NCBI RefSeq assembly: GCF_025398255.1
Contig: NZ_JAODNW010000010.1
Coordinates: forward strand, 62,001 to 126,000
Reading direction: 5' to 3'
DNA: 64,000 nt
Origin: Chelativorans intermedius
Lineage (GTDB): Bacteria > Pseudomonadota > Alphaproteobacteria > Rhizobiales > Rhizobiaceae
Shown: piece by piece, positions 1 to 64,000 of the stretch
Numbering within the stretch: position 1 is the first letter of the stretch
How the letters are laid out: each line of letters starts with the position of its first letter
The notes under the pieces: generated by a model
Seen by the model: only the letters and a program-made list of their open reading frames with translations
Databases searched by the model: none
What the model was told of the DNA's origin: nothing
Position numbers and translations under genes: made by a program

Positions 1-785
1 CCGGCAAGTCCACGCTCATCAACACGCTGATCGGCGAGGAGCGCCTTCTGACCGGGCCGGAGGCGGGCATCACGCGCGATTCCATCGCGGTGGAATGGAG
101 CTGGCGCGGGCGGGCGGTGCGCCTGTTCGATACGGCCGGCATGCGCCGCAAGGCGCGCGTGCAGGAAAAGCTGGAAAAGCTCTCGGTAGGCGAGACACTG
201 CGGGCCGTGCGTTTCGCGGAGGTTGTGATCGTCGTTCTCGACGCCACCATGCCCTTCGACAAGCAGGACCTGCAGATTGCCGATCTGGTGATCCGCGAGG
301 GGCGCGCACCCGTCATCGTCTTCAACAAGTGGGACCTGATCGAGGATCGGGAGCGCATGCTGGCCGAGCTGCGCGAGAAGACTGAGCGGCTGCTGCCGCA
401 GGTGCGCGGGCTGAAGGCGGTGCCCATTTCGGCCGAAACCGGGCGCGGGCTCGACCGCATGATGGAAGCCGCGCTGGCCACCCACGAGGTGTGGAACCGG
501 CGTGTGCCCACCGGCCCGCTCAACCGCTGGCTGGCCGCCGCCACCGCCCAGCACCCGCCGCCTGCCGTTGCCGGGCGCCGGCTGAAGGTGAAGTACATGA
601 CGCAGGTCAAGACGCGCCCGCCGGGCTTCGTCCTGTCCTGCTCCCGGCCCGAGGCCATGCCGCAGTCCTATGTGCGCTACCTTGTCAACGGCCTGCGCGA
701 GAGCTTCGACATCTTCGGCGTGCCGATCCGCGTGACGCTGCGCACCTCGGAAAACCCCTATGCGGGCCGCGCGAAAAAGCGCTGA
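1..785 (+). CDS. der: Ribosome biogenesis GTPase Der (EngA), 3' part
   Basis: Carboxy-terminal 260 residues of Der, a tandem-G-domain GTPase that acts in maturation of the 50S ribosomal subunit. The window opens inside the P-loop of the second G domain (GKSTLIN), in frame from base 3; the first G domain and the start codon lie outside. The switch-II DTAG is at about fragment residue 43, followed by the G4 motif NKWD and the KH-like C-terminal domain with a basic tail (GRAKKR). The family is normally about 460–480 residues, so roughly half is present. It converges with the OsmC-family gene 9 bases downstream. The identification is secure; only the 5' end is missing. Confidence 0.96.
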
Positions 786-794
786 GCGGCAGTC

Positions 795-1304
795 TCAACC
801 GCGCTCCAGGCGCAGGTCAACCGGCGGTCCGCTGCGGATTGTCTGGTAGACGACGCAATAGCGTTCGGTGAGTTCGAGCAGCTTTTCGAGCTTTTCCTGC
901 GGGGCGTCGGTGTCGACCTGGAAGGTCAGGCGGATCTGCGAGAAGCCGACCGGCGCGTCCTTCGCCACGCCCAGCGTGCCGCGGAAGTCGAGATCGCCCT
1001 CCGCGGATATGGTGGCGGCGCGAAGCGGGATGTCCATCGCCGTCGCCACCGCCTTCATCGTCACGCCGGCGCAGGCCACCAACGCCTCCAGCAGCATGTC
1101 GCCGGAGCACAGTTCCATGCCCGAGCCGCCGGTGGCCGGGTGCAGGCCGGCAACGGCAAGCGCGCGTCCGGTCTCCACCTTGCAGGCGATGTTCCGGTCA
1201 TCGAGCGAGCCGCTCGCCCTGAGCGTGATGCGGGCGGCCCGGGGGTCGGAATTGTAGCGCTCCTTGAGCGGCGCCTGCATGGCGCGCAACGCGGCAGCGT
1301 CCAT
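795..1304 (-). CDS. OsmC-family protein
   Basis: A 169-residue OsmC/Ohr-type protein. Family members reduce organic hydroperoxides with a pair of cysteines. Cys78 (in the helix LEALVACAG) and Cys150 (ERYC) sit where the conserved pair is expected. The length is a little above the usual 140–150 because of an N-terminal extension. It stands alone, convergent with der and divergent from the SleB-type hydrolase across about 180 bases. The family is clear from the cysteine spacing; whether the substrate is a peroxide or something else cannot be read from the sequence. Confidence 0.85.
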   Translation of the reverse strand: MDAAALRAMQAPLKERYNSDPRAARITLRASGSLDDRNIACKVETGRALAVAGLHPATGGSGMELCSGDMLLEALVACAGVTMKAVATAMDIPLRAATISAEGDLDFRGTLGVAKDAPVGFSQIRLTFQVDTDAPQEKLEKLLELTERYCVVYQTIRSGPPVDLRLERG

Positions 1305-1418
1305 CGCCTGTCCCTCCCTTCAACGTGCGGCAGCCCCGCGGGCGGGCGGGTGTCGGGCACCATCATAACCGAAAGCGCCCTTCGGCGCAGCGCATTCGCC
1401 GACGATCTCTTCCTGCCT

Positions 1419-1442
1419 GTTAACCGGTGGTCAAGGTTAACC
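1419..1442. promoter_or_regulatory. Twin GTTAACC sites, possible regulator binding site
   Basis: Two copies of GTTAACC start 17 bases apart (1419 and 1436) in the divergent gap between the OsmC-family gene and the SleB-type hydrolase. TTAACC is the half-site of the alphaproteobacterial cell-cycle regulator CtrA, although the canonical CtrA spacing TTAA-N7-TTAA is not met. The function is inferred from position and repetition only. Confidence 0.3.
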
Positions 1443-1482
1443 AATTAGTCTTGCGAACGGTTCGCGTTGCGTATCGGAAGCA

Positions 1483-2673
1483 GTGAGGGGTCGGGTGTTT
1501 CGTTTGGCTGTTCGGCGTTCGCGCCCGTTGCCGGGCCGGGAGAAATCTTTTCTTGCCCCTGCGGTGATTGGCCTCGGGTTCTGGATCGGGTTTCCGACTG
1601 TGGCCGCCTATCAGGACATGGCGAGCCTCGTTTCCGGGCAGGAGACGGGCGCGCGCTGGACGGCGGTGATCGAGCGCTCGGTGGCCGGCTCCCTGCACCA
1701 GGCGGAGATGCCCTTCAGCGATGCCGGCGCGCGGCTCGACGCCTTCTCGGGCGCCGGGCGCACCGCACCCGGCATCGGCACCGTCGCCTTCCGCACGAAG
1801 GGCGCGGCGGCGGCCACCCCGGACGAGGCGCGCGTCAACCGCGCCGGGAAGTCGGGACGGCTGGTGAAGGTTCTGCCCATGGCACCGCCGAAGCCTTTCG
1901 GCGCCGGCGCGGTGGCAGGGCAGGGCAGGGCGGCGCTTCTGCTCTCGCCGCCGGTGGCGGACGAGCCGCGCATGGCCTTCGCCAGGCCGGAGATCAAGGG
2001 CAAGGAGGTGCAGATTGCCACCGCCTTCTATCTCAAGGAGGACAAGCCCGCCGCCCCCGACCTGCCGCCTGCCATCGCCAGCCTGGTCAACAATGACGAG
2101 GCCGACATCCTGGCAACCGCCTATGCCCCGAAGGCGCCGGACTATGCCAAGCAATCCCCCTTCGCCAGCATCCTGCGCGACGAGAACGAGGGCCGCTTCA
2201 TCCCGCCGGTGCCGCCCACCGACCACCCCTGGGCGCGCCAGCCGCTGCCCGCTTCCGCCTTTTCCGAGCGCGAGCAGCGCTGCCTTGCCGCCGGCATCTA
2301 TTTCGAGGCGCGCGGCGAGCCGGTGAAGGGGCAGGCCGCCGTCGCCCAGGTCATCCTCAATCGCGTGCGCAATCCCGCCTATCCCAGCTCCATCTGCGGC
2401 GTGGTCTACCAGAACGAGAAATGGCGCAACCGCTGCCAGTTCTCCTTCGCCTGCGACGGCATCCGCGACCGCGTGAAGAGCCCGGCCCATTTCGAGACCG
2501 CCCGGCAGGTGGCCATGGCCGTGACGGCCGGCAAGATCTGGCTGGAGGAGGTGGGCAGCGCCACCCATTACCACGCCACCTATGTGCACCCGCGCTGGGC
2601 CTCGACCATGGAGCGCGTGAAGCGCATCGGGCGGCACGTCTTCTACCGCACCTATGGCGGCGGCTGGCGATAG
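1483..2673 (+). CDS. SleB-type cell wall hydrolase
   Basis: A 396-residue protein with one N-terminal membrane segment or uncleaved signal (about residues 24–40), a long Ala/Pro-rich linker and a C-terminal Hydrolase_2 (SleB/CwlJ) domain over the last 130 residues. The block IYFEARGE carries the probable catalytic glutamate; CQFSFACDG and THYHATYV are typical of the family. SleB was named from Bacillus spore germination, but alphaproteobacteria use such proteins as periplasmic peptidoglycan hydrolases. The GTG at 1483 is taken as start because it keeps the membrane segment; a GTG at 1495 is also possible. A strong hairpin follows the stop. Confidence 0.82.
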   Translation: MRGRVFRLAVRRSRPLPGREKSFLAPAVIGLGFWIGFPTVAAYQDMASLVSGQETGARWTAVIERSVAGSLHQAEMPFSDAGARLDAFSGAGRTAPGIGTVAFRTKGAAAATPDEARVNRAGKSGRLVKVLPMAPPKPFGAGAVAGQGRAALLLSPPVADEPRMAFARPEIKGKEVQIATAFYLKEDKPAAPDLPPAIASLVNNDEADILATAYAPKAPDYAKQSPFASILRDENEGRFIPPVPPTDHPWARQPLPASAFSEREQRCLAAGIYFEARGEPVKGQAAVAQVILNRVRNPAYPSSICGVVYQNEKWRNRCQFSFACDGIRDRVKSPAHFETARQVAMAVTAGKIWLEEVGSATHYHATYVHPRWASTMERVKRIGRHVFYRTYGGGWR

Positions 2674-2699
2674 GCGCTTGGGACGCGGGATTTCCCGCA

Positions 2700-2735
2700 A
2701 AAGGGCCGCGATTCTGCCGCCGCGCGCGGCCCTTT
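2700..2735 (+). terminator. Hairpin after the SleB-type gene
   Basis: An 11-bp perfect stem (2700–2710 with 2725–2735) and a 14-base loop, 27 bases past the stop, followed only by a short T-rich stretch (ttgtg). A second small hairpin (gcggga/tcccgc) lies just before it. It probably ends the upstream transcript and insulates the atp promoter. Confidence 0.5.
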
Positions 2736-2814
2736 GTGAACGGCGCATTGTCGCACTTGCGTAATATGCTGTTTTGAAAGGAAAAATCCGTCCATCATCA
2801 AGGTCCACACGCGG

Positions 2815-2843
2815 CTTGACTGGCGCGGGGTCGCTCTCTATGT
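2815..2843 (+). promoter_or_regulatory. Promoter of the atp (F0) operon
   Basis: CTTGAC at 2815–2820, a 17-base spacer and CTATGT at 2838–2843, one mismatch from the rhizobial housekeeping consensus CTTGAC-N17-CTATAT. The expected start of transcription is about 2850, leaving a leader of about 45 bases before atpI. Confidence 0.72.
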
Positions 2844-2897
2844 TGCGCGCGACTTTGAGGCGACGGGAGCTGTCCGTCAGCCGGTATGGAGGTTGCG

Positions 2898-3245
2898 GTG
2901 GCCGATCGGGAAAAGCCGGACGACCTGGAGGGGCGTCGGCGCGATCTCGAAGCGGCGCTGGCGGCCAGGCGGCCGGGAAAGGCGGGCAGCGACGGGCGCG
3001 CGGAGAGGGGCGGCAAAGGCGATTTCGCAAATGCGCTGAGACTCTCCAGCGAGTTCATTGCCGGCGTTTTGGTCGGGGCGGCCCTGGGCTGGTTCATCGA
3101 CCGCCTGGCCGGCACCTCGCCTTGGGGATTGATCGTTTTCCTGCTCCTGGGATTTGGGGCGGGAATTCTGAACGTCCTGCGTTCTGCAGGGCTGGTTGCC
3201 GAGTTTGGATCGAAGGCGCCGAAGAAGGGCGACGACGATCTTTAG
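2898..3245 (+). CDS. atpI: ATP synthase protein I (AtpI)
   Basis: First gene of the F0 operon. AtpI is a small membrane protein that assists c-ring assembly or magnesium handling and is not part of the finished enzyme. The 115 residues have a charged cytoplasmic N-terminus (ADREKPDDLEGRRRDLEAAL) and two hydrophobic helices (about residues 48–68 and 74–92), as in the family. I prefer the GTG at 2898 because GGAGG at 2888–2892 sits 5 bases before it; an in-frame ATG at 2886 would use that same GGAGG as coding sequence. atpB follows after 47 bases. Confidence 0.88.
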   Translation: MADREKPDDLEGRRRDLEAALAARRPGKAGSDGRAERGGKGDFANALRLSSEFIAGVLVGAALGWFIDRLAGTSPWGLIVFLLLGFGAGILNVLRSAGLVAEFGSKAPKKGDDDL

Positions 3246-3292
3246 GATGAGATGGGGCGGCTTGGCCGCGGCGTGATAGCGAGGGGGTCCCA

Positions 3293-4042
3293 GTGGCCAC
3301 TGATCCGATCCACCAGTTTCAGATCACGAAATTGATCCCGATCGAGGTCGGCGGCTTGGATTTCTCTTTCACCAATGCCTCCGCCTTCATGGTCGCCACC
3401 GTGGCGAGCGCTGGGGCCTTCCTGTTCCTGACCACCTCGCGGCGTGGTCTCGTGCCCGGGCGGTTGCAGTCTATCTCCGAGATGGCCTACGAGTTCATCG
3501 CCTCCATGCTGCGCGACGCGGCGGGCAGCCAGGGGATGCGCTTCTTCCCACTGGTCTTTTCGCTCTTCATGTTCGTGCTGGTGGGCAACCTGCTCGGCAT
3601 GTTCCCCTATTTCTTCACCATCACCAGCCACATCATCGTCACCTTCGCGCTGGCCATGCTGGTCATCGGCACGGTGATCGTCTACGGCTTCTGGAAGCAC
3701 GGTCTGGGCTTCCTCAAGCTGTTCATGCCCGAGGGGGTGCCGGCGGTTCTGGTGCCGCTCGTGGTGGCCATCGAGGTGGTGTCCTTCCTGTCGCGGCCCA
3801 TCAGCCTGTCGGTGCGTCTGTTCGCCAACATGCTGGCCGGGCACATCACGCTGAAGGTCTTTGCCGGTTTCGTCACCTCGCTCGGCGCGCTTGGCGTGGC
3901 GGGGGCCGCTGGCGCGGTCCTGCCGCTTGCCATGACGGTGGCGCTCACCGGCCTTGAGTTTCTGGTGGCGTTCCTGCAGGCCTATGTCTTTGCGGTGCTG
4001 ACCTGCATGTATCTCAACGACGCCCTGCACCCCGGCCACTAG
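3293..4042 (+). CDS. atpB: F0F1 ATP synthase subunit a
   Basis: Subunit a (249 residues) forms the proton half-channels of the F0 motor in the inner membrane. The essential arginine is Arg175 in [14 protein letters not shown]; several hydrophobic segments and the C-terminal run rich in Ala and Val match the family. The GTG start is preceded by GAGGGGG six bases upstream. It is the second gene of the atpI-B-E-b'-b operon; the F1 genes are not in the window, as is usual in alphaproteobacteria where F0 and F1 operons are separate. Confidence 0.96.
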
Positions 4043-4116
4043 GAAACCTCATCGGCGGACCCCTCCGCCAAAACCCCAGTCAGTTTGGAAAGCTACGACG
4101 CACAAGGAGTTGCAAG

Positions 4117-4341
4117 ATGGAAGTAGAAGCAGCGAAGGCAATCGGCGCGGGCATCGCCTGCCTCGGCATGGGCGGCGCCGGCATCGGCCTCGGCCACATT
4201 TTCGGTAACTATCTGGCGGGTGCGCTGCGCAACCCCTCGGCCGCCGACGGCCAGTTCGGCCGCCTCATCTTCGGCTTTGCCGTGACCGAGGCGCTGGGCA
4301 TCTTCTCGCTGCTCGTCGCCCTGCTCCTGCTCTTCACCTGA
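4117..4341 (+). CDS. atpE: F0F1 ATP synthase subunit c
   Basis: Subunit c, 74 residues, forms the rotating ring. Two hydrophobic helices flank the polar loop (RNPSAADGQ), and the proton-carrying carboxylate is Glu58 in GFAVTEALG. The first helix has the Gly-rich packing face ([14 protein letters not shown]). AAGGAG lies shortly before the ATG, a strong ribosome site that suits a subunit needed in many copies. It lies between atpB and the b' gene. Confidence 0.96.
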
Positions 4342-4408
4342 AGGCGCGACATGGCGGGCATTGCCGGCCACGGTATGCGTGGCCGGCGCATGTGAACAGG
4401 AAAAGCGC

Positions 4409-4981
4409 ATGTTTGTGACACCGGGGTTTGCGCAGGATTTGCCGCCGGCGCTGGATACGGCCCACACCGTGGAGGACCCTTCCCACGGCGGCGGTGCCTT
4501 CCCGCCGTTCGAGACGGACACCTACCCCTCGCAGATTCTGTGGCTGGCCATCACCTTCGGCCTGTTCTACCTGTTCCTCAAGCGCGTGGTGCTGCCGCGC
4601 ATCGCCGGCATCCTGGAGGTGCGGCGCGACCGCATCGCCCAGGACCTCGACGAGGCTGCGCGCATGAAGGAGGAGGCCGACGCGGCGCTGGCGGCCTATG
4701 AGCAGGAGCTGGCCGAGGCGCGCCGCAAGGCGGGGGCCATCGCCCAGGAGGCGCGCGACAGCGCCAAGGCCGAGGCCGAGGCCGAGCGGCGCCGGGTGGA
4801 AGAGGCGCTGGAGGCCAGGCTGGAGGAGGCGGAAACGCGCATCGCCGAGATCAAGGCAGCCGCCCTTTCCGAGGTCGACACCATCGCCGAGGAGACGGCG
4901 CAGGCCATCGTCGCCGAGCTTGTGGGCGGATCGGTGGACAAGAGGACGCTTGCCGCCGCCGTGAAGGCCGCACGCCATTAG
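4409..4981 (+). CDS. atpF2: F0F1 ATP synthase subunit b'
   Basis: One of two different peripheral-stalk b subunits (b/b'), as in alphaproteobacteria and cyanobacteria. There is a short N-terminus, one membrane helix ([16 protein letters not shown]), then a long Ala/Glu/Arg coiled coil to the end. I take the ATG at 4409 (190 residues) because CAGGAAA lies just upstream and the homology-like part starts near it; a TTG at 4361 would add 16 unconvincing residues. The stop is 9 bases before atpF. Confidence 0.9.
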
Positions 4982-4990
4982 GAGAAGGCC

Positions 4991-5470
4991 ATGGACGCGA
5001 CATTCTGGGCGCTTGTCGCTCTCATCATCTTCCTCGCCATCCTGGCCTATCTGAAGGTGCCGGCGATGGTGAACGAGGCGCTCGACAAGCGGGCCGAGCG
5101 CATCAAGAACGAGCTCGACGAGGCGCGCCGGCTGCGCGAGGAGGCCCAGCAGGTGCTGGCCGAATATCAGCGCAAGCGCAAGGAAGCCGAGCAGGAGGCC
5201 AAGGATCTGGTGGCCGCGGCCAAGCGCGAGGCAAAGATCATCGTCTCCGAGGCCAAGGCCAAGACCGAGGATTATGTCACCCGCCGCACCGCGCTCGCCG
5301 AGCAGAAGATCGCCCAGGCCGAACAGGACGCGGTCAACGAGGTGCGCGCCCGCGCCGTCGATGTGGCGGTGGCGGCGGCCGGCGAGATTCTGGCCAGCAA
5401 GGTGGACGGCCAGGTGAGCAAGGCGCTCTTCGACGATTCGCTGAAGGCGGTGAAGGCGAAGCTGAACTGA
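4991..5470 (+). CDS. atpF: F0F1 ATP synthase subunit b
   Basis: Second peripheral-stalk subunit, 159 residues: one N-terminal membrane helix (about 5–22) directly followed by a continuous coiled coil (ELDEARRLREEAQQVLAEY and on) that reaches to F1. It pairs with b' encoded immediately upstream. It is the last gene of the operon, and a textbook intrinsic terminator starts 26 bases after the stop. Confidence 0.95.
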   Translation: MDATFWALVALIIFLAILAYLKVPAMVNEALDKRAERIKNELDEARRLREEAQQVLAEYQRKRKEAEQEAKDLVAAAKREAKIIVSEAKAKTEDYVTRRTALAEQKIAQAEQDAVNEVRARAVDVAVAAAGEILASKVDGQVSKALFDDSLKAVKAKLN

Positions 5471-5495
5471 GGCTTCGCGTCATCGCCGAAGCATG

Positions 5496-5522
5496 ATGCC
5501 GCCGTTCAGGCGGCATTTTTTT
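5496..5522 (+). terminator. Rho-independent terminator of the atp operon
   Basis: Perfect 8-bp stem atgccgcc/ggcggcat with loop gttca, followed by seven T residues (5516–5522). It lies 26 bases past the atpF stop. Confidence 0.9.
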
Positions 5523-5541
5523 GGAGGAGCCCCGGCCTGCC

Positions 5542-6279
5542 TCAGGGCGCCTCATAGGGCACGTCCACCATCCGGCACAGCTCCTGAAGGCTTTCCTCGA
5601 AGACCGGCTCCAGATCGGTGAAGGCAAAGCTGATCTGGTTGAGCACCTCCATGCACAGGAGGCCGTAGAGCCGCATCCAGCAGGAGAGGAACACATAGGC
5701 CGCCTCCGGGGGCAGCTGGCCGTCGATCTTCTGCGAATAGGCGCGCAGTTGCTCGGCAAGCGAGGGGTCCATGTCCTCAAGGCTGGGAACGGGAAAGCGC
5801 TGGGTCTGCCAGATGTCCACCATCTGCTCGAGGAAGACAAGGCCGAACGCCTGGCCGGTCTCGCAATCGGGGGATGCGCCGCGCGGCTCTCCCATCGCGG
5901 GTGCGGGGCTGGCGAACAGCCAGCCGAACTCGGCCGGATGCGCCACCGCCCATCCGCGCAGGGCGCGGCTGATGGCCAGCAGGCGGCGCCCGGGGGTGCC
6001 GCCGCATTGCTCGCCTGCCGCGCGCATCCTGTCGATCAGCTCGCGATAGAAATCTGCCCTGAGTGCCGCCGCTAGCTCGGCCTGGCTGGCATAGTAGCGG
6101 TAAAGCGCCGGGCCGCTCAGCCCCATCTCGCGGGCGATGGCGTTGATGCTCACCGCGGCACTGCCCCTTTCCACCAGAAGCCGGCGCGCCACCCGGCGGA
6201 TTTCCTCAAGCGTTGCCGCGCGCTGCCGCGCCCGGCGCGTCATCTTCCCGGCGGTAGCGGCTTTCTCGCTCGGCGGCAT
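5542..6279 (-). CDS. TetR/AcrR-family transcriptional regulator
   Basis: A 245-residue repressor-type protein. The N-terminal helix-turn-helix (about residues 22–65; ISIN-like AVSINAIAREMGLSGPALYRYY) is typical TetR; the C-terminal part resembles the WHG/TetR_C ligand-binding domain. An internal ATG gives a 12-residue shorter form (MTRRARQ) and may be the true start. It is transcribed divergently from the NnrU gene, and the gap holds a 17-bp palindrome overlapping a predicted promoter, so it probably represses that gene and itself. The ligand is unknown. Confidence 0.87.
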   Translation of the reverse strand: MPPSEKAATAGKMTRRARQRAATLEEIRRVARRLLVERGSAAVSINAIAREMGLSGPALYRYYASQAELAAALRADFYRELIDRMRAAGEQCGGTPGRRLLAISRALRGWAVAHPAEFGWLFASPAPAMGEPRGASPDCETGQAFGLVFLEQMVDIWQTQRFPVPSLEDMDPSLAEQLRAYSQKIDGQLPPEAAYVFLSCWMRLYGLLCMEVLNQISFAFTDLEPVFEESLQELCRMVDVPYEAP

Positions 6280-6286
6280 CTTTGCA

Positions 6287-6316
6287 TTGACACGGAAGCT
6301 TCATCAATAATAGTTA
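6287..6316 (+). promoter_or_regulatory. Predicted promoter of the NnrU gene
   Basis: TTGACA at 6287–6292, an 18-base spacer and TAGTTA at 6311–6316. The -35 is perfect and the -10 is weak. The -10 overlaps the palindromic operator, which fits control by repression. The leader would be about 80 bases. Confidence 0.45.
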
Positions 6317-6328
6317 GAGTATCTAACT
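6312..6328. promoter_or_regulatory. Palindromic TetR operator candidate
   Basis: A-GTTAGA-GTA-TCTAAC-T: an exact 17-base inverted repeat with a 3-base centre, located between the divergent TetR and NnrU genes. Size and symmetry are typical for TetR-family operators. It is the only such palindrome in the gap. Confidence 0.65.
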
Positions 6329-6403
6329 TGCGTGAATGATGCAAGCGAAACGGCGCCGCAAATGCCGGGCGGCTGGGGCCGTGGAGGGCACGGGAGAACG
6401 GGC

Positions 6404-6973
6404 ATGGCGGTTCTGCTACTGGGGCTTGTCATCTTTCTGGGCACGCATTCGCTGCGCATGGCGGCGCCGCGCATGCGCGAGGGCGTTCTGGCGCAGCATG
6501 GCCGGGCTGCCTGGATGGTTCCCTACACCCTATCCTCGATCCTCGGTCTGGCGCTGATCGTCTGGGGCTACGGGCTTGCCAGGCAGGCGCCGCTCGTCCT
6601 CTACACGCCGCCCGTGGGCCTGCGCCATGCGGCGCTGCTCGTCATGTTGCCGGTCTTCCCCCTGCTCATCGCCGCCTATGTGCCGAGCCGCATCAGGGCC
6701 ACGCTCGGCCACCCGATGCTGATCGCCACCGTGCTCTGGGGTCTGGCGCACCTGCTGGCCAATGGCGGGCTTGCCGATCTTTTCCTTTTCGGGGGCTTTG
6801 CGCTCTGGGCAGCGGCCGACTGGGCGAGCGCGGCGCGCCGGCCAGCCGACACCGCACCCGCCGCGGCGCCGTCGGTGCGAAACGATGCCATCGCCGTCAT
6901 CGGCGGGCTCGTCCTTTACGCAGCCTTTCTGGGCGGCCTGCACCGGGTGATAACCGGCGTCCCGCTGCTGTGA
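6404..6973 (+). CDS. NnrU-family membrane protein
   Basis: Integral membrane protein, about six hydrophobic segments, beginning LLLGLVIFLGTHSLRM as NnrU proteins do. The family was named from nitrite/nitric-oxide metabolism in Rhodobacter; its biochemical role is not settled. I choose the ATG at 6404 (189 residues) with GGGAGA upstream, because the earlier in-frame GTG at 6332 would leave no leader after the promoter/operator and adds a soluble Gly-rich stretch. It is divergent from the TetR gene, its likely regulator. No other denitrification gene is nearby. Confidence 0.8.
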   Translation: MAVLLLGLVIFLGTHSLRMAAPRMREGVLAQHGRAAWMVPYTLSSILGLALIVWGYGLARQAPLVLYTPPVGLRHAALLVMLPVFPLLIAAYVPSRIRATLGHPMLIATVLWGLAHLLANGGLADLFLFGGFALWAAADWASAARRPADTAPAAAPSVRNDAIAVIGGLVLYAAFLGGLHRVITGVPLL

Positions 6974-7066
6974 CCGTATCTGAAGCGTCCGTCCCGCCAT
7001 CGGGGCAGGCAGGAACCCGGCAGGCCGATCAATCGGCGCGCCTTGCCCGCACAACGCCGGCTCCGC

Positions 7067-7744
7067 CTATCGGGCCGATGCGCCGGCGGGCCTGAGGGGC
7101 GCAAAGCTCATCCGGTGCAGACGGGGCAGGGCGCCATGCGCGGCGATCGCCGCGCGGTGCTGTTTCGTGGCATAGCCGACATGGCTGTCGAAGCCGTATT
7201 GCGGCGCCTGGGCGCCGGCGCGCGCCATCATGCGGTCGCGCACAACCTTGGCGACGATGGAGGCGGCGGCAATGCTCGCCGAGCGCCGGTCCCCTTTGAC
7301 GATGGCGCGGCAGGGGCAGGCAAGCCCTGGCGGCACGTCCCGCCCGTCGGCCAGCGCAAAGGCCGGCGGCAGGGCAAGGCCATCCAGCGCGCGGCGCATG
7401 GCCTCCAGGCTGGCCTTGCGGATGTCCGTGCCGTCAATGGAGGCTGCCGAAAGGGAGGCGACGCTGACGGAAAGGGCGGTCTCGGCGACGATGCGGAAAA
7501 GCCCCTCGCGCGCCGCCGCCGAAAGCCGCTTGGAATCGTCGAGTCCCTGGGGCACCCGCTCGGGATCGAGCACCACGGCAGCGGCAACCACCGGGCCGGC
7601 AAGCGGCCCGCGGCCCACCTCGTCGAGCCCGGCAACGGGCGCCAGGCCGTCGCGCATCAGCCCGGCCTCCAGCGAGAAGTCGGGAAGCACGGGCAGATCG
7701 AAAAGAAGCGGAGAATCGGAACGCGAAGGAGCCATCGGCGGCAT
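7067..7744 (-). CDS. rnhB: Ribonuclease HII
   Basis: RNase HII removes single ribonucleotides and RNA from RNA:DNA hybrids. The catalytic block [13 protein letters not shown] holds the first Asp-Glu pair; [27 protein letters not shown] and the downstream [10 protein letters not shown] match the family. I take the ATG at 7744 (225 residues), with GGAAG about 10 bases upstream; a TTG at 7771 and an ATG at 7735 are alternatives. It follows the radical SAM gene on the same strand after about 140 bases. A second, unrelated RNase H (rnhA) is at 54.5 kb. Confidence 0.94.
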
Positions 7745-7884
7745 GCTCGCATCGCTTCCGATTCTCCGCAAGCCATTCCCGACGCCGGGGGCGGGGTCGC
7801 CGGGAAGGCACCGTCGGCCGGGGTTGAGGGCGCGACGGAAAGCAGAAGGCCGGCAAGGCGGAAAGCGCCGGCCTCCGGCTCAAA

Positions 7885-9039
7885 TCAAAGGAGCATGAGC
7901 TGTTCCGCCTGCTCGCCCTTCGGCACGAACAGGTCGGTGCGCAGCCGCCGCCGCTCGGCGTTCAGGCCGAGACGCTTGGCCGCGATCTCGAAGCGCCGCC
8001 CGATCTGCCAGGCATAGGGGCCGGTGCCGCGCATGCGCTTGCCCCATTCGGCGTCATAATCCTTGCCGCCGCGCATGGAGCGGATGAGCGACATGACATG
8101 GCGGTAACGGTCGGGATAATGGCGCAGCAGCCAGTCCTTGAAGATGGGGCTCACCTCCAGCGGCAGGCGAAGGATGATATAGCCCGCCTCGCGCGCGCCT
8201 GCCGTGTACGCCGATTCCAGGATGCGCTCGATCTCGCTGTCGTTGAGGCCGGGAATGACCGGGCCGATCATCACGGAAACCGGGATGCCGGCATCGCTGA
8301 GCCTGCGCAACGTCTCCAGCCGCAGGGGCGGCGTGGCCGCCCTCGGCTCCATGGTGCGGGCAAGCCTGCGGTCCAGCGTGGTGATCGACAGCGCCACCTT
8401 GGCAAGCCCCTTCTGCGCCATGCGCGCCAGAATGTCGGCATCGCGCGCCACCAGCGCCGATTTGGTCACGATGCCCACCGGGTGGTTGTACGCCTCCAGA
8501 ACCTCCAGGATTTCGCGCATGATGCGCCACTTCCGCTCGATGGGCTGATAGGGGTCGGTGTTGGTGCCGATGGCGATGGTGCGCGGCTCGTAGCCGGGCT
8601 TCGACAGCTCCCGCTCCAGAAGCCGCGCCGCATCCGGCTTGGCGAACAGCCGCGATTCGAAGTCGAGCCCCGGCGACATGCCCATATAGGCATGGGTGGG
8701 CCGCGCGAAGCAGTAGACGCAGCCATGCTCGCAGCCGCGATAGGGATTGATGGAGCGGTCGAAGGAGATGTCCGGCGAGGTGTTGCGTGTGATGATGGTG
8801 CGTGGCTTTTCCACCTGCACCTCGGTCCTGAAGGGCGGCAGGTCCTCAAGGGTCTCCCAGCCGTCGTCGAAGACATGCCGCGTCAACGGCTCGAAGCGGC
8901 CGGACGGGTTGATGCCTGCGGCGCGGCCGCGCCGCCGGTCCTCGCCGATGCGCAGGCCCGCCTCCTCGATCATCGTATTGGCCAGGGCCGCTTCGGCGCC
9001 GTTCGAGACGGCACGATCTGCACGTGCGATCTGGTCCAT
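7885..9039 (-). CDS. PA0069-family radical SAM protein
   Basis: A 384-residue radical S-adenosylmethionine protein of the PA0069/SplB-like group. The 4Fe-4S cluster cysteines are in CEHGCVYC, preceded by NPYRGCEHG as in this family; GTNTDPYQPIE and the GPVIPGLND stretch are further conserved blocks. The substrate is not known. The ATG at 9039 is preferred because GGAGG lies 11 bases upstream; an in-frame start at 9120 would add a Cys/Arg-rich stretch without homology-like character. rnhB lies downstream on the same strand. Confidence 0.86.
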   Translation of the reverse strand: MDQIARADRAVSNGAEAALANTMIEEAGLRIGEDRRRGRAAGINPSGRFEPLTRHVFDDGWETLEDLPPFRTEVQVEKPRTIITRNTSPDISFDRSINPYRGCEHGCVYCFARPTHAYMGMSPGLDFESRLFAKPDAARLLERELSKPGYEPRTIAIGTNTDPYQPIERKWRIMREILEVLEAYNHPVGIVTKSALVARDADILARMAQKGLAKVALSITTLDRRLARTMEPRAATPPLRLETLRRLSDAGIPVSVMIGPVIPGLNDSEIERILESAYTAGAREAGYIILRLPLEVSPIFKDWLLRHYPDRYRHVMSLIRSMRGGKDYDAEWGKRMRGTGPYAWQIGRRFEIAAKRLGLNAERRRLRTDLFVPKGEQAEQLMLL

Positions 9040-9187
9040 GGTCTTCGCGCCTCCGCGATCCGTGTTGCTGAATCTATTCCTATCCCGGAGACAAGAACAA
9101 ATCAAGAACTTTCTGCGCAAAAGCCATCCTCGCCGCCAGGTTGGACCTGATCGGGCGGGCAGGAGGTGCCGATGGGGGCGGTGTCGC

Positions 9188-9724
9188 CTATTTCGCGCCG
9201 CGCTTCAGGTGCTCGTCGAGGCGCGGCATGATTTCCACGAAGTTGCAGGGCAGGTGTCGGTAGTCGAACTGGTCCTTCAGGATATGGTCCCAGGCATCGC
9301 GGCAGGCGCCGGGCGAACCCGGCAGCACGAAGACGAAGGTCTGGCCGATGAGCCCGGCGGTTGCCCGCGACTGGATGGTGGACGTGCCGATCTTCTCGAA
9401 GGAGACGCGGTGAAAGAGATGGGAGAAACCGTCCATCCGCTTGTCGAACAGCGGCTCCAGCGCCTCCGGCGTCACGTCGCGGCCGGTGAATCCCGTGCCG
9501 CCGGTGGTGATGACGGCGTCCACCGCGCCGCCCGTGCACCAGCCGCCGACGATCTCGCGGATGCGCGCGGCCTCGTCCGGCACGATGGCCCGCCCGGCAA
9601 GGACATGGCCGGCGGCCTCGATGCGCTCGGCAAGCGTTCGGCCGGATTTGTCGTCGTCGAGCGTGCGGCTGTCGGAGACGGTGAGCACGGCGAAGCGTAC
9701 GGGGATGAACTCGCGGTCAGTCAT
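9188..9724 (-). CDS. moaB: Molybdenum cofactor biosynthesis protein MoaB
   Basis: A 178-residue MogA/MoaB-type molybdopterin adenylyltransferase family protein. The domain starts RFAVLTVSDSRT; TTGGTGFTGRDVTPEAL and LPGSPGACRDAWD are the molybdopterin-binding blocks. It overlaps the 3' end of ispE by 8 bases, so the two are translationally linked although the pathways are unrelated. No other molybdenum cofactor genes are near. MoaB and MogA are hard to separate by sequence alone; the short single-domain form and neighbours favour MoaB. Confidence 0.92.
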   Translation of the reverse strand: MTDREFIPVRFAVLTVSDSRTLDDDKSGRTLAERIEAAGHVLAGRAIVPDEAARIREIVGGWCTGGAVDAVITTGGTGFTGRDVTPEALEPLFDKRMDGFSHLFHRVSFEKIGTSTIQSRATAGLIGQTFVFVLPGSPGACRDAWDHILKDQFDYRHLPCNFVEIMPRLDEHLKRGAK

Positions 9725-10601
9725 GGGCGGTCGCCTCCGTGGAGGAAAGGGTGGTCGTCGCCTGAACGAACCACCGTGCGTGGCGGCTGGCAATGGCGTT
9801 TGCGGCCGCCTGTGCCCGCTCCGGGCTCTCGAAGATGCCGAAGCAGGTGGCGCCTGAGCCCGACATGCGGGCAAGGAGCGCGCCCTCGCCGCGCAGCGCC
9901 TCCAGGACCGCGCTGATGGCGGGAAGCAGGGTGAGGGCGGGTGCTTCCAGGTCGTTGCGGGTGGCGGCAAGCCAGCGGGCGATCTCGACGGCGCTGCTCC
10001 CCCCCGTGAAGGGCGGAAGGGGCGGATTGTCGCGGCGCCCGAGCGCGGCAAAGACATCCGGCGTGGCAAGCGGCTGGCCGGGATTGACGAGAAGAAGCGG
10101 CAGCGCCGGCATGTGCGCCAGCGGCTCCACGGTCTCGCCGATGCCGCGCGCCAGCAGCGGCCGCGCCAGAAGGCACATGGGCACGTCCGCACCGAGCGAG
10201 ACGGCAAGCCGGCCGAGCAGGCCGGCATCGGCGGGCAGGTGCCAGAAGGCGCAAAGCAGCGACAGCGTGGCGGCCGCATCGCTCGACCCGCCGCCGATGC
10301 CGGAGGCAACAGGCAGGTTCTTGCGCAGTGTCAGCGCCACCGGCGGCAGCGCGCCGAAATGCCGCCGCAGCAGATCGCGCGCGCGCAGCACGAGGTTGCC
10401 CTGTCCGCGCGGCACCTCGGCGGCGAACGGGCCGCAAACGGAAAAACCGTCGCGCTGCGCCCCCGTCACCTGCAGCGTGTCGCCATGGCGGGCAAACACC
10501 ACCAGGCTTTCCAGCAGGTGATAGCCGTCGGCGCGGCGTCCCGTGACGTGGAGCGCCAGATTGACCTTCGCCGGCGCCGCGCGCTCCAGGCCCTGGGTCA
10601 T
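9717..10601 (-). CDS. ispE: 4-diphosphocytidyl-2-C-methyl-D-erythritol kinase
   Basis: IspE phosphorylates CDP-methylerythritol in the MEP pathway to isopentenyl diphosphate. The 294-residue protein has the GHMP kinase layout: APAKVNLALHVTGRRADGYH at the N-terminus, the ATP-binding PVASGIGGGSSDAAATL in the middle, and the third motif MSGSGATCFGIF near the C-terminus. It is followed by moaB with an 8-base overlap. Together with dxs (39.7 kb) and ispH (52.5 kb) it gives three MEP genes in the window. Confidence 0.96.
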   Translation of the reverse strand: MTQGLERAAPAKVNLALHVTGRRADGYHLLESLVVFARHGDTLQVTGAQRDGFSVCGPFAAEVPRGQGNLVLRARDLLRRHFGALPPVALTLRKNLPVASGIGGGSSDAAATLSLLCAFWHLPADAGLLGRLAVSLGADVPMCLLARPLLARGIGETVEPLAHMPALPLLLVNPGQPLATPDVFAALGRRDNPPLPPFTGGSSAVEIARWLAATRNDLEAPALTLLPAISAVLEALRGEGALLARMSGSGATCFGIFESPERAQAAANAIASRHARWFVQATTTLSSTEATAHD

Positions 10602-10614
10602 CCGGGACGGTCTC

Positions 10615-10800
10615 TCAGTCCTTCGCCAGCCGGTATTCGCCGGTCTCGGGGTCCTTGACCAGCGTGCCCATGCTGCCGGTCGCAGCCTCCTTGCGGGCGC
10701 GTTCGGCGCGCTGCGTCACCCGCTCGGCCTCGCGCAGGAAGGCGCGATAGCCCCACCAGGCGGCAAGCGCTATGAGAGCGAAGAAGATCAGTTGCGGCAT
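10615..10800 (-). CDS. Small single-span membrane protein
   Basis: A 61-residue protein with one N-terminal membrane helix (LIFFALIALAAWWGYRAF) and a charged cytoplasmic tail ending in KDPETGEYRLAKD. The tail motif resembles small conserved proteins seen in this order, but I assign no function. It lies 13 bases upstream of ispE and downstream of the S49 peptidase, all on the minus strand. Confidence 0.62.
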   Translation of the reverse strand: MPQLIFFALIALAAWWGYRAFLREAERVTQRAERARKEAATGSMGTLVKDPETGEYRLAKD

Positions 10801-10850
10801 GGCTCGGCCTTTCTCGCGATCGGCCCATGATAGGGCCGTTCAACGCTCCT

Positions 10851-11711
10851 TCAAAGCCCGAAGCGGCGCCAGAGCGCCTGCTCTTCGAGCGCCGTCAGAA
10901 TCCCGTCTGTGGCGGCCGCGGCGATGTCGGCGGCCTGGGCACCGGCGGCAAACAGCGGCAGCCTGCGCCCGAACAGGCCGCGCGGCTGGCCGATGAGCTT
11001 GAGCCGGGTCTTTTCCCCGAAGCGGCTCTTGAGGTGCGAGCGCATGTCGCCGAGTCCGTCGACAAGGCCGAGTTCGAGCCCGCGTCCCCCGGTCCAGAAG
11101 GCGCCGGTGAAAAGATCGGGATCGTCGGCGAGCTTGCTGCCGCGCCGCTCCTTGACCAGCCCGATGAACATTTCGTGGATTTCGAGCTGCAGGGCCTTCA
11201 GCCGCTCCACATCCTCCTTCCTTTCCGGCTGGAACGGGTCGAGGATGGCCTTGTTGCGCCCGGCCGTGTGGACGCGGCGTTCCACCCCGATCTTGCGGAT
11301 CATCTCGTGGAAGCCGAAGCCGGCGGAGACCACGCCGATGGAGCCGACGATGGAGGAGGGGTCGGCGATGATCTCGTCGCCGGCAAGCGCGATCATGTAG
11401 CCGCCGGATGCAGCCACGTCCTCGACATAGACGAGAACCTTCTTCTTCTTCTCCGTCGCCAGGTCGCGGATGCGCCGGTAGATGAGGCGGGCCTGCACGG
11501 GCGAGCCGCCGGGCGAATTGACGGCAATCGCCACGGCCGGCGCGGAATGGGAGAACGCCTTTTCCAGAATGCCGGCGGTGGCCGCCAGCGAGAGCTGCGG
11601 CCGCAGGGCGCCGCCGCCGGCCAGAATGGCGCCCTGCAGGCGCACCACGGGAATGGTGACGGTGCCGGAACGAAGCCGTTGCGGCAGAAGCCGCGCGAAG
11701 GTGTCTTTCAA
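10851..11711 (-). CDS. S49-family signal peptide peptidase (SppA/SohB type)
   Basis: A 286-residue single-domain serine protease of family S49, thought to degrade cleaved signal peptides or membrane-protein fragments. The catalytic dyad is predicted as Ser102 (VAASGGYMIA) and Lys154 (GRNKAIL). The 52-residue distance equals that of Bacillus SppA Ser147/Lys199. NSPGGSP is the conserved oxyanion region. Unlike E. coli SppA it is not duplicated. No strong N-terminal membrane anchor is visible, so it may be peripheral or cytosolic. Confidence 0.9.
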   Translation of the reverse strand: MKDTFARLLPQRLRSGTVTIPVVRLQGAILAGGGALRPQLSLAATAGILEKAFSHSAPAVAIAVNSPGGSPVQARLIYRRIRDLATEKKKKVLVYVEDVAASGGYMIALAGDEIIADPSSIVGSIGVVSAGFGFHEMIRKIGVERRVHTAGRNKAILDPFQPERKEDVERLKALQLEIHEMFIGLVKERRGSKLADDPDLFTGAFWTGGRGLELGLVDGLGDMRSHLKSRFGEKTRLKLIGQPRGLFGRRLPLFAAGAQAADIAAAATDGILTALEEQALWRRFGL

Positions 11712-11794
11712 GGGCGGTTTCTCCAGTGCCTCGGGTCGGGTTCACATGTAGGCATTCGGCGCCGCCGCGCAATGGCCGCCAGTGCCGTCTTCCC

Positions 11795-12571
11795 TCAATC
11801 GGCGAAGAGGGTTTCCCGGCCGTTGATGATGGCCTCGGCGCGCTCGGTGAAGCCCTGCCCATCAGGCCCGTGCAGAACGAGCGGCGGCATGAGCGCCAGG
11901 GCGCCGCGCGCGCCCTTCTTCGCCCGCAGGAGAACGCGGATCGCCGCGGCCTGCGGGCGCGGATGCACGGCCAGCACCCGTGCGGCGCCGAAGCGGCCCC
12001 GCAGGGCCGCCAGGATCTCCTCCAGCGAGGCGGGCCTGGCGATGATGGCAAGCCCCGCGCCGGGCCTGGCGATGGCGGCGGCCGTTCTCAGCCAGCGCTC
12101 GAAAAGTCCCTCCTCCATCACGTGCGCCTGTCGGCGCAGGGCGTCGGGCGTCGCCCGGTCGCGCGCGGTGTTGAAGGGCGGGTTCATGACAACGAAGTCG
12201 AAGGCGTTGTCGCCGAGCCCGGCCTGGCGCCGCGCCCTGCCTGGCAGCGTCACGTCGGCCTCGACGACCGTGATGCGCGGGGCGAGCGCGGCGTTTTCCG
12301 CCAGCGCCAGGCTGCGGCGCGCGCAGGCGGCCATTTCCGCCGCCCGCTCCACCAGCTTCACCTGCGCCTGCGGGCAGCGGGCGGCCACGGCGAGGCCGGC
12401 GGCGCCCGCGCCGGCGCCCAGATCGGCAAGCTGCCCGCAAAAGGCACGCGGCACGGCGCCGGCGAGCAGCATCGCATCGAGCCCCGCGCGATGCCCCCTT
12501 TCGGCGGGCTGCACGAGGTGGAAGCGGCCGCGATGGAAAGCGTCGACGGTGAAGCGCTGCGCTTCGGCCAT
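11795..12571 (-). CDS. tRNA1(Val) A37 N6-methyltransferase-like protein
   Basis: A 258-residue class I SAM-dependent methyltransferase of the TrmN6/YfiC group. The SAM loop is LADLGAGAGAAGLA; the active-site motif NPPF (VVMNPPFNTARDRATPD) marks N6-adenine or N5-glutamine methylation. The N-terminal half with PAERGHRAGLDAMLLAGAVP is characteristic of the TrmN6 family. It lies directly downstream of the DUF2007 gene (9 bases). The family is well supported, the exact tRNA target is not. Confidence 0.83.
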   Translation of the reverse strand: MAEAQRFTVDAFHRGRFHLVQPAERGHRAGLDAMLLAGAVPRAFCGQLADLGAGAGAAGLAVAARCPQAQVKLVERAAEMAACARRSLALAENAALAPRITVVEADVTLPGRARRQAGLGDNAFDFVVMNPPFNTARDRATPDALRRQAHVMEEGLFERWLRTAAAIARPGAGLAIIARPASLEEILAALRGRFGAARVLAVHPRPQAAAIRVLLRAKKGARGALALMPPLVLHGPDGQGFTERAEAIINGRETLFAD

Positions 12572-12580
12572 GGGTTCTGC

Positions 12581-12805
12581 TCAGCCGGCCTCGCCGCTGC
12601 CCGTCACCCCGGCATCGGCCAGAAGCCGGCGCGCCGCTTCCGCCTGGTCGGGCGCCACCAGCACGCGCCGCGGCAGCACGCCGAGCGAGCCTTCCATGAT
12701 GCTCATGTTGCGGTCGGCCACCAGATATTCGATGCCGGCATCGCGCAGCAGGCTCTCGACGAAGGAGATGGTGACGGCGTCGTTGGTGCGGATAAGCTCG
12801 ATCAT
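12581..12805 (-). CDS. DUF2007 putative signal-transducing protein
   Basis: A 74-residue protein with the GlnB-like ferredoxin-type fold expected of DUF2007: IRTNDAVTISFVESLLRDAG, then VADRNMS, then RRVLVAPDQAEAARRLLADAG. In rhizobia this gene usually sits beside the methyltransferase and octaprenyl-diphosphate synthase genes, as here. The biochemical role is unknown. Confidence 0.82.
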   Translation of the reverse strand: MIELIRTNDAVTISFVESLLRDAGIEYLVADRNMSIMEGSLGVLPRRVLVAPDQAEAARRLLADAGVTGSGEAG

Positions 12806-12959
12806 GGGGTAGACGTTGGCAGGTCGGCACGCGCTTGTAAATGCGGGCGGTTGCCCTTGCCGCCCAGTCGCGCTAATTCGCGGGCTTGCCGCACGTCCAG
12901 GGCGGCCATACTGTTTCCCGGGCGGAACGTCCGGCAGCCAAGACATGGAGGAGTCCCCG

Positions 12960-13976
12960 GTGGGCGTCGTAGTGAATCTCGAGGGCGGCAAGCGCAGCGC
13001 GGCAACCATGGCCCGCCTGATGGAGCTCACCAAGGACGACATGGCGCGCGTCAACGAGCTCATCCTCGCCAAGGCGGGCTCGGATGTCGAGCTGATCCCC
13101 GAGCTTGCGCGTCACCTCATCTCCTCCGGCGGCAAGCGCCTGCGCCCCATGGTCACGCTGGCCGCCGCGCAGATGTTCGGCTATGCGGGCGAGGGGCATG
13201 TGAAGCTCGCCACCAGCGTGGAGTTCATGCACACCGCAACGCTTCTGCATGACGACGTGGTGGACGAGAGCGACATGCGCCGCGGCCGCAAGACGGCGCG
13301 CATGATCTGGGGCAACCAGGCCAGCGTGCTGGTGGGCGACTTCCTGCTTGGCCAGGCCTTCCGCATGATGGTGGATGTCGGCTCGCTGGAGGCGCTCGAC
13401 ATCCTCTCCACCGCCGCCTCGGTGATCGCCGAAGGCGAGGTCATGCAGCTTGGCGTCGCCAAGAACCTGGAGACCACGGAGGACGAATATCTGGCCGTCA
13501 TCAAGGCCAAGACGGCGGCGCTGTTCTCCGCCGCCGCAGAGGTCGGGCCGGTCATCGCCGGGGCGACACGCGGCGACCGGGCGGCCCTGCGCTCCTTCGG
13601 TGCCAATCTGGGCCTGGCTTTCCAGCTCGTGGATGACGCGCTCGACTATGGCGGCAACACCAGCGAGCTGGGCAAGAACATCGGCGACGATTTCCGCGAG
13701 GGCAAGGTGACGCTGCCGGTGATCCTCAGCTATCGCCGCGGCACGCAGGAGGAGCGCGCCTTCTGGAAGCAGGCCATCGAAGAGGGGGCGTGCGACGACG
13801 CCGCGCTCGAAAGGGCCATCGCGCTGATGCACAGGCATGGCGCCATCGGAGACACGATCGGCCGTGCGCGCCATTTCGGCGAGATCGCCCGCGATGCGCT
13901 GGCGCCGCTTCAGGACACGCCGCAGAAGGCGGCGTTCTTCGACGTCATCGACTTCTGCATCGGCCGGGTGGCGTGA
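12960..13976 (+). CDS. ispB: Octaprenyl diphosphate synthase (trans-polyprenyl transferase)
   Basis: Makes the polyprenyl side chain of ubiquinone from farnesyl and isopentenyl diphosphates. Both aspartate-rich motifs are present: DDVVDESDMRRG and DDALDYGG; GGKRLRP starts the catalytic core. The start is set by a perfect GGAGGAG (12947–12953) six bases before GTG 12960, giving MGVVVNLEGGK (338 residues); an ATG at 12945 overlaps that ribosome site. It is divergent from DUF2007. UbiA, the enzyme that uses its product, is at 24–25 kb. The chain length (C40 versus C50) cannot be read with certainty. Confidence 0.92.
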   Translation: MGVVVNLEGGKRSAATMARLMELTKDDMARVNELILAKAGSDVELIPELARHLISSGGKRLRPMVTLAAAQMFGYAGEGHVKLATSVEFMHTATLLHDDVVDESDMRRGRKTARMIWGNQASVLVGDFLLGQAFRMMVDVGSLEALDILSTAASVIAEGEVMQLGVAKNLETTEDEYLAVIKAKTAALFSAAAEVGPVIAGATRGDRAALRSFGANLGLAFQLVDDALDYGGNTSELGKNIGDDFREGKVTLPVILSYRRGTQEERAFWKQAIEEGACDDAALERAIALMHRHGAIGDTIGRARHFGEIARDALAPLQDTPQKAAFFDVIDFCIGRVA

Positions 13977-14088
13977 ACGCGGCGGTAAAATCGCTCCTGC
14001 GGCGGTTGCAGCGCCTTCGCAAAATGGCCATGCTCCGGTCATAGACAAGGGGTGAGGCAACCCCGGCTGTGCCGGAGGGAAGGGACAG

Positions 14089-16071
14089 ATGCGGCGAATG
14101 AAGAAAGCATTGAACGCGGCTGCGGGCGTGGCGGTCCTCATGGCCGTCTGGCTGGAGACGGGCCTTGCCGGGCAGGCGGCAGGCGGCGTGGACACCGTGC
14201 CCACCCACTCCTTCTCCGGTGCTTATCTGGCCGCCCGGGCAGCCGAGACCGACAATGACCTGGAGACCGCCGTCGCCTACTACGAACGCGCGCTGGCGCT
14301 CGACCCGGACAATGCGGCCCTGCAGGAGCGGCTTTTGCTGGCGCTGGTCTCCCTCGGGCGGCTGGAGGCAGCGCTTCCCTATGCGCAGGCACTGAAGTCG
14401 GTGCCCGAGGTGGAGCGCTTCTCGCGCCTGGCGCTTGCCGTCGATGCCTTCAGGAAGAAGGATTTCGCAGCCGCCGAACGCTGGCTGAAGCTGGTGGTGG
14501 AGTCCGATCTCGACCGGCTGATCACGGGCTCCATGACGGCCTGGGCGCTGGCCGGCAAGGGCGAGCTGGATGCGGCCCTCGTCCATCTCGACGGTCTTGA
14601 AGGACCGGCCTGGTACGACTTCTTCAAGGATTATCAGCGTGCGCTGATGCTCGCCCAGGGCGGGCGCGGCGACGATGCCACGGAGGCGTTCGAGGCGTTT
14701 TATGGTGCGCTCGTGCCCGGCGCGATGGCACCGGAGACGCTGGGCCGCGCCGCGCGGGCCTATGCCGCCCACCTGTCGCAGCAGGGAAGGCCCGAGGCGG
14801 CGCTTGAGGTACTGACGCGCGCCGAGGAACTGGGCGGCGGCGTCGCCTCCATCCCCGTCATGCGCGCCCGGCTGGAGGCGGGGGAGACGCTCGCCCCCGT
14901 GGTAAGCACGCCTGTCGAGGGTGCCGCGGAAATCCTGGTCAACGTCGCCGGCGAGCTTGCCAATGGCGGCGGCGATTCCTTCGTGCGGCTCTACCTCAAC
15001 TATGCGCTGGCGCTGCGGCCGGGCAACGACACCATCCTCCTGCAGCTTGCCCGCGTGGCCGAGAGGCAGGGCGAGCCGGAGCGCGCCCTTGCCCTCTACC
15101 GTCAGATCGACCGCGCCTCGCCCTGGTCCCGCTTCGCCGATTTTCAGATCGGGCTCAACCTGGCGGATATGGAGCGTTACGAGGAAGCCGTCGACCACCT
15201 CAAGCAGGTGCTGGAGGCCGATCCCTCCGACATGCGCGCCTATCTGGCGCTCGGCGGCGTTTATGCGGCGCAGGAGGACTACCGCTCCGCCGCCCGGCTC
15301 TACGACCGCGCGGTGGCGCGGATCGGCGAGCCGGAGCGCCAGCACTGGAACATCTTCTATCAGCGCGGCATCGCCTATGAGCGGCTGAAGGAGTGGCCGA
15401 AGGCGGAGCCGAACTTCAAGAAGGCGCTGGAGCTCTACCCCAACCAGCCGCAGGTGCTGAACTATCTCGGCTATTCCTGGGTCGACATGAACATGAACCT
15501 GGAGGAGGCGCTGGACCTCATCCGCCGTGCCGTCGAACTGAGGCCCAGCGACGGCTACATCGTCGATTCGCTCGGCTGGGCCTACTATCGGCTGGGCCGC
15601 TACGAGGAGGCGGTGGAGCAGCTTGAGCGCGCCGTCTCCCTGCGCCCGGAAGACCCGATCCTGAACGACCATCTGGGCGATGCCTACTGGCGCGTCGGCC
15701 GCCGGCTGGAAGCGATCTACCAGTGGCGGCATGCGCTGGCGCTCGAACCGGAGCCAGAGCTGCGCGCCGAGGTGGAGAAGAAGCTGGAAGCGGGCTTGCC
15801 GCCGCCGGACAAGGGGCGAAAGGTGGCCGATGCCGCCGGCACCGCCCGCAACGTGATGAATGACGGTGCCCCCACCGTCCAGCCCACGCGCGAGGAGGCG
15901 GCGCCGCGCATCCACACGGTCAGACCGGGCCAGACGCTGTGGTCCATCGCCGTGGAGGAGCTGGGCGACGGTCATCGCTATCGCGAGATTCTGGAGCTCA
16001 ATCCCCTCCTCAAGGGCGATCCCAACCGCATCGGCGTCGGCCAGCGGTTGAAACTGCCGCCGGCGGAATAG
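14089..16071 (+). CDS. TPR protein with C-terminal LysM domain
   Basis: A 660-residue protein with a hydrophobic N-terminal segment (about residues 5–27, probable signal or anchor), a long array of tetratricopeptide repeats from about 45 to 560 (for example AVAYYERALALDPDNAALQERL, AVDHLKQVLEADPSDMRAYLAL, AVEQLERAVSLRPEDPILNDHL split by linkers), and a LysM domain in the last about 53 residues (HTVRPGQTLWSIA). TPR proteins of this gene neighbourhood are common in rhizobia, but the LysM end is notable because it predicts peptidoglycan contact. The gene precedes glyQ by 80 bases. Confidence 0.85.
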   Translation: MRRMKKALNAAAGVAVLMAVWLETGLAGQAAGGVDTVPTHSFSGAYLAARAAETDNDLETAVAYYERALALDPDNAALQERLLLALVSLGRLEAALPYAQALKSVPEVERFSRLALAVDAFRKKDFAAAERWLKLVVESDLDRLITGSMTAWALAGKGELDAALVHLDGLEGPAWYDFFKDYQRALMLAQGGRGDDATEAFEAFYGALVPGAMAPETLGRAARAYAAHLSQQGRPEAALEVLTRAEELGGGVASIPVMRARLEAGETLAPVVSTPVEGAAEILVNVAGELANGGGDSFVRLYLNYALALRPGNDTILLQLARVAERQGEPERALALYRQIDRASPWSRFADFQIGLNLADMERYEEAVDHLKQVLEADPSDMRAYLALGGVYAAQEDYRSAARLYDRAVARIGEPERQHWNIFYQRGIAYERLKEWPKAEPNFKKALELYPNQPQVLNYLGYSWVDMNMNLEEALDLIRRAVELRPSDGYIVDSLGWAYYRLGRYEEAVEQLERAVSLRPEDPILNDHLGDAYWRVGRRLEAIYQWRHALALEPEPELRAEVEKKLEAGLPPPDKGRKVADAAGTARNVMNDGAPTVQPTREEAAPRIHTVRPGQTLWSIAVEELGDGHRYREILELNPLLKGDPNRIGVGQRLKLPPAE

Positions 16072-16151
16072 GCCCGGCGCCGCCGGCTTGACGCTCGCAC
16101 GGGCGCGCAATAGGACGAAGCGCGCTTGCCCAACCTGCCGGAGATGCCCGC

Positions 16152-17102
16152 GTGAACGCCGAACCTCTGCCGAACATGCACCCCGCCCGCTCCTTTCAGG
16201 GCCTTGTCCTGACGCTGCACAGCTATTGGGCACAGAAGGGTTGCGTGATCCTGCAGCCCTACGACATGGAGGTGGGCGCCGGCACCTTCCACCCGGCCAC
16301 CACGCTGCGCTCGCTGGGCCCGCGCCCGTGGAACGCGGCCTATGTCCAGCCCTCGCGCCGCCCCAAGGACGGGCGCTACGGCGAAAACCCCAACCGCCTG
16401 CAGCACTATTACCAGTATCAGGTGATCCTGAAGCCCAATCCGCCGGACCTGCAGGAGCTTTATCTGGGCTCGCTCGCCGCCATCGGGCTCGACCCGCTCA
16501 CCCACGACATCCGCTTCGTGGAGGATGACTGGGAAAGCCCCACGCTCGGTGCCTGGGGGCTCGGCTGGGAGTGCTGGTGCGACGGCATGGAGGTCTCGCA
16601 GTTCACCTATTTCCAGCAGGTCTGCGGCATCGAGTGCGCGCCGGTCTCGGGCGAGCTCACCTACGGGCTGGAGCGGCTGGCCATGTATGTGCAGGGCGTG
16701 GATAACGTCTACGAGCTCAACTTCAACGGCCTCGAAGGCCCGGACAAGGTGACCTATGGCGATGTCTTCCTGCAGGCCGAGCAGGAATATTCGCGCTACA
16801 ATTTCGAGCACGCAGACACGGACGTGCTCTTCCGGCATTTCAAGGATGCCGAGGCGGAGTGCCGGGCGCTGCTGGAAGCAGGCGCGCCGTCCGCCTCCGA
16901 CGATCCGGCGCTGCACAGGCTGGTGCTGCCCGCCTATGACCAGTGCATCAAGGCCTCCCACGTCTTCAACCTTCTCGACGCGCGCGGCGTCATCTCGGTG
17001 ACGGAGCGGCAGAGCTACATCCTGCGCGTGCGCGAGCTGGCAAAAGCCTGCGGCGAGGCCTTCCTGCAGACGGAAGCGGGCGGGGCCCTGCTGGGGACTT
17101 AG
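16152..17102 (+). CDS. glyQ: Glycyl-tRNA synthetase alpha subunit
   Basis: Catalytic alpha chain of the bacterial alpha2beta2 glycyl-tRNA synthetase, 316 residues. [35 protein letters not shown] and [19 protein letters not shown] are signature blocks. The GTG start has GGAG eight bases upstream. The beta-subunit gene glyS follows, but separated by 417 bases that contain a small antisense ORF, an unusual break in a pair that is normally tight. Confidence 0.97.
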
Positions 17103-17104
17103 GG

Positions 17105-17302
17105 TCAGGCGGAAACGTCAATGCCGTCATCGGCGGCCATGGTCCCGGCCGGCGGAGCGATCTGGGTGGAGGGGCCGGCGGCGGCGATGGTCTGGATCGC
17201 CCGGCGCACACCCGCCATCTTGAACTCGCCGCCCGAAGCCTGCACGGAAAGGCAGGCCGCCAGTGCCAGGATCTGGATGATCGTCGAAGCGGCGGTTTTC
17301 AT
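17105..17302 (-). CDS. Small predicted lipoprotein between glyQ and glyS
   Basis: A 65-residue ORF on the strand opposite to glyQ and glyS. The N-terminus is a lipoprotein-like signal: MKTAASTIIQ, a hydrophobic core and LAAC (Cys17), which fits the lipobox. The remainder is small-residue rich with no domain I recognise. AGGGAACGGG lies shortly upstream of the ATG. It ends 2 bases from the glyQ stop. It could be real or a chance ORF in GC-rich DNA; the lipobox plus ribosome site make it more likely than not. Confidence 0.5.
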   Translation of the reverse strand: MKTAASTIIQILALAACLSVQASGGEFKMAGVRRAIQTIAAAGPSTQIAPPAGTMAADDGIDVSA

Positions 17303-17519
17303 CGTCCCGTTCCCTTGCCCTGAAGCCCTTCGCTGTGTGCTCTCCTTTGCCGAAAGGCTTGCCGCCCATTGTGCGGATGGCGGCTGAACCGGGCGTGGCG
17401 GCGTCGTTTAGCTGGCGTTCAGCGGCGGGAAGGGGGGCGGCGCCGTGCTGGCGCGTGGACATTGGAACGGGGAGTTGGTATTGCCCCGGCAGCATCTTCC
17501 AGAAATCCCGAGACAACCC

Positions 17520-19730
17520 ATGCCCGACCTGCTTCTTGAACTTCGCTCGGAGGAAATTCCCGCCCGCATGCAGCGCAAGGCGGCGGGAGACCTGAAGAAG
17601 CTGGTGACGGATGGCCTTGTGGAGGCGGGGCTCACCTATGAAGGGTGCCAGGAATACTGGACGCCGCGCCGGCTGGCGCTCGACGTGCGCGGCATCACCG
17701 CCCGCTCCCGCGATGTGCGCGAGGAGCGCAGGGGCCCGCGCACCGATGCGCCGGAAAAGGCGATCGAGGGCTTCCTGCGCGCCGCCGGCCTTTCCTCCAT
17801 CGAACAGGCGCAGGTGCATTCCGACCCCAGGAAGGGGGATTTCTACCTCGCGGTGATCGAGCGCAAGGGCCGGCCCGCCGAAGAGATCATTGCCGAGATG
17901 ATGCCCGGCATCATCCGCAATTTCCCGTGGCCGAAATCCATGCGCTGGGGCGCCGCCTCGCGCAATCCCGGCTCTCTGCGCTGGGTGAGGCCGTTGCAAT
18001 CCATCCTGTGCACCTTCGGCCCGGAGACGGAGGAGCCTGTGGTGATCGACTTCGAGGTCGACGGAATCCGCGCCTCCAACGTCACCTACGGCCACCGCTT
18101 CCACGCGCCGCAGGCCATCACGGTGCGCCGCTTCGACGACTATGCGGCAAGCCTGGAGAAGGCCAGGGTGGTGCTCGACCCTGAGCGGCGCAAGCGCATG
18201 ATCCTTGAAGACGCCACCAATCTTGCCTTCGCCAACGGGCTGGAGCTGGTGGAGGACGAGGGGCTCGTGGAGGAGGTAGCGGGCCTCGTGGAGTGGCCGG
18301 TGGTGCTTCTGGGCACGTTCGAGGAGGACTATCTGGACATTCCGCCGGAAGTGGTGCGGCTGACCATCCGCGCCAACCAGAAATGCTTCGTTACCCGCCG
18401 GCGCGGCGAGACCGAGCGGCTGTCCAACCGCTTCGTGATCGTGGCCAACATCGAGGCTGCCGATGGCGGGCGCGAGATCGCCCACGGCAACGGCAAGGTG
18501 GTGCGCGCGCGCCTTGCCGATGCGCTGTACTTCTGGAAGACCGACCAGGCCGACCTGCCGGACCTTGCCAAGCTGAAGGACTCGGCCGAGAAGTTCGGCC
18601 TCGACCTGAAGAAGCCGCTCGACCAGCGCATGGCGCGGCTCGACCATCTGAACGTCACCTTCCACGCCAAGCTGGGCACGCAGGGCGAGCGCGTGCAGCG
18701 CATACGGCGGCTGGCGCGCGAACTGGCGCCCATCGTCGGCGCCGATCCCGATCTTGCCGAGCGCGCGGCCGTGCTCGCCAAGGCGGATCTGCAGACGGAG
18801 GTGGTGGGCGAGTTTCCCGAGCTGCAGGGCGCGATGGGGCGCAAATATGCCGAGCTGCAGGGCGAGCACCCTTCGGTGGCCGCTGCCATCGAGGAACACT
18901 ACAAGCCGCTGGGGCCGTCAGACATCGTGCCCACCGACCCGGTGTCGGTCGCCGTGGCGCTGGCGGACAAGCTCGACATGCTGGTGGGCTTCTGGGCCAT
19001 CGACGAGAAGCCGACGGGAAGCAAGGACCCGTATGCGCTGCGACGCGCGGCGCTGGGCGTGATCCGGATTGTGGTGGAGAACGCGGTGCAGCTCAAGCTG
19101 CTGGCGTTCATGCGCTCATGGGAGGCCAACGCTCAGGACCATATCGAGGCTCCGACGCCGATTGACGCGGACAGCAGGACAGGCATCAGAAATCTGGACC
19201 TCCTCTCCTTCTTCCATGACCGCCTGAAGGTCTACCTCCGCGATCAGGGCGCGCGCTACGATCTTATCGACGCCGTGCTCGCAAGCGGCTCGGGGGAGGC
19301 GACCGCGAATGACGACCTCCTCCTGATCGTCCGCCGCGTCGAGGCGCTCTCCGATCTTCTCGGCACCGAGGACGGCAAGAACCTTCTCGCCGGCACCAAC
19401 CGCGCCATCAGTATCCTTGCAATCGAGGAGAAGAAGGGGACGGGGATCGCCGAGGCCGTCGATCCCGCGCTCCTTCAGGAGAAGGCGGAGATCCGGCTTT
19501 TCGATGCGGTGAATCAGGCCGAGAAGGAAGCCGGCGAAGCGATTCAGAAACAAGACTTTTCCGCCGCCATGAAGGCGCTCGCCGCCCTTCGCGGACCGAT
19601 TGACTCATTTTTTGAGGAAGTCCTCGTAAACGTCGAGAACGACTCGCTTCGCGCCAACCGGCTGGCGCTGCTTGCGCGCATCCGCCAGGCGACCGGACAG
19701 GTGGCCGACTTCTCGAAGATCGCCGGCTAG
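17520..19730 (+). CDS. glyS: Glycyl-tRNA synthetase beta subunit
   Basis: Beta chain (736 residues) of glycyl-tRNA synthetase, which binds the tRNA. It begins [18 protein letters not shown] as in the family; the ATG at 17520 fits this, while an earlier in-frame ATG adds unrelated residues. Conserved blocks such as TYGHRFHAP and [24 protein letters not shown] are present, and the C-terminal anticodon-binding-like DALR region is at the end. From about 19125 to 19640 leucine codons shift from mainly CTG to CTC/CTT, although the protein reads on without a break. The stop overlaps the converging membrane-protein gene by 4 bases. Confidence 0.95.
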
Positions 19731-20146
19731 GCTCCGCTGAAGGCGATCACCGCCAGCGCCACGGCGACATAGGCAAGAAGGCCCGAAACCGGACCCAGCC
19801 GCTGCAGCCAGCCGGGCGGCGGGCTGCCGGGAGCCGTGCGCGCCATGGCGAGGCGCGCGGCCACCAGGATGGCGAGAATGGCGGCCGCGGCGGCCAGCTT
19901 CAGCGCGAAGGCGGTGCCGAGCCAGGCGCCCCGATAGTCCACCAGCCACATCCACAGCCCGGTGATCCATAGAAGGAGGACGCCGATCAGGGCGGCGAGC
20001 GCAAAGTTCTTCCGCAGCGCCAGAAGCGCGGGCGGCGGCGGGCCGTCGGCACGGCTTGCCTGGATGCCCACCATCGCGCTTCCCATGCCGCCGCCGGCGC
20101 CCAGCATGAGGCCGAAAAGATGCAGGATCTTCATGAAAGCAAGCAT
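19727..20146 (-). CDS. Four-span integral membrane protein
   Basis: A 139-residue protein with four hydrophobic helices (about 5–20, 50–70, 78–98, 118–138). The N-terminus [18 protein letters not shown] and a His in the first helix recall small CopD/DUF2269-like membrane proteins, but I cannot assign it with confidence. It converges on glyS with a 4-base overlap. It is followed upstream by the small secreted-protein gene on the same strand. Confidence 0.6.
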
Positions 20147-20213
20147 GGCCGCAGCCCTTTCCCCATCGCAACGGCCGGAAGGTGCGCCCTTGGCGCCGGC
20201 CCGTCAAGCGGCA

Positions 20214-20531
20214 CTATTCGGGTCTGCTGACAGAGCGCGGCAGCGGCTGGGCATCGCCCGGTTCCGGCTGCGCGGAGGCCGGCTCCGGCTGCGCGGGGAG
20301 CGCGCGCACGAAGGGCGCTCCGGCAAGACCGCCGCGGATGACGAGAGGGCTGGGCTGATAGCCGCGCGTTTTCTCGGGCGGCGGCGCGGCCGTCTCCAGC
20401 GCCGGCAGCACGATCATCGAGGGCGTGGAAGCCGGCGCAGCCGGCTCCAGCGCCAGGATTGAGGAGGCGGCGGCCGGGCCGGCCGACAGAGCGATGGCGA
20501 GCGCGGCCGCCGCGACGACGCGTGTTCTCAT
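20214..20531 (-). CDS. Small secreted Pro/Ala-rich protein
   Basis: A 105-residue protein with a clear signal peptide (MRTRVVAAAALAIALSAG, cleavage likely near AAA-SS) and a low-complexity mature part with Pro/Glu repeats (QPEPASAQPEP). The start is chosen by GGGAGG about 13 bases and AGGA about 6 bases upstream of ATG 20531. No domain is recognised. It sits just upstream of the four-span membrane protein gene. Confidence 0.55.
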   Translation of the reverse strand: MRTRVVAAAALAIALSAGPAAASSILALEPAAPASTPSMIVLPALETAAPPPEKTRGYQPSPLVIRGGLAGAPFVRALPAQPEPASAQPEPGDAQPLPRSVSRPE

Positions 20532-20847
20532 TTTTCCTGTCCCTCCCGCGGTTGCGTTCGGTTCCGATGGATAGCAGGCGGGATTTAACAAAGCGGTGCA
20601 GGGATAGGCGGCATTGTAACGATCCGCCGGCCGGCGCCCTTGCCGGTGGCATCGCGGCGCGCTAGACCGGTTCATCGTTTCAATGAAACGCTGATCCGGT
20701 CCATCTCTTTGTTTTTGCCGCATTTGTGCGACGCCAGATGATTCCATCTGGCTGCAAAATGCTGTAGAGGCTGTGGGGCCGCGGACGGCGCAGTTCCACC
20801 ATGCATGAAAGCCTGCCGGCCGCAGCCGAAAACGGAGACCGACATCC
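20532..20847. other. 316-base intergenic gap with repeat copy A
   Basis: Divergent gap between the small secreted-protein gene and sua5. Its main content is one copy of the 99-bp dispersed repeat (20665–20763). The remaining flanks (about 130 and 85 bases) must hold two promoters, but I see no convincing -35/-10 pair and no small ORF with a ribosome site. Confidence 0.6.
20665..20763 (-). repeat. Dispersed 99-bp palindromic repeat, copy A
   Basis: One of three copies in the window; the others are at 27801–27899 and 36908–37006 in the opposite orientation. By direct base comparison this copy differs from each of the others at 4 of 99 positions. It has two palindromes: ccagatg-N4-catctgg, and a longer imperfect hairpin whose core is CGTTTC-AAT-GAAACG between GACCGG and CCGGTC arms. 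Size and two-palindrome layout recall rhizobial RIME and Brucella Bru-RS elements; the relationship is inferred, not shown. There are no ORFs or target-site duplications that I can see. Confidence 0.9.
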
Positions 20848-21819
20848 TTGGCCCGCATCCTGCAGCAAGACGACGCGCTGGAGGCTGCCTGCCGCCATCT
20901 GGCGGCGGGTGAGGCGGTGGCCATGCCCACCGAGACCGTCTACGGGCTTGCCGCCGACGCCACGAACGGCGAAGCCGTGGCACGCATCTTCGAGGCCAAG
21001 GGCCGCCCACGCTTCAACCCGCTGATCGCCCATGTGGCGGATATGGAGATGGCGCGGCGCTTCGCCGTCTTCCCGCCCCTTGCCGAGCGGCTGGCCGGTG
21101 CCTTCTGGCCGGGGCCGCTCACCCTCGTGCTGCCGCAGGCGGAAGGTTCGGCCATCCATCCGCTGGCGACCGCCGGGCTCGACACGGTGGCGCTGCGCTG
21201 CCCGCGGGGCTTTGCCCGGCAGGCGATTGCCCGCCTCGGCCGCCCGCTGGCCGCTCCCAGCGCCAATGTCTCCGGCCGCATCAGCGCCACCACCGCAGAG
21301 GCGGTGCAGGCCCAGCTCGGCACGCGCATTCCGCTCATCGTCGATGGCGGTCCGACGCCGGTGGGGCTCGAGTCGACCATCGTCAAGGTGGCGGGGGAGA
21401 CCTTGACGCTGCTGCGTCCCGGCGGCCTGGCGGCGGAGGAGATCGAACGCGTGGCCGGGCGCGCGCTCGTGCGCGGCACAACGGGGGTGGAGGCGCCGGG
21501 TATGCTGGCCTCCCATTATGCGCCGAGCGCCCGCCTGCGCCTCAATGTGGCGCAGGTGGAGCCGGGCGAGGCGCTGCTGGCCTTCGGGCCGCGGCGGGCC
21601 CGGGGTGCGGAGACGGCGGTGAAGGTGCTGAACCTGTCGCCCGCGGGCGACCTGCGGGAAGCAGCGGCGAATCTCTTCGGCCACCTCGCGGCGCTCGACC
21701 TGGGCGCCGCCGCCGTCATCGCCGTCGAGCCGGTACCGGCGAGCGGTCTCGGCGAGGCCATCAACGATCGCCTGGCGCGCGCCGCCGCGCCGCGTGACAC
21801 CGGCGGCGAGAAGCTCTAG
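20848..21819 (+). CDS. L-threonylcarbamoyladenylate synthase (Sua5 type)
   Basis: Makes threonylcarbamoyl-AMP for the t6A modification of ANN-decoding tRNAs. The YrdC domain (about 10–200) has PTETVYGLAADA, the KGRPRFNPL substrate block and APSANVSGRISATTA; a C-terminal Sua5 domain (to residue 323) makes it the long Sua5/YwlC form and not the short TsaC. The start appears to be TTG 20848 with GGAG about 11 bases upstream; no in-frame ATG precedes the conserved region. The FAD-oxidase gene starts 10 bases after the stop. Confidence 0.92.
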   Translation: MARILQQDDALEAACRHLAAGEAVAMPTETVYGLAADATNGEAVARIFEAKGRPRFNPLIAHVADMEMARRFAVFPPLAERLAGAFWPGPLTLVLPQAEGSAIHPLATAGLDTVALRCPRGFARQAIARLGRPLAAPSANVSGRISATTAEAVQAQLGTRIPLIVDGGPTPVGLESTIVKVAGETLTLLRPGGLAAEEIERVAGRALVRGTTGVEAPGMLASHYAPSARLRLNVAQVEPGEALLAFGPRRARGAETAVKVLNLSPAGDLREAAANLFGHLAALDLGAAAVIAVEPVPASGLGEAINDRLARAAAPRDTGGEKL

Positions 21820-21829
21820 CCTGCCGCCC

Positions 21830-23263
21830 ATGCAGACGACGACACCGAGGCAGCTGGACGCCCACCTCATCGAGCGGTTTGCCGCCATCGTCGGCCCGCG
21901 CCACGCGCTGACGGCGCCCTCCGACATTGCGCCGCATTTGGAGGAGCCGCGCGGGCTGTTTTCCGGCCGCGCCACGCTGGTGCTCAAGCCCGGCAGCACG
22001 CAGGAGGTGAGCCGTATCCTGACGCTCGCCAGCGAGACGGGCACGCCCATCGTGCCGCAGGGCGGCAACACCGGCCTGGTGGGCGGGCAGATGCCGGACG
22101 GCACGGGCCGCGAGGTGGTGCTGTCGCTTTCGCGGCTCAACCGCATCCGCGAGATCGACCTTTCCTCCAACACGGCGGTGGTGGAGGCGGGTGTCGTGCT
22201 TCAAGTGTTGCAGGAGGCGGCGAGCGAAAGGGACCGGCTGTTTCCGCTTGCGCTCGCCTCCCAGGGCTCGTGCCAGATCGGCGGCAATCTCTCCTCCAAT
22301 GCCGGAGGCATCGGCGCGCTGGCCTATGGCACGGCGCGCGATTTGTGCCTGGGGCTGGAGGTGGTGCTGCCCACCGGCGAGGTGCTGGACGACCTGCGCA
22401 GCCTGAAGAAGGACAACACCGGCTACGACCTGAAGGACCTGTTCATCGGCGCGGAGGGCACGCTGGGCGTGATTACCGCCGCGGTGGTGAAGCTGTTCCC
22501 GAAGCCCAAGGGGCGCGAGCTTGCCTGGGCGGGCGTCGGCTCGCCGGCGGCTGCGCTCGCCCTTTTCGAATCGGCGCTGGCCAAGGCAGGGGCGGCGCTT
22601 ACTGCCTTCGAGCTGATGGAGCGGACGCCGCTCGACTTCGTTCTCAGGCACGTGCCGGACACCAGGCCGCCGCTTGCCGGCCCGCACCCCTGGCATGTGA
22701 TGCTGGAGATTTCCTCCGGCCGCTCGGCGGAGGATGCCCGCGCGCTGATGGAGGAGGTGCTGACGGCCGGCTTCGAGGCAGGGCGGTTGGAGGATGCGGT
22801 GATCGCCCAGAACGAGGCGCAGGCCCTTGCCCTGCGCCATCTGCGCGAGGCGATGTCTGAAGCGCAGAAGCCGGAGGGCGGCTCCATCAAGCACGACATC
22901 TCGGTGCCCGTCGCCGCCATCCCCGCCTTCATCGAGAAGGCGGCCGAGGCCGTCCAGTCCGTGCTGCCGGGAAGCCGCGTCGTCTGCTTCGGCCACATGG
23001 GCGACGGCAATCTGCACTACAACGTCTCCCAGCCCGTGGGCATGGACCGGGCGGAATATCTCGCCCACTACCGTGCCATGAACGATGCCGTGCATGCCGT
23101 GGTGCGCGCCTTTGGCGGTTCCTTCTCCGCCGAGCATGGCATCGGGCGGATGAAACGTGAGGAACTGATCGCCACGCAGCCGGCCATCGCCACCGAGCTG
23201 ATGCGCCGCATCAAGAAGGCGTTCGACCCCGCCGGCATCATGAACCCCGGCAAGGTGATCTGA
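21830..23263 (+). CDS. FAD-linked oxidase, GlcD/D-2-hydroxyacid dehydrogenase type
   Basis: A 477-residue flavoprotein of the FAD_binding_4 plus FAD-oxidase C family (GlcD, D-lactate and D-2-hydroxyglutarate dehydrogenases). The FAD-binding block is VPQGGNTGLVGGQMPDG with GGNLSSNAGG downstream; the C-terminal domain has CFGHMGDGNLHYNVSQP and the family ending EHGIGRMKREEL...DPAGIMNPGKV. It probably oxidises a 2-hydroxy acid and feeds electrons to the quinone pool; the substrate cannot be read. The ATG at 21830 follows the sua5 stop by 10 bases; an in-frame GTG at 21794 overlaps sua5. Confidence 0.9.
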   Translation: MQTTTPRQLDAHLIERFAAIVGPRHALTAPSDIAPHLEEPRGLFSGRATLVLKPGSTQEVSRILTLASETGTPIVPQGGNTGLVGGQMPDGTGREVVLSLSRLNRIREIDLSSNTAVVEAGVVLQVLQEAASERDRLFPLALASQGSCQIGGNLSSNAGGIGALAYGTARDLCLGLEVVLPTGEVLDDLRSLKKDNTGYDLKDLFIGAEGTLGVITAAVVKLFPKPKGRELAWAGVGSPAAALALFESALAKAGAALTAFELMERTPLDFVLRHVPDTRPPLAGPHPWHVMLEISSGRSAEDARALMEEVLTAGFEAGRLEDAVIAQNEAQALALRHLREAMSEAQKPEGGSIKHDISVPVAAIPAFIEKAAEAVQSVLPGSRVVCFGHMGDGNLHYNVSQPVGMDRAEYLAHYRAMNDAVHAVVRAFGGSFSAEHGIGRMKREELIATQPAIATELMRRIKKAFDPAGIMNPGKVI

Positions 23264-23477
23264 GGCGCGGCGGGCCTTCAGGCTTCATCCACGAATCTTG
23301 CCGCTTTCTTGCACCCGATTGCAAAGCGCTAACCATCTGGCGGGTCAGCAAAATTTAACCGACTTTCTAAGGCGGCAGGTAACGACCGACCGCTAGTGTC
23401 GCCCCATAAGAGGTCGCGCAAAGCGGCCCGGAGAGAACCGGAAAACCGGCTCTCAGGAGCAACAGGAAGGCAAGAAG

Positions 23478-24038
23478 ATGACATGTGGTCTCAAGCCGGT
23501 ATGGGCGGGCCGCCAGATGCGGCTCGACCCGTTCCGCCTGCCCCAATCGGTTTCCTATGCAACCCATGACGACCGGGGAGAGGTGACGTTCACCATCACC
23601 GGGCGCGGCGTGCGCATGCGCCGGCTGCTGGACAGGAGCCATCTTCCCGTCACCTTCGCCCTGCCGCCCAATGCCTTTCGCGGGGTGGCCGCGCGCGCGG
23701 TGGAGGAAGACGGGCAGGTGACGGTGACGCTGGAACTTCTGCACGCCGATCCCATGCTGTGCGTGCCGCTTCTGGTGGCCGATGACCTCGACGACGTGGC
23801 GGCCGACTGGCGCGCCTGGGCCGCCGCCTATCGCCTGCCCATGCTGCTGGTGGAAGCCGATGGCGTGGCCCGCCCGCTGGAGGAAACGATCGGCCAGGTG
23901 CGGGTGGAGCCGCCCAGGGCGCGCCGCCAGGGCCACGCGGCGCGCCGCAGGCGCCCGCGCTTCCTTGTCCGTCGCAAGCCGGGCCGGCTGGGCCTGCGGC
24001 TGGTGGTGAACGGCGAGGAGCTTGTCGCGCCCGAATGA
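23478..24038 (+). CDS. DUF6101-family protein
   Basis: A 186-residue protein that matches what I know of DUF6101, found in Hyphomicrobiales. The N-terminal two-thirds has alternating hydrophobic strands (EVTFTITGRGVRMRRLL, DGQVTVTLELL), suggesting a small beta-rich fold; the tail from about residue 145 is strongly basic (PPRARRQGHAARRRRPRF). There is no signal peptide. AGGAAGG lies shortly upstream of the ATG. It converges on ubiA with no gap. Function unknown; nucleic-acid or membrane-surface binding is a guess from the basic tail. Confidence 0.65.
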   Translation: MTCGLKPVWAGRQMRLDPFRLPQSVSYATHDDRGEVTFTITGRGVRMRRLLDRSHLPVTFALPPNAFRGVAARAVEEDGQVTVTLELLHADPMLCVPLLVADDLDDVAADWRAWAAAYRLPMLLVEADGVARPLEETIGQVRVEPPRARRQGHAARRRRPRFLVRRKPGRLGLRLVVNGEELVAPE

Positions 24039-25022
24039 TCAGAAATACGGGCTGATGGTTGCCCAGACGCCGCCGCCCAGGAGGCCGAGGAAGATCAGCC
24101 AGCCCACCATGCTGTTGGACTTGAACAGCGCCAGGCACTGGTCGGGATCGTCGATGTCCAGCGTGCGCACCTGGCGCGCCATGTGCGCCCCGGCCGCCAC
24201 CAGCCCGGCCAGCGCCGGCATGGGCACGCCGGCATGGGCGAAAGCGACGGCAAAGAACAGAAGCGCAGCGCCGTAGAGGCCGACCAGCCATGCCTTCGTC
24301 CGCGCGCCGAACAGCCGCGCGGTGGAACGCACCCCGACAATGGCATCGTCCTCCTTGTCCTGGTGGGCATAGATGGTGTCGTAGCCGATCACCCAAAGGA
24401 TGGAGCCGCAATAGAGCAGGAAGGGCGCCAGCGCGAGCGAGCCGAAATGCGCTGCCCAGCCGAGCAGCGCCCCCCACGAAAAGGCAAGCCCCAGAAAGAG
24501 TTGCGGCCAGTCGGTGAATCTCTTCGCGAAGGGATAGACGGCCACCACCAGCAGCGAAGCGCAGCCCAGCAGGATGGCAAAGCCGTTGAACTGCACGAGC
24601 ACCGCAAGGCCGAGGAGCGCCTGCGCGAGGAGAAAGGCCCATGCCTGGCGCCGCGTCACCTGCCCGGAAGGCAGGGGCCTGGAGCGCGTGCGTTCCACCG
24701 CCTCGTCGATCTCCTGATCCACCAGATCGTTGTAGGTGCAGCCCGCCCCGCGCATGGCCACCGCGCCGACCAGAAACAGGGCCAGCAGCCAGGGCGACGG
24801 CAGCACCTGGCCAAGCGGCGCGCCCGGCTCCGCCCCGGCGCTGGCCGCCATGGCCAGCGACCACCAGCACGGCCACAGGAGCAGCTTCCAGCCGATCGGC
24901 CGGTCCCAGCGGGCAAGCTGCGCATAGGGCCAGGCCGCGCGCGGCAGGAGGCGATAGACCCAATGGCTCGACGGTGCATCGGCCACCCGGCCCTGCGCCT
25001 GCCGCGACTGGATGATGTCCAT
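24039..25022 (-). CDS. ubiA: 4-hydroxybenzoate octaprenyltransferase
   Basis: UbiA attaches the polyprenyl tail to 4-hydroxybenzoate in ubiquinone synthesis; an integral membrane enzyme of 327 residues. Both aspartate motifs are present: CTYNDLVDQEID in the first half and YDTIYAHQDKEDD in the second, with multiple hydrophobic helices between. The ATG at 25022 (MDIIQSRQ) has AGGCAGGA just upstream; further upstream sequence in frame lacks family character. It uses the product of the octaprenyl diphosphate synthase at 13 kb. Confidence 0.94.
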   Translation of the reverse strand: MDIIQSRQAQGRVADAPSSHWVYRLLPRAAWPYAQLARWDRPIGWKLLLWPCWWSLAMAASAGAEPGAPLGQVLPSPWLLALFLVGAVAMRGAGCTYNDLVDQEIDEAVERTRSRPLPSGQVTRRQAWAFLLAQALLGLAVLVQFNGFAILLGCASLLVVAVYPFAKRFTDWPQLFLGLAFSWGALLGWAAHFGSLALAPFLLYCGSILWVIGYDTIYAHQDKEDDAIVGVRSTARLFGARTKAWLVGLYGAALLFFAVAFAHAGVPMPALAGLVAAGAHMARQVRTLDIDDPDQCLALFKSNSMVGWLIFLGLLGGGVWATISPYF

Positions 25023-25180
25023 GATCCTGCCTCTTGCCGCTTTGTCCTCCCGTGGAGTGGCAAGGCAGACGCGCGGCGTCAAGTGATGATCCGAGGCCCG
25101 GACGATCTCCCGCTGCCGTCCCGGCTTCTGCCCGTTGCCGCGCGGCCCGGCGTGCCACCGCCGGGCCGCGCTCATGGCTT

Positions 25181-25885
25181 TCAGGCGCCGAACCGCTCGA
25201 TCACCTCCGCAAGCGGCACGTGCCCCAGGCAGGCGCCCGTGCCGGCATGCTCTTTTCCTTCCTCCAGCGCCGTCGCACGGATCACCGCCGGATCGGCCTC
25301 CAGCCGCTGGCGCAGGGCTGCCAGCCTGGGCCATCGGTCCTTGCCGGCGATGGCGTGGTAGTCGAGCCATCGCGCGACGCCGATCAGGATGCCGTCGGCG
25401 AGGGTCGGCCGGTCGCCGACGAGAAAGGGTGTATCGCCGATCATGGCCTCCAGCTTGTCATGGCGTTCGATGACGCGTTCCCGTCCCCATTCCCGCAGCG
25501 CCGACTGCATCGCCGGGTTTGGCGGTTCCATCTCCATCGCGGCCCAGAGTGGACTGAACGCGCCGACGAAGCCGGTGTTCACGAACGCCATCAACTGATG
25601 CATCCGGTCGGCTTCTGCGGAATGAGGGTCGAAGCTGATCCGTCGCTCGACGTCTCTTGCTTCGAGCCAGGCGGCGATGGCCATGGTCTCGGTCAAGCTG
25701 CGGCCCTCGTCGGTTATGAGAGCCGGCGTCTCGTGCCGCGGGTTGATGCGGGCATAGGATGGACGGCGCATCTCGCCCAGCATGTCGACCCGGCAGAGCC
25801 GGTAAGGCTTGCCCAGCCATTCGAGGGCAGCGACGAGCCCCATGGAGCTTCCCGCCGGGAAGCCGTAAAGTAGGATCGGTTCCAT
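25181..25885 (-). CDS. Glutathione S-transferase family protein
   Basis: A 234-residue protein with a thioredoxin-like N-terminal domain (ILLYGFPAGSSMGLVAALEWLGKPYRL; RHETPALITDEGRSLTETMAIAAWLE holds the cis-Pro and the Glu/Ser glutathione site) and an all-helical C-terminal domain with GDRPTLADGILIGVARWLDY (the conserved N-capping Asp box). It is divergent from an HxlR-type regulator, its likely controller. The local G+C looks slightly lower than in its neighbours, and the pair separates ubiA from purD. Confidence 0.85.
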   Translation of the reverse strand: MEPILLYGFPAGSSMGLVAALEWLGKPYRLCRVDMLGEMRRPSYARINPRHETPALITDEGRSLTETMAIAAWLEARDVERRISFDPHSAEADRMHQLMAFVNTGFVGAFSPLWAAMEMEPPNPAMQSALREWGRERVIERHDKLEAMIGDTPFLVGDRPTLADGILIGVARWLDYHAIAGKDRWPRLAALRQRLEADPAVIRATALEEGKEHAGTGACLGHVPLAEVIERFGA

Positions 25886-25957
25886 CAATTGGTCTCCGTG
25901 ATTTCTGACGATCACGCTGCGCAGCGAAGCCGGAACCCTACTCGCGCGTTCGCGCAA

Positions 25958-25980
25958 GTAAATTACGCACCTTTTTGTAA
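25958..25980. promoter_or_regulatory. Candidate HxlR operator
   Basis: GTAA-A-TTAC (25958–25966) followed by a GTAA at 25977, which also pairs with the TTAC at 25963 as TTAC-N10-GTAA. It lies in the 108-base divergent gap between the GST and HxlR genes, 14 bases before the HxlR start codon. HxlR proteins commonly bind AT-rich GTA/TAC repeats; the binding itself is inferred. Confidence 0.4.
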
Positions 25981-25993
25981 CCACGAGGCGTCG

Positions 25994-26365
25994 ATGAAAG
26001 ACCTTGTCTCCCGCTGCCCCATCGAGGAGGTCATGCAGGTTCTGAGCGGTCGCTGGCCCACGCTGCTGATCTATTATCTGAAGGAGGGGACGAAGCGTTT
26101 CAGCGACCTGCGCCGCGACAATCCCACGATCTCGCACAAGATGCTCTCCGCGGAACTCCGCAAGCTGGAGGAGGCAGGCATCGTGCAGCGCACGGAGTTC
26201 GACGGCTATCCGCTGCGTGTCGAATACGATCTGACGCCGGCCGGCCACCGCCTCGTTCCGCTGATCGACGCCCTGGGGGACTGGTGGGAAGCCACGGATA
26301 CCGCACGCGCCAGCGAGGCGGACGAAGCCGCAGGCACGAAGGCACCGAAGAGGGTGGCCGGGTGA
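25994..26365 (+). CDS. HxlR-family transcriptional regulator
   Basis: A 123-residue winged-helix regulator. CPIEEVMQVLSGRWPTLLIYYL is the family signature with the conserved Cys9; RFSDLRRDNPTISHKMLSAELRKLEEAGIV is the recognition helix region and RVEYDLTPAGHRL the wing. HxlR proteins often sense electrophiles through that cysteine, which suits control of the divergent glutathione S-transferase gene. The ATG at 25994 is chosen because upstream in-frame codons have no family character. The C-terminal 25 residues are low-complexity Ala/Glu. Confidence 0.87.
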   Translation: MKDLVSRCPIEEVMQVLSGRWPTLLIYYLKEGTKRFSDLRRDNPTISHKMLSAELRKLEEAGIVQRTEFDGYPLRVEYDLTPAGHRLVPLIDALGDWWEATDTARASEADEAAGTKAPKRVAG

Positions 26366-26504
26366 GGGATGCACAGCCGTGCACCACCGTCCTGCCGTCC
26401 GCGCCCATGGACAGGCGCTGTCCCCCCAAAACCGTCGACGACAGCTTGACCTCGGCCCGTTTCGCCCATAGCCCATGCCCAGGAACAGCAGGGCTTTGAA
26501 CGAC

Positions 26505-27788
26505 ATGAAGGTACTCCTCATCGGTTCGGGCGGGCGCGAGCATGCGCTGGCCTGGAAGATCGCCGCCTCGCCGCTGCTCGGGAAGCTGTATGCCGCGCCG
26601 GGCAATCCCGGCATTGCGCGGCATGCCGAGTGCGTGGCGCTCGACGTGACCGATCATCAGGCGGTGGTTGCCTTCTGCCGCGGTCACGGCATCGACCTCG
26701 TGGTGGTGGGCCCGGAGGCGCCGCTGGTGGCGGGGCTTGCCGACGATCTCGCCGCCGCAGCCATTCCGGTCTTCGGGCCGACGGCGGCGGCGGCAAGGCT
26801 GGAGGGCTCCAAGGGCTTCACCAAGGATCTGTGCCGCCGCTACGCCATCCCCACCGCCGCCTATGCGCGCTTCCGCGATGCCGCCCAGGCCAGAGCCTAT
26901 GTCGAGAGCGTCGGCGTCCCCATCGTGGTGAAGGCCGACGGCCTTGCCGCCGGCAAGGGCGTGACCATCGCCTTCAGCGAGGAAGCGGCGCTCGCCGCCA
27001 TAGACGAATGCTTCTCCGGCGCTTTCGGCGAATCGGGTGCGGAGGTGGTGATCGAGGAATATCTGGAGGGCGAGGAAGCAAGCTTCTTCTGCCTGTGCGA
27101 CGGACGCACCGCGCTGCCCTTCGGCACGGCCCAGGACCACAAGCGCGTGGGCGAAGGCGACACCGGCCCCAACACCGGCGGCATGGGCGCCTATTCGCCG
27201 GCACCGGTGATGGATGCGGCGATGGTGGAGCGCTGCATGCGCGAGATCATCGAGCCGACGCTCAAGGGCATGGCCGAAATGGGGGCGCCTTTCACCGGCG
27301 TGCTCTATGCGGGGTTGATGATCACCGCCGACGGCCCGAGCCTCATCGAATACAATGTGCGCTTCGGCGACCCCGAATGCCAGGTGCTGATGCCGCGGTT
27401 GAAGGACGATCTTCTGGCGCTCATGAAGGGCGCTGTGGACGGGCAGCTTGCCCGCATGTCGGCGCGCTGGCGCGAGGAGGCGGCGCTCACCGTGGTGCTC
27501 GCCGCAAGGGGCTATCCCGCCACCCCGGAGAAGGGCAGCGCGATTGCCGGCGTCGAGGCGGCGGGGGCGCAGGAGGGCGTGGAAATCTTCCACGCCGGGA
27601 CGGCGCTGCGCGAAGGCCGCCTGATCGCCAATGGCGGGCGCGTGCTCAACGTGACGGCGCTCGGCGCCAGCGTGACCGCCGCCCGCGACGCCGCCTATCG
27701 CGCCGTCGACCGCATCGACTGGCCCGAGGGCTTCTGTCGCCGCGACATCGGCTGGCGCGCGATCGGGCGGGAGGCGGCGGGCCGCTAA
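26505..27788 (+). CDS. purD: Phosphoribosylamine–glycine ligase
   Basis: GAR synthetase, the second step of purine synthesis, 427 residues. [18 protein letters not shown] opens the N-terminal domain; [18 protein letters not shown] is the ATP-grasp nucleotide loop; [21 protein letters not shown] and [17 protein letters not shown] are signature blocks. The ATG at 26505 fits the family start; an ATG at 26475 would add ten residues. The ribosome site is weak (AGGG about 11 bases upstream). Repeat copy B begins 12 bases after the stop. Confidence 0.96.
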
Positions 27789-27800
27789 AGTCATAAGAGA

Positions 27801-27899
27801 GGCATTTTGCAGCCAGATGGAATCATCTAGCATCGCACAAATGCGGCAAAAACGAAGAGATGGACCGGATCAGCGTTTCAATGAAACGATGAACCGGTC
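27801..27899 (+). repeat. Dispersed 99-bp palindromic repeat, copy B
   Basis: It differs from copy A at 4 and from copy C at 6 of 99 positions. It occupies nearly all of the gap between purD and the converging zinc-ribbon-like gene, so a role as a bidirectional terminator is possible. One arm of its first palindrome carries a mismatch (catctag in place of catctgg). Confidence 0.9.
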
Positions 27900-27909
27900 G
27901 AGCGGCCGG

Positions 27910-28131
27910 CTACTCGTCCTCGAAGGGGTCCGGTGCCGGGTGGGGGGACAGGGTGCCTTCCGCCCGCCGTCTTTCATGATGCGCAAGCGAGCATTCGATC
28001 GAGCAGAGAATGCCGCGATCGCACCAGTAGGCGGGACCGTTTTCGATGCGGCCCTGGTGATAGGTGAAGCCGGGCATGCCCATGGCCTTCCCGCACTCGA
28101 TGCAACGATGTCTTTCGGGCCGCGCGAGCAT
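27910..28131 (-). CDS. Small Cys-rich (zinc-ribbon-like) protein
   Basis: A 73-residue protein with CIECGK at residues 10–15 and a later CDRGILCSIEC, so four to five cysteines plus two adjacent histidines that could bind one zinc. GGAGG stands 8–12 bases before the ATG at 28131. The C-terminus is Pro/Asp/Glu rich. I do not recognise a named family. It converges on purD across repeat copy B. Confidence 0.68.
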   Translation of the reverse strand: MLARPERHRCIECGKAMGMPGFTYHQGRIENGPAYWCDRGILCSIECSLAHHERRRAEGTLSPHPAPDPFEDE

Positions 28132-28311
28132 GGCACCTGCCTCCTGAAAGCGGAAGGCATTCCCTAACCTTCCGGGGGTCGCGATTCAAGCAACCTTCAT
28201 TTGACGTTTACGTAAAAAGAAATTATCGGTGCGGGCAGGGCGAGGCTGGCGGCGCGGGCAGGCTGCGGCTAGGCTCGCCCTGCAAGCGCCGCAAATCGGA
28301 GGAGGCCAGGC

Positions 28312-30093
28312 ATGTATCGTGCGCCCGTCGAGGAGATCGTCCACACGCTGACCCATGTCGCAGGGCTTGACCGGCTTATCGAATCCGGTCTGGCCGGCGA
28401 TCTTTCGCCCGACCTGGTGGAAGCCATCCTGACGGAGGCCGGCCGTTTCGCCGCCGAGGAGATCGCTCCGCTCGCCCGCATCGGCGACAAGGAAGGCGCA
28501 CGGCTTCGGGATGGCGTCGTCACCACGCCGCCCGGCTGGCCGGAGCTCTACCGGAAATGGCGCGAGGGCGGCTGGAACGCCCTTTCCGCGCCGGAGCGCT
28601 GGGGCGGGCAGGGCCTGCCTGCCATGCTGGCCATCGCCACGCTGGAGATGTGGAACTCCGGCGCCATGGCCTTCGCCATCGGTCCGACACTGACCATCGG
28701 CGCCATCGAGGCGCTGGAAAGGCATGCGAGCGAGGAGCTGAAGAGGGTCTATCTGGAGAAGCTCGTCTCCGGCGAGTGGATGGCCACGATGAACCTGACC
28801 GAGCCGCAGGCGGGTTCCGACCTCGGCGCCCTCAAGACCCGCGCCGAGCGGGCACCTGACGGCACCTATCGCCTTTTCGGCCAGAAGATTTTCATCACCT
28901 ATGGCGAGCATGACTTTACCGAGAACATCGTGCATCTGGTGCTCGCCCGCCTGCCGGACGCGCCGCCCGGCACCAGGGGCATCTCGCTGTTCCTGGTGCC
29001 CAAGTTCCTGGTCCGCGAGGACGGTACGCCGGGCCCGCGCAACGATGTCTTCTGCGCCTCCATCGAGCACAAGATGGGCATTCACGGCTCACCCACCTGT
29101 ACCATGATCTATGGCGACGGCCGTTTCGGCGAGGCGCCGGGGGCCATCGGCTGGCTGGTAGGCGAGGAGAACCGCGGCCTCGCCTGCATGTTCACCATGA
29201 TGAACAACGCCCGCCTTGCCGTCGGCATTCAGGGCGTGGCGGTGGCCGAGGCGGCCTGCCAGAAAGCGCTGGCCTATGCGCGCGAACGCCGCCAGGGCCG
29301 CGCACCGGGGGCGAAGGGGGACGAGATGTCGCCCATCGTCGCGCACCCGGACATCCAGCGCACGCTCATGACCATGCAGGCCATGACGCAGGCGGCCCGC
29401 GCCATTGCCTATTCCTGCGCGCACGCCATCGACATGGCGCGGCTTTCGGGTGGCGATGAGGCCACCCACTGGCAGATGCGGGCCAATCTGCTCACCCCGC
29501 TTGCCAAGGCGTTCCCCACCGATGTCGGCGTCGAGGTGGCCTCGCTCGGCCTGCAGGTGCATGGCGGCATGGGCTATATCGAGGAGACGGGGGCGGCCGC
29601 GCTCCTGCGCGATGCGCGCATCGCACCCATCTACGAAGGCACCAACGGCATCCAGGCCATCGACCTTGTAACGCGCAAGCTGCCGCAGGCAGATGGGGCG
29701 CATGTGCGGGGTTTCATCGGCGAGCTGCGCCGCGACGCGGAGGCGGCGCGCGGCGCCAACATGGCCGGGCTCGGCGCCACGGGCGCCCGCCTTGCCCGTG
29801 CACTCGACGATCTGGAGGAGGCAAGCGAGCATCTGCTGCGCCTTCTCGACGAGGGCGAGACGGAAGCCGCGCTCGCGGGCGCCACCCCTTATCTGCGCCT
29901 TTTCGCGCTGGCGGCGGGGGCTGCCATGCTGACGCGCGGCGCGCTGGCGGCGGGCGATGGCGCGAGGGCGCGCCTCGTGCGCTATCTCGCCGAGAACCAC
30001 CTGCCCGAGACGGCGGCGCTGAAGCAGGCGGTGACGGAGGGCGCGCAAAGCCTGCTGACCGCCGCCGGCGACCTTTCGGAGCACGGGCGATGA
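28312..30093 (+). CDS. Acyl-CoA dehydrogenase (DmdC-like, long form)
   Basis: A 593-residue acyl-CoA dehydrogenase with N-terminal, middle and C-terminal domains plus a C-terminal extension, as in the AcdB/DmdC (3-methylmercaptopropionyl-CoA dehydrogenase) group. MNLTEPQAGSDLGALKT is the middle-domain signature; the catalytic glutamate is predicted in APIYEGTNGIQAIDL. GGAGGAGG precedes the ATG. The enoyl-CoA hydratase gene overlaps its stop by 4 bases, so the pair performs two successive beta-oxidation steps on an unknown acyl-CoA. DMSP breakdown is possible but the other dmd genes are absent. Confidence 0.88.
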   Translation: MYRAPVEEIVHTLTHVAGLDRLIESGLAGDLSPDLVEAILTEAGRFAAEEIAPLARIGDKEGARLRDGVVTTPPGWPELYRKWREGGWNALSAPERWGGQGLPAMLAIATLEMWNSGAMAFAIGPTLTIGAIEALERHASEELKRVYLEKLVSGEWMATMNLTEPQAGSDLGALKTRAERAPDGTYRLFGQKIFITYGEHDFTENIVHLVLARLPDAPPGTRGISLFLVPKFLVREDGTPGPRNDVFCASIEHKMGIHGSPTCTMIYGDGRFGEAPGAIGWLVGEENRGLACMFTMMNNARLAVGIQGVAVAEAACQKALAYARERRQGRAPGAKGDEMSPIVAHPDIQRTLMTMQAMTQAARAIAYSCAHAIDMARLSGGDEATHWQMRANLLTPLAKAFPTDVGVEVASLGLQVHGGMGYIEETGAAALLRDARIAPIYEGTNGIQAIDLVTRKLPQADGAHVRGFIGELRRDAEAARGANMAGLGATGARLARALDDLEEASEHLLRLLDEGETEAALAGATPYLRLFALAAGAAMLTRGALAAGDGARARLVRYLAENHLPETAALKQAVTEGAQSLLTAAGDLSEHGR

Positions 30094-30860
30094 GCGAGCA
30101 TATCCTGGTCGAGCGCCGCGAGGCGGTGCAGCTCATCCGTCTCAACCGGCCGGAGAAGAAGAACGCCATCACCCGCGCCATGTATGCCGCCATGGCGGCC
30201 GCCCTGAGGCAGGGCGACGCGGACGAGGCGGTGCGCTGCCATCTCATCCTGGGCGTGCCCGGCGCCTTTTCCGCCGGCAACGACCTGGCCGACTTCCTGG
30301 CCGTCGCCACCGGCGCCCGGGACGGCGCGGAGGAGGTGTTCGACTTCCTGGTGGCGCTGGCCGGCTGCCGCAAGCCGCTTGTCTCCGCGGCCGATGGCAT
30401 CGCCGTGGGCATTGGCGCCACCATGCATCTGCACTGCGACCTGACATTCGCCACGCCGCAAACCGTCTTCCGCACGCCCTTCGTGGATCTGGGCCTTGTG
30501 CCGGAAGCCGGCTCCAGCCTGCTCGGCCCCCGCGTGCTCGGACCGCAGCGCGCCTTCGCGCTGCTGGCGATGGGCGAGGGGCTGGAAGCGCAGGCCGCCT
30601 GCCAGGCCGGCCTGATCCACCGCGTCGTCGCCGCCGAGGCGCTGGAGCCGACGGCCCTCGCGACGGCCCGGACGCTGGCCGCCAAGCCCGCCGAGGCGCT
30701 GCGGATCACGCGCGAGCTTCTTCGCGGCCCGCGCGAGGAGGTGTTGGCGCGCATCCGCGAGGAGGGCGGCCTTTTCCGCGAACGGCTGAAATCGCAGGAA
30801 GCGCGCGCCGCCTTCACCGCCTTCATGAACAGGAAGCGCAGCGACGCAGCTCAGGGATAG
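30090..30860 (+). CDS. Enoyl-CoA hydratase/isomerase (crotonase) family protein
   Basis: A 256-residue crotonase-fold protein. [16 protein letters not shown] starts the fold; the oxyanion-hole regions are [11 protein letters not shown] and [18 protein letters not shown], and the acidic catalytic residue is likely in [11 protein letters not shown]. Its ATG overlaps the acyl-CoA dehydrogenase stop (ATGA), which indicates coupled translation and a shared pathway. It converges with pdxH, overlapping by 10 bases. Confidence 0.9.
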
Positions 30861-31465
30861 AGCCTGGTCTTCTCCCAACCCTCGCCCTTGCGGGAGAACA
30901 CCACCCGGTCGTGCAGGCGGAAGGGCCTGTCGTGCCAGAACTCGATGCTCGCCGGCCTGATGCGCAGGCCCGTCCAGTAGTCCGGCCGCGGGATCGTGCC
31001 GACGGCGTATCGGGCGGTGTATTCGGCCACCGCCTTTTCCAGCGCAAAGCGGCTTTCCAGCGGCCGCGACTGCTTGGACGCCCATGCGCCGATGCGGCTG
31101 CCGCGCGGGCGCGAGGCGAAATAGGCGTCCGCCTCCTCGTCGCTCACCCGCTCCACGGGACCGCGCACCCGCACCTGGCGGCGCAGGCTCTTCCAGTGGA
31201 AGCACATGGCCGCCTTCATGGAGCCCAGAATCTCGCGCCCCTTGGCGCTTTCCAGGTTGGTGTAGAAGACGAAGCCGCGCTCGTCGAAGCCCTTGAGCAG
31301 CACCATGCGCACATTGGGCATGCCGTCCGCATCCACCGTGGCGAGCGCCGTGGCATTGGGGTCGTTGGGCTCGCTGCGCTCGGCCTCTGCCAGCCACCGC
31401 CCGAAAAGGGCGAAGGGATCGTCGCTTTCAGTGAAGTCCGCTTCGTTCAACGCCTTGTCTGCCAT
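30851..31465 (-). CDS. pdxH: Pyridoxamine 5'-phosphate oxidase
   Basis: FMN enzyme that makes pyridoxal 5'-phosphate, 204 residues. [24 protein letters not shown], the FMN region [14 protein letters not shown], and [11 protein letters not shown] are conserved; the family ending [13 protein letters not shown]...W.KTRLYP is intact. I choose ATG 31465 ([11 protein letters not shown]) with AGGA five bases upstream; a further in-frame start at 31498 would add 11 residues. It is divergent from the J-domain gene and converges on the crotonase gene. Confidence 0.95.
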
Positions 31466-31677
31466 CGTCCTGCCCGCTGTCTCTGTCGAGGCAAGCATGC
31501 CGTTTGCGCAGGATCATGCAAGGGGGCAGGTTGCCGGTTCGTTTGGCCCTGCAAAACCGCCGCAGCCGCCCATGGGGTGGAATTTCGCCGCCGCGATACG
31601 CATATAACGGGCGCAACCGGAAGAACGGGCAAACCGCCGGTTGACGATCCAGGTCCTTTCCTTGGACAAGGCTGACG

Positions 31678-32613
31678 ATGAAGAATCCTTATGATGTGCT
31701 GGGTGTGCCGAAGGGCGCCTCGGCAAAAGACATCAAGGCGGCCTATCGCCGCCTGGCCAAGAAATACCATCCCGACCAGCGGCCGGACGACCCGCGGGCC
31801 AAGGAGCGCTTTGCCGAAATCGGCCAGGCCTATGAGATCCTCGGAGACGAGGAAAAGCGCCGCGCCTTCGACAATGGCGAGATCGACGCCGCGGGCAAGC
31901 CGCGCTTCCATGGCTTCGAGGGCGGTGCCCATGGCGACCCCTTCGCGGGCTTCCGGCGTGCCGGCGGCGGTCCCGGCCGCGCTCATTTCGAGTTTCGTTC
32001 CTCGGGCATGGGCGGCGATCCGTTCTCCGGCGCCGACATCTTTTCCGAGATCTTCGGCCATGCCTTCTCGCGCGGCGAGGAGCGGCGCGGCGCCCGCACG
32101 GCGCGCCCGCAGGAGGGCGGCGAGCTGAAGGTCACGCTTCCCGTCAGCGTCGAGGAGGTCGCCACGGCCGCCAAGGTCACGGTGGCCCTTCCCGACGGCC
32201 GGCGCATTGCCGTCAAGCTGCCGGAATATGTCGAGGACGGGCAGACCATCCGCCTGCGCGGGCAGGGGGCCGAGACACCCTTCGGCGGGCGTGGCGATGC
32301 GCTGGTGACGCTCAAGCTGCGCCCGCACAAGCGCTACCGGGTGGAGGGCCGCGACCTGCATGTCGATCTTCCGGTGAGCCTGCGCGACGCCGTTCTCGGC
32401 GCCAAGGTGGCGGTGGAGACGCCAAGCGGCAAGGTGGCGGTGCGTGTGCCGCCCTGGTCGAGTTCCGACCGCACCCTGCGGCTGAAGGGGCGCGGCCTGC
32501 CGCTCAAGGGCGGCGGCCATGGCGATCTCTACGCCCATGTGCGCATCATGCTGCCCGAGGGCGGCGATGCGGCGCTGGAGGCGCTGTTTCGCGAGGGCAA
32601 GGTCGGACAGTAG
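31678..32613 (+). CDS. J-domain protein, CbpA-like (no zinc finger)
   Basis: A 311-residue DnaJ-type co-chaperone of class II. The J domain is at residues 1–70 with HPD at 31–33; a Gly-rich segment follows (about 70–130), then a C-terminal substrate-binding domain (about 140–305). The Cys-rich zinc-finger of true DnaJ is missing, as in CbpA. It should stimulate the DnaK ATPase; dnaK itself is not in the window. The fabI gene follows after 97 bases with its own likely promoter. Confidence 0.9.
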   Translation: MKNPYDVLGVPKGASAKDIKAAYRRLAKKYHPDQRPDDPRAKERFAEIGQAYEILGDEEKRRAFDNGEIDAAGKPRFHGFEGGAHGDPFAGFRRAGGGPGRAHFEFRSSGMGGDPFSGADIFSEIFGHAFSRGEERRGARTARPQEGGELKVTLPVSVEEVATAAKVTVALPDGRRIAVKLPEYVEDGQTIRLRGQGAETPFGGRGDALVTLKLRPHKRYRVEGRDLHVDLPVSLRDAVLGAKVAVETPSGKVAVRVPPWSSSDRTLRLKGRGLPLKGGGHGDLYAHVRIMLPEGGDAALEALFREGKVGQ

Positions 32614-32648
32614 GCCGGGGGCATCGTCATGGGCAGCTTCGTTGCGCG

Positions 32649-32677
32649 CTTGATGCTTCGCAGCCGCTGTGCGATAG
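32649..32677 (+). promoter_or_regulatory. Predicted fabI promoter
   Basis: CTTGAT at 32649, a 17-base spacer and CGATAG at 32672–32677. The -35 is one mismatch from the rhizobial consensus and the -10 is weaker. It is 33 bases before the fabI ATG. Confidence 0.42.
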
Positions 32678-32710
32678 GGCGTTCGCCGCAACAAGATCGG
32701 AGAATCGTCC

Positions 32711-33529
32711 ATGGCAGGTGGTAACGGCCTGATGGCCGGCAAGCGCGGGCTTATCCTTGGTGTCGCCAACAACCGTTCGATTGCCTGGGGCATCGCCAAG
32801 GCCTGTGCAGCCGAAGGGGCCGAGCTGGCGCTCACCTATCAGGGCGATGCGCTGAAGAAGCGGGTCGAACCGCTGGCCGCCGAGCTCGGCGCCATCGTGG
32901 CCGGCCATTGCGACGTGACCGAACCGGAGACCGTCGACGCGGTCTTCGCCGAGATCGGGAAGCGCTGGGGCAAGCTCGATTTTCTCGTCCATGCCATTGC
33001 CTATTCGGACAAGGACGAGCTGACCGGGCGCTATATCGACACCACGCGCGAGAATTTCCTGCGCAGCATGGACATCTCCGTCTACTCGCTGACGGCGGTG
33101 GCCAGGCGTGCAGAGCCGCTGATGCGCGATGGCGGCTCCATCCTCACCATGACCTATTACGGCGCCGAGAAGGTGATGCCGCACTACAACGTGATGGGCG
33201 TCGCCAAGGCGGCGCTGGAGGCCAGCGTGCGCTATCTCGCCGTCGATCTGGGCGGCAGGAACATCCGTATCAACGCCATCTCCGCCGGCCCGATCAAGAC
33301 GCTTGCCGCCTCCGGCATCGGCGATTTCCGCTACATCCTGCGCTGGAACGAGTACAACGCGCCGCTCAAGCGCGTCGTTACCATCGAGGAGGTGGGGGAT
33401 ACCGCCCTCTATCTGCTCTCGCATCTGGCGCGCGGCGTGACCGGCGAGGTGCTGCACGTCGATTCGGGCTATCACGTCGTCGGCATGAAGGCGGTCGACG
33501 CGCCGGATATCTCCGTGGTCAAGGACTGA
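32711..33529 (+). CDS. fabI: Enoyl-[acyl-carrier-protein] reductase (NADH), FabI
   Basis: The last step of each fatty-acid elongation cycle, 272 residues, short-chain-dehydrogenase fold. The nucleotide loop [13 protein letters not shown] is the FabI form; catalytic residues Tyr149, Tyr159 and Lys166 keep the spacing of E. coli FabI (146/156/163). [13 protein letters not shown] is the substrate-binding loop. The histidine-phosphatase gene follows after 41 bases on the same strand. Confidence 0.95.
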
Positions 33530-33570
33530 CAGGCAAGGGGGCGTGCCGCGCCCCGGCAAGGGGGCATTTC

Positions 33571-34158
33571 GTGTTGCCGCTTCTCTATATCCTCCGGCAC
33601 GGCGAGACCGACTGGAACGTCGAAGGGCGCTTGCAGGGACAGGCCGATACGGACATCAACGCGCGTGGCCGCGCGCAGGCCGAGCGCAACGGACGCCGCC
33701 TTGCCGCGCTCATCAAAGACCCCGGCATCTTCGATTTCGTCGCCAGCCCGATGCGCCGCACGGTGGAGACCATGCAGCGCGTGCGCACCCAGCTTGGCCT
33801 TGTCCCGCAGGGCTTTCGCACCGATGCGCGGCTGAAGGAGGTGCATTTCGGCGACTGGCAGGGCTTCACCTATGCCGAGCTCGAAGCCCATCAGCCCGGC
33901 TGCACGCAGGAGCGCGCACGCCGCAAGTGGCACTTTCTGCCGCCGGGCCGCGAGGCGGAAAGCTACGAGATTCTGGCCGGGCGTGTCCGCTCCTGGCTCG
34001 ACGAGGTGGAGTGTCCCACCGTCTGCGTTACCCATGGCGGCGTCATGCGCACCCTGTTCTACTGGCTGGGCGACCTGCCGCCCGAGAAGGCGTGCGAACT
34101 CAGCATCCCGCAGGACCGGATCCTGCGCATCGCGGACGGCAAGCTCGAATGGCTGTAG
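33571..34158 (+). CDS. Histidine phosphatase (phosphoglycerate-mutase-like)
   Basis: A 195-residue member of the histidine phosphatase superfamily. The catalytic phosphohistidine is in ILRHGETDWN; the second active-site histidine is in CVTHGGVMRTL, and the conserved acid in LKEVHFGDWQG. The GTG at 33571 is preceded by GGGGG about six bases upstream; TTG at 33574 is an alternative. The substrate is unknown; members range from phosphoglycerate mutase to cobalamin phosphatase (CobC). It converges with the DUF1344 gene. Confidence 0.88.
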   Translation: MLPLLYILRHGETDWNVEGRLQGQADTDINARGRAQAERNGRRLAALIKDPGIFDFVASPMRRTVETMQRVRTQLGLVPQGFRTDARLKEVHFGDWQGFTYAELEAHQPGCTQERARRKWHFLPPGREAESYEILAGRVRSWLDEVECPTVCVTHGGVMRTLFYWLGDLPPEKACELSIPQDRILRIADGKLEWL

Positions 34159-34174
34159 GATCCCCGGCCGGCAC

Positions 34175-34423
34175 CTACTCCGGCAGGAACATGTCGGTGA
34201 TCTGCCGTTCGCCGTTCTCGTTGACGCGGTAGGCGATCACCACCTCCATGCCATCGGCGATGGCAGACACGTCCATTTCGGGCGGCAGCTTGTATGTGGC
34301 GCCGTCTTCGAGCGTGATCGTCATGCTTTCGGTGTCGATGGCGGCTATGGTGCCCTCGGTGTCGGCGGCAAGCGCCGGCGCGGCGAGGAGAACCAGGCAA
34401 AGCAGGGCTGCGGGTATGCGCAT
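34175..34423 (-). CDS. DUF1344 periplasmic protein
   Basis: An 82-residue protein with a signal peptide (MRIPAALLCLVLLAAPALAA, cleavage after ALA) and a compact beta-rich mature domain with DTEGTIAAIDTESMTITLEDG, typical of DUF1344 in rhizobia. The function is unknown. It is divergent from aroC across 165 bases. Confidence 0.82.
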   Translation of the reverse strand: MRIPAALLCLVLLAAPALAADTEGTIAAIDTESMTITLEDGATYKLPPEMDVSAIADGMEVVIAYRVNENGERQITDMFLPE

Positions 34424-34530
34424 GGGCGGAACCTCATGATCGACGCACTGGCAAGAACCTATGACGGCTTTGCGGCGTTCTTTGCAAGATAGAACCGGCA
34501 ATTGTGTCAAAACTGGTCCTTTGCAAGCGT

Positions 34531-34559
34531 TTGACCACGCCTGAAAAGGCAAATAGAAG
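34531..34559 (+). promoter_or_regulatory. Possible aroC promoter
   Basis: TTGACC at 34531, a 17-base spacer and TAGAAG at 34554–34559. The -35 is good and the -10 is weak. It lies 29 bases before the chorismate synthase ATG. Confidence 0.33.
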
Positions 34560-34588
34560 CGGTGGGCCCGCGCGCAGGGAAATGCACA

Positions 34589-35689
34589 ATGTCTCACAAT
34601 ACCTTCGGTCATCTTTTCCGCGTCACCACCTGGGGCGAGAGCCACGGACCGGCGATCGGCTGTGTCGTCGACGGCTGCCCGCCGGGCATCCGCTTCATGC
34701 GCGCCGAGATCCAGGCCGAGCTTGACCGCCGGCGCCCTGGCCGCTCGCGCTTCGTCACCCAGCGCCGCGAACCCGACCAGGTGCAGATCCTTTCCGGCGT
34801 CCTGCCCGAGGAGGATGGCGAGACACTGGTGACCACCGGCACGCCGATCTCCATGCTGATCGAGAATGTCGACCAGCGCTCCAAGGACTATGGCGCGATC
34901 GCACAGCGCTACCGCCCCGGCCATGCCGACTACGCCTACGAGGCGAAATACGGTCTGCGCGACCATCGTGGCGGCGGGCGATCCTCCGCCCGCGAGACGG
35001 CGATGCGGGTGGCCGCCGGCGCCCTTGCCCGCAAGGTGGTGCCGGGATTGAAGGTGCGCGGCGCGCTGGTCTCCATGGGCGAGAAGGAGATCGACCGCGC
35101 CAACTGGGACTGGGATTTTGTCAATCACCCCGACAATCCGTTCTTCACCCCGGATTCGCAGTCCGTTCCGGTCTTCGCCGAGTATCTCGATTCGATTCGC
35201 AAGAACGGCTCCTCCGTGGGCGCGGTGATCGAGGTGGTGGCCGAGGGCGTGCCGGCGGGCCTCGGCGCGCCGATCTACGGCAAGCTCGACCAGGACATCT
35301 GCAGCGCGCTGATGTCCATCAACGCGGTGAAGGGGGTGGAGATCGGCAACGGCTTTGCGGCCGCGCGCATCACCGGCGAGCAGAATGCCGACGAGATGCG
35401 CGCCGGCCCCGACGGCAGGCCGGTCTTTCTTTCCAACAATGCCGGTGGCGTGCTGGGCGGCATTTCCACCGGCCAGCCGGTGGTGGCGCGCTTCGCCGTA
35501 AAGCCGACCTCCTCCATCCTCACCCCCCGGCGCTCGGTCGACAGGAGCGGCGCGGAGGTCGAGGTGGTCACCAAGGGCCGCCACGACCCCTGTGTCGGCA
35601 TTCGCGCGGTGCCCATCGGCGAGGCCATGCTTGCCTGCATCATCGCCGACCATTATCTGCGGCACAGAGGCCAGACGGGCCGGATTTGA
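34589..35689 (+). CDS. aroC: Chorismate synthase
   Basis: FMN-dependent last step of the shikimate pathway, 366 residues. The N-terminal [19 protein letters not shown], the central [22 protein letters not shown] and the C-terminal KPTSSI are signatures. The ATG at 34589 (MSHNTFG) has CAGGGA about 9 bases upstream; a GTG at 34562 would add nine residues without family character. The stop overlaps the left arm of a 7-bp inverted repeat that flanks the gap to the riboflavin gene. Confidence 0.96.
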
Positions 35690-35786
35690 GCGAATAGGGA
35701 GGTGCGAACAGTGAGTTTGCTGCACGAAAACAGAATGGCTGCGGGCCTGATTCTCCCCGCTCGCTGCGCCCTACTCGCCATTCGCT
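35689..35786. repeat. Gap bounded by AGCGAAT inverted repeats
   Basis: AGCGAAT at 35689–35695 and its complement ATTCGCT at 35780–35786 bound almost exactly the gap between aroC and the riboflavin gene; weaker similarity runs a few bases further inward (agggag against ctactcgc). Low-order repeats built from GCGAAT and GGGAGT are known in rhizobial intergenic DNA. No ORF is present. Confidence 0.4.
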
Positions 35787-35797
35787 AAGGAACGCAC

Positions 35798-36907
35798 ATG
35801 CCCTATGATCAGAAAAAAGTCGTCGATGCCCTTCGCGCCTTCGAGCGCGGCGAGATCGTGGTGGTAACGGACGACGACGGGCGCGAGAACGAGGGCGATC
35901 TGATTCTCGCGGCGGTTCATGCGACGCCGGAGAAGATGGCCTTCATCGTGCGCCACACCTCCGGCATCGTCTGCGCGCCCATGCCGCGGGAGGAGGCGCG
36001 CCGGCTCAACCTGGCGCCCATGGTGGCCGAGAACGACGCGCCGCATCACACGGCCTTCACCGTCAGCGTCGATTTCCGGCATGGCACCACCACCGGCATT
36101 TCCGCCGAGGACCGCACGCTGACAGTGCGCAACCTGGCCAATCCCAATGCCGGCAGCGCTGACTTCGTGCGACCGGGTCACATCTTTCCGCTGGTCGCCC
36201 GCGAGGGCGGCGTTCTGATGCGGTCCGGGCACACGGAAGCGGCGGTCGATCTATGCAAGCTTGCCGGCCTGCCGCCCATCGGCGTGATCTGCGAGCTGGT
36301 GAACGATGACGGCACGGTGATGCGCGGGCCGCAGGTGGCCGCCTTTGCCGAGACGCACGGTCTCAAGCAGGTCTCGGTGGCCGATCTCATTGCCTACCGC
36401 CAGCGCCAGGAGCGGCTGGTGGAGCGGGTGGCGAGCTTCGACATCGAAACGCCGGGCGGCCCCGCCCGCGCCCATGCCTACACCCTTCCGTGGGAGGCGA
36501 TGCAGCATGTGGCGGTGGTCTTCGGCGACATCCGCGACGGGGAGGGCGTGCCGGTGCGCCTGCACACCGAGGATGTGATGGCCGATGTTTTCGGAACCGA
36601 GTATCGGCTGCACGAGGTGATGAAGTCCATGGGGGCGATGGGTCGCGGCGTGCTCGTCTATCTGCGCGAGGGCTCCCTGGGTGTGGCCCATCAGCCGCGC
36701 CGCCACCGCGGCGAGGAGGCCGAGAGCCATGCCGAGGCCATGCGGCGCGAGAGCGAATGGCGCGAGGTGGGGCTCGGAGCGCAGATCCTCAAGGATCTCG
36801 GCATCACCTCCATTAGGCTCATGGCCTCCCGCGAGCGCCACTATGTGGGGCTCGAAGGCTTTGGCATCGAGATCGTCGACACCCAGATCATGGGCAGCGG
36901 CGGCTAG
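35798..36907 (+). CDS. ribB: 3,4-dihydroxy-2-butanone 4-phosphate synthase, RibBX type
   Basis: Riboflavin-synthesis enzyme of 369 residues. The N-terminal RibB domain (about 1–205) is intact: DDDGRENEGDLI and RPGHIFPLVAREGGVLMRSGHTEA hold the substrate and magnesium residues. The C-terminal domain (about 210–369) looks like GTP cyclohydrolase II but lacks the zinc cysteines: where RibA has a CxxGD...RCDCG segment this protein reads LHTEDVMADVFG with no Cys. It should therefore make only the DHBP, with GTP cyclohydrolase II supplied elsewhere, as described for RibBX proteins. No FMN riboswitch is seen upstream. Confidence 0.92.
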   Translation: MPYDQKKVVDALRAFERGEIVVVTDDDGRENEGDLILAAVHATPEKMAFIVRHTSGIVCAPMPREEARRLNLAPMVAENDAPHHTAFTVSVDFRHGTTTGISAEDRTLTVRNLANPNAGSADFVRPGHIFPLVAREGGVLMRSGHTEAAVDLCKLAGLPPIGVICELVNDDGTVMRGPQVAAFAETHGLKQVSVADLIAYRQRQERLVERVASFDIETPGGPARAHAYTLPWEAMQHVAVVFGDIRDGEGVPVRLHTEDVMADVFGTEYRLHEVMKSMGAMGRGVLVYLREGSLGVAHQPRRHRGEEAESHAEAMRRESEWREVGLGAQILKDLGITSIRLMASRERHYVGLEGFGIEIVDTQIMGSGG

Positions 36908-37006
36908 GGCATTTTGCAGCCAGATGGAATCATCTGGCGTCGCACAAATACGGCAAAAACAAAGAGATGGACCGGATCAGCGCTTCAATGAAACGATGGA
37001 CCGGTC
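36908..37006 (+). repeat. Dispersed 99-bp palindromic repeat, copy C
   Basis: It begins at the base after the ribB stop codon and ends 30 bases before the stop of the converging diguanylate cyclase gene. Its first palindrome is perfect (ccagatg 36920–36926, catctgg 36931–36937); the second spans about 36970–37006 with 13 of 17 arm bases pairing. It differs from copy A at 4 positions and from copy B at 6. Confidence 0.9.
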
Positions 37007-37036
37007 CAGCCGCTGCGCCCGGAGCGCCAAAGGCCT

Positions 37037-38332
37037 CTATGCCTGGGCCGGAGTCTGCAGCCCGCTCCCATCGCTTCTGTCGATGGCGCCGACGGTGCGG
37101 TTGCGGCCCTGCTTCTTGGCGCGGTAGAGACGGGCATCGGCCACCGACAGCATGCCCTTGAAGTCCTGCCCGTCCTCGCCGAGCGTGGCCACGCCGAGAC
37201 AGGCGGTAACGGGCTGGGTGTCCGGGGTGCGCACGGCGCCGGCGATCTTGCGCCGCAGCCGCTCTGCCAGGGCGCAGGCATCGCCGTGGGCCAGGCCCGG
37301 GCACAGCACGACGAACTCCTCGCCGCCATAGCGGAACAAAAGGTCGATCGAGCGGCATTCGTGGCGCATGATGCGCGCGATTTCCTTGAGCGTGGCATCG
37401 CCCTGCATGTGGCCGAAGCGGTCGTTGATGGCCTTGAAGTGGTCGGCGTCGAGGATGATGAGGCTTGCCGTTTCGCCCTTCCTGGCGCTGTCGTGGACGA
37501 GACGCGGTCCCTCGATCTCCAGCCGGCTGCGATCGAAGGCGCCGGTCAGGAAGTCCTTGCCCGTGCGCGCCAGCAGGTCCTCATAGCGCTCGCGGAACGT
37601 CAGGTCGTTGAAGATGTCGCCCAGCGAGCGGCCGGAATGCGGCGCGCCATCCCCCTTCGTGGCCAGGCGCTGATAGGCCGCGAACAGCACCGAGTACAGA
37701 CCGGCGGCGAACATCTTGGCGATCCAGCCGCCCCAGAAGACCTCGATGGGCGCGCCGAGGAAGAACCGCAGCGCGGTATAGAAGCCGATCTGGTCGAAGG
37801 TGAGCATCACCGCGCCGCACAGGAAGAAGCGCAGCGCCGTCCAGTGCTTCATGAACTGGCCGAGACGCTCGTAAAGCAGGATGATGCCGAGGGAATCGAG
37901 ATAAAGCAGCGCCGTGCCCCATACCATCAGCCAGCCCATCTCCCGCATGAAGGTAAGATCGGCCACGCGCCCCGGGGCGATTTCCACCGGGATGTGAAGC
38001 TGCAGGATGGCGGCGACGCCGACCGTCAGGATGTTGCCGAGAAACAGGCCGTAGATCGGCATGCGCACGGTGGCGGCATCCTCCTTCATGTAGAGAAGCA
38101 GGATCATCATCAGCTTGCCGGCGAAGAAGATCGAGGAGCCGGGCGAGACGATGCCGAACGGCAGTGGCACATAGAAGACCGCTGCGAGGTAGGTCTCCAT
38201 GAAATGCATGACGCCAAGGGCGGTGAGGAAGACGCCGAGGCCAAGCCTGTAGCGGAAATGCAGGAAGCTGACCATGATCGTGAAGTAGATCACGGCGTCG
38301 AGGCCGAACATGAAGAGATTGAATGTCTCCAT
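37037..38332 (-). CDS. Membrane-bound diguanylate cyclase (GGDEF)
   Basis: A 431-residue protein predicted to make cyclic di-GMP. About six to seven hydrophobic helices (residues 8–222) form an unassigned membrane sensor domain; the GGDEF domain follows (about 250–415). The active site is GGEEF (336–340), and the inhibitory I-site RSID (327–330) sits five residues upstream, so feedback inhibition is expected. LDADHFKAINDRFGH carries the metal-binding Asp. It is divergent from the HDAC-like gene and converges on ribB over repeat copy C. Confidence 0.92.
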   Translation of the reverse strand: METFNLFMFGLDAVIYFTIMVSFLHFRYRLGLGVFLTALGVMHFMETYLAAVFYVPLPFGIVSPGSSIFFAGKLMMILLLYMKEDAATVRMPIYGLFLGNILTVGVAAILQLHIPVEIAPGRVADLTFMREMGWLMVWGTALLYLDSLGIILLYERLGQFMKHWTALRFFLCGAVMLTFDQIGFYTALRFFLGAPIEVFWGGWIAKMFAAGLYSVLFAAYQRLATKGDGAPHSGRSLGDIFNDLTFRERYEDLLARTGKDFLTGAFDRSRLEIEGPRLVHDSARKGETASLIILDADHFKAINDRFGHMQGDATLKEIARIMRHECRSIDLLFRYGGEEFVVLCPGLAHGDACALAERLRRKIAGAVRTPDTQPVTACLGVATLGEDGQDFKGMLSVADARLYRAKKQGRNRTVGAIDRSDGSGLQTPAQA

Positions 38333-38484
38333 TGCAGGCCCCGCCCCGTTTCCGCTTATTCGCGCCCAGCCGGCACGTTCGAGCTTGATAGCCGATATGG
38401 TAGCAGGGGTCCAATCCTGTTGACGGTCTGCCGCCGCCTTCGCCCGCCCGTGGCCAAACGCCGCGCGAGCGCCTATATCGGGGC

Positions 38485-39411
38485 ATGGCCACGCGTCTCT
38501 ATACCCACCCCGCCTTTCTGGAGCATGTCACGCCGCCGGGCCACCCGGAGCGGCCGGACCGGCTGCGCGCCATCGAAAAGGTGCTGGCGCACGATGTCTT
38601 TGCGCCGCTTGAGCGGCGCGAGGCGCCGCTTGCCGGAGAGGACATGGTGCTCCTGGCCCATCCCGAATCCTATGCCCGTCGCATCCGCGAGGCCATTCCC
38701 GCCGAAGGGCTGGCGCGCATCGACGCCGATACCTCCGTCAGCCCGGGAAGCTGGCAGGCCGCACTGAGGGCCGTCGGCGCCGCCACGGCCGCGGTGGACG
38801 ATGTGTTCGAGGGGCGCGCCGACAATGCCTTTGCCGCCGTGCGTCCGCCCGGCCACCACGCCGAACGGGACAGGGCGATGGGCTTCTGCCTGTTCAACAA
38901 TGCGGCGATCGCCGCCCGCCACGCCCAGAAGGCGCACGGCGCCGAGCGCGTGGCCATCGTCGACTGGGACGTGCATCACGGCAACGGCACGCAGGACATC
39001 TTCTGGGAAGACCCCTCCGTGCTTTACTGCTCGACCCATCAGATGCCGCTCTATCCGGGCACCGGGGCTGCCTCCGAGACCGGAGCGGGCAACATCCTCA
39101 ACGTGCCTCTGGCGCCCGGTTCGGACGGCGCGGTCTTTCGCGAGGCTTTCGGCGGGAAGATCCTGCCGCGCCTTGACGCATTCCGCCCGGATCTCATCAT
39201 CATTTCGGCGGGATTCGATGCTCATCATCGCGACCCCCTTGCCGAACTCGCGCTGAACGAAGAGGATTTTGCCTGGGCGACGGCCCGGTTGATGGAGTAT
39301 GCCGGCCGTCTGGCCGACAACCGGCTTGTCAGCCTCCTGGAAGGCGGTTACGACCTTGAGGGGCTGGCGCTTTCCGTCGCCGCCCATGTCGGGCGCTTGA
39401 TGAAAGGGTAA
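38485..39411 (+). CDS. Histone deacetylase-family (acetoin-utilisation-like) hydrolase
   Basis: A 308-residue zinc hydrolase of the HDAC/AcuC superfamily; bacterial members act on acetylated polyamines or other acetyl-amines. VRPPGHHAERDRAMGFC holds the catalytic His pair and AIVDWDVHHGNGTQDIF the zinc Asp and His; YDLEGLALS near the end matches the family. There is no good ribosome site; a CTATAT box at 38473–38478 lies 12 bases before the ATG, which would give a leaderless or almost leaderless message. xseB starts 3 bases after the stop. Confidence 0.9.
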   Translation: MATRLYTHPAFLEHVTPPGHPERPDRLRAIEKVLAHDVFAPLERREAPLAGEDMVLLAHPESYARRIREAIPAEGLARIDADTSVSPGSWQAALRAVGAATAAVDDVFEGRADNAFAAVRPPGHHAERDRAMGFCLFNNAAIAARHAQKAHGAERVAIVDWDVHHGNGTQDIFWEDPSVLYCSTHQMPLYPGTGAASETGAGNILNVPLAPGSDGAVFREAFGGKILPRLDAFRPDLIIISAGFDAHHRDPLAELALNEEDFAWATARLMEYAGRLADNRLVSLLEGGYDLEGLALSVAAHVGRLMKG

Positions 39412-39414
39412 GGG

Positions 39415-39681
39415 ATGAACGCCGACGCCGACAAGAAAGCGGCCAACGACGACATCAAGAGCATGACCTTCGAGCAGGCGCTGGAGGCATTGGAGAACAT
39501 CGTCAACGACCTGGAGCGCGGCGACGTGCCGCTTGAGCAGTCCATCCGCATCTACGAGCGCGGCGAGGCGCTGAAGGCGCATTGCGACCGTCTGCTCAAG
39601 GCGGCGGAGGACAAGGTGGAGAAGATCCGCCTGTCCCGCGAGGGCGCGCCGGCCGGCACCGAACCGCTCGACCCGCAGTAA
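39415..39681 (+). CDS. xseB: Exodeoxyribonuclease VII small subunit
   Basis: The 88-residue small chain of exonuclease [31 protein letters not shown] is the conserved helical core; AAGGG precedes the ATG. It overlaps no gene but is only 3 bases from the HDAC-like stop and 11 bases before dxs. xseB next to dxs is a common alphaproteobacterial and gammaproteobacterial arrangement. The large subunit gene xseA is not in the window. Confidence 0.95.
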
Positions 39682-39692
39682 AGCCAGACCCC

Positions 39693-41639
39693 ATGTCCCG
39701 CAAACCGGCAACCAGCGAGAACGAAGTGAAATCGCCCCCCGAAACGCCGCTTCTGGACACCGTTCGCATTCCCGCGGACCTGAAGCGGCTTGAGGAAAAG
39801 CAGCTTCCGCGGCTTGCCGAGGAGCTGCGCGCGGAGGTCATCGACGCCGTGTCGCAGACCGGGGGGCATCTGGGCGCCGGGCTGGGCGTGGTGGAGCTCA
39901 CCGTGGCGCTGCACTATGTCTTCGACACGCCGGAAGACCGGCTGATCTGGGATGTCGGGCACCAGGCCTATCCGCACAAGATTCTCACCGGCCGGCGCGA
40001 CCGCATCCGCACGCTGCGCCAGGAGGGCGGGCTTTCGGGCTTTACCAAGCGCGCGGAAAGCCCGTATGACCCCTTCGGGGCCGCCCATTCCTCCACCTCC
40101 ATCTCCGCCGGCCTCGGCATGGCCGTGGCGCGGGACCTTTCCGGCGAGCGCCGCCACGTGATCGCCGTGATCGGCGATGGCGCCATGTCGGCGGGCATGG
40201 CCTATGAGGCGATGAACAATGCCGGTGCCCTCGATGCGCGCCTCATCGTCATCCTCAACGACAACGACATGTCCATCGCGCCGCCAACCGGGGCCATGAG
40301 CGCCTATCTGGCGCGGCTGGCCTCCGGGCGGGCCTATCAGGGCATTCGCGATTTCGGCAAGAGGCTGACGGCCCATCTGGGCAAGAGCGTCGACCGGGCC
40401 ATCACCCGCGCCGTGGAGCACGCGCGCGGCTATGTGACCGGCGGCACGCTCTTCGAGGAGATGGGCTTTCTCCACATCGGCCCCATCGACGGCCACAATC
40501 TGGAGCACCTCGTGCCGGTGCTGAAGAATGTGCGCGACCATGGCAGCGGGCCGGTGCTCATCCATGTCGTCACCCAGAAGGGCAAGGGCTATCCGCCGGC
40601 CGAGGCGGCGGCAGACAAGTATCACGGCGTCGCCAAGTTCGACGTCATCACCGGCGCTCAGGCCAAGGCGCCGGCCAATGCGCCGAGCTACACCAAGGTG
40701 TTCGCGCAGGCGCTTGTCGAGGAGGCGCGCGAGGACGACAAGATTGTCGCCATCACCGCCGCCATGCCTTCCGGCACCGGGCTCGACCTGTTCGGCAAGG
40801 AGTTTCCCGAGCGCACCTTCGATGTCGGCATCGCCGAACAGCACGCCGTCACCTTCGCCGCCGGCCTGGCCTCGGAGGGGTACCGGCCGTTCACCGCCAT
40901 CTATTCCACCTTCCTGCAGCGTGCCTACGATCAGGTGGTGCACGACGTGGCGATCCAGAATCTGCCGGTGCGATTCGCCATCGACCGCGCCGGCTTCGTG
41001 GGGGCCGACGGCGCCACCCATTGCGGCGCGTTCGACATCACCTATCTTTCGACGCTGCCCAATTTCGTTGTCATGGCGGCCAGCGACGAGGCGGAGCTGA
41101 AGCACATGGTGCGCACCGCCGCGCGTCACGATGCAGGCCCCATCGCCTTCCGCTATCCGCGCGGCAACGGCGTCGGCGTGGAGATGCCGGAGCGCGGGCA
41201 GCGGCTCGAAATCGGCAAGGGCCGCGTGTTGCGCGAAGGCGGCAAGGTGGCGCTCCTGTCGCTCGGCGCGCGCCTGGCCGACTGCCTGAAGGCGGCCGAC
41301 GAGCTGGAGGCGGCGGGGCTTTCCACCACGGTTGCCGACGCGCGCTTTGCCAAGCCGCTGGACTGCGAGCTTATCGTGCGGCTGGCGCGCGAGCACCAGG
41401 TTCTCGTCACCATCGAGGAAGGCGCCATCGGCGGTTTCGGCGCTCACGTGCTGCATTTCCTTGCCCATCGGGGCCTGCTCGAAAACGGCCTCAAGGTGCG
41501 CCCGCTGGTGATGCCGGACATCTTCATGGACCAGGCGAAGCCGGAGAAGATGTATGCCGATGCGGGTCTGGACGCGGCCGGCATCGTGCGCACGGTTTTC
41601 GCCGCGCTGGGCCAGGAGGCACGGGCCGCGCGGGCCTGA
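39693..41639 (+). CDS. dxs: 1-deoxy-D-xylulose-5-phosphate synthase
   Basis: First and usually rate-limiting step of the MEP pathway, a thiamine-diphosphate enzyme of 648 residues. [18 protein letters not shown], the diphosphate-binding [18 protein letters not shown], and the [18 protein letters not shown] block of the second domain are present; a transketolase C-terminal domain ends the protein. The ATG at 39693 follows xseB by 11 bases; an earlier in-frame start would overlap xseB. tlyA follows after 49 bases. Confidence 0.97.
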
Positions 41640-41688
41640 CGGCAACCCGCCGTGGACGGCTGCCGCCATCCGGCCCCTGAAAGGTACG

Positions 41689-42441
41689 ATGACCGCGACA
41701 CCAGCCCGCCTCCGTCTCGACCAGCTTCTGGTCGAGCGCGGCCTGTTCGAGAGCCGCGCCCGCGCGCGCGATGCGGTGTTGCGCGGCACGGTGCGTGTTG
41801 CGGGCACACTGGCGGCCAAGCCCGGACAGCCGGTTCCCGCCGACGCCGAAATCGCCGTGGAGGACCCGGCGCGCGGCTATGTCTCGCGCGCCGCCCTGAA
41901 GCTTGTTCACGGGCTCGAAGCCTTCGGCCTCGACCCGGCCGGTTCCCATGCGCTCGACATCGGCGCCTCCACCGGCGGTTTCACGCAGGTGCTCCTGGAG
42001 CGGGGGGCGGCCCATGTGACGGCGCTCGACGTCGGCCATGGCCAGATGGACCCGCGCGTAAGGGCAGACCCGCGCGTCACCTGTCTCGAAGGGGTGAACG
42101 CCCGCCACCTCACGCCGGCCATCATCGGCCATGTGCCGGATTTTCTCGTCTGCGATGTCAGCTTCATTTCGCTGAAACTCGCGCTGCCGCCGGCGCTCGC
42201 CCTTGCCGCGCCGGGAGCGCGGGGCCTCTTCCTCGTCAAGCCGCAGTTCGAGGCAGGCCGCGCGGCAATCGGCAAGGGCGGGCTTCTGCGCGTGCCCGAG
42301 AAGGGGCGCGCGGTTGCCGAGGCCATGCGCACCTGGCTGGAGACGAATGCGGGCTGGCGCGCCATCGGCCTTGCCGCCTCGCCCATCGAGGGCGGTGACG
42401 GCAACCAGGAGTTCCTGCTTGCAGGGCTCAAGGCGCCATGA
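41689..42441 (+). CDS. tlyA: TlyA-family rRNA 2'-O-methyltransferase / hemolysin-like
   Basis: A 250-residue protein with an N-terminal S4 RNA-binding domain (RLRLDQLLVERGLFESRARARDAVL) and an FtsJ-type methyltransferase domain; the SAM loop is LDIGASTGGFTQVLLERGA and K/D residues in CDVSFISLKL and LVKPQFEAGR match the K-D-K-E tetrad region. TlyA methylates 16S/23S rRNA in mycobacteria; many annotated hemolysins of this family are such methyltransferases. The stop overlaps the next gene by 4 bases. Confidence 0.9.
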   Translation: MTATPARLRLDQLLVERGLFESRARARDAVLRGTVRVAGTLAAKPGQPVPADAEIAVEDPARGYVSRAALKLVHGLEAFGLDPAGSHALDIGASTGGFTQVLLERGAAHVTALDVGHGQMDPRVRADPRVTCLEGVNARHLTPAIIGHVPDFLVCDVSFISLKLALPPALALAAPGARGLFLVKPQFEAGRAAIGKGGLLRVPEKGRAVAEAMRTWLETNAGWRAIGLAASPIEGGDGNQEFLLAGLKAP

Positions 42442-43673
42442 CCACGACGCTGCGCATCGAGGCGCTGGGTGCCCAGGGCGACGGCGTAGCACAGACGCCG
42501 GGCGGGACGGTCTATGTGCCGTTCGCCCTGCCGGGGGAGAGCGTATCGGCCGAGGTGAAAGGGCAGCGTGGCAGGCTTCTGGAGGTGGAGACGCCCTCGC
42601 CGCGGCGGGTGCCGCCCGCCTGCCGGCACTTCGGCACCTGCGGCGGCTGCGCGGTGCAGCATCTCGAACCGCAGGCCTATGCGGCGTGGAAGCGCGAAAA
42701 GGTGGTGCAGGCCCTCGCCAGCCGGGGGCTCGATGCCGAGGTGGCGCCGCTTCTGGCCTGCCCGCCCGCCTCGCGCCGCCGCCTGGTGCTGACGGCGCGC
42801 GTGGCGGGGGGCCGTGCCCTGCTTGGCTTCAATGCGGCGCAGTCGCACCGCATCGTGGACATCGAGGAATGTCCGGTCGCCATGCCGCAGATCGTTGCCG
42901 CCCTGCCGGGGCTGCGTCGTCTCGCCGTGCTGCTTATGGGGTCGGGAAAGCCGTTCCGCCTCACCGCCACGGCAACCGCAGGCGGCCTCGACATCGCGGC
43001 GGAGGGCGCCGGCGCGGTGGGCGAGAAGCGGCGGCAACAGGCCGTGGCCTGGGCGCTTGCGGAAGGCCATGCGCGCCTCTCTCTCGACGGTGAGGTGCTC
43101 GTGGAGCGGGCAAGGCCGACGGTGGACTGTTCGGGCGTGGCGGTCGTGCCGCCGCCTGGCGGCTTTCTGCAGGCGGTGGCCGCAGCGGAGGAGGCGATGG
43201 CCGCCCTGGCGGCAGAGCACCTGCAGGGCGCGCGCCACGTGGCCGATCTCTTCGCCGGCAGTGGCGCCTTTGCGCTGCGTCTGGCCGCAGCGATGCGCGT
43301 GCACGCGGTGGAGGGGGAGGCGACCGCTCTCGCCGCGCTCGAAACAGCGGCCAGGGCCGCCCCCGGCCTCAAGCCGCTGACCGCCGAGCGGCGCGACCTT
43401 TTCCACCGGCCGCTGACGACGCGCGAGCTCGCTGCCTTCGACGGCCTCGTCTTCGATCCGCCGCGCGCCGGCGCCGAGGCGCAGAGCAGGCAGATCGCCC
43501 GCTCCGCCGTGCGCCGCGTGGCCGCCGTCTCGTGCAATCCCGGCACGCTGGCCCGCGATCTGGCGATTCTGGTGGCGGGCGGCTATCGCCTCGTCCGCGT
43601 GGTGCCGATCGACCAGTTCCTGTGGTCGCCGCATGTGGAGGCGGTGGCGCTGCTGGAGCGGGCGCGGCGATAG
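42438..43673 (+). CDS. TrmA/RlmD-family RNA (uracil-C5) methyltransferase
   Basis: A 411-residue class I methyltransferase with an N-terminal TRAM-like region, then a 4Fe-4S cluster motif (CRHFGTCGGC plus a later Cys in IEECPVAMPQI), and a C-terminal SAM fold with DLFAGSGAFALRLA. The catalytic cysteine is in AAVSCNPGTLARDL. The family methylates U54 of tRNA or U747/U1939 of 23S rRNA; the exact target is not decidable here. It overlaps tlyA by 4 bases, linking two RNA-methylation genes to the dxs operon, and converges with tldD. Confidence 0.88.
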   Translation: MTTTLRIEALGAQGDGVAQTPGGTVYVPFALPGESVSAEVKGQRGRLLEVETPSPRRVPPACRHFGTCGGCAVQHLEPQAYAAWKREKVVQALASRGLDAEVAPLLACPPASRRRLVLTARVAGGRALLGFNAAQSHRIVDIEECPVAMPQIVAALPGLRRLAVLLMGSGKPFRLTATATAGGLDIAAEGAGAVGEKRRQQAVAWALAEGHARLSLDGEVLVERARPTVDCSGVAVVPPPGGFLQAVAAAEEAMAALAAEHLQGARHVADLFAGSGAFALRLAAAMRVHAVEGEATALAALETAARAAPGLKPLTAERRDLFHRPLTTRELAAFDGLVFDPPRAGAEAQSRQIARSAVRRVAAVSCNPGTLARDLAILVAGGYRLVRVVPIDQFLWSPHVEAVALLERARR

Positions 43674-43700
43674 AGCCCGGACACCCGTGCGGCGGCGCAG

Positions 43701-45119
43701 CTACTGCGCCTGCGTGCCGCCCACCGTCATCCGGTCCATCCTGAGATGCGGCTGGCCAACGCCCACCGGCACCCCCTGGCCGTTCTTGCCGCACATGCCG
43801 ACGCCGGGGTCGAGCTTCATGTCGTTGCCGATCATGCTCACCCGGTGCATGGCGTCCGGCCCGTTGCCGATCAGCATGGCGCCCTTGATGGGGTGCGTCA
43901 CCTTGCCGTCTTCGATCATGTAGGCCTCGGTGCAGCCGAAGACGAACTTGCCGGAGGTGATGTCCACCTGCCCGCCGCCGAAGGAGACGGCATAGATGCC
44001 CTTCTTGACCGAGGCGATGATCTCTTCCGGCGTGTGGTCGCCGGCCAGCATGAAGGTGTTGGTCATGCGCGGCATGGGCTCGTGCGCGTAGGATTCGCGC
44101 CGCCCGTTTCCGGTGGGCTTCATGCCCATCAGCCGTGCGTTGAGCCGGTCCTGCATGTAGCCCACCAGCTTGCCGTCCTCGATCAGCACGTTGTGGGCGG
44201 AAGGCGTGCCCTCGTCGTCGATGGTAAGCGAGCCGCGCCTTTCGGCGATGGTGCCGTCATCGACCACCGTGACGCCCTTGGCAGCCACCTGGCTGCCCAA
44301 TAGGCCCGCGAAGGCAGAGGTCTTCTTGCGGTTGAAATCGCCCTCCAGCCCGTGGCCCACGGCCTCGTGCAGCATGACGCCCGGCCAGCCGCTGGCCAGC
44401 ACGATGTCGAAGGTGCCGGCGGGGGCGGGCGCGGCCTCAAGGTTCACCAGCGCCTGCCGCAGCGCCTCGCCGGCGGCGAATCGCCAGGAGTCCTCGGCCA
44501 CGAACGCGCCGAATCCCTTGCGCCCGCCCATGCCGTAGGAGCCGGTTTCCTGCCGGTCGCCCTGGCCGACGACGACCGCGACGTTGATGCGCACGAGCGG
44601 CCGGATGTCGCGCACCAGCTGGCCGTCGGCGCGCAGGATCTCCACCTGCTGCCATGAGGCGGCGAGCGACGCCGTCACCTGACGCACGCGGTCGTCCTTC
44701 GCCCTCAGCCAGGCGTCGATCTCCTGAAGGAGCTTCGCCTTCTCCTCGAAGCCCGGCGCGGCGATGGGGTTGTCCTCGCCGTAAAGGTGCCGGTTGGTGC
44801 CGGGGGGCGGGGCGGCAAGCCGCCCGGAATGGCCGCTCTTGACGGCTGAAACCGCGTCCGCCGCCCGCCGCAGGGCCGCCTCGGAAAGCTCGCTGGAATG
44901 GGCATAGCCCGTCGCCTCGCCGGCCACGGCGCGCAGCCCGAAGCCCTGGTCGGTGTTGAAATTCGCGGTTTTCAGCCGGCCATTGTCGAACACCAGCGCC
45001 TCGCCCTCGCGATATTCGAGATACAGCTCGCCGTCGTCGGCGCCCGAGATGGCCTGCGAGACAAGGGACCTGAGCTTCTCGGCCGAGCAGTCGAAGGAAT
45101 CGATGAGAGAATGGGGCAT
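43701..45119 (-). CDS. tldD: Metalloprotease TldD
   Basis: A 472-residue member of the TldD/PmbA (U62) family; with TldE it forms a zinc protease that trims peptides such as microcins or antitoxins. The zinc motif HExxxH is present in MLHEAVGHGLEGDFNRK. The ATG at 45119 (MPHSLIDSFD) is taken over an earlier in-frame start that runs through Gly/His residues. The partner tldE/pmbA is not in the window. It is followed upstream by the IalB-type gene on the same strand. Confidence 0.95.
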   Translation of the reverse strand: MPHSLIDSFDCSAEKLRSLVSQAISGADDGELYLEYREGEALVFDNGRLKTANFNTDQGFGLRAVAGEATGYAHSSELSEAALRRAADAVSAVKSGHSGRLAAPPPGTNRHLYGEDNPIAAPGFEEKAKLLQEIDAWLRAKDDRVRQVTASLAASWQQVEILRADGQLVRDIRPLVRINVAVVVGQGDRQETGSYGMGGRKGFGAFVAEDSWRFAAGEALRQALVNLEAAPAPAGTFDIVLASGWPGVMLHEAVGHGLEGDFNRKKTSAFAGLLGSQVAAKGVTVVDDGTIAERRGSLTIDDEGTPSAHNVLIEDGKLVGYMQDRLNARLMGMKPTGNGRRESYAHEPMPRMTNTFMLAGDHTPEEIIASVKKGIYAVSFGGGQVDITSGKFVFGCTEAYMIEDGKVTHPIKGAMLIGNGPDAMHRVSMIGNDMKLDPGVGMCGKNGQGVPVGVGQPHLRMDRMTVGGTQAQ

Positions 45120-45211
45120 GGCGGATGTCCTGTGCTGACCCCAACCATTTAAGGGCAAGTGCCGGGCCGATCCAGTGCCGGCGGGCAAGAAAAGCCGGCG
45201 GCGGACAGGGC

Positions 45212-45718
45212 TCAGGGCAGCGCGTCGAATCCCTCGCCGAAGCCCTTGAGATCCACGGGGATGCCGATGCCTTCCTCCGGGGTCTGGAAGACGATGAAGG
45301 TGGCCGATTCGCCGTTGCGCAGGGTCTCAAGCAGCGGGTCTTCCAGGAGAACCTCGGCATAGCAGCCGTCCTGGAAGCAGCGCATGAAATAGGCGCGGCC
45401 GATGTCCTCGCCATCCACATAGAGGCCGAGCCCGTTGGGCAGAAGCACGCCGAGCGGCGCCAGCACGCGCATGATTTCCGCCTGGTTGTCGGCCGTGCGC
45501 AGCACGGCCACGGACAGGCCGAGCTCCGGCCTGTCCTCGGCCACGACATTCTGCATCATCACGCATTGCTCGCTGGCCGCCCCCGCCGGCTGGTCGCACA
45601 GGATCGACCAGGCACCATGGGTGGAGCGCACATTTCCGTTCTGCTGCTGGGCGGCGGCGGGCAGAATCGCTGCGAGCCCCAAGGCAACCACCGCTACCGA
45701 ACGCGCCACCCACGGCAT
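45212..45718 (-). CDS. Invasion-associated locus B (IalB) family protein
   Basis: A 168-residue secreted protein. A signal peptide (VVALGLAAILPAAAQ) is followed by STHGAWSILCDQPAG and AYFMRCFQDGCYAEVLL, the paired-cysteine pattern of the IalB domain. The family is named for Bartonella but is common in free-living rhizobia, where the role is unknown. The large gap upstream separates it from the cox operon, divergently. Confidence 0.9.
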   Translation of the reverse strand: MPWVARSVAVVALGLAAILPAAAQQQNGNVRSTHGAWSILCDQPAGAASEQCVMMQNVVAEDRPELGLSVAVLRTADNQAEIMRVLAPLGVLLPNGLGLYVDGEDIGRAYFMRCFQDGCYAEVLLEDPLLETLRNGESATFIVFQTPEEGIGIPVDLKGFGEGFDALP

Positions 45719-46048
45719 GGCAAACCCCCTGCTTCCGGCGAATCACGACGACGCATCCTGCCGGCGCGTGCGCGAAAAGAAAAGGCTGATTTCGCGCGCC
45801 ACGGCCCGGCCGCCGCCACAATCGCCGCCAAATTGGTCGAAAATGCGAAACCGCGGCCAGCCGGGCGCGACAGCGCAAAAATGCCGCATGTGAGCTTTCT
45901 CACGCCTTTCTTGCGGTTCGCATGAGAGTATGATTTGAACGCGCCTGTATTGGAAAGGTTTCAATGTGGCTTCTCGCCAAGCTGCATGCATTGGTGTATC
46001 CGACGGTTCCGCCGAGGGAAGCGCATTGATCGGGAGATGACGAGGGTG
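45719..46048. other. 330-base gap upstream of the cox operon
   Basis: Divergent gap between the IalB-type gene and coxB. It holds a perfect small hairpin GTGAG-CTTT-CTCAC (45890–45903) about 145 bases before coxB and a long leader. I see no repeat copy, no tRNA and no convincing promoter hexamer pair, although the cox promoter must lie here. An ATG-started extension of coxB to 45935 exists in frame but lacks signal-peptide character. Confidence 0.55.
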
Positions 46049-48609
<2,561 letters not shown>

Positions 48610-48612
48610 CGA

Positions 48613-49596
48613 ATGGCAGGCGCGGCCAAGAGCCGCGCCGACCACGAAGATGGCGTGAGAGCGATGGCGCTGGTCGAACGAAAGCATGTGGAAGAGCGCG
48701 ACGGTCTCCTCTCCGAGGCGACCGCGGCGGATTTCATCGCACTGCTGAAGCCGCGCGTCATGTCGCTCGTCGTCTTCACCGCCTTTGTGGGCATGGTGCT
48801 GGCGCCGGCCGCGCCCAACCCGCTTCTCGCCCTCATCGCCATCCTGGCGATTGCCGTCGGCGCCGGCGCGGCGGGAGCGCTCAACATGTGGTATGACGCC
48901 GACATCGACGCCGTGATGGCGCGCACCAGGGGCCGCCCCGTGCCCATGGGGCGCGTGGCGCCGGGCGAGGCGCTCGCCTTCGGTCTGGTGCTTTCGGCCT
49001 TCGCGGTGATGACGCTCGGCCTGATGGCCAACTGGCTGGCAGCCAGCCTGCTCGCCTTCACCATCTTCTTCTACGTCGTCATCTACACGATGTGGCTGAA
49101 GCGCTCGACGCCGCAGAACATCGTCATCGGCGGCGCGGCCGGGGCGCTGCCCCCGGTCATCGGCTGGGCGGCCGTCACCGGCGCGGTGACGGTGGAGAGC
49201 CTGGTTCTCTTCCTGATCATCTTCCTGTGGACGCCGCCGCACTTCTGGGCGCTCGCCCTGTTCAAGGCGGGGGACTATGCCCGCGCCGGCATCCCCATGA
49301 TGCCCAATGTGGCCGGCGAGGCGCACACCCGGCGCCAGATCTTTGCCTATGCGGTGCCGGTGGCCGCCAGCGGCGTGCTGCCGAGCCTGATGGGCTTTGC
49401 AAGCCTTTCCTATGGCGCGGTGGCGGCGGTGCTGGGCGGCGGTTTCGTGTGGTACGCCTGGCGCGTCCTGAGAATGGACCCGCAGGATCGGGTGATGGAG
49501 CCGGCCAAGACGCTGTTCGCCTATTCCCTGGTCTATCTGTTCGCCATCTTCGCCGCGCTTCTCGCCGACGGCCTGATCGGGCGACTTGGAGGCTGA
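48613..49596 (+). CDS. ctaB: Protoheme IX farnesyltransferase (heme O synthase)
   Basis: CtaB/Cox10 attaches a farnesyl chain to heme b, making heme O for the oxidase. UbiA superfamily: [21 protein letters not shown] is the first Asp motif and [24 protein letters not shown] the conserved loop; multiple membrane helices follow. 327 residues. An internal ATG at 48664 would give a 17-residue shorter form. It needs farnesyl diphosphate from the MEP route, represented here by dxs, ispE and ispH. Confidence 0.96.
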
Positions 49597-49600
49597 CGCG

Positions 49601-49765
49601 ATGAGCGAACACGAGCAGGAACGCATCAAGCCGACACAGGCGCAGCTCAAGGCGCGGCGCAGCCGTTCCATCGCGCTTGCGCTGGCGCTCGCCGCCTTTG
49701 TCGTCATCGTCTATCTGGGCAGCATCATGAAGCTGGGGCCTGCCCTGTTCGACCGGCCGATGTGA
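49601..49765 (+). CDS. CoxF-like small membrane protein
   Basis: A 54-residue protein with a charged N-terminus (MSEHEQERIKPTQAQLKARR) and one membrane helix (SIALALALAAFVVIVYLG), ending KLGPALFDRPM. Position and shape match CoxF, the small protein between ctaB and ctaG in rhizobial cox operons. GGAGG lies before the ATG, and the gap to ctaG is 7 bases. Probably an assembly or stability factor; this is inferred from position. Confidence 0.8.
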   Translation: MSEHEQERIKPTQAQLKARRSRSIALALALAAFVVIVYLGSIMKLGPALFDRPM

Positions 49766-49772
49766 GGGTGAG

Positions 49773-50381
49773 ATGAGCAAGACCGATCCCGAAAAGGCCC
49801 GCATCCGCCGCAACAGCATCGTGGCGCTGAGTTGTGCGGGCGTGTTTGCCGGCATGGTGGGGCTGTCCTACGCGGCCGTGCCCCTCTACCAGCTCTTCTG
49901 CCAGGTGACAGGCTATGGCGGCACCACGCAGCGCGTAACGCAGTATTCCGACACGGTGCTCGATCAGGAGATCACCGTCCGCTTCGACGCCAACACCAGC
50001 ACGGCGCTGCCCTGGGAGTTCAAGCCCAAGCAGCGCGAGATCACGGTGAAGATCGGCGAGACGGTCGAGATCGCCTACGAGGCGCGCAACCTGGCATCCC
50101 GCGCCACCGCGGGCACGGCCACCTTCAACGTCGCGCCGGGCCTGGCCGGCGCCTACTTCAACAAGGTGGAGTGCTTCTGCTTTACCGAGCAGGAGCTGGC
50201 GCCCGGCCAGACCTACGAGATGCCCGTCCAGTTCTTTGTCGACCCGGAGATCGTCAATGTGCCGGAGCTGAAGAACCTGAAGACGATAACCCTTTCCTAT
50301 ACATTCTACCCGCTGAATCAGGAATCGGCCCAGTCGCCGCGCCCCGAGGAAGCAAAGAACCAGAAGAAGATCGAGGGATAA
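49773..50381 (+). CDS. ctaG: Cytochrome c oxidase assembly protein CtaG (Cox11)
   Basis: Copper chaperone that delivers copper to the CuB site, 202 residues. One N-terminal membrane helix (residues 12–32), then a periplasmic domain with the copper-binding pair in KVECFCFTEQELAPG. PLYQLFCQVTGYGGTTQ is the conserved start of the Cox11 domain. It lies between CoxF and coxC with 1–7 base gaps in the cox operon. Confidence 0.96.
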   Translation: MSKTDPEKARIRRNSIVALSCAGVFAGMVGLSYAAVPLYQLFCQVTGYGGTTQRVTQYSDTVLDQEITVRFDANTSTALPWEFKPKQREITVKIGETVEIAYEARNLASRATAGTATFNVAPGLAGAYFNKVECFCFTEQELAPGQTYEMPVQFFVDPEIVNVPELKNLKTITLSYTFYPLNQESAQSPRPEEAKNQKKIEG

Positions 50382-50382
50382 C

Positions 50383-51264
50383 ATGGCTGCCGCCCACGCG
50401 AAGCACCACGACTACCACATCATCGACCCGAGCCCCTGGCCCTTCATCGCCTCGGTCGGCGCGCTGATCATGGCCATCGGCGCTGTGGCCTGGATGCGGG
50501 CCGCGCAGGGCTCTTCCTTCCCGCTGTTCGGCGTCGATCTGGCAGCCACCAATTTCTGGCTCTTCCTGGTCGGCCTTCTGATCGTGCTCTACACCATGTT
50601 CGCCTGGTGGAGCGACACCATCAAGGAGGCCCATGAAGGCCACCACACCCGTGTCGTGTCGTTGCACCTGCGCTACGGCATGATCATGTTCATCGCCTCG
50701 GAGCTGATGTTCTTCGTGGCGTGGTTCTGGGCCTTCTTCGACGCTGCCCTGTTCCCTGACGAGGCGGCGCAGGTGGCCCGCGCGCAGTTCACCGGCGGCG
50801 TATGGCCGCCCGAGGGCGTGGAGGTGCTCGACCCCTTCCACCTGCCTCTCTACAACACGATCATCCTGCTGCTGTCCGGCACCACCGTCACCTGGGCACA
50901 CCACGCGCTTCTGGAGAATGACCGCAAGGGCCTGATCGCCGGTCTGGCGCTCACGGTGGCGCTCGGCATGTTCTTTACCTGCGTGCAGGCCTACGAGTAT
51001 CTGCACGCGCCCTTCGCCTTCCGCGATTCCATCTATGGCGCCACCTTCTTCATGGCCACCGGCTTCCATGGCTTCCACGTCATCGTGGGTACCATCTTCC
51101 TGGCGGTGTGCCTGTTGCGCGCCATGGCCGGCCACTTTACCCCGCAACAGCATTTCGGCTTCGAGGCCGCGGCCTGGTACTGGCATTTCGTGGACGTCGT
51201 CTGGCTGTTCCTCTTTGCCTTCGTCTATGTCTGGGGGTCGGCCGGCGCGACGATCGCCCATTGA
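50383..51264 (+). CDS. coxC: Cytochrome c oxidase subunit III
   Basis: Subunit III, 293 residues, seven hydrophobic helices. HHTRVVSLHLRYGMIMFIASELMFF, GTTVTWAHHALLE and FHGFHVIVGTIFL are signature blocks, and WYWHFVDVVWLFLF ends the core. It stabilises subunit I and shapes the proton path. The DUF983 gene follows after 85 bases. Confidence 0.96.
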   Translation: MAAAHAKHHDYHIIDPSPWPFIASVGALIMAIGAVAWMRAAQGSSFPLFGVDLAATNFWLFLVGLLIVLYTMFAWWSDTIKEAHEGHHTRVVSLHLRYGMIMFIASELMFFVAWFWAFFDAALFPDEAAQVARAQFTGGVWPPEGVEVLDPFHLPLYNTIILLLSGTTVTWAHHALLENDRKGLIAGLALTVALGMFFTCVQAYEYLHAPFAFRDSIYGATFFMATGFHGFHVIVGTIFLAVCLLRAMAGHFTPQQHFGFEAAAWYWHFVDVVWLFLFAFVYVWGSAGATIAH

Positions 51265-51349
51265 CGGGGAGGGCTGGAGCCGTGCACATCGGGGCGGCCG
51301 CGGGCGCGCGGCTGCCCCTCGACTTTTTTCGGGAACGGGACGCCACGCC

Positions 51350-51736
51350 ATGAACGAAGACAAGGCCATCTGGCCGCCGGTCGACCCCGTCCGGGCCGGG
51401 CTCTCCGGCCGCTGCCCGCGCTGCGGCGAAGGCCGGCTTTTTGCCGGGTTCCTGCGGCTGGGGCGACGCTGCGCCAATTGCGGGCTCGACTACGGTTTCG
51501 CCGATTCAGGCGACGGGCCGGCGGTTTTCGCCATTCTTGTCATCGGCTTCATCGTCGTTGGCCTCGCGCTGTGGCTGGAGGTGACGACCAACGCGCCCCT
51601 GTGGCTGCATTTCGTGCTGTGGGTTCCCCTGACGCTGGTGCTCTCGATGGGCGCTTTGCGGCTCATCAAGGGCCTGCTCATCGCCCTGCAATATCGCAAC
51701 AAGGCCGCCGAGGGGCGATTGGACGAGACACGATGA
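51350..51736 (+). CDS. DUF983-family membrane protein
   Basis: A 128-residue protein with an N-terminal zinc-ribbon-like segment (CPRCGEG and CANCGLDYGF) and two membrane helices (about 58–78 and 82–102). DUF983 proteins are usually encoded in cox operons beside SURF1, as here, but their role in oxidase assembly is unproven. The stop overlaps the surf1 start (ATGA). Confidence 0.85.
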   Translation: MNEDKAIWPPVDPVRAGLSGRCPRCGEGRLFAGFLRLGRRCANCGLDYGFADSGDGPAVFAILVIGFIVVGLALWLEVTTNAPLWLHFVLWVPLTLVLSMGALRLIKGLLIALQYRNKAAEGRLDETR

Positions 51737-52482
51737 GTCTGGCAGAACACCGGACCGGCCCGCGCACGGGCTTTCTGCTGCTGGCATTCAGTGTTCCTGT
51801 GCTGGTGCTGCTGCTGGTGCTCGGCACATGGCAGGTCAAGCGCCTGCAGTGGAAGGAGGCGCTGATCGCGCGCATCGAGGAGCGCATCGCGGCCGCGCCC
51901 GTGCCTCTGGAGACGGTGGCGCGCATCGAGGCGGGCGGCGGCGACATCGACTATCGCCCGGTCGAGCTTGCCGGCGCCTTCCTGCATGAGGGCGAGCGGC
52001 ACTATCTCGCCACGTGGCATGGCCGTTCCGGCTTCTTCGTGCACACGCCGCTGCGGCTTGCCGACGGCAGCTACATCTTCGTCAATCGCGGCTTCGTACC
52101 CTACGACCGCAAGGATCCCGAGACCCGTGTCGAGGGACAGGTGCCGGGAACGGTGCAGATCGGCGGTCTGGCGCGCACGGCCCCCCAGGAAAAGCCGTCC
52201 TTTCTGGTGCCCGACAACGACCCCGTGCAAAACATCTTCTACTGGAAGGATCTGGACGCCATGGCGCGCTCGGCCGGCCTGAGCGAGAGGGAGGTCTACC
52301 CCTTCTATGTGGATGCCGACGACAAGCCCAATCCGGGCGGCCTTCCGGTTGGGGGTGTCACCCGCATCAACCTGCCCAACAACCATCTGCAATATGCCAT
52401 CACCTGGTATGGCCTGGCCTTTGCGCTGGTCTGCGTGGTGGGCTACTGGTTCTTGCGCCGGCGCCACACGGGACGCACTTGA
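51733..52482 (+). CDS. SURF1-family cytochrome oxidase assembly protein
   Basis: A 249-residue protein with two membrane helices, one at each end (about 13–33 and 222–240), and a periplasmic domain between: [12 protein letters not shown] at the start and [18 protein letters not shown] at the end are SURF1 hallmarks. SURF1 acts in inserting heme a. The gene overlaps the DUF983 stop by 4 bases and ends 55 bases before ispH, so it closes the cox cluster. Confidence 0.92.
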
Positions 52483-52537
52483 CAGGCAGGCAGGCTCGAC
52501 CCACCCTCCGCCCCGCCGGACAGGAGTTTTCGATACG

Positions 52538-53548
52538 ATGGCGACGAACGGACACAAGCAGGCGCTCACCGTAAGGCTGTGCGGGCCCCGCGGCTTCTGC
52601 GCCGGCGTCGACCGGGCCATTCAGATCGTGGTGGCGGCTTTGAAGAAGTATGGCCCGCCGGTCTATGTGCGCCATGAGATCGTTCACAACCGCTATGTCG
52701 TGGAAGGGCTGAGAGAGCGCGGCGCCGTCTTCATCGAGGAACTCGACGAGATTCCCGACGCGCATCGCGACAGGCCGGTGGTCTTCTCCGCCCATGGCGT
52801 GCCGAAGTCGGTGCCGGCGCAGGCGCAGGCGCGCGACCTCTTCTATCTCGATGCCACCTGTCCGCTGGTCTCGAAGGTGCACAAGCAGGCCATGCGCCAC
52901 CAGAGGCATGGCCGCCATGTGCTGCTTGTCGGGCATGCCGGCCACCCGGAGGTGATCGGCACCATGGGGCAACTGCCGGAAGGCACGATCTCGCTCATCG
53001 AGACGGTCGAGGATGCCGAGAGCTTTCGCCCGCCCGACGGGGCACCTCTCGGCTATGTGACGCAGACCACGCTTTCCGTGGAGGATACCGCCGAGATCAT
53101 CCGCGTGCTTGAGGCGCGGTTTCCCGATCTTCAGGCGCCGGCGGCCGAATCGATCTGCTATGCCACGACCAACCGCCAGGACGCGGTGAGGAAGGCGGCG
53201 CCCGGCGCCGACCTGTTTCTGATCGTCGGCGCGCCCAACTCGTCGAACTCCCGCCGCCTTGTCGAAGTGGCCGAAAGGTCAGGGGCGCGCCGCGCCCTGC
53301 TGGTGCAGCGCGCGGCCGATCTGCCGTGGGACGAGATCGGCGAGATCGCCGTGCTGGGCCTCTCTGCCGGCGCCTCGGCGCCGGAAGTGCTGGTGGAGGA
53401 GATCATCGACGCCTTCGCGGCCCGCTATCAGGTGTCCATCGAGCTTGCCGTCACGGCGGAGGAAAACGAGGTGTTTCCCGTGATGCGCGCCCTGCGCGAT
53501 GTCGAGCTGACGCGCGCCGACATGGCCTTCGTGAACGGCGCAGGCTGA
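52538..53548 (+). CDS. ispH: 4-hydroxy-3-methylbut-2-enyl diphosphate reductase
   Basis: Last enzyme of the MEP pathway, an iron-sulfur protein of 336 residues. The three cluster cysteines are in [23 protein letters not shown] and [11 protein letters not shown]. The ATG at 52538 has CAGGAG upstream. It is followed by thrB after one base, an alphaproteobacterial arrangement that couples isoprenoid and threonine genes without a known functional link. Confidence 0.97.
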
Positions 53549-53549
53549 C

Positions 53550-54515
53550 ATGGCGGTCTATACCGATATTTCCGAGGAAGAGCTCGGCGCCTTCCTGCGC
53601 GACTACCCGGTGGGCCGGCTGCTCTCCTACAAGGGCATCGCCGAGGGCACGGAGAACTCCAACTATCTGCTGCACACCTCCGAGGGCGCCTTCATTCTCA
53701 CCCTCTACGAGCGGCGTGTGGAGGCGGCGGATCTGCCCTTCTTTCTCGGGCTGATGGAGCACCTGGCGAAGAAGGGCGTTTCCTGCCCGCTGCCGGTGCG
53801 CCGGCAGGATGGAGAGACCATCGGCACCTTGGCCGGGCGCCCGGCGGCCCTCATCACCTTTCTGGAGGGCATGTGGGTGCGCAAGCCCACGCCGCAGCAC
53901 TGCCGAGAGGTGGGCCGCGCCCTGGCGGAGCTGCACGCGGCGGCGGCGGATTTTCCCATGACGCGGGCCAACGCGCTGTCTCCCGCCCAGTGGCTGCGCC
54001 TCTGGGAGCTGTGCAAGGCGCGCGCCGACGAGGTGGAGCCCGGACTGGCACGGGAGGTGGAGGCGGATCTGGCCGCCGTCGACCGCTGGCCGCAGCACCT
54101 GCCCGTCGGGGTCATCCACGCCGATCTCTTTCCCGACAACGTCTTCTTCCTGGGGGGCAGGGTCTCCGGCCTCATCGACTTCTATTTCGCCTGCAACGAT
54201 CTTCTGGCCTATGACATTGCCACCTGCCTCAATGCCTGGTGTTTCGAGAAGGATATTTCCTACAACGTCACCAAGGGGGCGGCCCTGCTGGCCGGCTATC
54301 AGAGCGTGCGCCCGCTCAAGCCCGGGGAGGTGGCGGCGCTGCCGCTTCTGGCGCGCGGTTCGGCGCTGCGCTTCATGCTGACCCGTCTTTACGACTGGCT
54401 GACCATTCCCGACGGCGCGTTGGTCAACAAGCGCGATCCCATGGAGTATGTCCGCCGCCTGCGCTTCCATCGCCGGATTACAGGCCCTGGCGAATATGGG
54501 GTCGATCTGGCGTGA
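53550..54515 (+). CDS. thrB: Homoserine kinase (APH-fold ThrB)
   Basis: Phosphorylates homoserine in threonine synthesis, 321 residues. This is the aminoglycoside-phosphotransferase-like ThrB of alphaproteobacteria and pseudomonads, not the GHMP-type of E. coli: the kinase loop is [14 protein letters not shown] and the metal Asp is in [11 protein letters not shown]. Its stop overlaps the rnhA GTG start. Confidence 0.92.
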
Positions 54516-54988
54516 AAAAGGTCGAGATCTTCACCGACGGTGCCTGCTCGGGCAATCCGGGTCCGGGCGGGTGGGGCGCCATCCTGCGCTACAACGGCGT
54601 GGAGAAGGAGCTTTCGGGCGGCGAGGCGCTCACCACCAACAACCGCATGGAGCTGAAAGCGGCCACCGAGGCGCTCAACGCGCTGAAGGAGCCGTGCCAG
54701 GTGGATCTCTACACCGACAGCAGCTATGTGCGCGACGGCATTTCGGGCTGGATCGAGGGTTGGAAGAGGAACGGCTGGAAGACGGCCGCGAAGAAGCCGG
54801 TGAAGAATGCCGAGCTGTGGCAGGCGCTCGACGAGGCGACCCGCCGTCACGCGGTGCGCTGGCACTGGGTGAAGGGCCATGCGGGCCATGCCGAGAACGA
54901 GCGCGCCGACGCGCTGGCCCGCGCCGGCATGGAGCCGTTCAAGAAGAAGCGGCGGAAGGCGCCCGAGACGCCGCCCGCCGCCTCCTGA
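54512..54988 (+). CDS. rnhA: Ribonuclease HI
   Basis: RNase HI, 158 residues, cleaves RNA in RNA:DNA hybrids. The four active-site acids are Asp9 ([15 protein letters not shown]), Glu47, Asp69 (YTDSSYV) and Asp133, with His123 (KGHAGH); these match E. coli numbering with a shift of one. GTG start inside the thrB stop (GTGA). A basic C-terminal tail extends past the domain. It converges with the peroxiredoxin gene. Confidence 0.96.
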
Positions 54989-54992
54989 GAAG

Positions 54993-55008
54993 CGGCGCCC
55001 AAGCGCCG
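54993..55008. terminator. GC hairpin between rnhA and the peroxiredoxin gene
   Basis: Perfect 6-bp stem cggcgc/gcgccg with loop ccaa, in the 30-base gap between converging genes. No T-run follows on either side, so it is a weak terminator candidate only. Confidence 0.3.
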
Positions 55009-55018
55009 GATCGCCGGG

Positions 55019-55519
55019 CTAGCTCTCCTGGAACTCGACCTGTTCGAGGATGCGGGCTGCGCCGCTGGTCACCGCCTGGCCGGGTTTCTCTTCGATGTTG
55101 AGTTCTCTCACGATTCCATTGTCCACCAGCATGGAGAACCGCCGGCAGCGCGTGCCCAGACCTGCCTTCGACAGGTCGATGTCGAGCCCCAGCGCGCGGG
55201 TGAAGCTGCCATTGCCGTCGGCCAGGAAGACGAGCCTGTCTTCCGCGCCGAGGAATCGCGCCCAGGCGGCCATCACGTGATGGTCGTTGACCGACAGCAC
55301 GGCCACGGCGTCGATGCCGCGGGTGCGCAGGGCATCGTAATTCTCGATGAAACCGGGCACGTGATCGTTGCTGCAGGTGGGCGTGAAGGCGCCGGGAACG
55401 CCGATCAGGACGATGCGTCGGCCGGCGAAGAAATCGCCGGTGGCGATGTCCTCCGCCCCTTTCGGGGAGGCTTTCTTGATCGTCGTGTCGGGCAGCCTGT
55501 CGCCGATGGAAATCGTCAT
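55019..55519 (-). CDS. Prx5-type peroxiredoxin
   Basis: A 166-residue thiol peroxidase of the peroxiredoxin-5 group, which reduces peroxides with glutathione or thioredoxin. The peroxidatic Cys49 is in PGAFTPTCSNDHVPGF, and Cys125 could be a resolving cysteine. AGGAG precedes the ATG. It stands alone between converging rnhA and the DsbD-N-like gene on the same strand. Confidence 0.92.
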   Translation of the reverse strand: MTISIGDRLPDTTIKKASPKGAEDIATGDFFAGRRIVLIGVPGAFTPTCSNDHVPGFIENYDALRTRGIDAVAVLSVNDHHVMAAWARFLGAEDRLVFLADGNGSFTRALGLDIDLSKAGLGTRCRRFSMLVDNGIVRELNIEEKPGQAVTSGAARILEQVEFQES

Positions 55520-55647
55520 TCAGAGTCTCCTGGGTGAGGTTGAACGAAGTGTCATGCCCTCCCGCGCGAGCCGGAATCGCGGGGGCAGTGAAAGGCGGGA
55601 ACAGGGGCGGTCAAGCAGCCTGTGCGCAAGGCCCGTCCGGCTCCTCT

Positions 55648-56448
55648 TCAGGGCAGGGCAATGGTGCCGCCGACGGCGCGCGTGCCGGCGACCAGCGTGT
55701 AGTGGAGGGGGCCGGCTTCCTCCGGCGCGGCGAGGAGCTCGGCCGCAAAGACGGCCTTCGTGCCGTCGCGGGCCTGCAGGACGGGCATGGAAAGGCGCGC
55801 GCCGGACGGCCCGGCAAGGAAGAGCACTGCCGGGCCCGCGCCCTCCGGCAGCTCGGCTTCGAGGAGAAGCTTCCGCCCCTCGCGGCGCGTTTCCGCCACC
55901 CTGAAGCCGGGCCGGGGCGGAGCGGGCAGCGCGGCAAAGGCGGCATTCACCGCAATGGCATCGGCGGGGTTGTCCGGGTCGGCACCGGTATCGAAGGAGA
56001 ACGTCGCGTCGACCGGGATGCAGATCGTCTCGCAGATGCCCAGAAAGACGCTTCCCTCCAGAATGCCCGCCGCCCCCGGCGCGCGCGCCTTGAAGAGGAC
56101 GGGCAGGGAGACGCTCTGGCGGTACCCCGCCCATGTGGCGCCGTCCTGGCTGATGCGCTCGGGCGTTGGGAAGAGGATTTCCGCCTCGGCGAGATCGGAT
56201 GTCTGCCACAGCGTGATGTGCGGCGGCACACCCGCCTCGCCAGGCTCGCGCCAGTAGGTCTTCCAGCCGGGTTTCAGACGGATGTCGAGGGCGCCGCGCA
56301 CATATCCCTGCGCATCGGCAAGGCCGGAGGTGACGATGCGGACGGCCCCGCCCTCGCTTTCGAACCAGGGGCTGGAGGCGGCTGCCGCCGGCCGCGCCGC
56401 GGCGGGAAGGAGGGCGAGAAGGGCGAGAAGAACAGGAAGGCGAGTCAT
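55648..56448 (-). CDS. DsbD N-terminal-domain-like periplasmic protein
   Basis: A 266-residue protein with a signal peptide (LPVLLALLALLPAAARPAAA) and an immunoglobulin-like domain as in the N-terminus of the disulfide reductase DsbD, but without the membrane and thioredoxin parts. FLGICETICIPVDA carries the conserved cysteine pair. It probably relays thiol reduction or heme/thiol chemistry in the periplasm; the partner is not in the window. ATG 56448 starts the signal peptide; an earlier start at 56529 adds 27 residues without signal character. Confidence 0.82.
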   Translation of the reverse strand: MTRLPVLLALLALLPAAARPAAAASSPWFESEGGAVRIVTSGLADAQGYVRGALDIRLKPGWKTYWREPGEAGVPPHITLWQTSDLAEAEILFPTPERISQDGATWAGYRQSVSLPVLFKARAPGAAGILEGSVFLGICETICIPVDATFSFDTGADPDNPADAIAVNAAFAALPAPPRPGFRVAETRREGRKLLLEAELPEGAGPAVLFLAGPSGARLSMPVLQARDGTKAVFAAELLAAPEEAGPLHYTLVAGTRAVGGTIALP

Positions 56449-56574
56449 GCGCGGAATGTGCCGTCTGCGCGCGATGCTGGCAACGCCGTTGCGACAGCAA
56501 GTCCCATCATTTTCACGTGAGGCAGGCATGGATGGCGTCTTTCAAGCGCCGTCAAAACGCGGTAGGCTGGTTTC

Positions 56575-57183
56575 ATGAACGGTGAGACGGGCACCAGCAA
56601 GGCGGCGGTGCAGGGCACGCTGCAGAACCATTTCCTGATCGCCATGCCGGGCATGCGCGACGAGCGTTTTGCGCGTTCCGTCATCTATCTGTGCGCGCAC
56701 AGCGAGGACGGGGCCATGGGCCTGATCATCAACCGGACCCAGCAGCTCGGCTTTACCGATGTGCTGGTGGAGCTCGGCCTGCTCGACCGCAGCCAGTCGA
56801 TCCGGCTTCCCGCCCGTGCCCGCCAGATGCCGGTGCGCAATGGCGGCCCGGTCGACCGCAGCCGCGGCTTCGTGCTGCACTCGGGCGACTATATGGTGGA
56901 CTCGTCCATGCCCGTCTCCGAGCAGGTGTGCCTGACGGCGACCATGGACATTCTGCGCGCCATTTCCGTCGGCAAGGGTCCACGCCACGCCTTGATGGCG
57001 CTCGGCTATTCCGGCTGGGGCGCCGGCCAGCTCGAGATGGAGATCGCCGAGAATGGCTGGCTTGCATGCCCTGCCACGCCGGAACTTCTCTTCGAGCACG
57101 ACATCGAGACCCTCTATGACCGGATTCTGGCCTCGATCGGCGTTGACCTGGCGCATCTGAGCACCGTGGCCGGCCACGCCTGA
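56575..57183 (+). CDS. YqgE/AlgH-family protein
   Basis: A 202-residue protein of the UPF0301 family. [38 protein letters not shown] and [20 protein letters not shown] are family signatures, the second a nearly invariant block. AlgH is tied to alginate control in Pseudomonas, yet the biochemical role is unknown. It lies alone between the DsbD-like gene (divergent) and the ArsR-led operon (convergent). Confidence 0.9.
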
Positions 57184-57258
57184 AGCCCGGCGGAGCCGCG
57201 CGGCACGCCCTGCGGCCCCCAGAGGACGCGGCGGCAAGACTACACGCCCCGCCAAAAG

Positions 57259-57669
57259 TCAGGGAATCCAACCGGGCAGGGCGGCTGCCTGACGTACCCA
57301 GGAGGCAAACAGCGCCTCGTCGAGCCCCTCGCTCTCATGGATGTGGACATAGCGCGTGAACTTGTCCTTGGAGCCGACAGGGAGCGGGGGCTGCAGCGAC
57401 GCGCCGCGGAAGAAAGCCACCTTCACATAGCGCGTATAGCAATGGATGCCCAGAAACCATCCCTGACCCTCCATGCCATAGAGCGGCGAGTTCCATTTGA
57501 CGGCCTTGCGCACCTCGGGCACGGTGCGCACGATGAGTGCATCGAGGCGGCGTCCGACGTCGCTCTTCCAGCCCGGCATAGCCGCGATATAGGCCTGCAC
57601 CGGAGCATCACCGTCGCCCTTTGGAATCTGCGGGTTGCCACCGGAAAGCAGAATCGTCTTGTCCGCCAT
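57259..57669 (-). CDS. DUF1801-family protein (second copy)
   Basis: A 136-residue protein; VQAYIAAMPGWKSDVGRRLDALIVRTVPEVRKAVKWNSPLYG is the DUF1801 core, and the fold is that of the YdhG/frataxin-like group. The ATG at 57669 (MADKTILLSGG) follows the upstream gene by 4 bases. It is the last gene of the five-gene ArsR-led operon. Distant paralog of the 57904–58353 protein. Function unknown. Confidence 0.8.
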   Translation of the reverse strand: MADKTILLSGGNPQIPKGDGDAPVQAYIAAMPGWKSDVGRRLDALIVRTVPEVRKAVKWNSPLYGMEGQGWFLGIHCYTRYVKVAFFRGASLQPPLPVGSKDKFTRYVHIHESEGLDEALFASWVRQAAALPGWIP

Positions 57670-57673
57670 CGGG

Positions 57674-57892
57674 CTATACCTCCCCGCGCCGCCGCCACCG
57701 GACGGCAAGGGGCAGCACGAACAGGTAGAGGCCCGTCGGCAGAAGCAGGAACAGCGGAACCAGTACCAGGAGATACACCCAAAAGGCCGCTTCTGCCCCG
57801 CGCATCGCCACAAAGGCGTTGACGATGAAGCCTGCCGTAAAGGCGAGCGCAAGCCAGCGGTGGGATTGACGGATCCAGTGGCTCCAGTTCAT
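57674..57892 (-). CDS. Two-span small membrane protein
   Basis: A 72-residue protein with two hydrophobic helices (about 12–30 and 36–60) and a basic end (RWRRRGEV). The first ten residues (MNWSHWIRQS) are polar. It is 11 bases after the DUF1801 gene and 4 before the second, so it belongs to the ArsR-led operon. I do not recognise a named family. Confidence 0.66.
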   Translation of the reverse strand: MNWSHWIRQSHRWLALAFTAGFIVNAFVAMRGAEAAFWVYLLVLVPLFLLLPTGLYLFVLPLAVRWRRRGEV

Positions 57893-57903
57893 GAGATTTT
57901 CTC

Positions 57904-58353
57904 CTATGTGCGGGCCGGGGCTGGTTGGGTTCGCCGTTTTGCCGCCGTAGATACGTTGAGCGCCACGGCGGCGCGGATGAGCGCCTTCAGTGCCTCCCCG
58001 TCGATCTCCTCGCCTTCGCGGATGTCGATGGCGCGCCGCACATTGCCCTCAAGGCCGGCATTGAAGAGGCCGCTGGGGTCTGCCAGTGCCGCGCCCTTGG
58101 CAAAGGTCAGCTTCACCTTGTCCCGATAGACCTCCCCTGTGCAGATGATCCCGCCATGCGACCATACCGGAACTCCGAGCATGCCGTTCGAGGGCTTTCG
58201 CCACTTCACTTCTTCGACCACAGCGGGATCGGTCTGCCGGATGAGCGCGCGCACCCTGGCAAGGGTCTCTCCCCGCCAGTCGCCCAGCGCCGCGATTCTG
58301 GCGTCGATCAGCCGCGATGGCGGCTCTGCGCCCGGCATTCCCTCGTCTCTCAT
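57904..58353 (-). CDS. DUF1801-family protein (first copy)
   Basis: A 149-residue protein with the DUF1801 core RVRALIRQTDPAVVEEVKWRKPSNGMLGVPVW followed by GEVYRDKVKLTFAKGAAL. It resembles proteins often encoded beside ArsR and SRPBCC genes in soil alphaproteobacteria and actinobacteria. It is the third gene of the operon, 37 bases after the SRPBCC gene. Biochemical function not known. Confidence 0.8.
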   Translation of the reverse strand: MRDEGMPGAEPPSRLIDARIAALGDWRGETLARVRALIRQTDPAVVEEVKWRKPSNGMLGVPVWSHGGIICTGEVYRDKVKLTFAKGAALADPSGLFNAGLEGNVRRAIDIREGEEIDGEALKALIRAAVALNVSTAAKRRTQPAPART

Positions 58354-58390
58354 GGCGCCATCTCCCTGCCTCGGTTTCGTGCGGTCCGGT

Positions 58391-58807
58391 TCAAGCCATC
58401 CGCTCCAGCGCCTCCTCCAGCGCGGCGAGCAAGCGCGGCCATGCCGCCGTGGCGCCTCGATAATAGGGCTGCTGGTCGGCGCGGAAGCCCGTCTGCTCCA
58501 TGCGCAGGAGGGTACCCTTCTCCGTCGGAGTAAGCGTCCAGGTGACGGTGCTGACCAGGTCCTTCGTATCCCAGCTATAGGTGAGCCTTCTGTTCGGCTC
58601 GGCCGCGCGGACCTGGCAATGGACGACACCCCAATCCGCGGTGACGCGGAAACGATGGCCCGGCGCCGGCTCGAAGTCGTCCTGCATCTTCATGAACCAT
58701 TCCTCCAGGAAATGCGGCTCTGTGAGCGCGCGCCAGATCTTTTCCGGCGGGTGCGATATTTCCCGCTCGACGACGATGGAGAGTGTTTCGGCGTCGCTGT
58801 CGCTCAT
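58391..58807 (-). CDS. SRPBCC (AHSA1-like) domain protein
   Basis: A 138-residue START/SRPBCC fold protein: EREISHPPEKIWRALTEPHFLEEWFM is the N-terminal strand-helix pattern and TLLRMEQTGFRADQQ the C-terminal one. The family binds small hydrophobic ligands or, as AHSA1, stimulates Hsp90. Its ATG overlaps the arsR stop by 4 bases, the classic ArsR–SRPBCC pairing in which the regulator controls the SRPBCC gene. Confidence 0.86.
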   Translation of the reverse strand: MSDSDAETLSIVVEREISHPPEKIWRALTEPHFLEEWFMKMQDDFEPAPGHRFRVTADWGVVHCQVRAAEPNRRLTYSWDTKDLVSTVTWTLTPTEKGTLLRMEQTGFRADQQPYYRGATAAWPRLLAALEEALERMA

Positions 58808-59130
58808 TGGTCCATCCTGTCGAGCAGCTCTTCGAGGGCGTCGAGGCGCCCATGCCAGAAGCCGGTCATCTGCTTCGTCCAGTCGATGAGTGGCGATAAA
58901 GCGTCGACTTGTGCGCTGTAGTGGGTCTGCCGGCCCTGATGGCGATCGCGCACGAGCCCAGCCTGCTTGAGAACCCTCAGATGCTTCGAGACAGCGGGCT
59001 GCGAGACGCCCGCCCTGGCCGTGAGCGCTGCAACGGTCTGGTTGCCCTCGCGGCACAACCGCTCAAAGATGGCCCGGCGTGTCGGGTCGGCAAGCGTCCT
59101 GAAAAGGATGTCGTGGGGCGGCTGCGGCAT
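58804..59130 (-). CDS. ArsR-family transcriptional regulator
   Basis: A 108-residue winged-helix repressor. DILFRTLADPTRRAIFERL starts the domain; VAALTARAGVSQPAVSKHLRVLKQAGLV is the recognition region. It lacks the CxC metal site of classic ArsR/SmtB proteins, so it probably does not sense metals that way. The first gene of the five-gene operon; inverted-repeat operators overlap its promoter. ATG 59130 fits the family start; longer in-frame upstream reading lacks homology-like character. Confidence 0.88.
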   Translation of the reverse strand: MPQPPHDILFRTLADPTRRAIFERLCREGNQTVAALTARAGVSQPAVSKHLRVLKQAGLVRDRHQGRQTHYSAQVDALSPLIDWTKQMTGFWHGRLDALEELLDRMDQ

Positions 59131-59136
59131 CTCGAC

Positions 59137-59171
59137 CAATAACTCTCTGGTTATTGATCGGACCGATAACC
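59137..59171. promoter_or_regulatory. ArsR operator repeats
   Basis: A perfect inverted repeat CAATAAC-N6-GTTATTG (59137–59156), directly before the arsR start codon, plus a further ATAACC at 59166–59171 that pairs with GGTTAT at 59149–59154. So three related TAAC elements lie in 35 bases between promoter and start codon. Binding by the encoded ArsR protein is inferred. Confidence 0.68.
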
Positions 59172-59193
59172 GACGGGATATATATGAGTCAAG
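59165..59193 (-). promoter_or_regulatory. Promoter of the ArsR-led operon
   Basis: On the minus strand CTTGAC (complement of 59188–59193), a 17-base spacer and GTTATC (complement of 59165–59170). The -35 matches the rhizobial consensus exactly; the -10 overlaps an operator element, as expected for repression. Confidence 0.6.
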
Positions 59194-59209
59194 GGCGGGG
59201 GCGCGAGGT

Positions 59210-62101
59210 TCAGCTCGCCACGGGGCCGGGGTACTGTTCCTGAAGGAGAGCGAGGCTGGTCTCGGCGTCCGCCGGCGCGCCGAAGTGGAAACTCTGGGCA
59301 TATTCGCAACCCGTCTGGCGCAGCATCTCCGCTTCCTGTTCGCCCGAAACCCCCTCGGCAACCACCGAAAGGCCGAGATCGTGCGCCATCAGCACCATGG
59401 AGCGCAGCAGCGCGCGGCCCTTCGAGCTGTGGTCGTCGACAAAGCTGCGGTCGATCTTGATGGTGTCGAAGGGGAAGCGGGTGAGATAGGCCAGCGACGA
59501 ATAGCCTGTGCCGAAATCGTCGAGCGACAGGCCGATGCCGAGCTTCTTCAGTTTGCCGAGCACATGGGCCGACTGCTCGGGATTGTCCATCACCAGGGAT
59601 TCGGTGAGCTCCAGGCGGAAGCAGCGCGGCTTGATGTTGGCGCGGGCGATGACGGAGCGCACATCGCCCACCAGATCGCGGCGGATGAGCTGGCGGCTCG
59701 ACAGGTTGACCGACATGAACAGCGGCAGGTCGCCAAGCTGCTTCTGCCAGCGGTGCAGGTCTTCCGCCGCCTGCTGCATGGCGAACAGGCCAAGCTGCAC
59801 GATGAGGCCGGAGCTTTCGGCCACCGGGATGAAATCGGCCGGCGGGATGGTGCCGCGGCGCGGGTGCTCCCAGCGCAAAAGCGCCTCGAAACCGGCGATG
59901 CTGCCGTCCTCCAGCCGCACGATGGGCTGGTAGGCAAGGCTCAGTTCCTTGCGCTCCACGGCGCGGCGCAGGTCCGACTCCATCTGCAGCCTGTCGGTGC
60001 CGATGGTGCGGAAGGCGGGCCGGAAGGGCTCGATGCGATCGCCGCCGAAGCGCTTGGCCTGGTACATGGCAAGCTCGGCATCCTTCAGCATCTCCTCGGC
60101 GGAAGCCTGCGCCGCTGTCCACGAGACGAGCCCGATGGAGGGGGTAAGCACGATCTCGCGGCGCGCGAAGGTGACGGGAGCGCGGATCGCCTGGCGCACC
60201 GCATCGGCGACCGAGGCGATGTGGGCCGGTTCGCGCTCCGACAGCAGCATCATGGCGAATTGATCGCCGGCAATGCGCGACAGCGCGTCGCCGGGCTTCA
60301 GCAGCCGGTGCAGGCGGCGGGCGATGGTGAGCAGGATGGTGTCGCCCGCCGAGATGCCCAGCTCGTCATTGACCTGCTTGAAGCGGTCGATGTCGATCAC
60401 CAGCACGGTGGGGCGGATGCTGCGTTCTGCCCCCGCCATGGCAATGGTCGCGTCGAGACGGTTGATGAACAGCTCGCGGTTCGGCAGGCCGGTGAGATTG
60501 TCGTGCACGGCATCGTGGAGAAGTCGCTCTTCGGCCTTTTTCTGCTCCGTGACATCCACCATCGTGCCCACGCAGCGGATCACCTCGCCGTCCGAGCCGA
60601 CCACGGGGCGGGCGCGCAGGGTGAACCAGTGATAGTGCCCATCGGCGCCGCGCAGGCGGAAGCTCTGGGCGATGCGTCCGCGCCGGTTTTCCAGCACGAC
60701 ATCCATGGTGGTGCGGAAGGTGTCGCGGTCGTCGGCATGCAGCAGCGGCAGCCAGCTTCGCGCCGGCCCGTGCAGGCTGTCGGCCGGCAGGCCGAGCTGG
60801 CGGCTGACATCGGGCCTGGTGACCACGCGGTCGCGCAGCACGTCCCAGTCCCAGACGGTATCGCCGGCGCCGGTGACGGCGAGCGCCTGGCGTTCCATGT
60901 CGGAGAACAGGCCCTGGAACAGCGCCCCGCCGGCAAAGGCGTGCTGCATGACGGTGAAGCCGATGAGCAGCACGATGAGAACGAGGCCGCCGCCGATGGC
61001 CGGCTGCACGATGTCGTTGTCGATCCGGCCCGTCACCGCCATCCAGGCGCCGGCCAGCCATACGAGGACCATCAGCCAGCTCGGCACCAGCATGATGGCG
61101 CGGTCATAGCCCTGCATGCCCAGATAGACGATGAGCCCGAGCCCGGCCACCGCCGTGGCGGCAAAGGAGATGCGCGCGATGCCAGCGGCCATGGCCGGGT
61201 CTATCCAGGCCACGCCGGCAATGAGGGCAAGGCCCAGGATCCACGCCAGCGCACCATAGCTGAAATGCTCGTGCCAGCGGTTGAGGTTGAGATAGGCGAA
61301 CAGGAAGACCACCAGCGTGGCGGCGAGCGCGATCTCGGTGCCGGCGCGCCAGAGCTGCTCGCTGCCCGGCGAGATGTCGATGAGGCGCGTCAGGAAGCCG
61401 AAGTCGATGGAGATATAGGCGAGCGTCGCCCAGGCCAGCGCCGCCGTGGCGGGGAACATGGAGGTGCCCTTGACCACGAACAGGATGGTGAGGAACAGGG
61501 CGAGCAGCCCGGCAATGCCGATGACGATGCCGCGGAACAGCGTGTAGGAGTTGACCGTATCCTTGTAGGCGGCCGGGTCCCACAGATAGACCTGCGGCAG
61601 GTTGCGCGAGGAAAGCTCGGCCACGAATGTGACCACCGTGCCGGGGTTGAGAGTGACGAGAAACTCGTCGGCGTCGCCGCTTTCCTGACGGTCGAGCGCA
61701 AACCCTTCGCTTGGCGTGATGGCGGCGATGCGCCGCGAGCCGAGATCGGGCCAGACGAGGCCGGACCCGACCAGCCGGAAATGCGGCGCGACGATCAGCC
61801 GGTCGAGCTGTTCATCCGTGGTGTTGGCCAGCGCGAAGACGGCCCAGTCGCCAGTCGAGCGCGCATCCTGCGCTTCCACCTCGATGCGCCGCACGATCCC
61901 GTCGGCCCCCGGCGCGGTCGAGACCTGGAAGTTCGGCCCCTGATCGCGATAGATTTCGACGGCGCGCGACAGGTCGAGCGCCACGTCGTCACGCGAGATC
62001 TTGATCGGCTCCACCGCCGCCGCGGGCCCTGCGGCGACGGCAAGGAACAGGACCATGAGCAGCGCCGCTGCGCGATATGCGGCTGGGATTGAGCGCAACA
62101 A
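59210..62101 (-). CDS. Membrane-bound PAS–GGDEF–EAL cyclic di-GMP phosphodiesterase
   Basis: A 963-residue signalling protein. Signal segment (about 10–30), periplasmic domain (30–185), about seven membrane helices (185–385, 7TMR-like), PAS (about 410–520), GGDEF (525–695) and EAL (705–955). The GGDEF active site is degenerate: AGDQF (611–615), with no intact RxxD I-site (KPGD). The EAL domain is complete: EALLRW (739–), LTESLVM, LDDFGTGYSS, IKIDRSF and VVAEGV keep the catalytic acids. It should hydrolyse cyclic di-GMP, perhaps with GTP bound to the dead GGDEF as activator. It is the third gene after an M16 protease and a RimJ-like gene. Confidence 0.93.
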   Translation of the reverse strand: MLRSIPAAYRAAALLMVLFLAVAAGPAAAVEPIKISRDDVALDLSRAVEIYRDQGPNFQVSTAPGADGIVRRIEVEAQDARSTGDWAVFALANTTDEQLDRLIVAPHFRLVGSGLVWPDLGSRRIAAITPSEGFALDRQESGDADEFLVTLNPGTVVTFVAELSSRNLPQVYLWDPAAYKDTVNSYTLFRGIVIGIAGLLALFLTILFVVKGTSMFPATAALAWATLAYISIDFGFLTRLIDISPGSEQLWRAGTEIALAATLVVFLFAYLNLNRWHEHFSYGALAWILGLALIAGVAWIDPAMAAGIARISFAATAVAGLGLIVYLGMQGYDRAIMLVPSWLMVLVWLAGAWMAVTGRIDNDIVQPAIGGGLVLIVLLIGFTVMQHAFAGGALFQGLFSDMERQALAVTGAGDTVWDWDVLRDRVVTRPDVSRQLGLPADSLHGPARSWLPLLHADDRDTFRTTMDVVLENRRGRIAQSFRLRGADGHYHWFTLRARPVVGSDGEVIRCVGTMVDVTEQKKAEERLLHDAVHDNLTGLPNRELFINRLDATIAMAGAERSIRPTVLVIDIDRFKQVNDELGISAGDTILLTIARRLHRLLKPGDALSRIAGDQFAMMLLSEREPAHIASVADAVRQAIRAPVTFARREIVLTPSIGLVSWTAAQASAEEMLKDAELAMYQAKRFGGDRIEPFRPAFRTIGTDRLQMESDLRRAVERKELSLAYQPIVRLEDGSIAGFEALLRWEHPRRGTIPPADFIPVAESSGLIVQLGLFAMQQAAEDLHRWQKQLGDLPLFMSVNLSSRQLIRRDLVGDVRSVIARANIKPRCFRLELTESLVMDNPEQSAHVLGKLKKLGIGLSLDDFGTGYSSLAYLTRFPFDTIKIDRSFVDDHSSKGRALLRSMVLMAHDLGLSVVAEGVSGEQEAEMLRQTGCEYAQSFHFGAPADAETSLALLQEQYPGPVAS

Positions 62102-62104
62102 GGA

Positions 62105-62701
62105 TCAGCCTCGCCTCGAATAGACCTGATGCTCCCCCGCGATGAGGGCGTAGAGATAATGGTCCTGCCATACGCCGTTGATGCGCAGGTAGGATCGCAA
62201 AAGCCCTTCGCGCTGAAATCCGGCTTTTTCAAGTAGCCGCATCGAGCGCGTGTTTTTGGGGATACAGGCCGCCTCCAGGCGGTGCAAGCGCAGCGTGTCG
62301 AAAGCGAAGGGGATAACCAGCCTCAGCGCCTCCAGCATCAGCCCGCGGCCGGCAAAGCGCTCGCCCAGCCAGTAGCCGACATGCGCCGACTGGGCCACGC
62401 CGCGGCGGATGTTCGTCAGGGACAGGCCGCCCACCAGCCGCCCGCCTGCCTGCTCGAACAGGAAGAAGGAAATGCCGGTGCCCTGGTCGTATTCGTCGTG
62501 ATAGCGCTTCAGCCGCTCGCGGAAGGCGCGGCGCGACAATTCGTCCGGTGCCCATCGCGGCTCCCACGGCTCCAGAAAGGCCCGGCTCTCCTCGCGCAGC
62601 GCCGCCCATTCGGCATGGTCCTGTGAAAGCGGCGGACGCAGGCGGATCGTCTCGCCCTCCAGTGCCGGAAGGTCGCGCCGGAAGAAGGGCGTCTGGAACA
62701 T
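62105..62701 (-). CDS. RimJ/RimL-type GNAT acetyltransferase
   Basis: A 198-residue acetyltransferase of the ribosomal-protein N-terminal type. RLRPPLSQDHAEWAALREES starts the fold; acetyl-CoA contacts are expected in VGYWLGERFAGRGLMLEAL, and EAACIPKNTRSMRLLEKAGFQREG is the characteristic C-terminal strand-helix. It lies 15 bases downstream of the M16 protease and 3 bases upstream of the EAL gene. RimJ (S5) acetylation is possible; the target is unproven. Confidence 0.9.
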   Translation of the reverse strand: MFQTPFFRRDLPALEGETIRLRPPLSQDHAEWAALREESRAFLEPWEPRWAPDELSRRAFRERLKRYHDEYDQGTGISFFLFEQAGGRLVGGLSLTNIRRGVAQSAHVGYWLGERFAGRGLMLEALRLVIPFAFDTLRLHRLEAACIPKNTRSMRLLEKAGFQREGLLRSYLRINGVWQDHYLYALIAGEHQVYSRRG

Positions 62702-62716
62702 GGGTTCCGTCTGCGC

Positions 62717-64000
62717 TCACACCGCCAGCTTGCGCGGCATGGGGTGGGAGGCCGCCAGCGTGTCGCGGATCGACTCGAAGGGGGCGAGGCTGCCCACCGG
62801 ACCGATGGCGGCGACCGTCGGCTTGGAGCTGAACAGCCGCGCCGAAAGATCGGCCAGGCGCTCGACGGTCAGGCCGGCGAGCCGGTCCATCAGCTCCTCC
62901 GTCTCGATGGGCCGCCCGTAGAGCAGGAGCTGACGGGCGATCTGCGAGGCGCGGCTTGCCGGGCTTTCGCGCGACATCATCAGCCCGGCGCGGTATTGCG
63001 CCCGCGCCCGGTCGAGCTCCGCCTGCTCGATGCGTTCGCCGGCCTTCTGCAGCTCGTCGAGGATGACGGGGATCAGCTCCTCGATGTCCTCGCGCCCGGT
63101 GGCCGCGTGCACGCCGAAAATGCCGGTGTCGGAGAAGCCCCAGTGGAAGGCATAGACGGCGTAGCACAGGCCGCGCCGCTCGCGCACCTCCTGGAAAAGC
63201 CGCGACGACATGCCGCCCCCCAGGATCATCGACAGGACCTGGGAGGCATAGAAGTCGCGCACATGGTAGGCACGGCCCTCGAAGCCGAGGATGATCTGGG
63301 CGTCCATCAGGTCACGGTGCTCGCGATAGTCGCCGCCCACATAGTGGGCGTATTGCGGTACCACGGCCTCCGCCTTCTCGCGGAACGTGCCCAGCCGCTC
63401 TTCGACCTGGCGCACGAAATCCTCGTGGCTGACGCCGCCGGCGGCCACCACCACCATGCGCTCCGCCCCATATTGGCGCTCCAGAAAGCGGTGGAGCTGC
63501 GGCGAGGTGAAGGATTTCACCGTCTCCGGCGTACCGAGGATGGAACGGCCGAGCGCCTGATGGCGGAAGGCGGTCTCGGTGAAACGGTCGAAGACGGCAT
63601 CGTCCGGCGTGTCGTGGGCGGCGCCGATCTCCTGCAGGATGACGTGCTGTTCGCGCTCCAGCTCCGCCGGGTCGAACTTGGGATCGGTGAGGATGTCGGC
63701 GAGAATGTCGATGGCCAGCGGCAGGTCGTCATTGAGCACGCGCGCATAGAAGGCGGTGGTCTCCACGCTGGTGGCGGCGTTGATCTCGCCGCCCACATCC
63801 TCGATGTCGGTGGCGATCTGCAGGGCGCTGCGCCGGGAGGTGCCCTTGAAGGCCATGTGCTCCAGGAGGTGCGCAATGCCGTGCTCGTCCTCCCGCTCGT
63901 TGCGCGAGCCCGATTTCACCCAAATGCCCAAGGCAACCGATTCAAGATGCGGAAGGGTCTCGGTCGCCACTGTCAGGCCATTCGACAGACGGCTTACTTC
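62717..64000 (-). CDS. M16-family zinc peptidase, 5' truncated
   Basis: At least 427 residues of an insulinase/mitochondrial-processing-peptidase-like metalloprotease. The inverted zinc motif HxxEH is HLLEH in HGIAHLLEHMAFKGT, with the third ligand expected in the helix after DDAVFDRFTETAF. GGGMSSRLFQEVRERRGLCYAVYAF is the conserved C-terminal-domain block. The reading frame continues through the window end (EVSRLSNGLTVATETL), so the start lies just beyond base 64000. GTG 63970 is internal and not the start. Confidence 0.94.
   Translation of the reverse strand, partial: EVSRLSNGLTVATETLPHLESVALGIWVKSGSRNEREDEHGIAHLLEHMAFKGTSRRSALQIATDIEDVGGEINAATSVETTAFYARVLNDDLPLAIDILADILTDPKFDPAELEREQHVILQEIGAAHDTPDDAVFDRFTETAFRHQALGRSILGTPETVKSFTSPQLHRFLERQYGAERMVVVAAGGVSHEDFVRQVEERLGTFREKAEAVVPQYAHYVGGDYREHRDLMDAQIILGFEGRAYHVRDFYASQVLSMILGGGMSSRLFQEVRERRGLCYAVYAFHWGFSDTGIFGVHAATGREDIEELIPVILDELQKAGERIEQAELDRARAQYRAGLMMSRESPASRASQIARQLLLYGRPIETEELMDRLAGLTVERLADLSARLFSSKPTVAAIGPVGSLAPFESIRDTLAASHPMPRKLAV

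Follow-up and report, generated by a model that had tools for sequence, protein, structure and literature searches.

Small palindromic repeats of the kind treated here have, according to the parts of the literature drawn on, been described in alphaproteobacteria since the 1990s. They include RIME, the Rhizobium-specific intergenic mosaic elements (Osteras 1995), Bru-RS1 and Bru-RS2, which are palindromic repeats of 103 and 106 bp in Brucella described as possible hot spots for an insertion sequence that targets YTAR (PMC10800456, PMC2266754), and CIR, the CcrM-associated intergenic repeats of Chen and Shapiro (2003), which we cite through a 2007 review (PMC2229807). The passages of that review on CIR describe elements of about 110 bp from alphaproteobacteria that lie outside genes, consist of two arms and a linker, carry GANTC in a terminal loop and have TA termini; no terminal inverted repeat (TIR) is listed for them, their target duplication is given as '?', and the mechanism of their mobility is left open. 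They also carry an unpublished remark that CIR have several stops in all six frames (PMC2229807). RUP of Streptococcus pneumoniae appears in the same passages as an intergenic element of 107 bp with a TA-containing target, ends like those of IS630-Spn1 and a proposed mobilisation in trans; it is listed with a 9-bp TIR, and repeat elements other than CIR are said to fold end-to-end (PMC2229807). The kind of element that we describe below is already known, and what we report on its YTAR target, on a candidate IS630 partner and on its landing at stop codons addresses the question of CIR mobility from the 2007 review.

The window, by which we mean the whole stretch of 64,000 nucleotides of Chelativorans intermedius DNA that was analysed, had been read before from its sequence alone. 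This sequence-only reading had reported three near-identical intergenic elements differing at 4–6 of 99 bases, and all three are where it had placed them, with pairwise differences of 5, 5 and 6 of 99 bases. A probe made of the repeat's first 27 bases occurs three times in the window with at most 3 mismatches (mean 0 and maximum 0 in 100 shuffles), and as single-stranded DNA all three copies form far more stable folds than shuffled sequences (z -5.9 to -8.6). The length of 99 bp is not borne out, since the unit is about 107 nt and runs from a YTA to the left of the previously noted start to a TAR to the right of the previously noted end. The features in the window are as follows.

20661..20767, minus strand: copy 1, the full 107-nt unit, of the subfamily CTACAGC...TTTCATTGAAAC...GGTCTAG
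27797..27903, plus strand: copy 2, a 107-nt unit (model match) with loop TTTCAATGAAAC
27785..27800, plus strand: extended left end of copy 2, CTAAAGTCATAAGAGA, which begins at the purD stop codon
36904..37010, plus strand: copy 3, a 107-nt unit; the gene that ends at 36907 has its TAG stop within the left CTAG
36909..36951, plus strand: left hairpin module of copy 3, with the apical loop GGAATC (a GANTC site)
36970..37006, plus strand: right hairpin of copy 3 (GACCGG...CCGGTC), an imperfect palindrome, from sequence and folding

The genes that flank copy 1 are divergent according to our own gene caller, and the gene ending at 36907 is ribB-like by our own reading. Copy 2 has CGAG at its right end where the other copies carry CTAG; at its left, similarity to another copy reaches back to the purD stop at 27785, and a near-identical counterpart of 27785..27800 precedes the copy at G000:C2:130299 (G000 is the genome from which the window was taken, hereafter the own genome). 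The stretch 27905-28110 of the window, 3' of purD, is 74-81% conserved in the related genomes G007, G001 and G003 and is left empty by the gene caller; if it is a minus-strand gene, then copy 2 also sits between convergent genes. The earlier statement that no ORF spans the elements stands for codon-scored genes at the three copies and fails for mechanical ORFs, which run through them. Neither a search of Rfam at gathering thresholds nor a tRNA search gave a match in the window.

BLAST of the own genome (4,184,569 bases in 101 contigs) gave 40 long matches of 91-100% identity, these being the best 40 of 74 candidates, together with short matches in which the palindrome is read backwards. Such high identity fits the recent spread that had been suggested. 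A covariance model built from 30 copies gave at least 118 matches at E<=0.01 among the best 150 candidates, many of them again the palindrome read backwards, and 73 copies at E<=1e-7 in the 4.18 Mb, all of which were extracted. The tens of copies with sharp ends that had been expected of a mobile repeat are therefore there, most of the 73 being sharply bounded by YTA and TAR: the left triplet is TAN in 51/73 copies and the right end is CTAR in 56/73. The unit of about 107 nt between these ends consists of a left hairpin, an A-rich linker and a right hairpin. The right hairpin is missing in 11/73 copies (10 found by script and C16:182279 by eye), and these copies are mostly 76-78 nt long, the length expected after deletion between repeats of GATGRACCGG; copy C18:75515 has a different right palindrome. 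There are two subfamilies, one with left end CTACAGC and loop ATT and the other with left end CTAGGGC or similar and loop AAT. We considered that this flip of the right-hairpin loop was tied to the side on which the stop codon lies and rejected it; since the flip goes with the left-end bases, that is, with the two subfamilies, no inversion mechanism is claimed.

Relatives of the element with exchangeable modules occur in several Hyphomicrobiales genera. The model was reached at E<=1e-7 in 10 of 16 genomes of the genus, the own genome included, and 40 places that were inspected in the other genus genomes have the same plan with exchangeable parts: the left hairpin is of type A (GCATTTTGCAG...) or type B (GCAATTCCAGG...), the linker is AAAACAAA, and there are several different right palindromes, most of which end in GCTCTAR or GGTCTAR. 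Named relatives were found in 19 plasmid records (10 Sinorhizobium, 5 Rhizobium, 3 Nitratireductor and 1 Shinella), a degenerate pattern for the left module matched 73 stretches in records of Sinorhizobium/Ensifer, Mesorhizobium, Pseudaminobacter and Aliihoeflea, and under strict filters the left module was found in 13 of 199 genomes of the order, the own genome included. Left-hairpin modules in tandem, spaced by about 51-57 nt, were seen at G036:C7:91411-91615, G036:C5:33120-33272, L232:2784-2885 and G048:C2:1106290-1106405, which indicates that the left module can multiply alone.

Among the published names that come with a readable description, CIR fits best. Like CIR, the element has two hairpins and an A-rich linker in 107 nt, is overlapped by a called gene in 1/73 copies, and has a terminal-loop GANTC (65/73) and TA termini; this is a likeness by description. 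Unlike CIR as reviewed, with no TIR and a '?' for the duplication, it has partly similar ends and two sites in relatives that fit a TA duplication. Contrary to the unpublished remark, which we do not treat as defining, its majority sequence does not have multiple stops in all six frames: there are none in one frame, one in each of three, two in one and three in one. The likeness to RIME and Bru-RS that had been proposed earlier holds for size, two-palindrome layout and host group, as a resemblance by description. Homologues of the element in Sinorhizobium and Rhizobium replicons, NGR234 included, agree with RIME, which is an intergenic mosaic by its name and was compared by name only. Bru-RS, compared by description, is reported as a possible insertion hot spot, and in G011 an IS630 copy abuts the terminal TA of an element; the insertion sequence in the case of Bru-RS is IS711. 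RUP with IS630-Spn1 is the nearest precedent that we met, although its host is unrelated and our element has two separate hairpins and the GANTC loop.

Filled and empty sites were compared in related genomes. In G007 conservation resumes 5 nt after the end of purD, so there is no element there and the purD site of the window is empty in this relative. G003 has three copies of the type-B sister element that are absent from both G001 and G007, to which it is, over the compared stretches, about 95% and about 88-93% identical, respectively. Site 2 reads GGCCC-TA-AGCC when empty (G001) and GGCCC-TA-(element)-TA-AGCC when filled (G003). The two sides there share as many as six bases (GCCCTA), some of them perhaps contributed by the element itself; the site fits a TA duplication and would also allow a longer one. 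Site 3 is a nested composite of several elements whose outer ends fit TA in CTAG, TA alone being common, and at site 1 the empty place is TCAG and no duplication is visible. Of the target duplications that had been sought, then, those at sites 2 and 3 fit TA and that at site 1 is lacking, all for sister-type elements; for the window's own copies a TA duplication is probable by extension. Taken with the 73 copies and their sharp ends, these filled and empty sites support the earlier view of a non-autonomous palindromic family spread as a mobile repeat. YTAR is rare, with 46 sites in 117,003 nt when elements are left aside; 8 of these lie in genes, 9 coincide with stops and 29 are elsewhere. With the nine elements of these stretches included, 6/15 stop sites were filled as against 3/32 other noncoding sites (p=0.02).

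The gene neighbourhood of the copies was determined with our own simple codon-usage gene caller. It placed 51 of the 73 copies between convergent genes; 18 lay between tandem genes, 3 had divergent neighbours and 1 was at a contig end. Of the remaining gaps in these loci, counted from 20 nt upwards, 6/87 were convergent (p 1e-17), as were 22/116 gaps, irrespective of size, in 117 kb (p 3e-12). The stop codon of a neighbouring gene lies within the terminal bases in 45/73 copies. There are 34 right-side stops, all TAG, and 14 left-side stops (10 TAG, 3 TAA and 1 TGA), with both sides occupied in 3 copies. A TAC start would destroy a left stop, and in accord with this the copies beginning with TAC have left stops in 0/33 and right stops in 21/33, whereas those beginning with TAR have left stops in 13/18 and right stops in 3/18; the remaining 22 copies have altered left ends. 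This pattern is predicted by insertion of TA into stop codons if just those insertions that rebuild the stop survive.

The pairing of the left hairpin was examined in 43 left modules, namely, 2 from the window, 5 from the genus, 7 from plasmids and 29 chosen manually among 57 distinct pattern hits. Pairing holds in 97.7% of cells of this set, changes on both sides affect five inner-stem pairs (4 of 500 shuffles reach five), and 52 cells have two-sided changes as against 21.8 in shuffles, where shuffling leaves kinship in and template switching within palindromes can mimic covariation. When the stem was slid, 24-53% of cells paired with at most 3 two-sided cells; the +2 slide comes close to the real stem, with 11 as against 12 pair types and a covariation score of 0.131 as against 0.187. 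Across 74 matches to the pattern, Watson-Crick pairing holds at the four free pairs in 273/296 cells, with 177 expected for independent columns. The outer stem and the GGAATC loop were set by the pattern, a caveat to both sets. GANTC is present in 65 of the 73 own copies (0.15 expected per 107 nt), 61 of the occurrences being GGAATCA in the left loop, counts that are not independent since the own copies share recent descent. It is also present in 35/39 genus copies, and 9/11 type-B copies carry GATTC in the right hairpin instead of the left loop.

Nine of the 16 genus genomes have matches to IS630-family transposases (PF13358), the own genome three. Of 15 IS630 loci that were fetched, the ends could be read for L180/L189, L181, L184 and L186 by an inverted-repeat search requiring a flanking TA and for L182/L190 by comparison of copies; eight loci were unreadable. 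Eight of the ten distinct ends begin with GAGC and the remaining two with GAGT and GTGC. The element ends were compared with these in combinations chosen after the fact. The right end of the element, GACCGGTTCATC, agrees with the best of eight IS630 ends in 9/12 positions, which 13 of 1,359 unmasked background 12-mers also reach, and with the right end of the IS630 of G006, GAGCGGTTCATT, in 10/12, which is reached by 1 of 1,345 12-mers that follow TA in the masked window. Against the same background of 1,345, the right end of a Rhizobium relative agrees with IS630 in 11/12 positions (0 background 12-mers), those of the type B element of G001 and of the G004 element in 9/12 (12 each) and the Mesorhizobium-type right end in 8/12 (48). 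The left end of the own element agrees with the eight IS630 ends in only 5-6/12 positions. The readable IS630 of the own genome has GAGC in common with the element and a right-end agreement of 5/12. The IS630-type transposon at G000:C44 (L184) has ends that read TA followed by GAGCACGTCCG, and the match in it lies within an open frame of 269 aa; a second PF13358 match near L184 has one stop inside. The closer IS630 relative in the own genome is a remnant, followed by GCTCTAA, at the start of contig C46, and no intact IS630 with the best-matching ends was found in that genome. Copy number bears no relation to the number of IS630 matches, G011 having 22 of these and 3 model hits as against 3 and 73 in the own genome. 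We infer mobilisation in trans from these partly matching ends, and the candidate partner would be an IS630 transposase of the GAGCGGTTCA-ended group. No paper linking IS630 with such repeats is apparent among the titles and abstract openings listed, which is a weak negative.

The most likely explanation, to which we assign a probability of about 0.7, is that this is a MITE-like non-autonomous element of the CIR/RIME/Bru-RS kind which inserts at YTAR with duplication of TA, is mobilised in trans by an IS630 transposase and is tolerated where it restores a stop codon. The element of about 107 nt would transpose as DNA into YTAR sites and duplicate the TA, and an IS630-family (Tc1/mariner-like) transposase would recognise its terminal TA-GASC... 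in trans. The hairpins and the A-rich linker would be conserved cargo or would aid the DNA reaction; the compensatory changes in the left stem are unexpected for passive cargo and count against hairpins that are mere cargo. YTAR is scarce in the own genome, most sites there being noncoding or located at a stop codon, and copies would persist mostly at the 3' ends of genes because the first or last bases of the element restore the stop, so that the hairpins could become the 3' end of the transcript. A role in termination or at mRNA 3' ends may follow from this position. The value of the proposal lies in its being concrete and testable: TA insertion in YTAR, IS630-like ends and survival at stops by rebuilding the stop. 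It would also account for the crowding of such repeats between convergent genes, where they may form gene ends.

The element could instead be a spreadable 3'-end module, a bidirectional terminator or an mRNA 3' hairpin, that is kept between convergent genes mainly for its function; a gene-end role of the element is a hypothesis. The convergent excess (51/73 copies against 6/87 and 22/116 gaps), the filling of YTAR at stops (6/15 against 3/32, p=0.02) and the five left-stem pairs changed on both sides would all suit such a module; behind ribB several relatives have, by eye, GC-rich hairpins at the place of the element, and in four orthologous type-B comparisons the element is identical at 104-106 of 107 positions while its 100-nt flanks are 89-97% identical. 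A fifth orthologous pair, of type A, runs the other way with 2/107 differences in the element and 1/198 in the 100-nt flanks, a terminator scan of the region marked none of the three copies and did not exceed shuffles in its number of sites, and much of this distribution is also expected from scarce targets and the loss of harmful insertions. A promoter scan likewise gave no support at the three copies. We regard a module kept mainly for function as possible, with the odds against it. It is improbable that the element is a methylation-gated mobile 3'-end module in which the apical-loop GANTC ties hairpin extrusion or transposase access to CcrM methylation, so that movement would occur only behind the replication fork and each landing at a YTAR stop, by rebuilding the stop, would make a new gene end.

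The remaining alternatives concern the mover. IS711 belongs to the IS5 family. A partner of this family would agree with the YTAR target, the TA duplication and the preference for Bru-RS that are reported for IS711 (PMC2266754), and a single PF13340 match, in an open frame of 286 aa, is present in the own genome. The candidate ends of 7 of 15 PF13340 loci, however, begin with CCGCTC, AGGCCTG, GGGTCAGG/GGCTCAGG, CGACAAG or GGCCCTG and not with GASC (the own copy, L199, lies outside those 7), and we think it unlikely that an IS5-family transposase is the partner. Old vertical repeats homogenised by gene conversion without recent transposition would account for some copies that are orthologous between species, but not for the filled and empty differences between related genomes, for the empty purD site of G007, nor for similarity that stops near YTA and TAR with unrelated flanks, and we give this very little credence. 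Least probable, and to our minds barely credible, is a REP/REPIN-type element moved by a RAYT (Y1 HUH) transposase. The element is short, palindromic, mostly intergenic and present in many copies, as REPs are, and 33/73 copies have TAC at the left, mostly as CTAC, which is GTAG on the other strand; its size of about 107 nt and its two-module layout differ from REPs as described. RAYT as the mover is disfavoured since PF01797 (Y1_Tnp) had no match in the own genome and a single partial one across the 16 genus genomes, whereas 5/14 control genomes match.

Other repeats were seen beside those of this family. A second palindromic family of about 121 nt occurs at L159:4198-4318 (G003) and in at least 18 places in G001; its ends are GTGGTSYGATCC-like beside TA, and at the L159 position neither G001 nor G007 has it. 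Stretches resembling this second family abut first-family copies in the own genome at G000:C2:26066 and G000:C10:33077. At L159:13904-14101 (G003) about 200 nt with an inverted repeat by eye break the match between G003 and G001 and may be another small mobile element.
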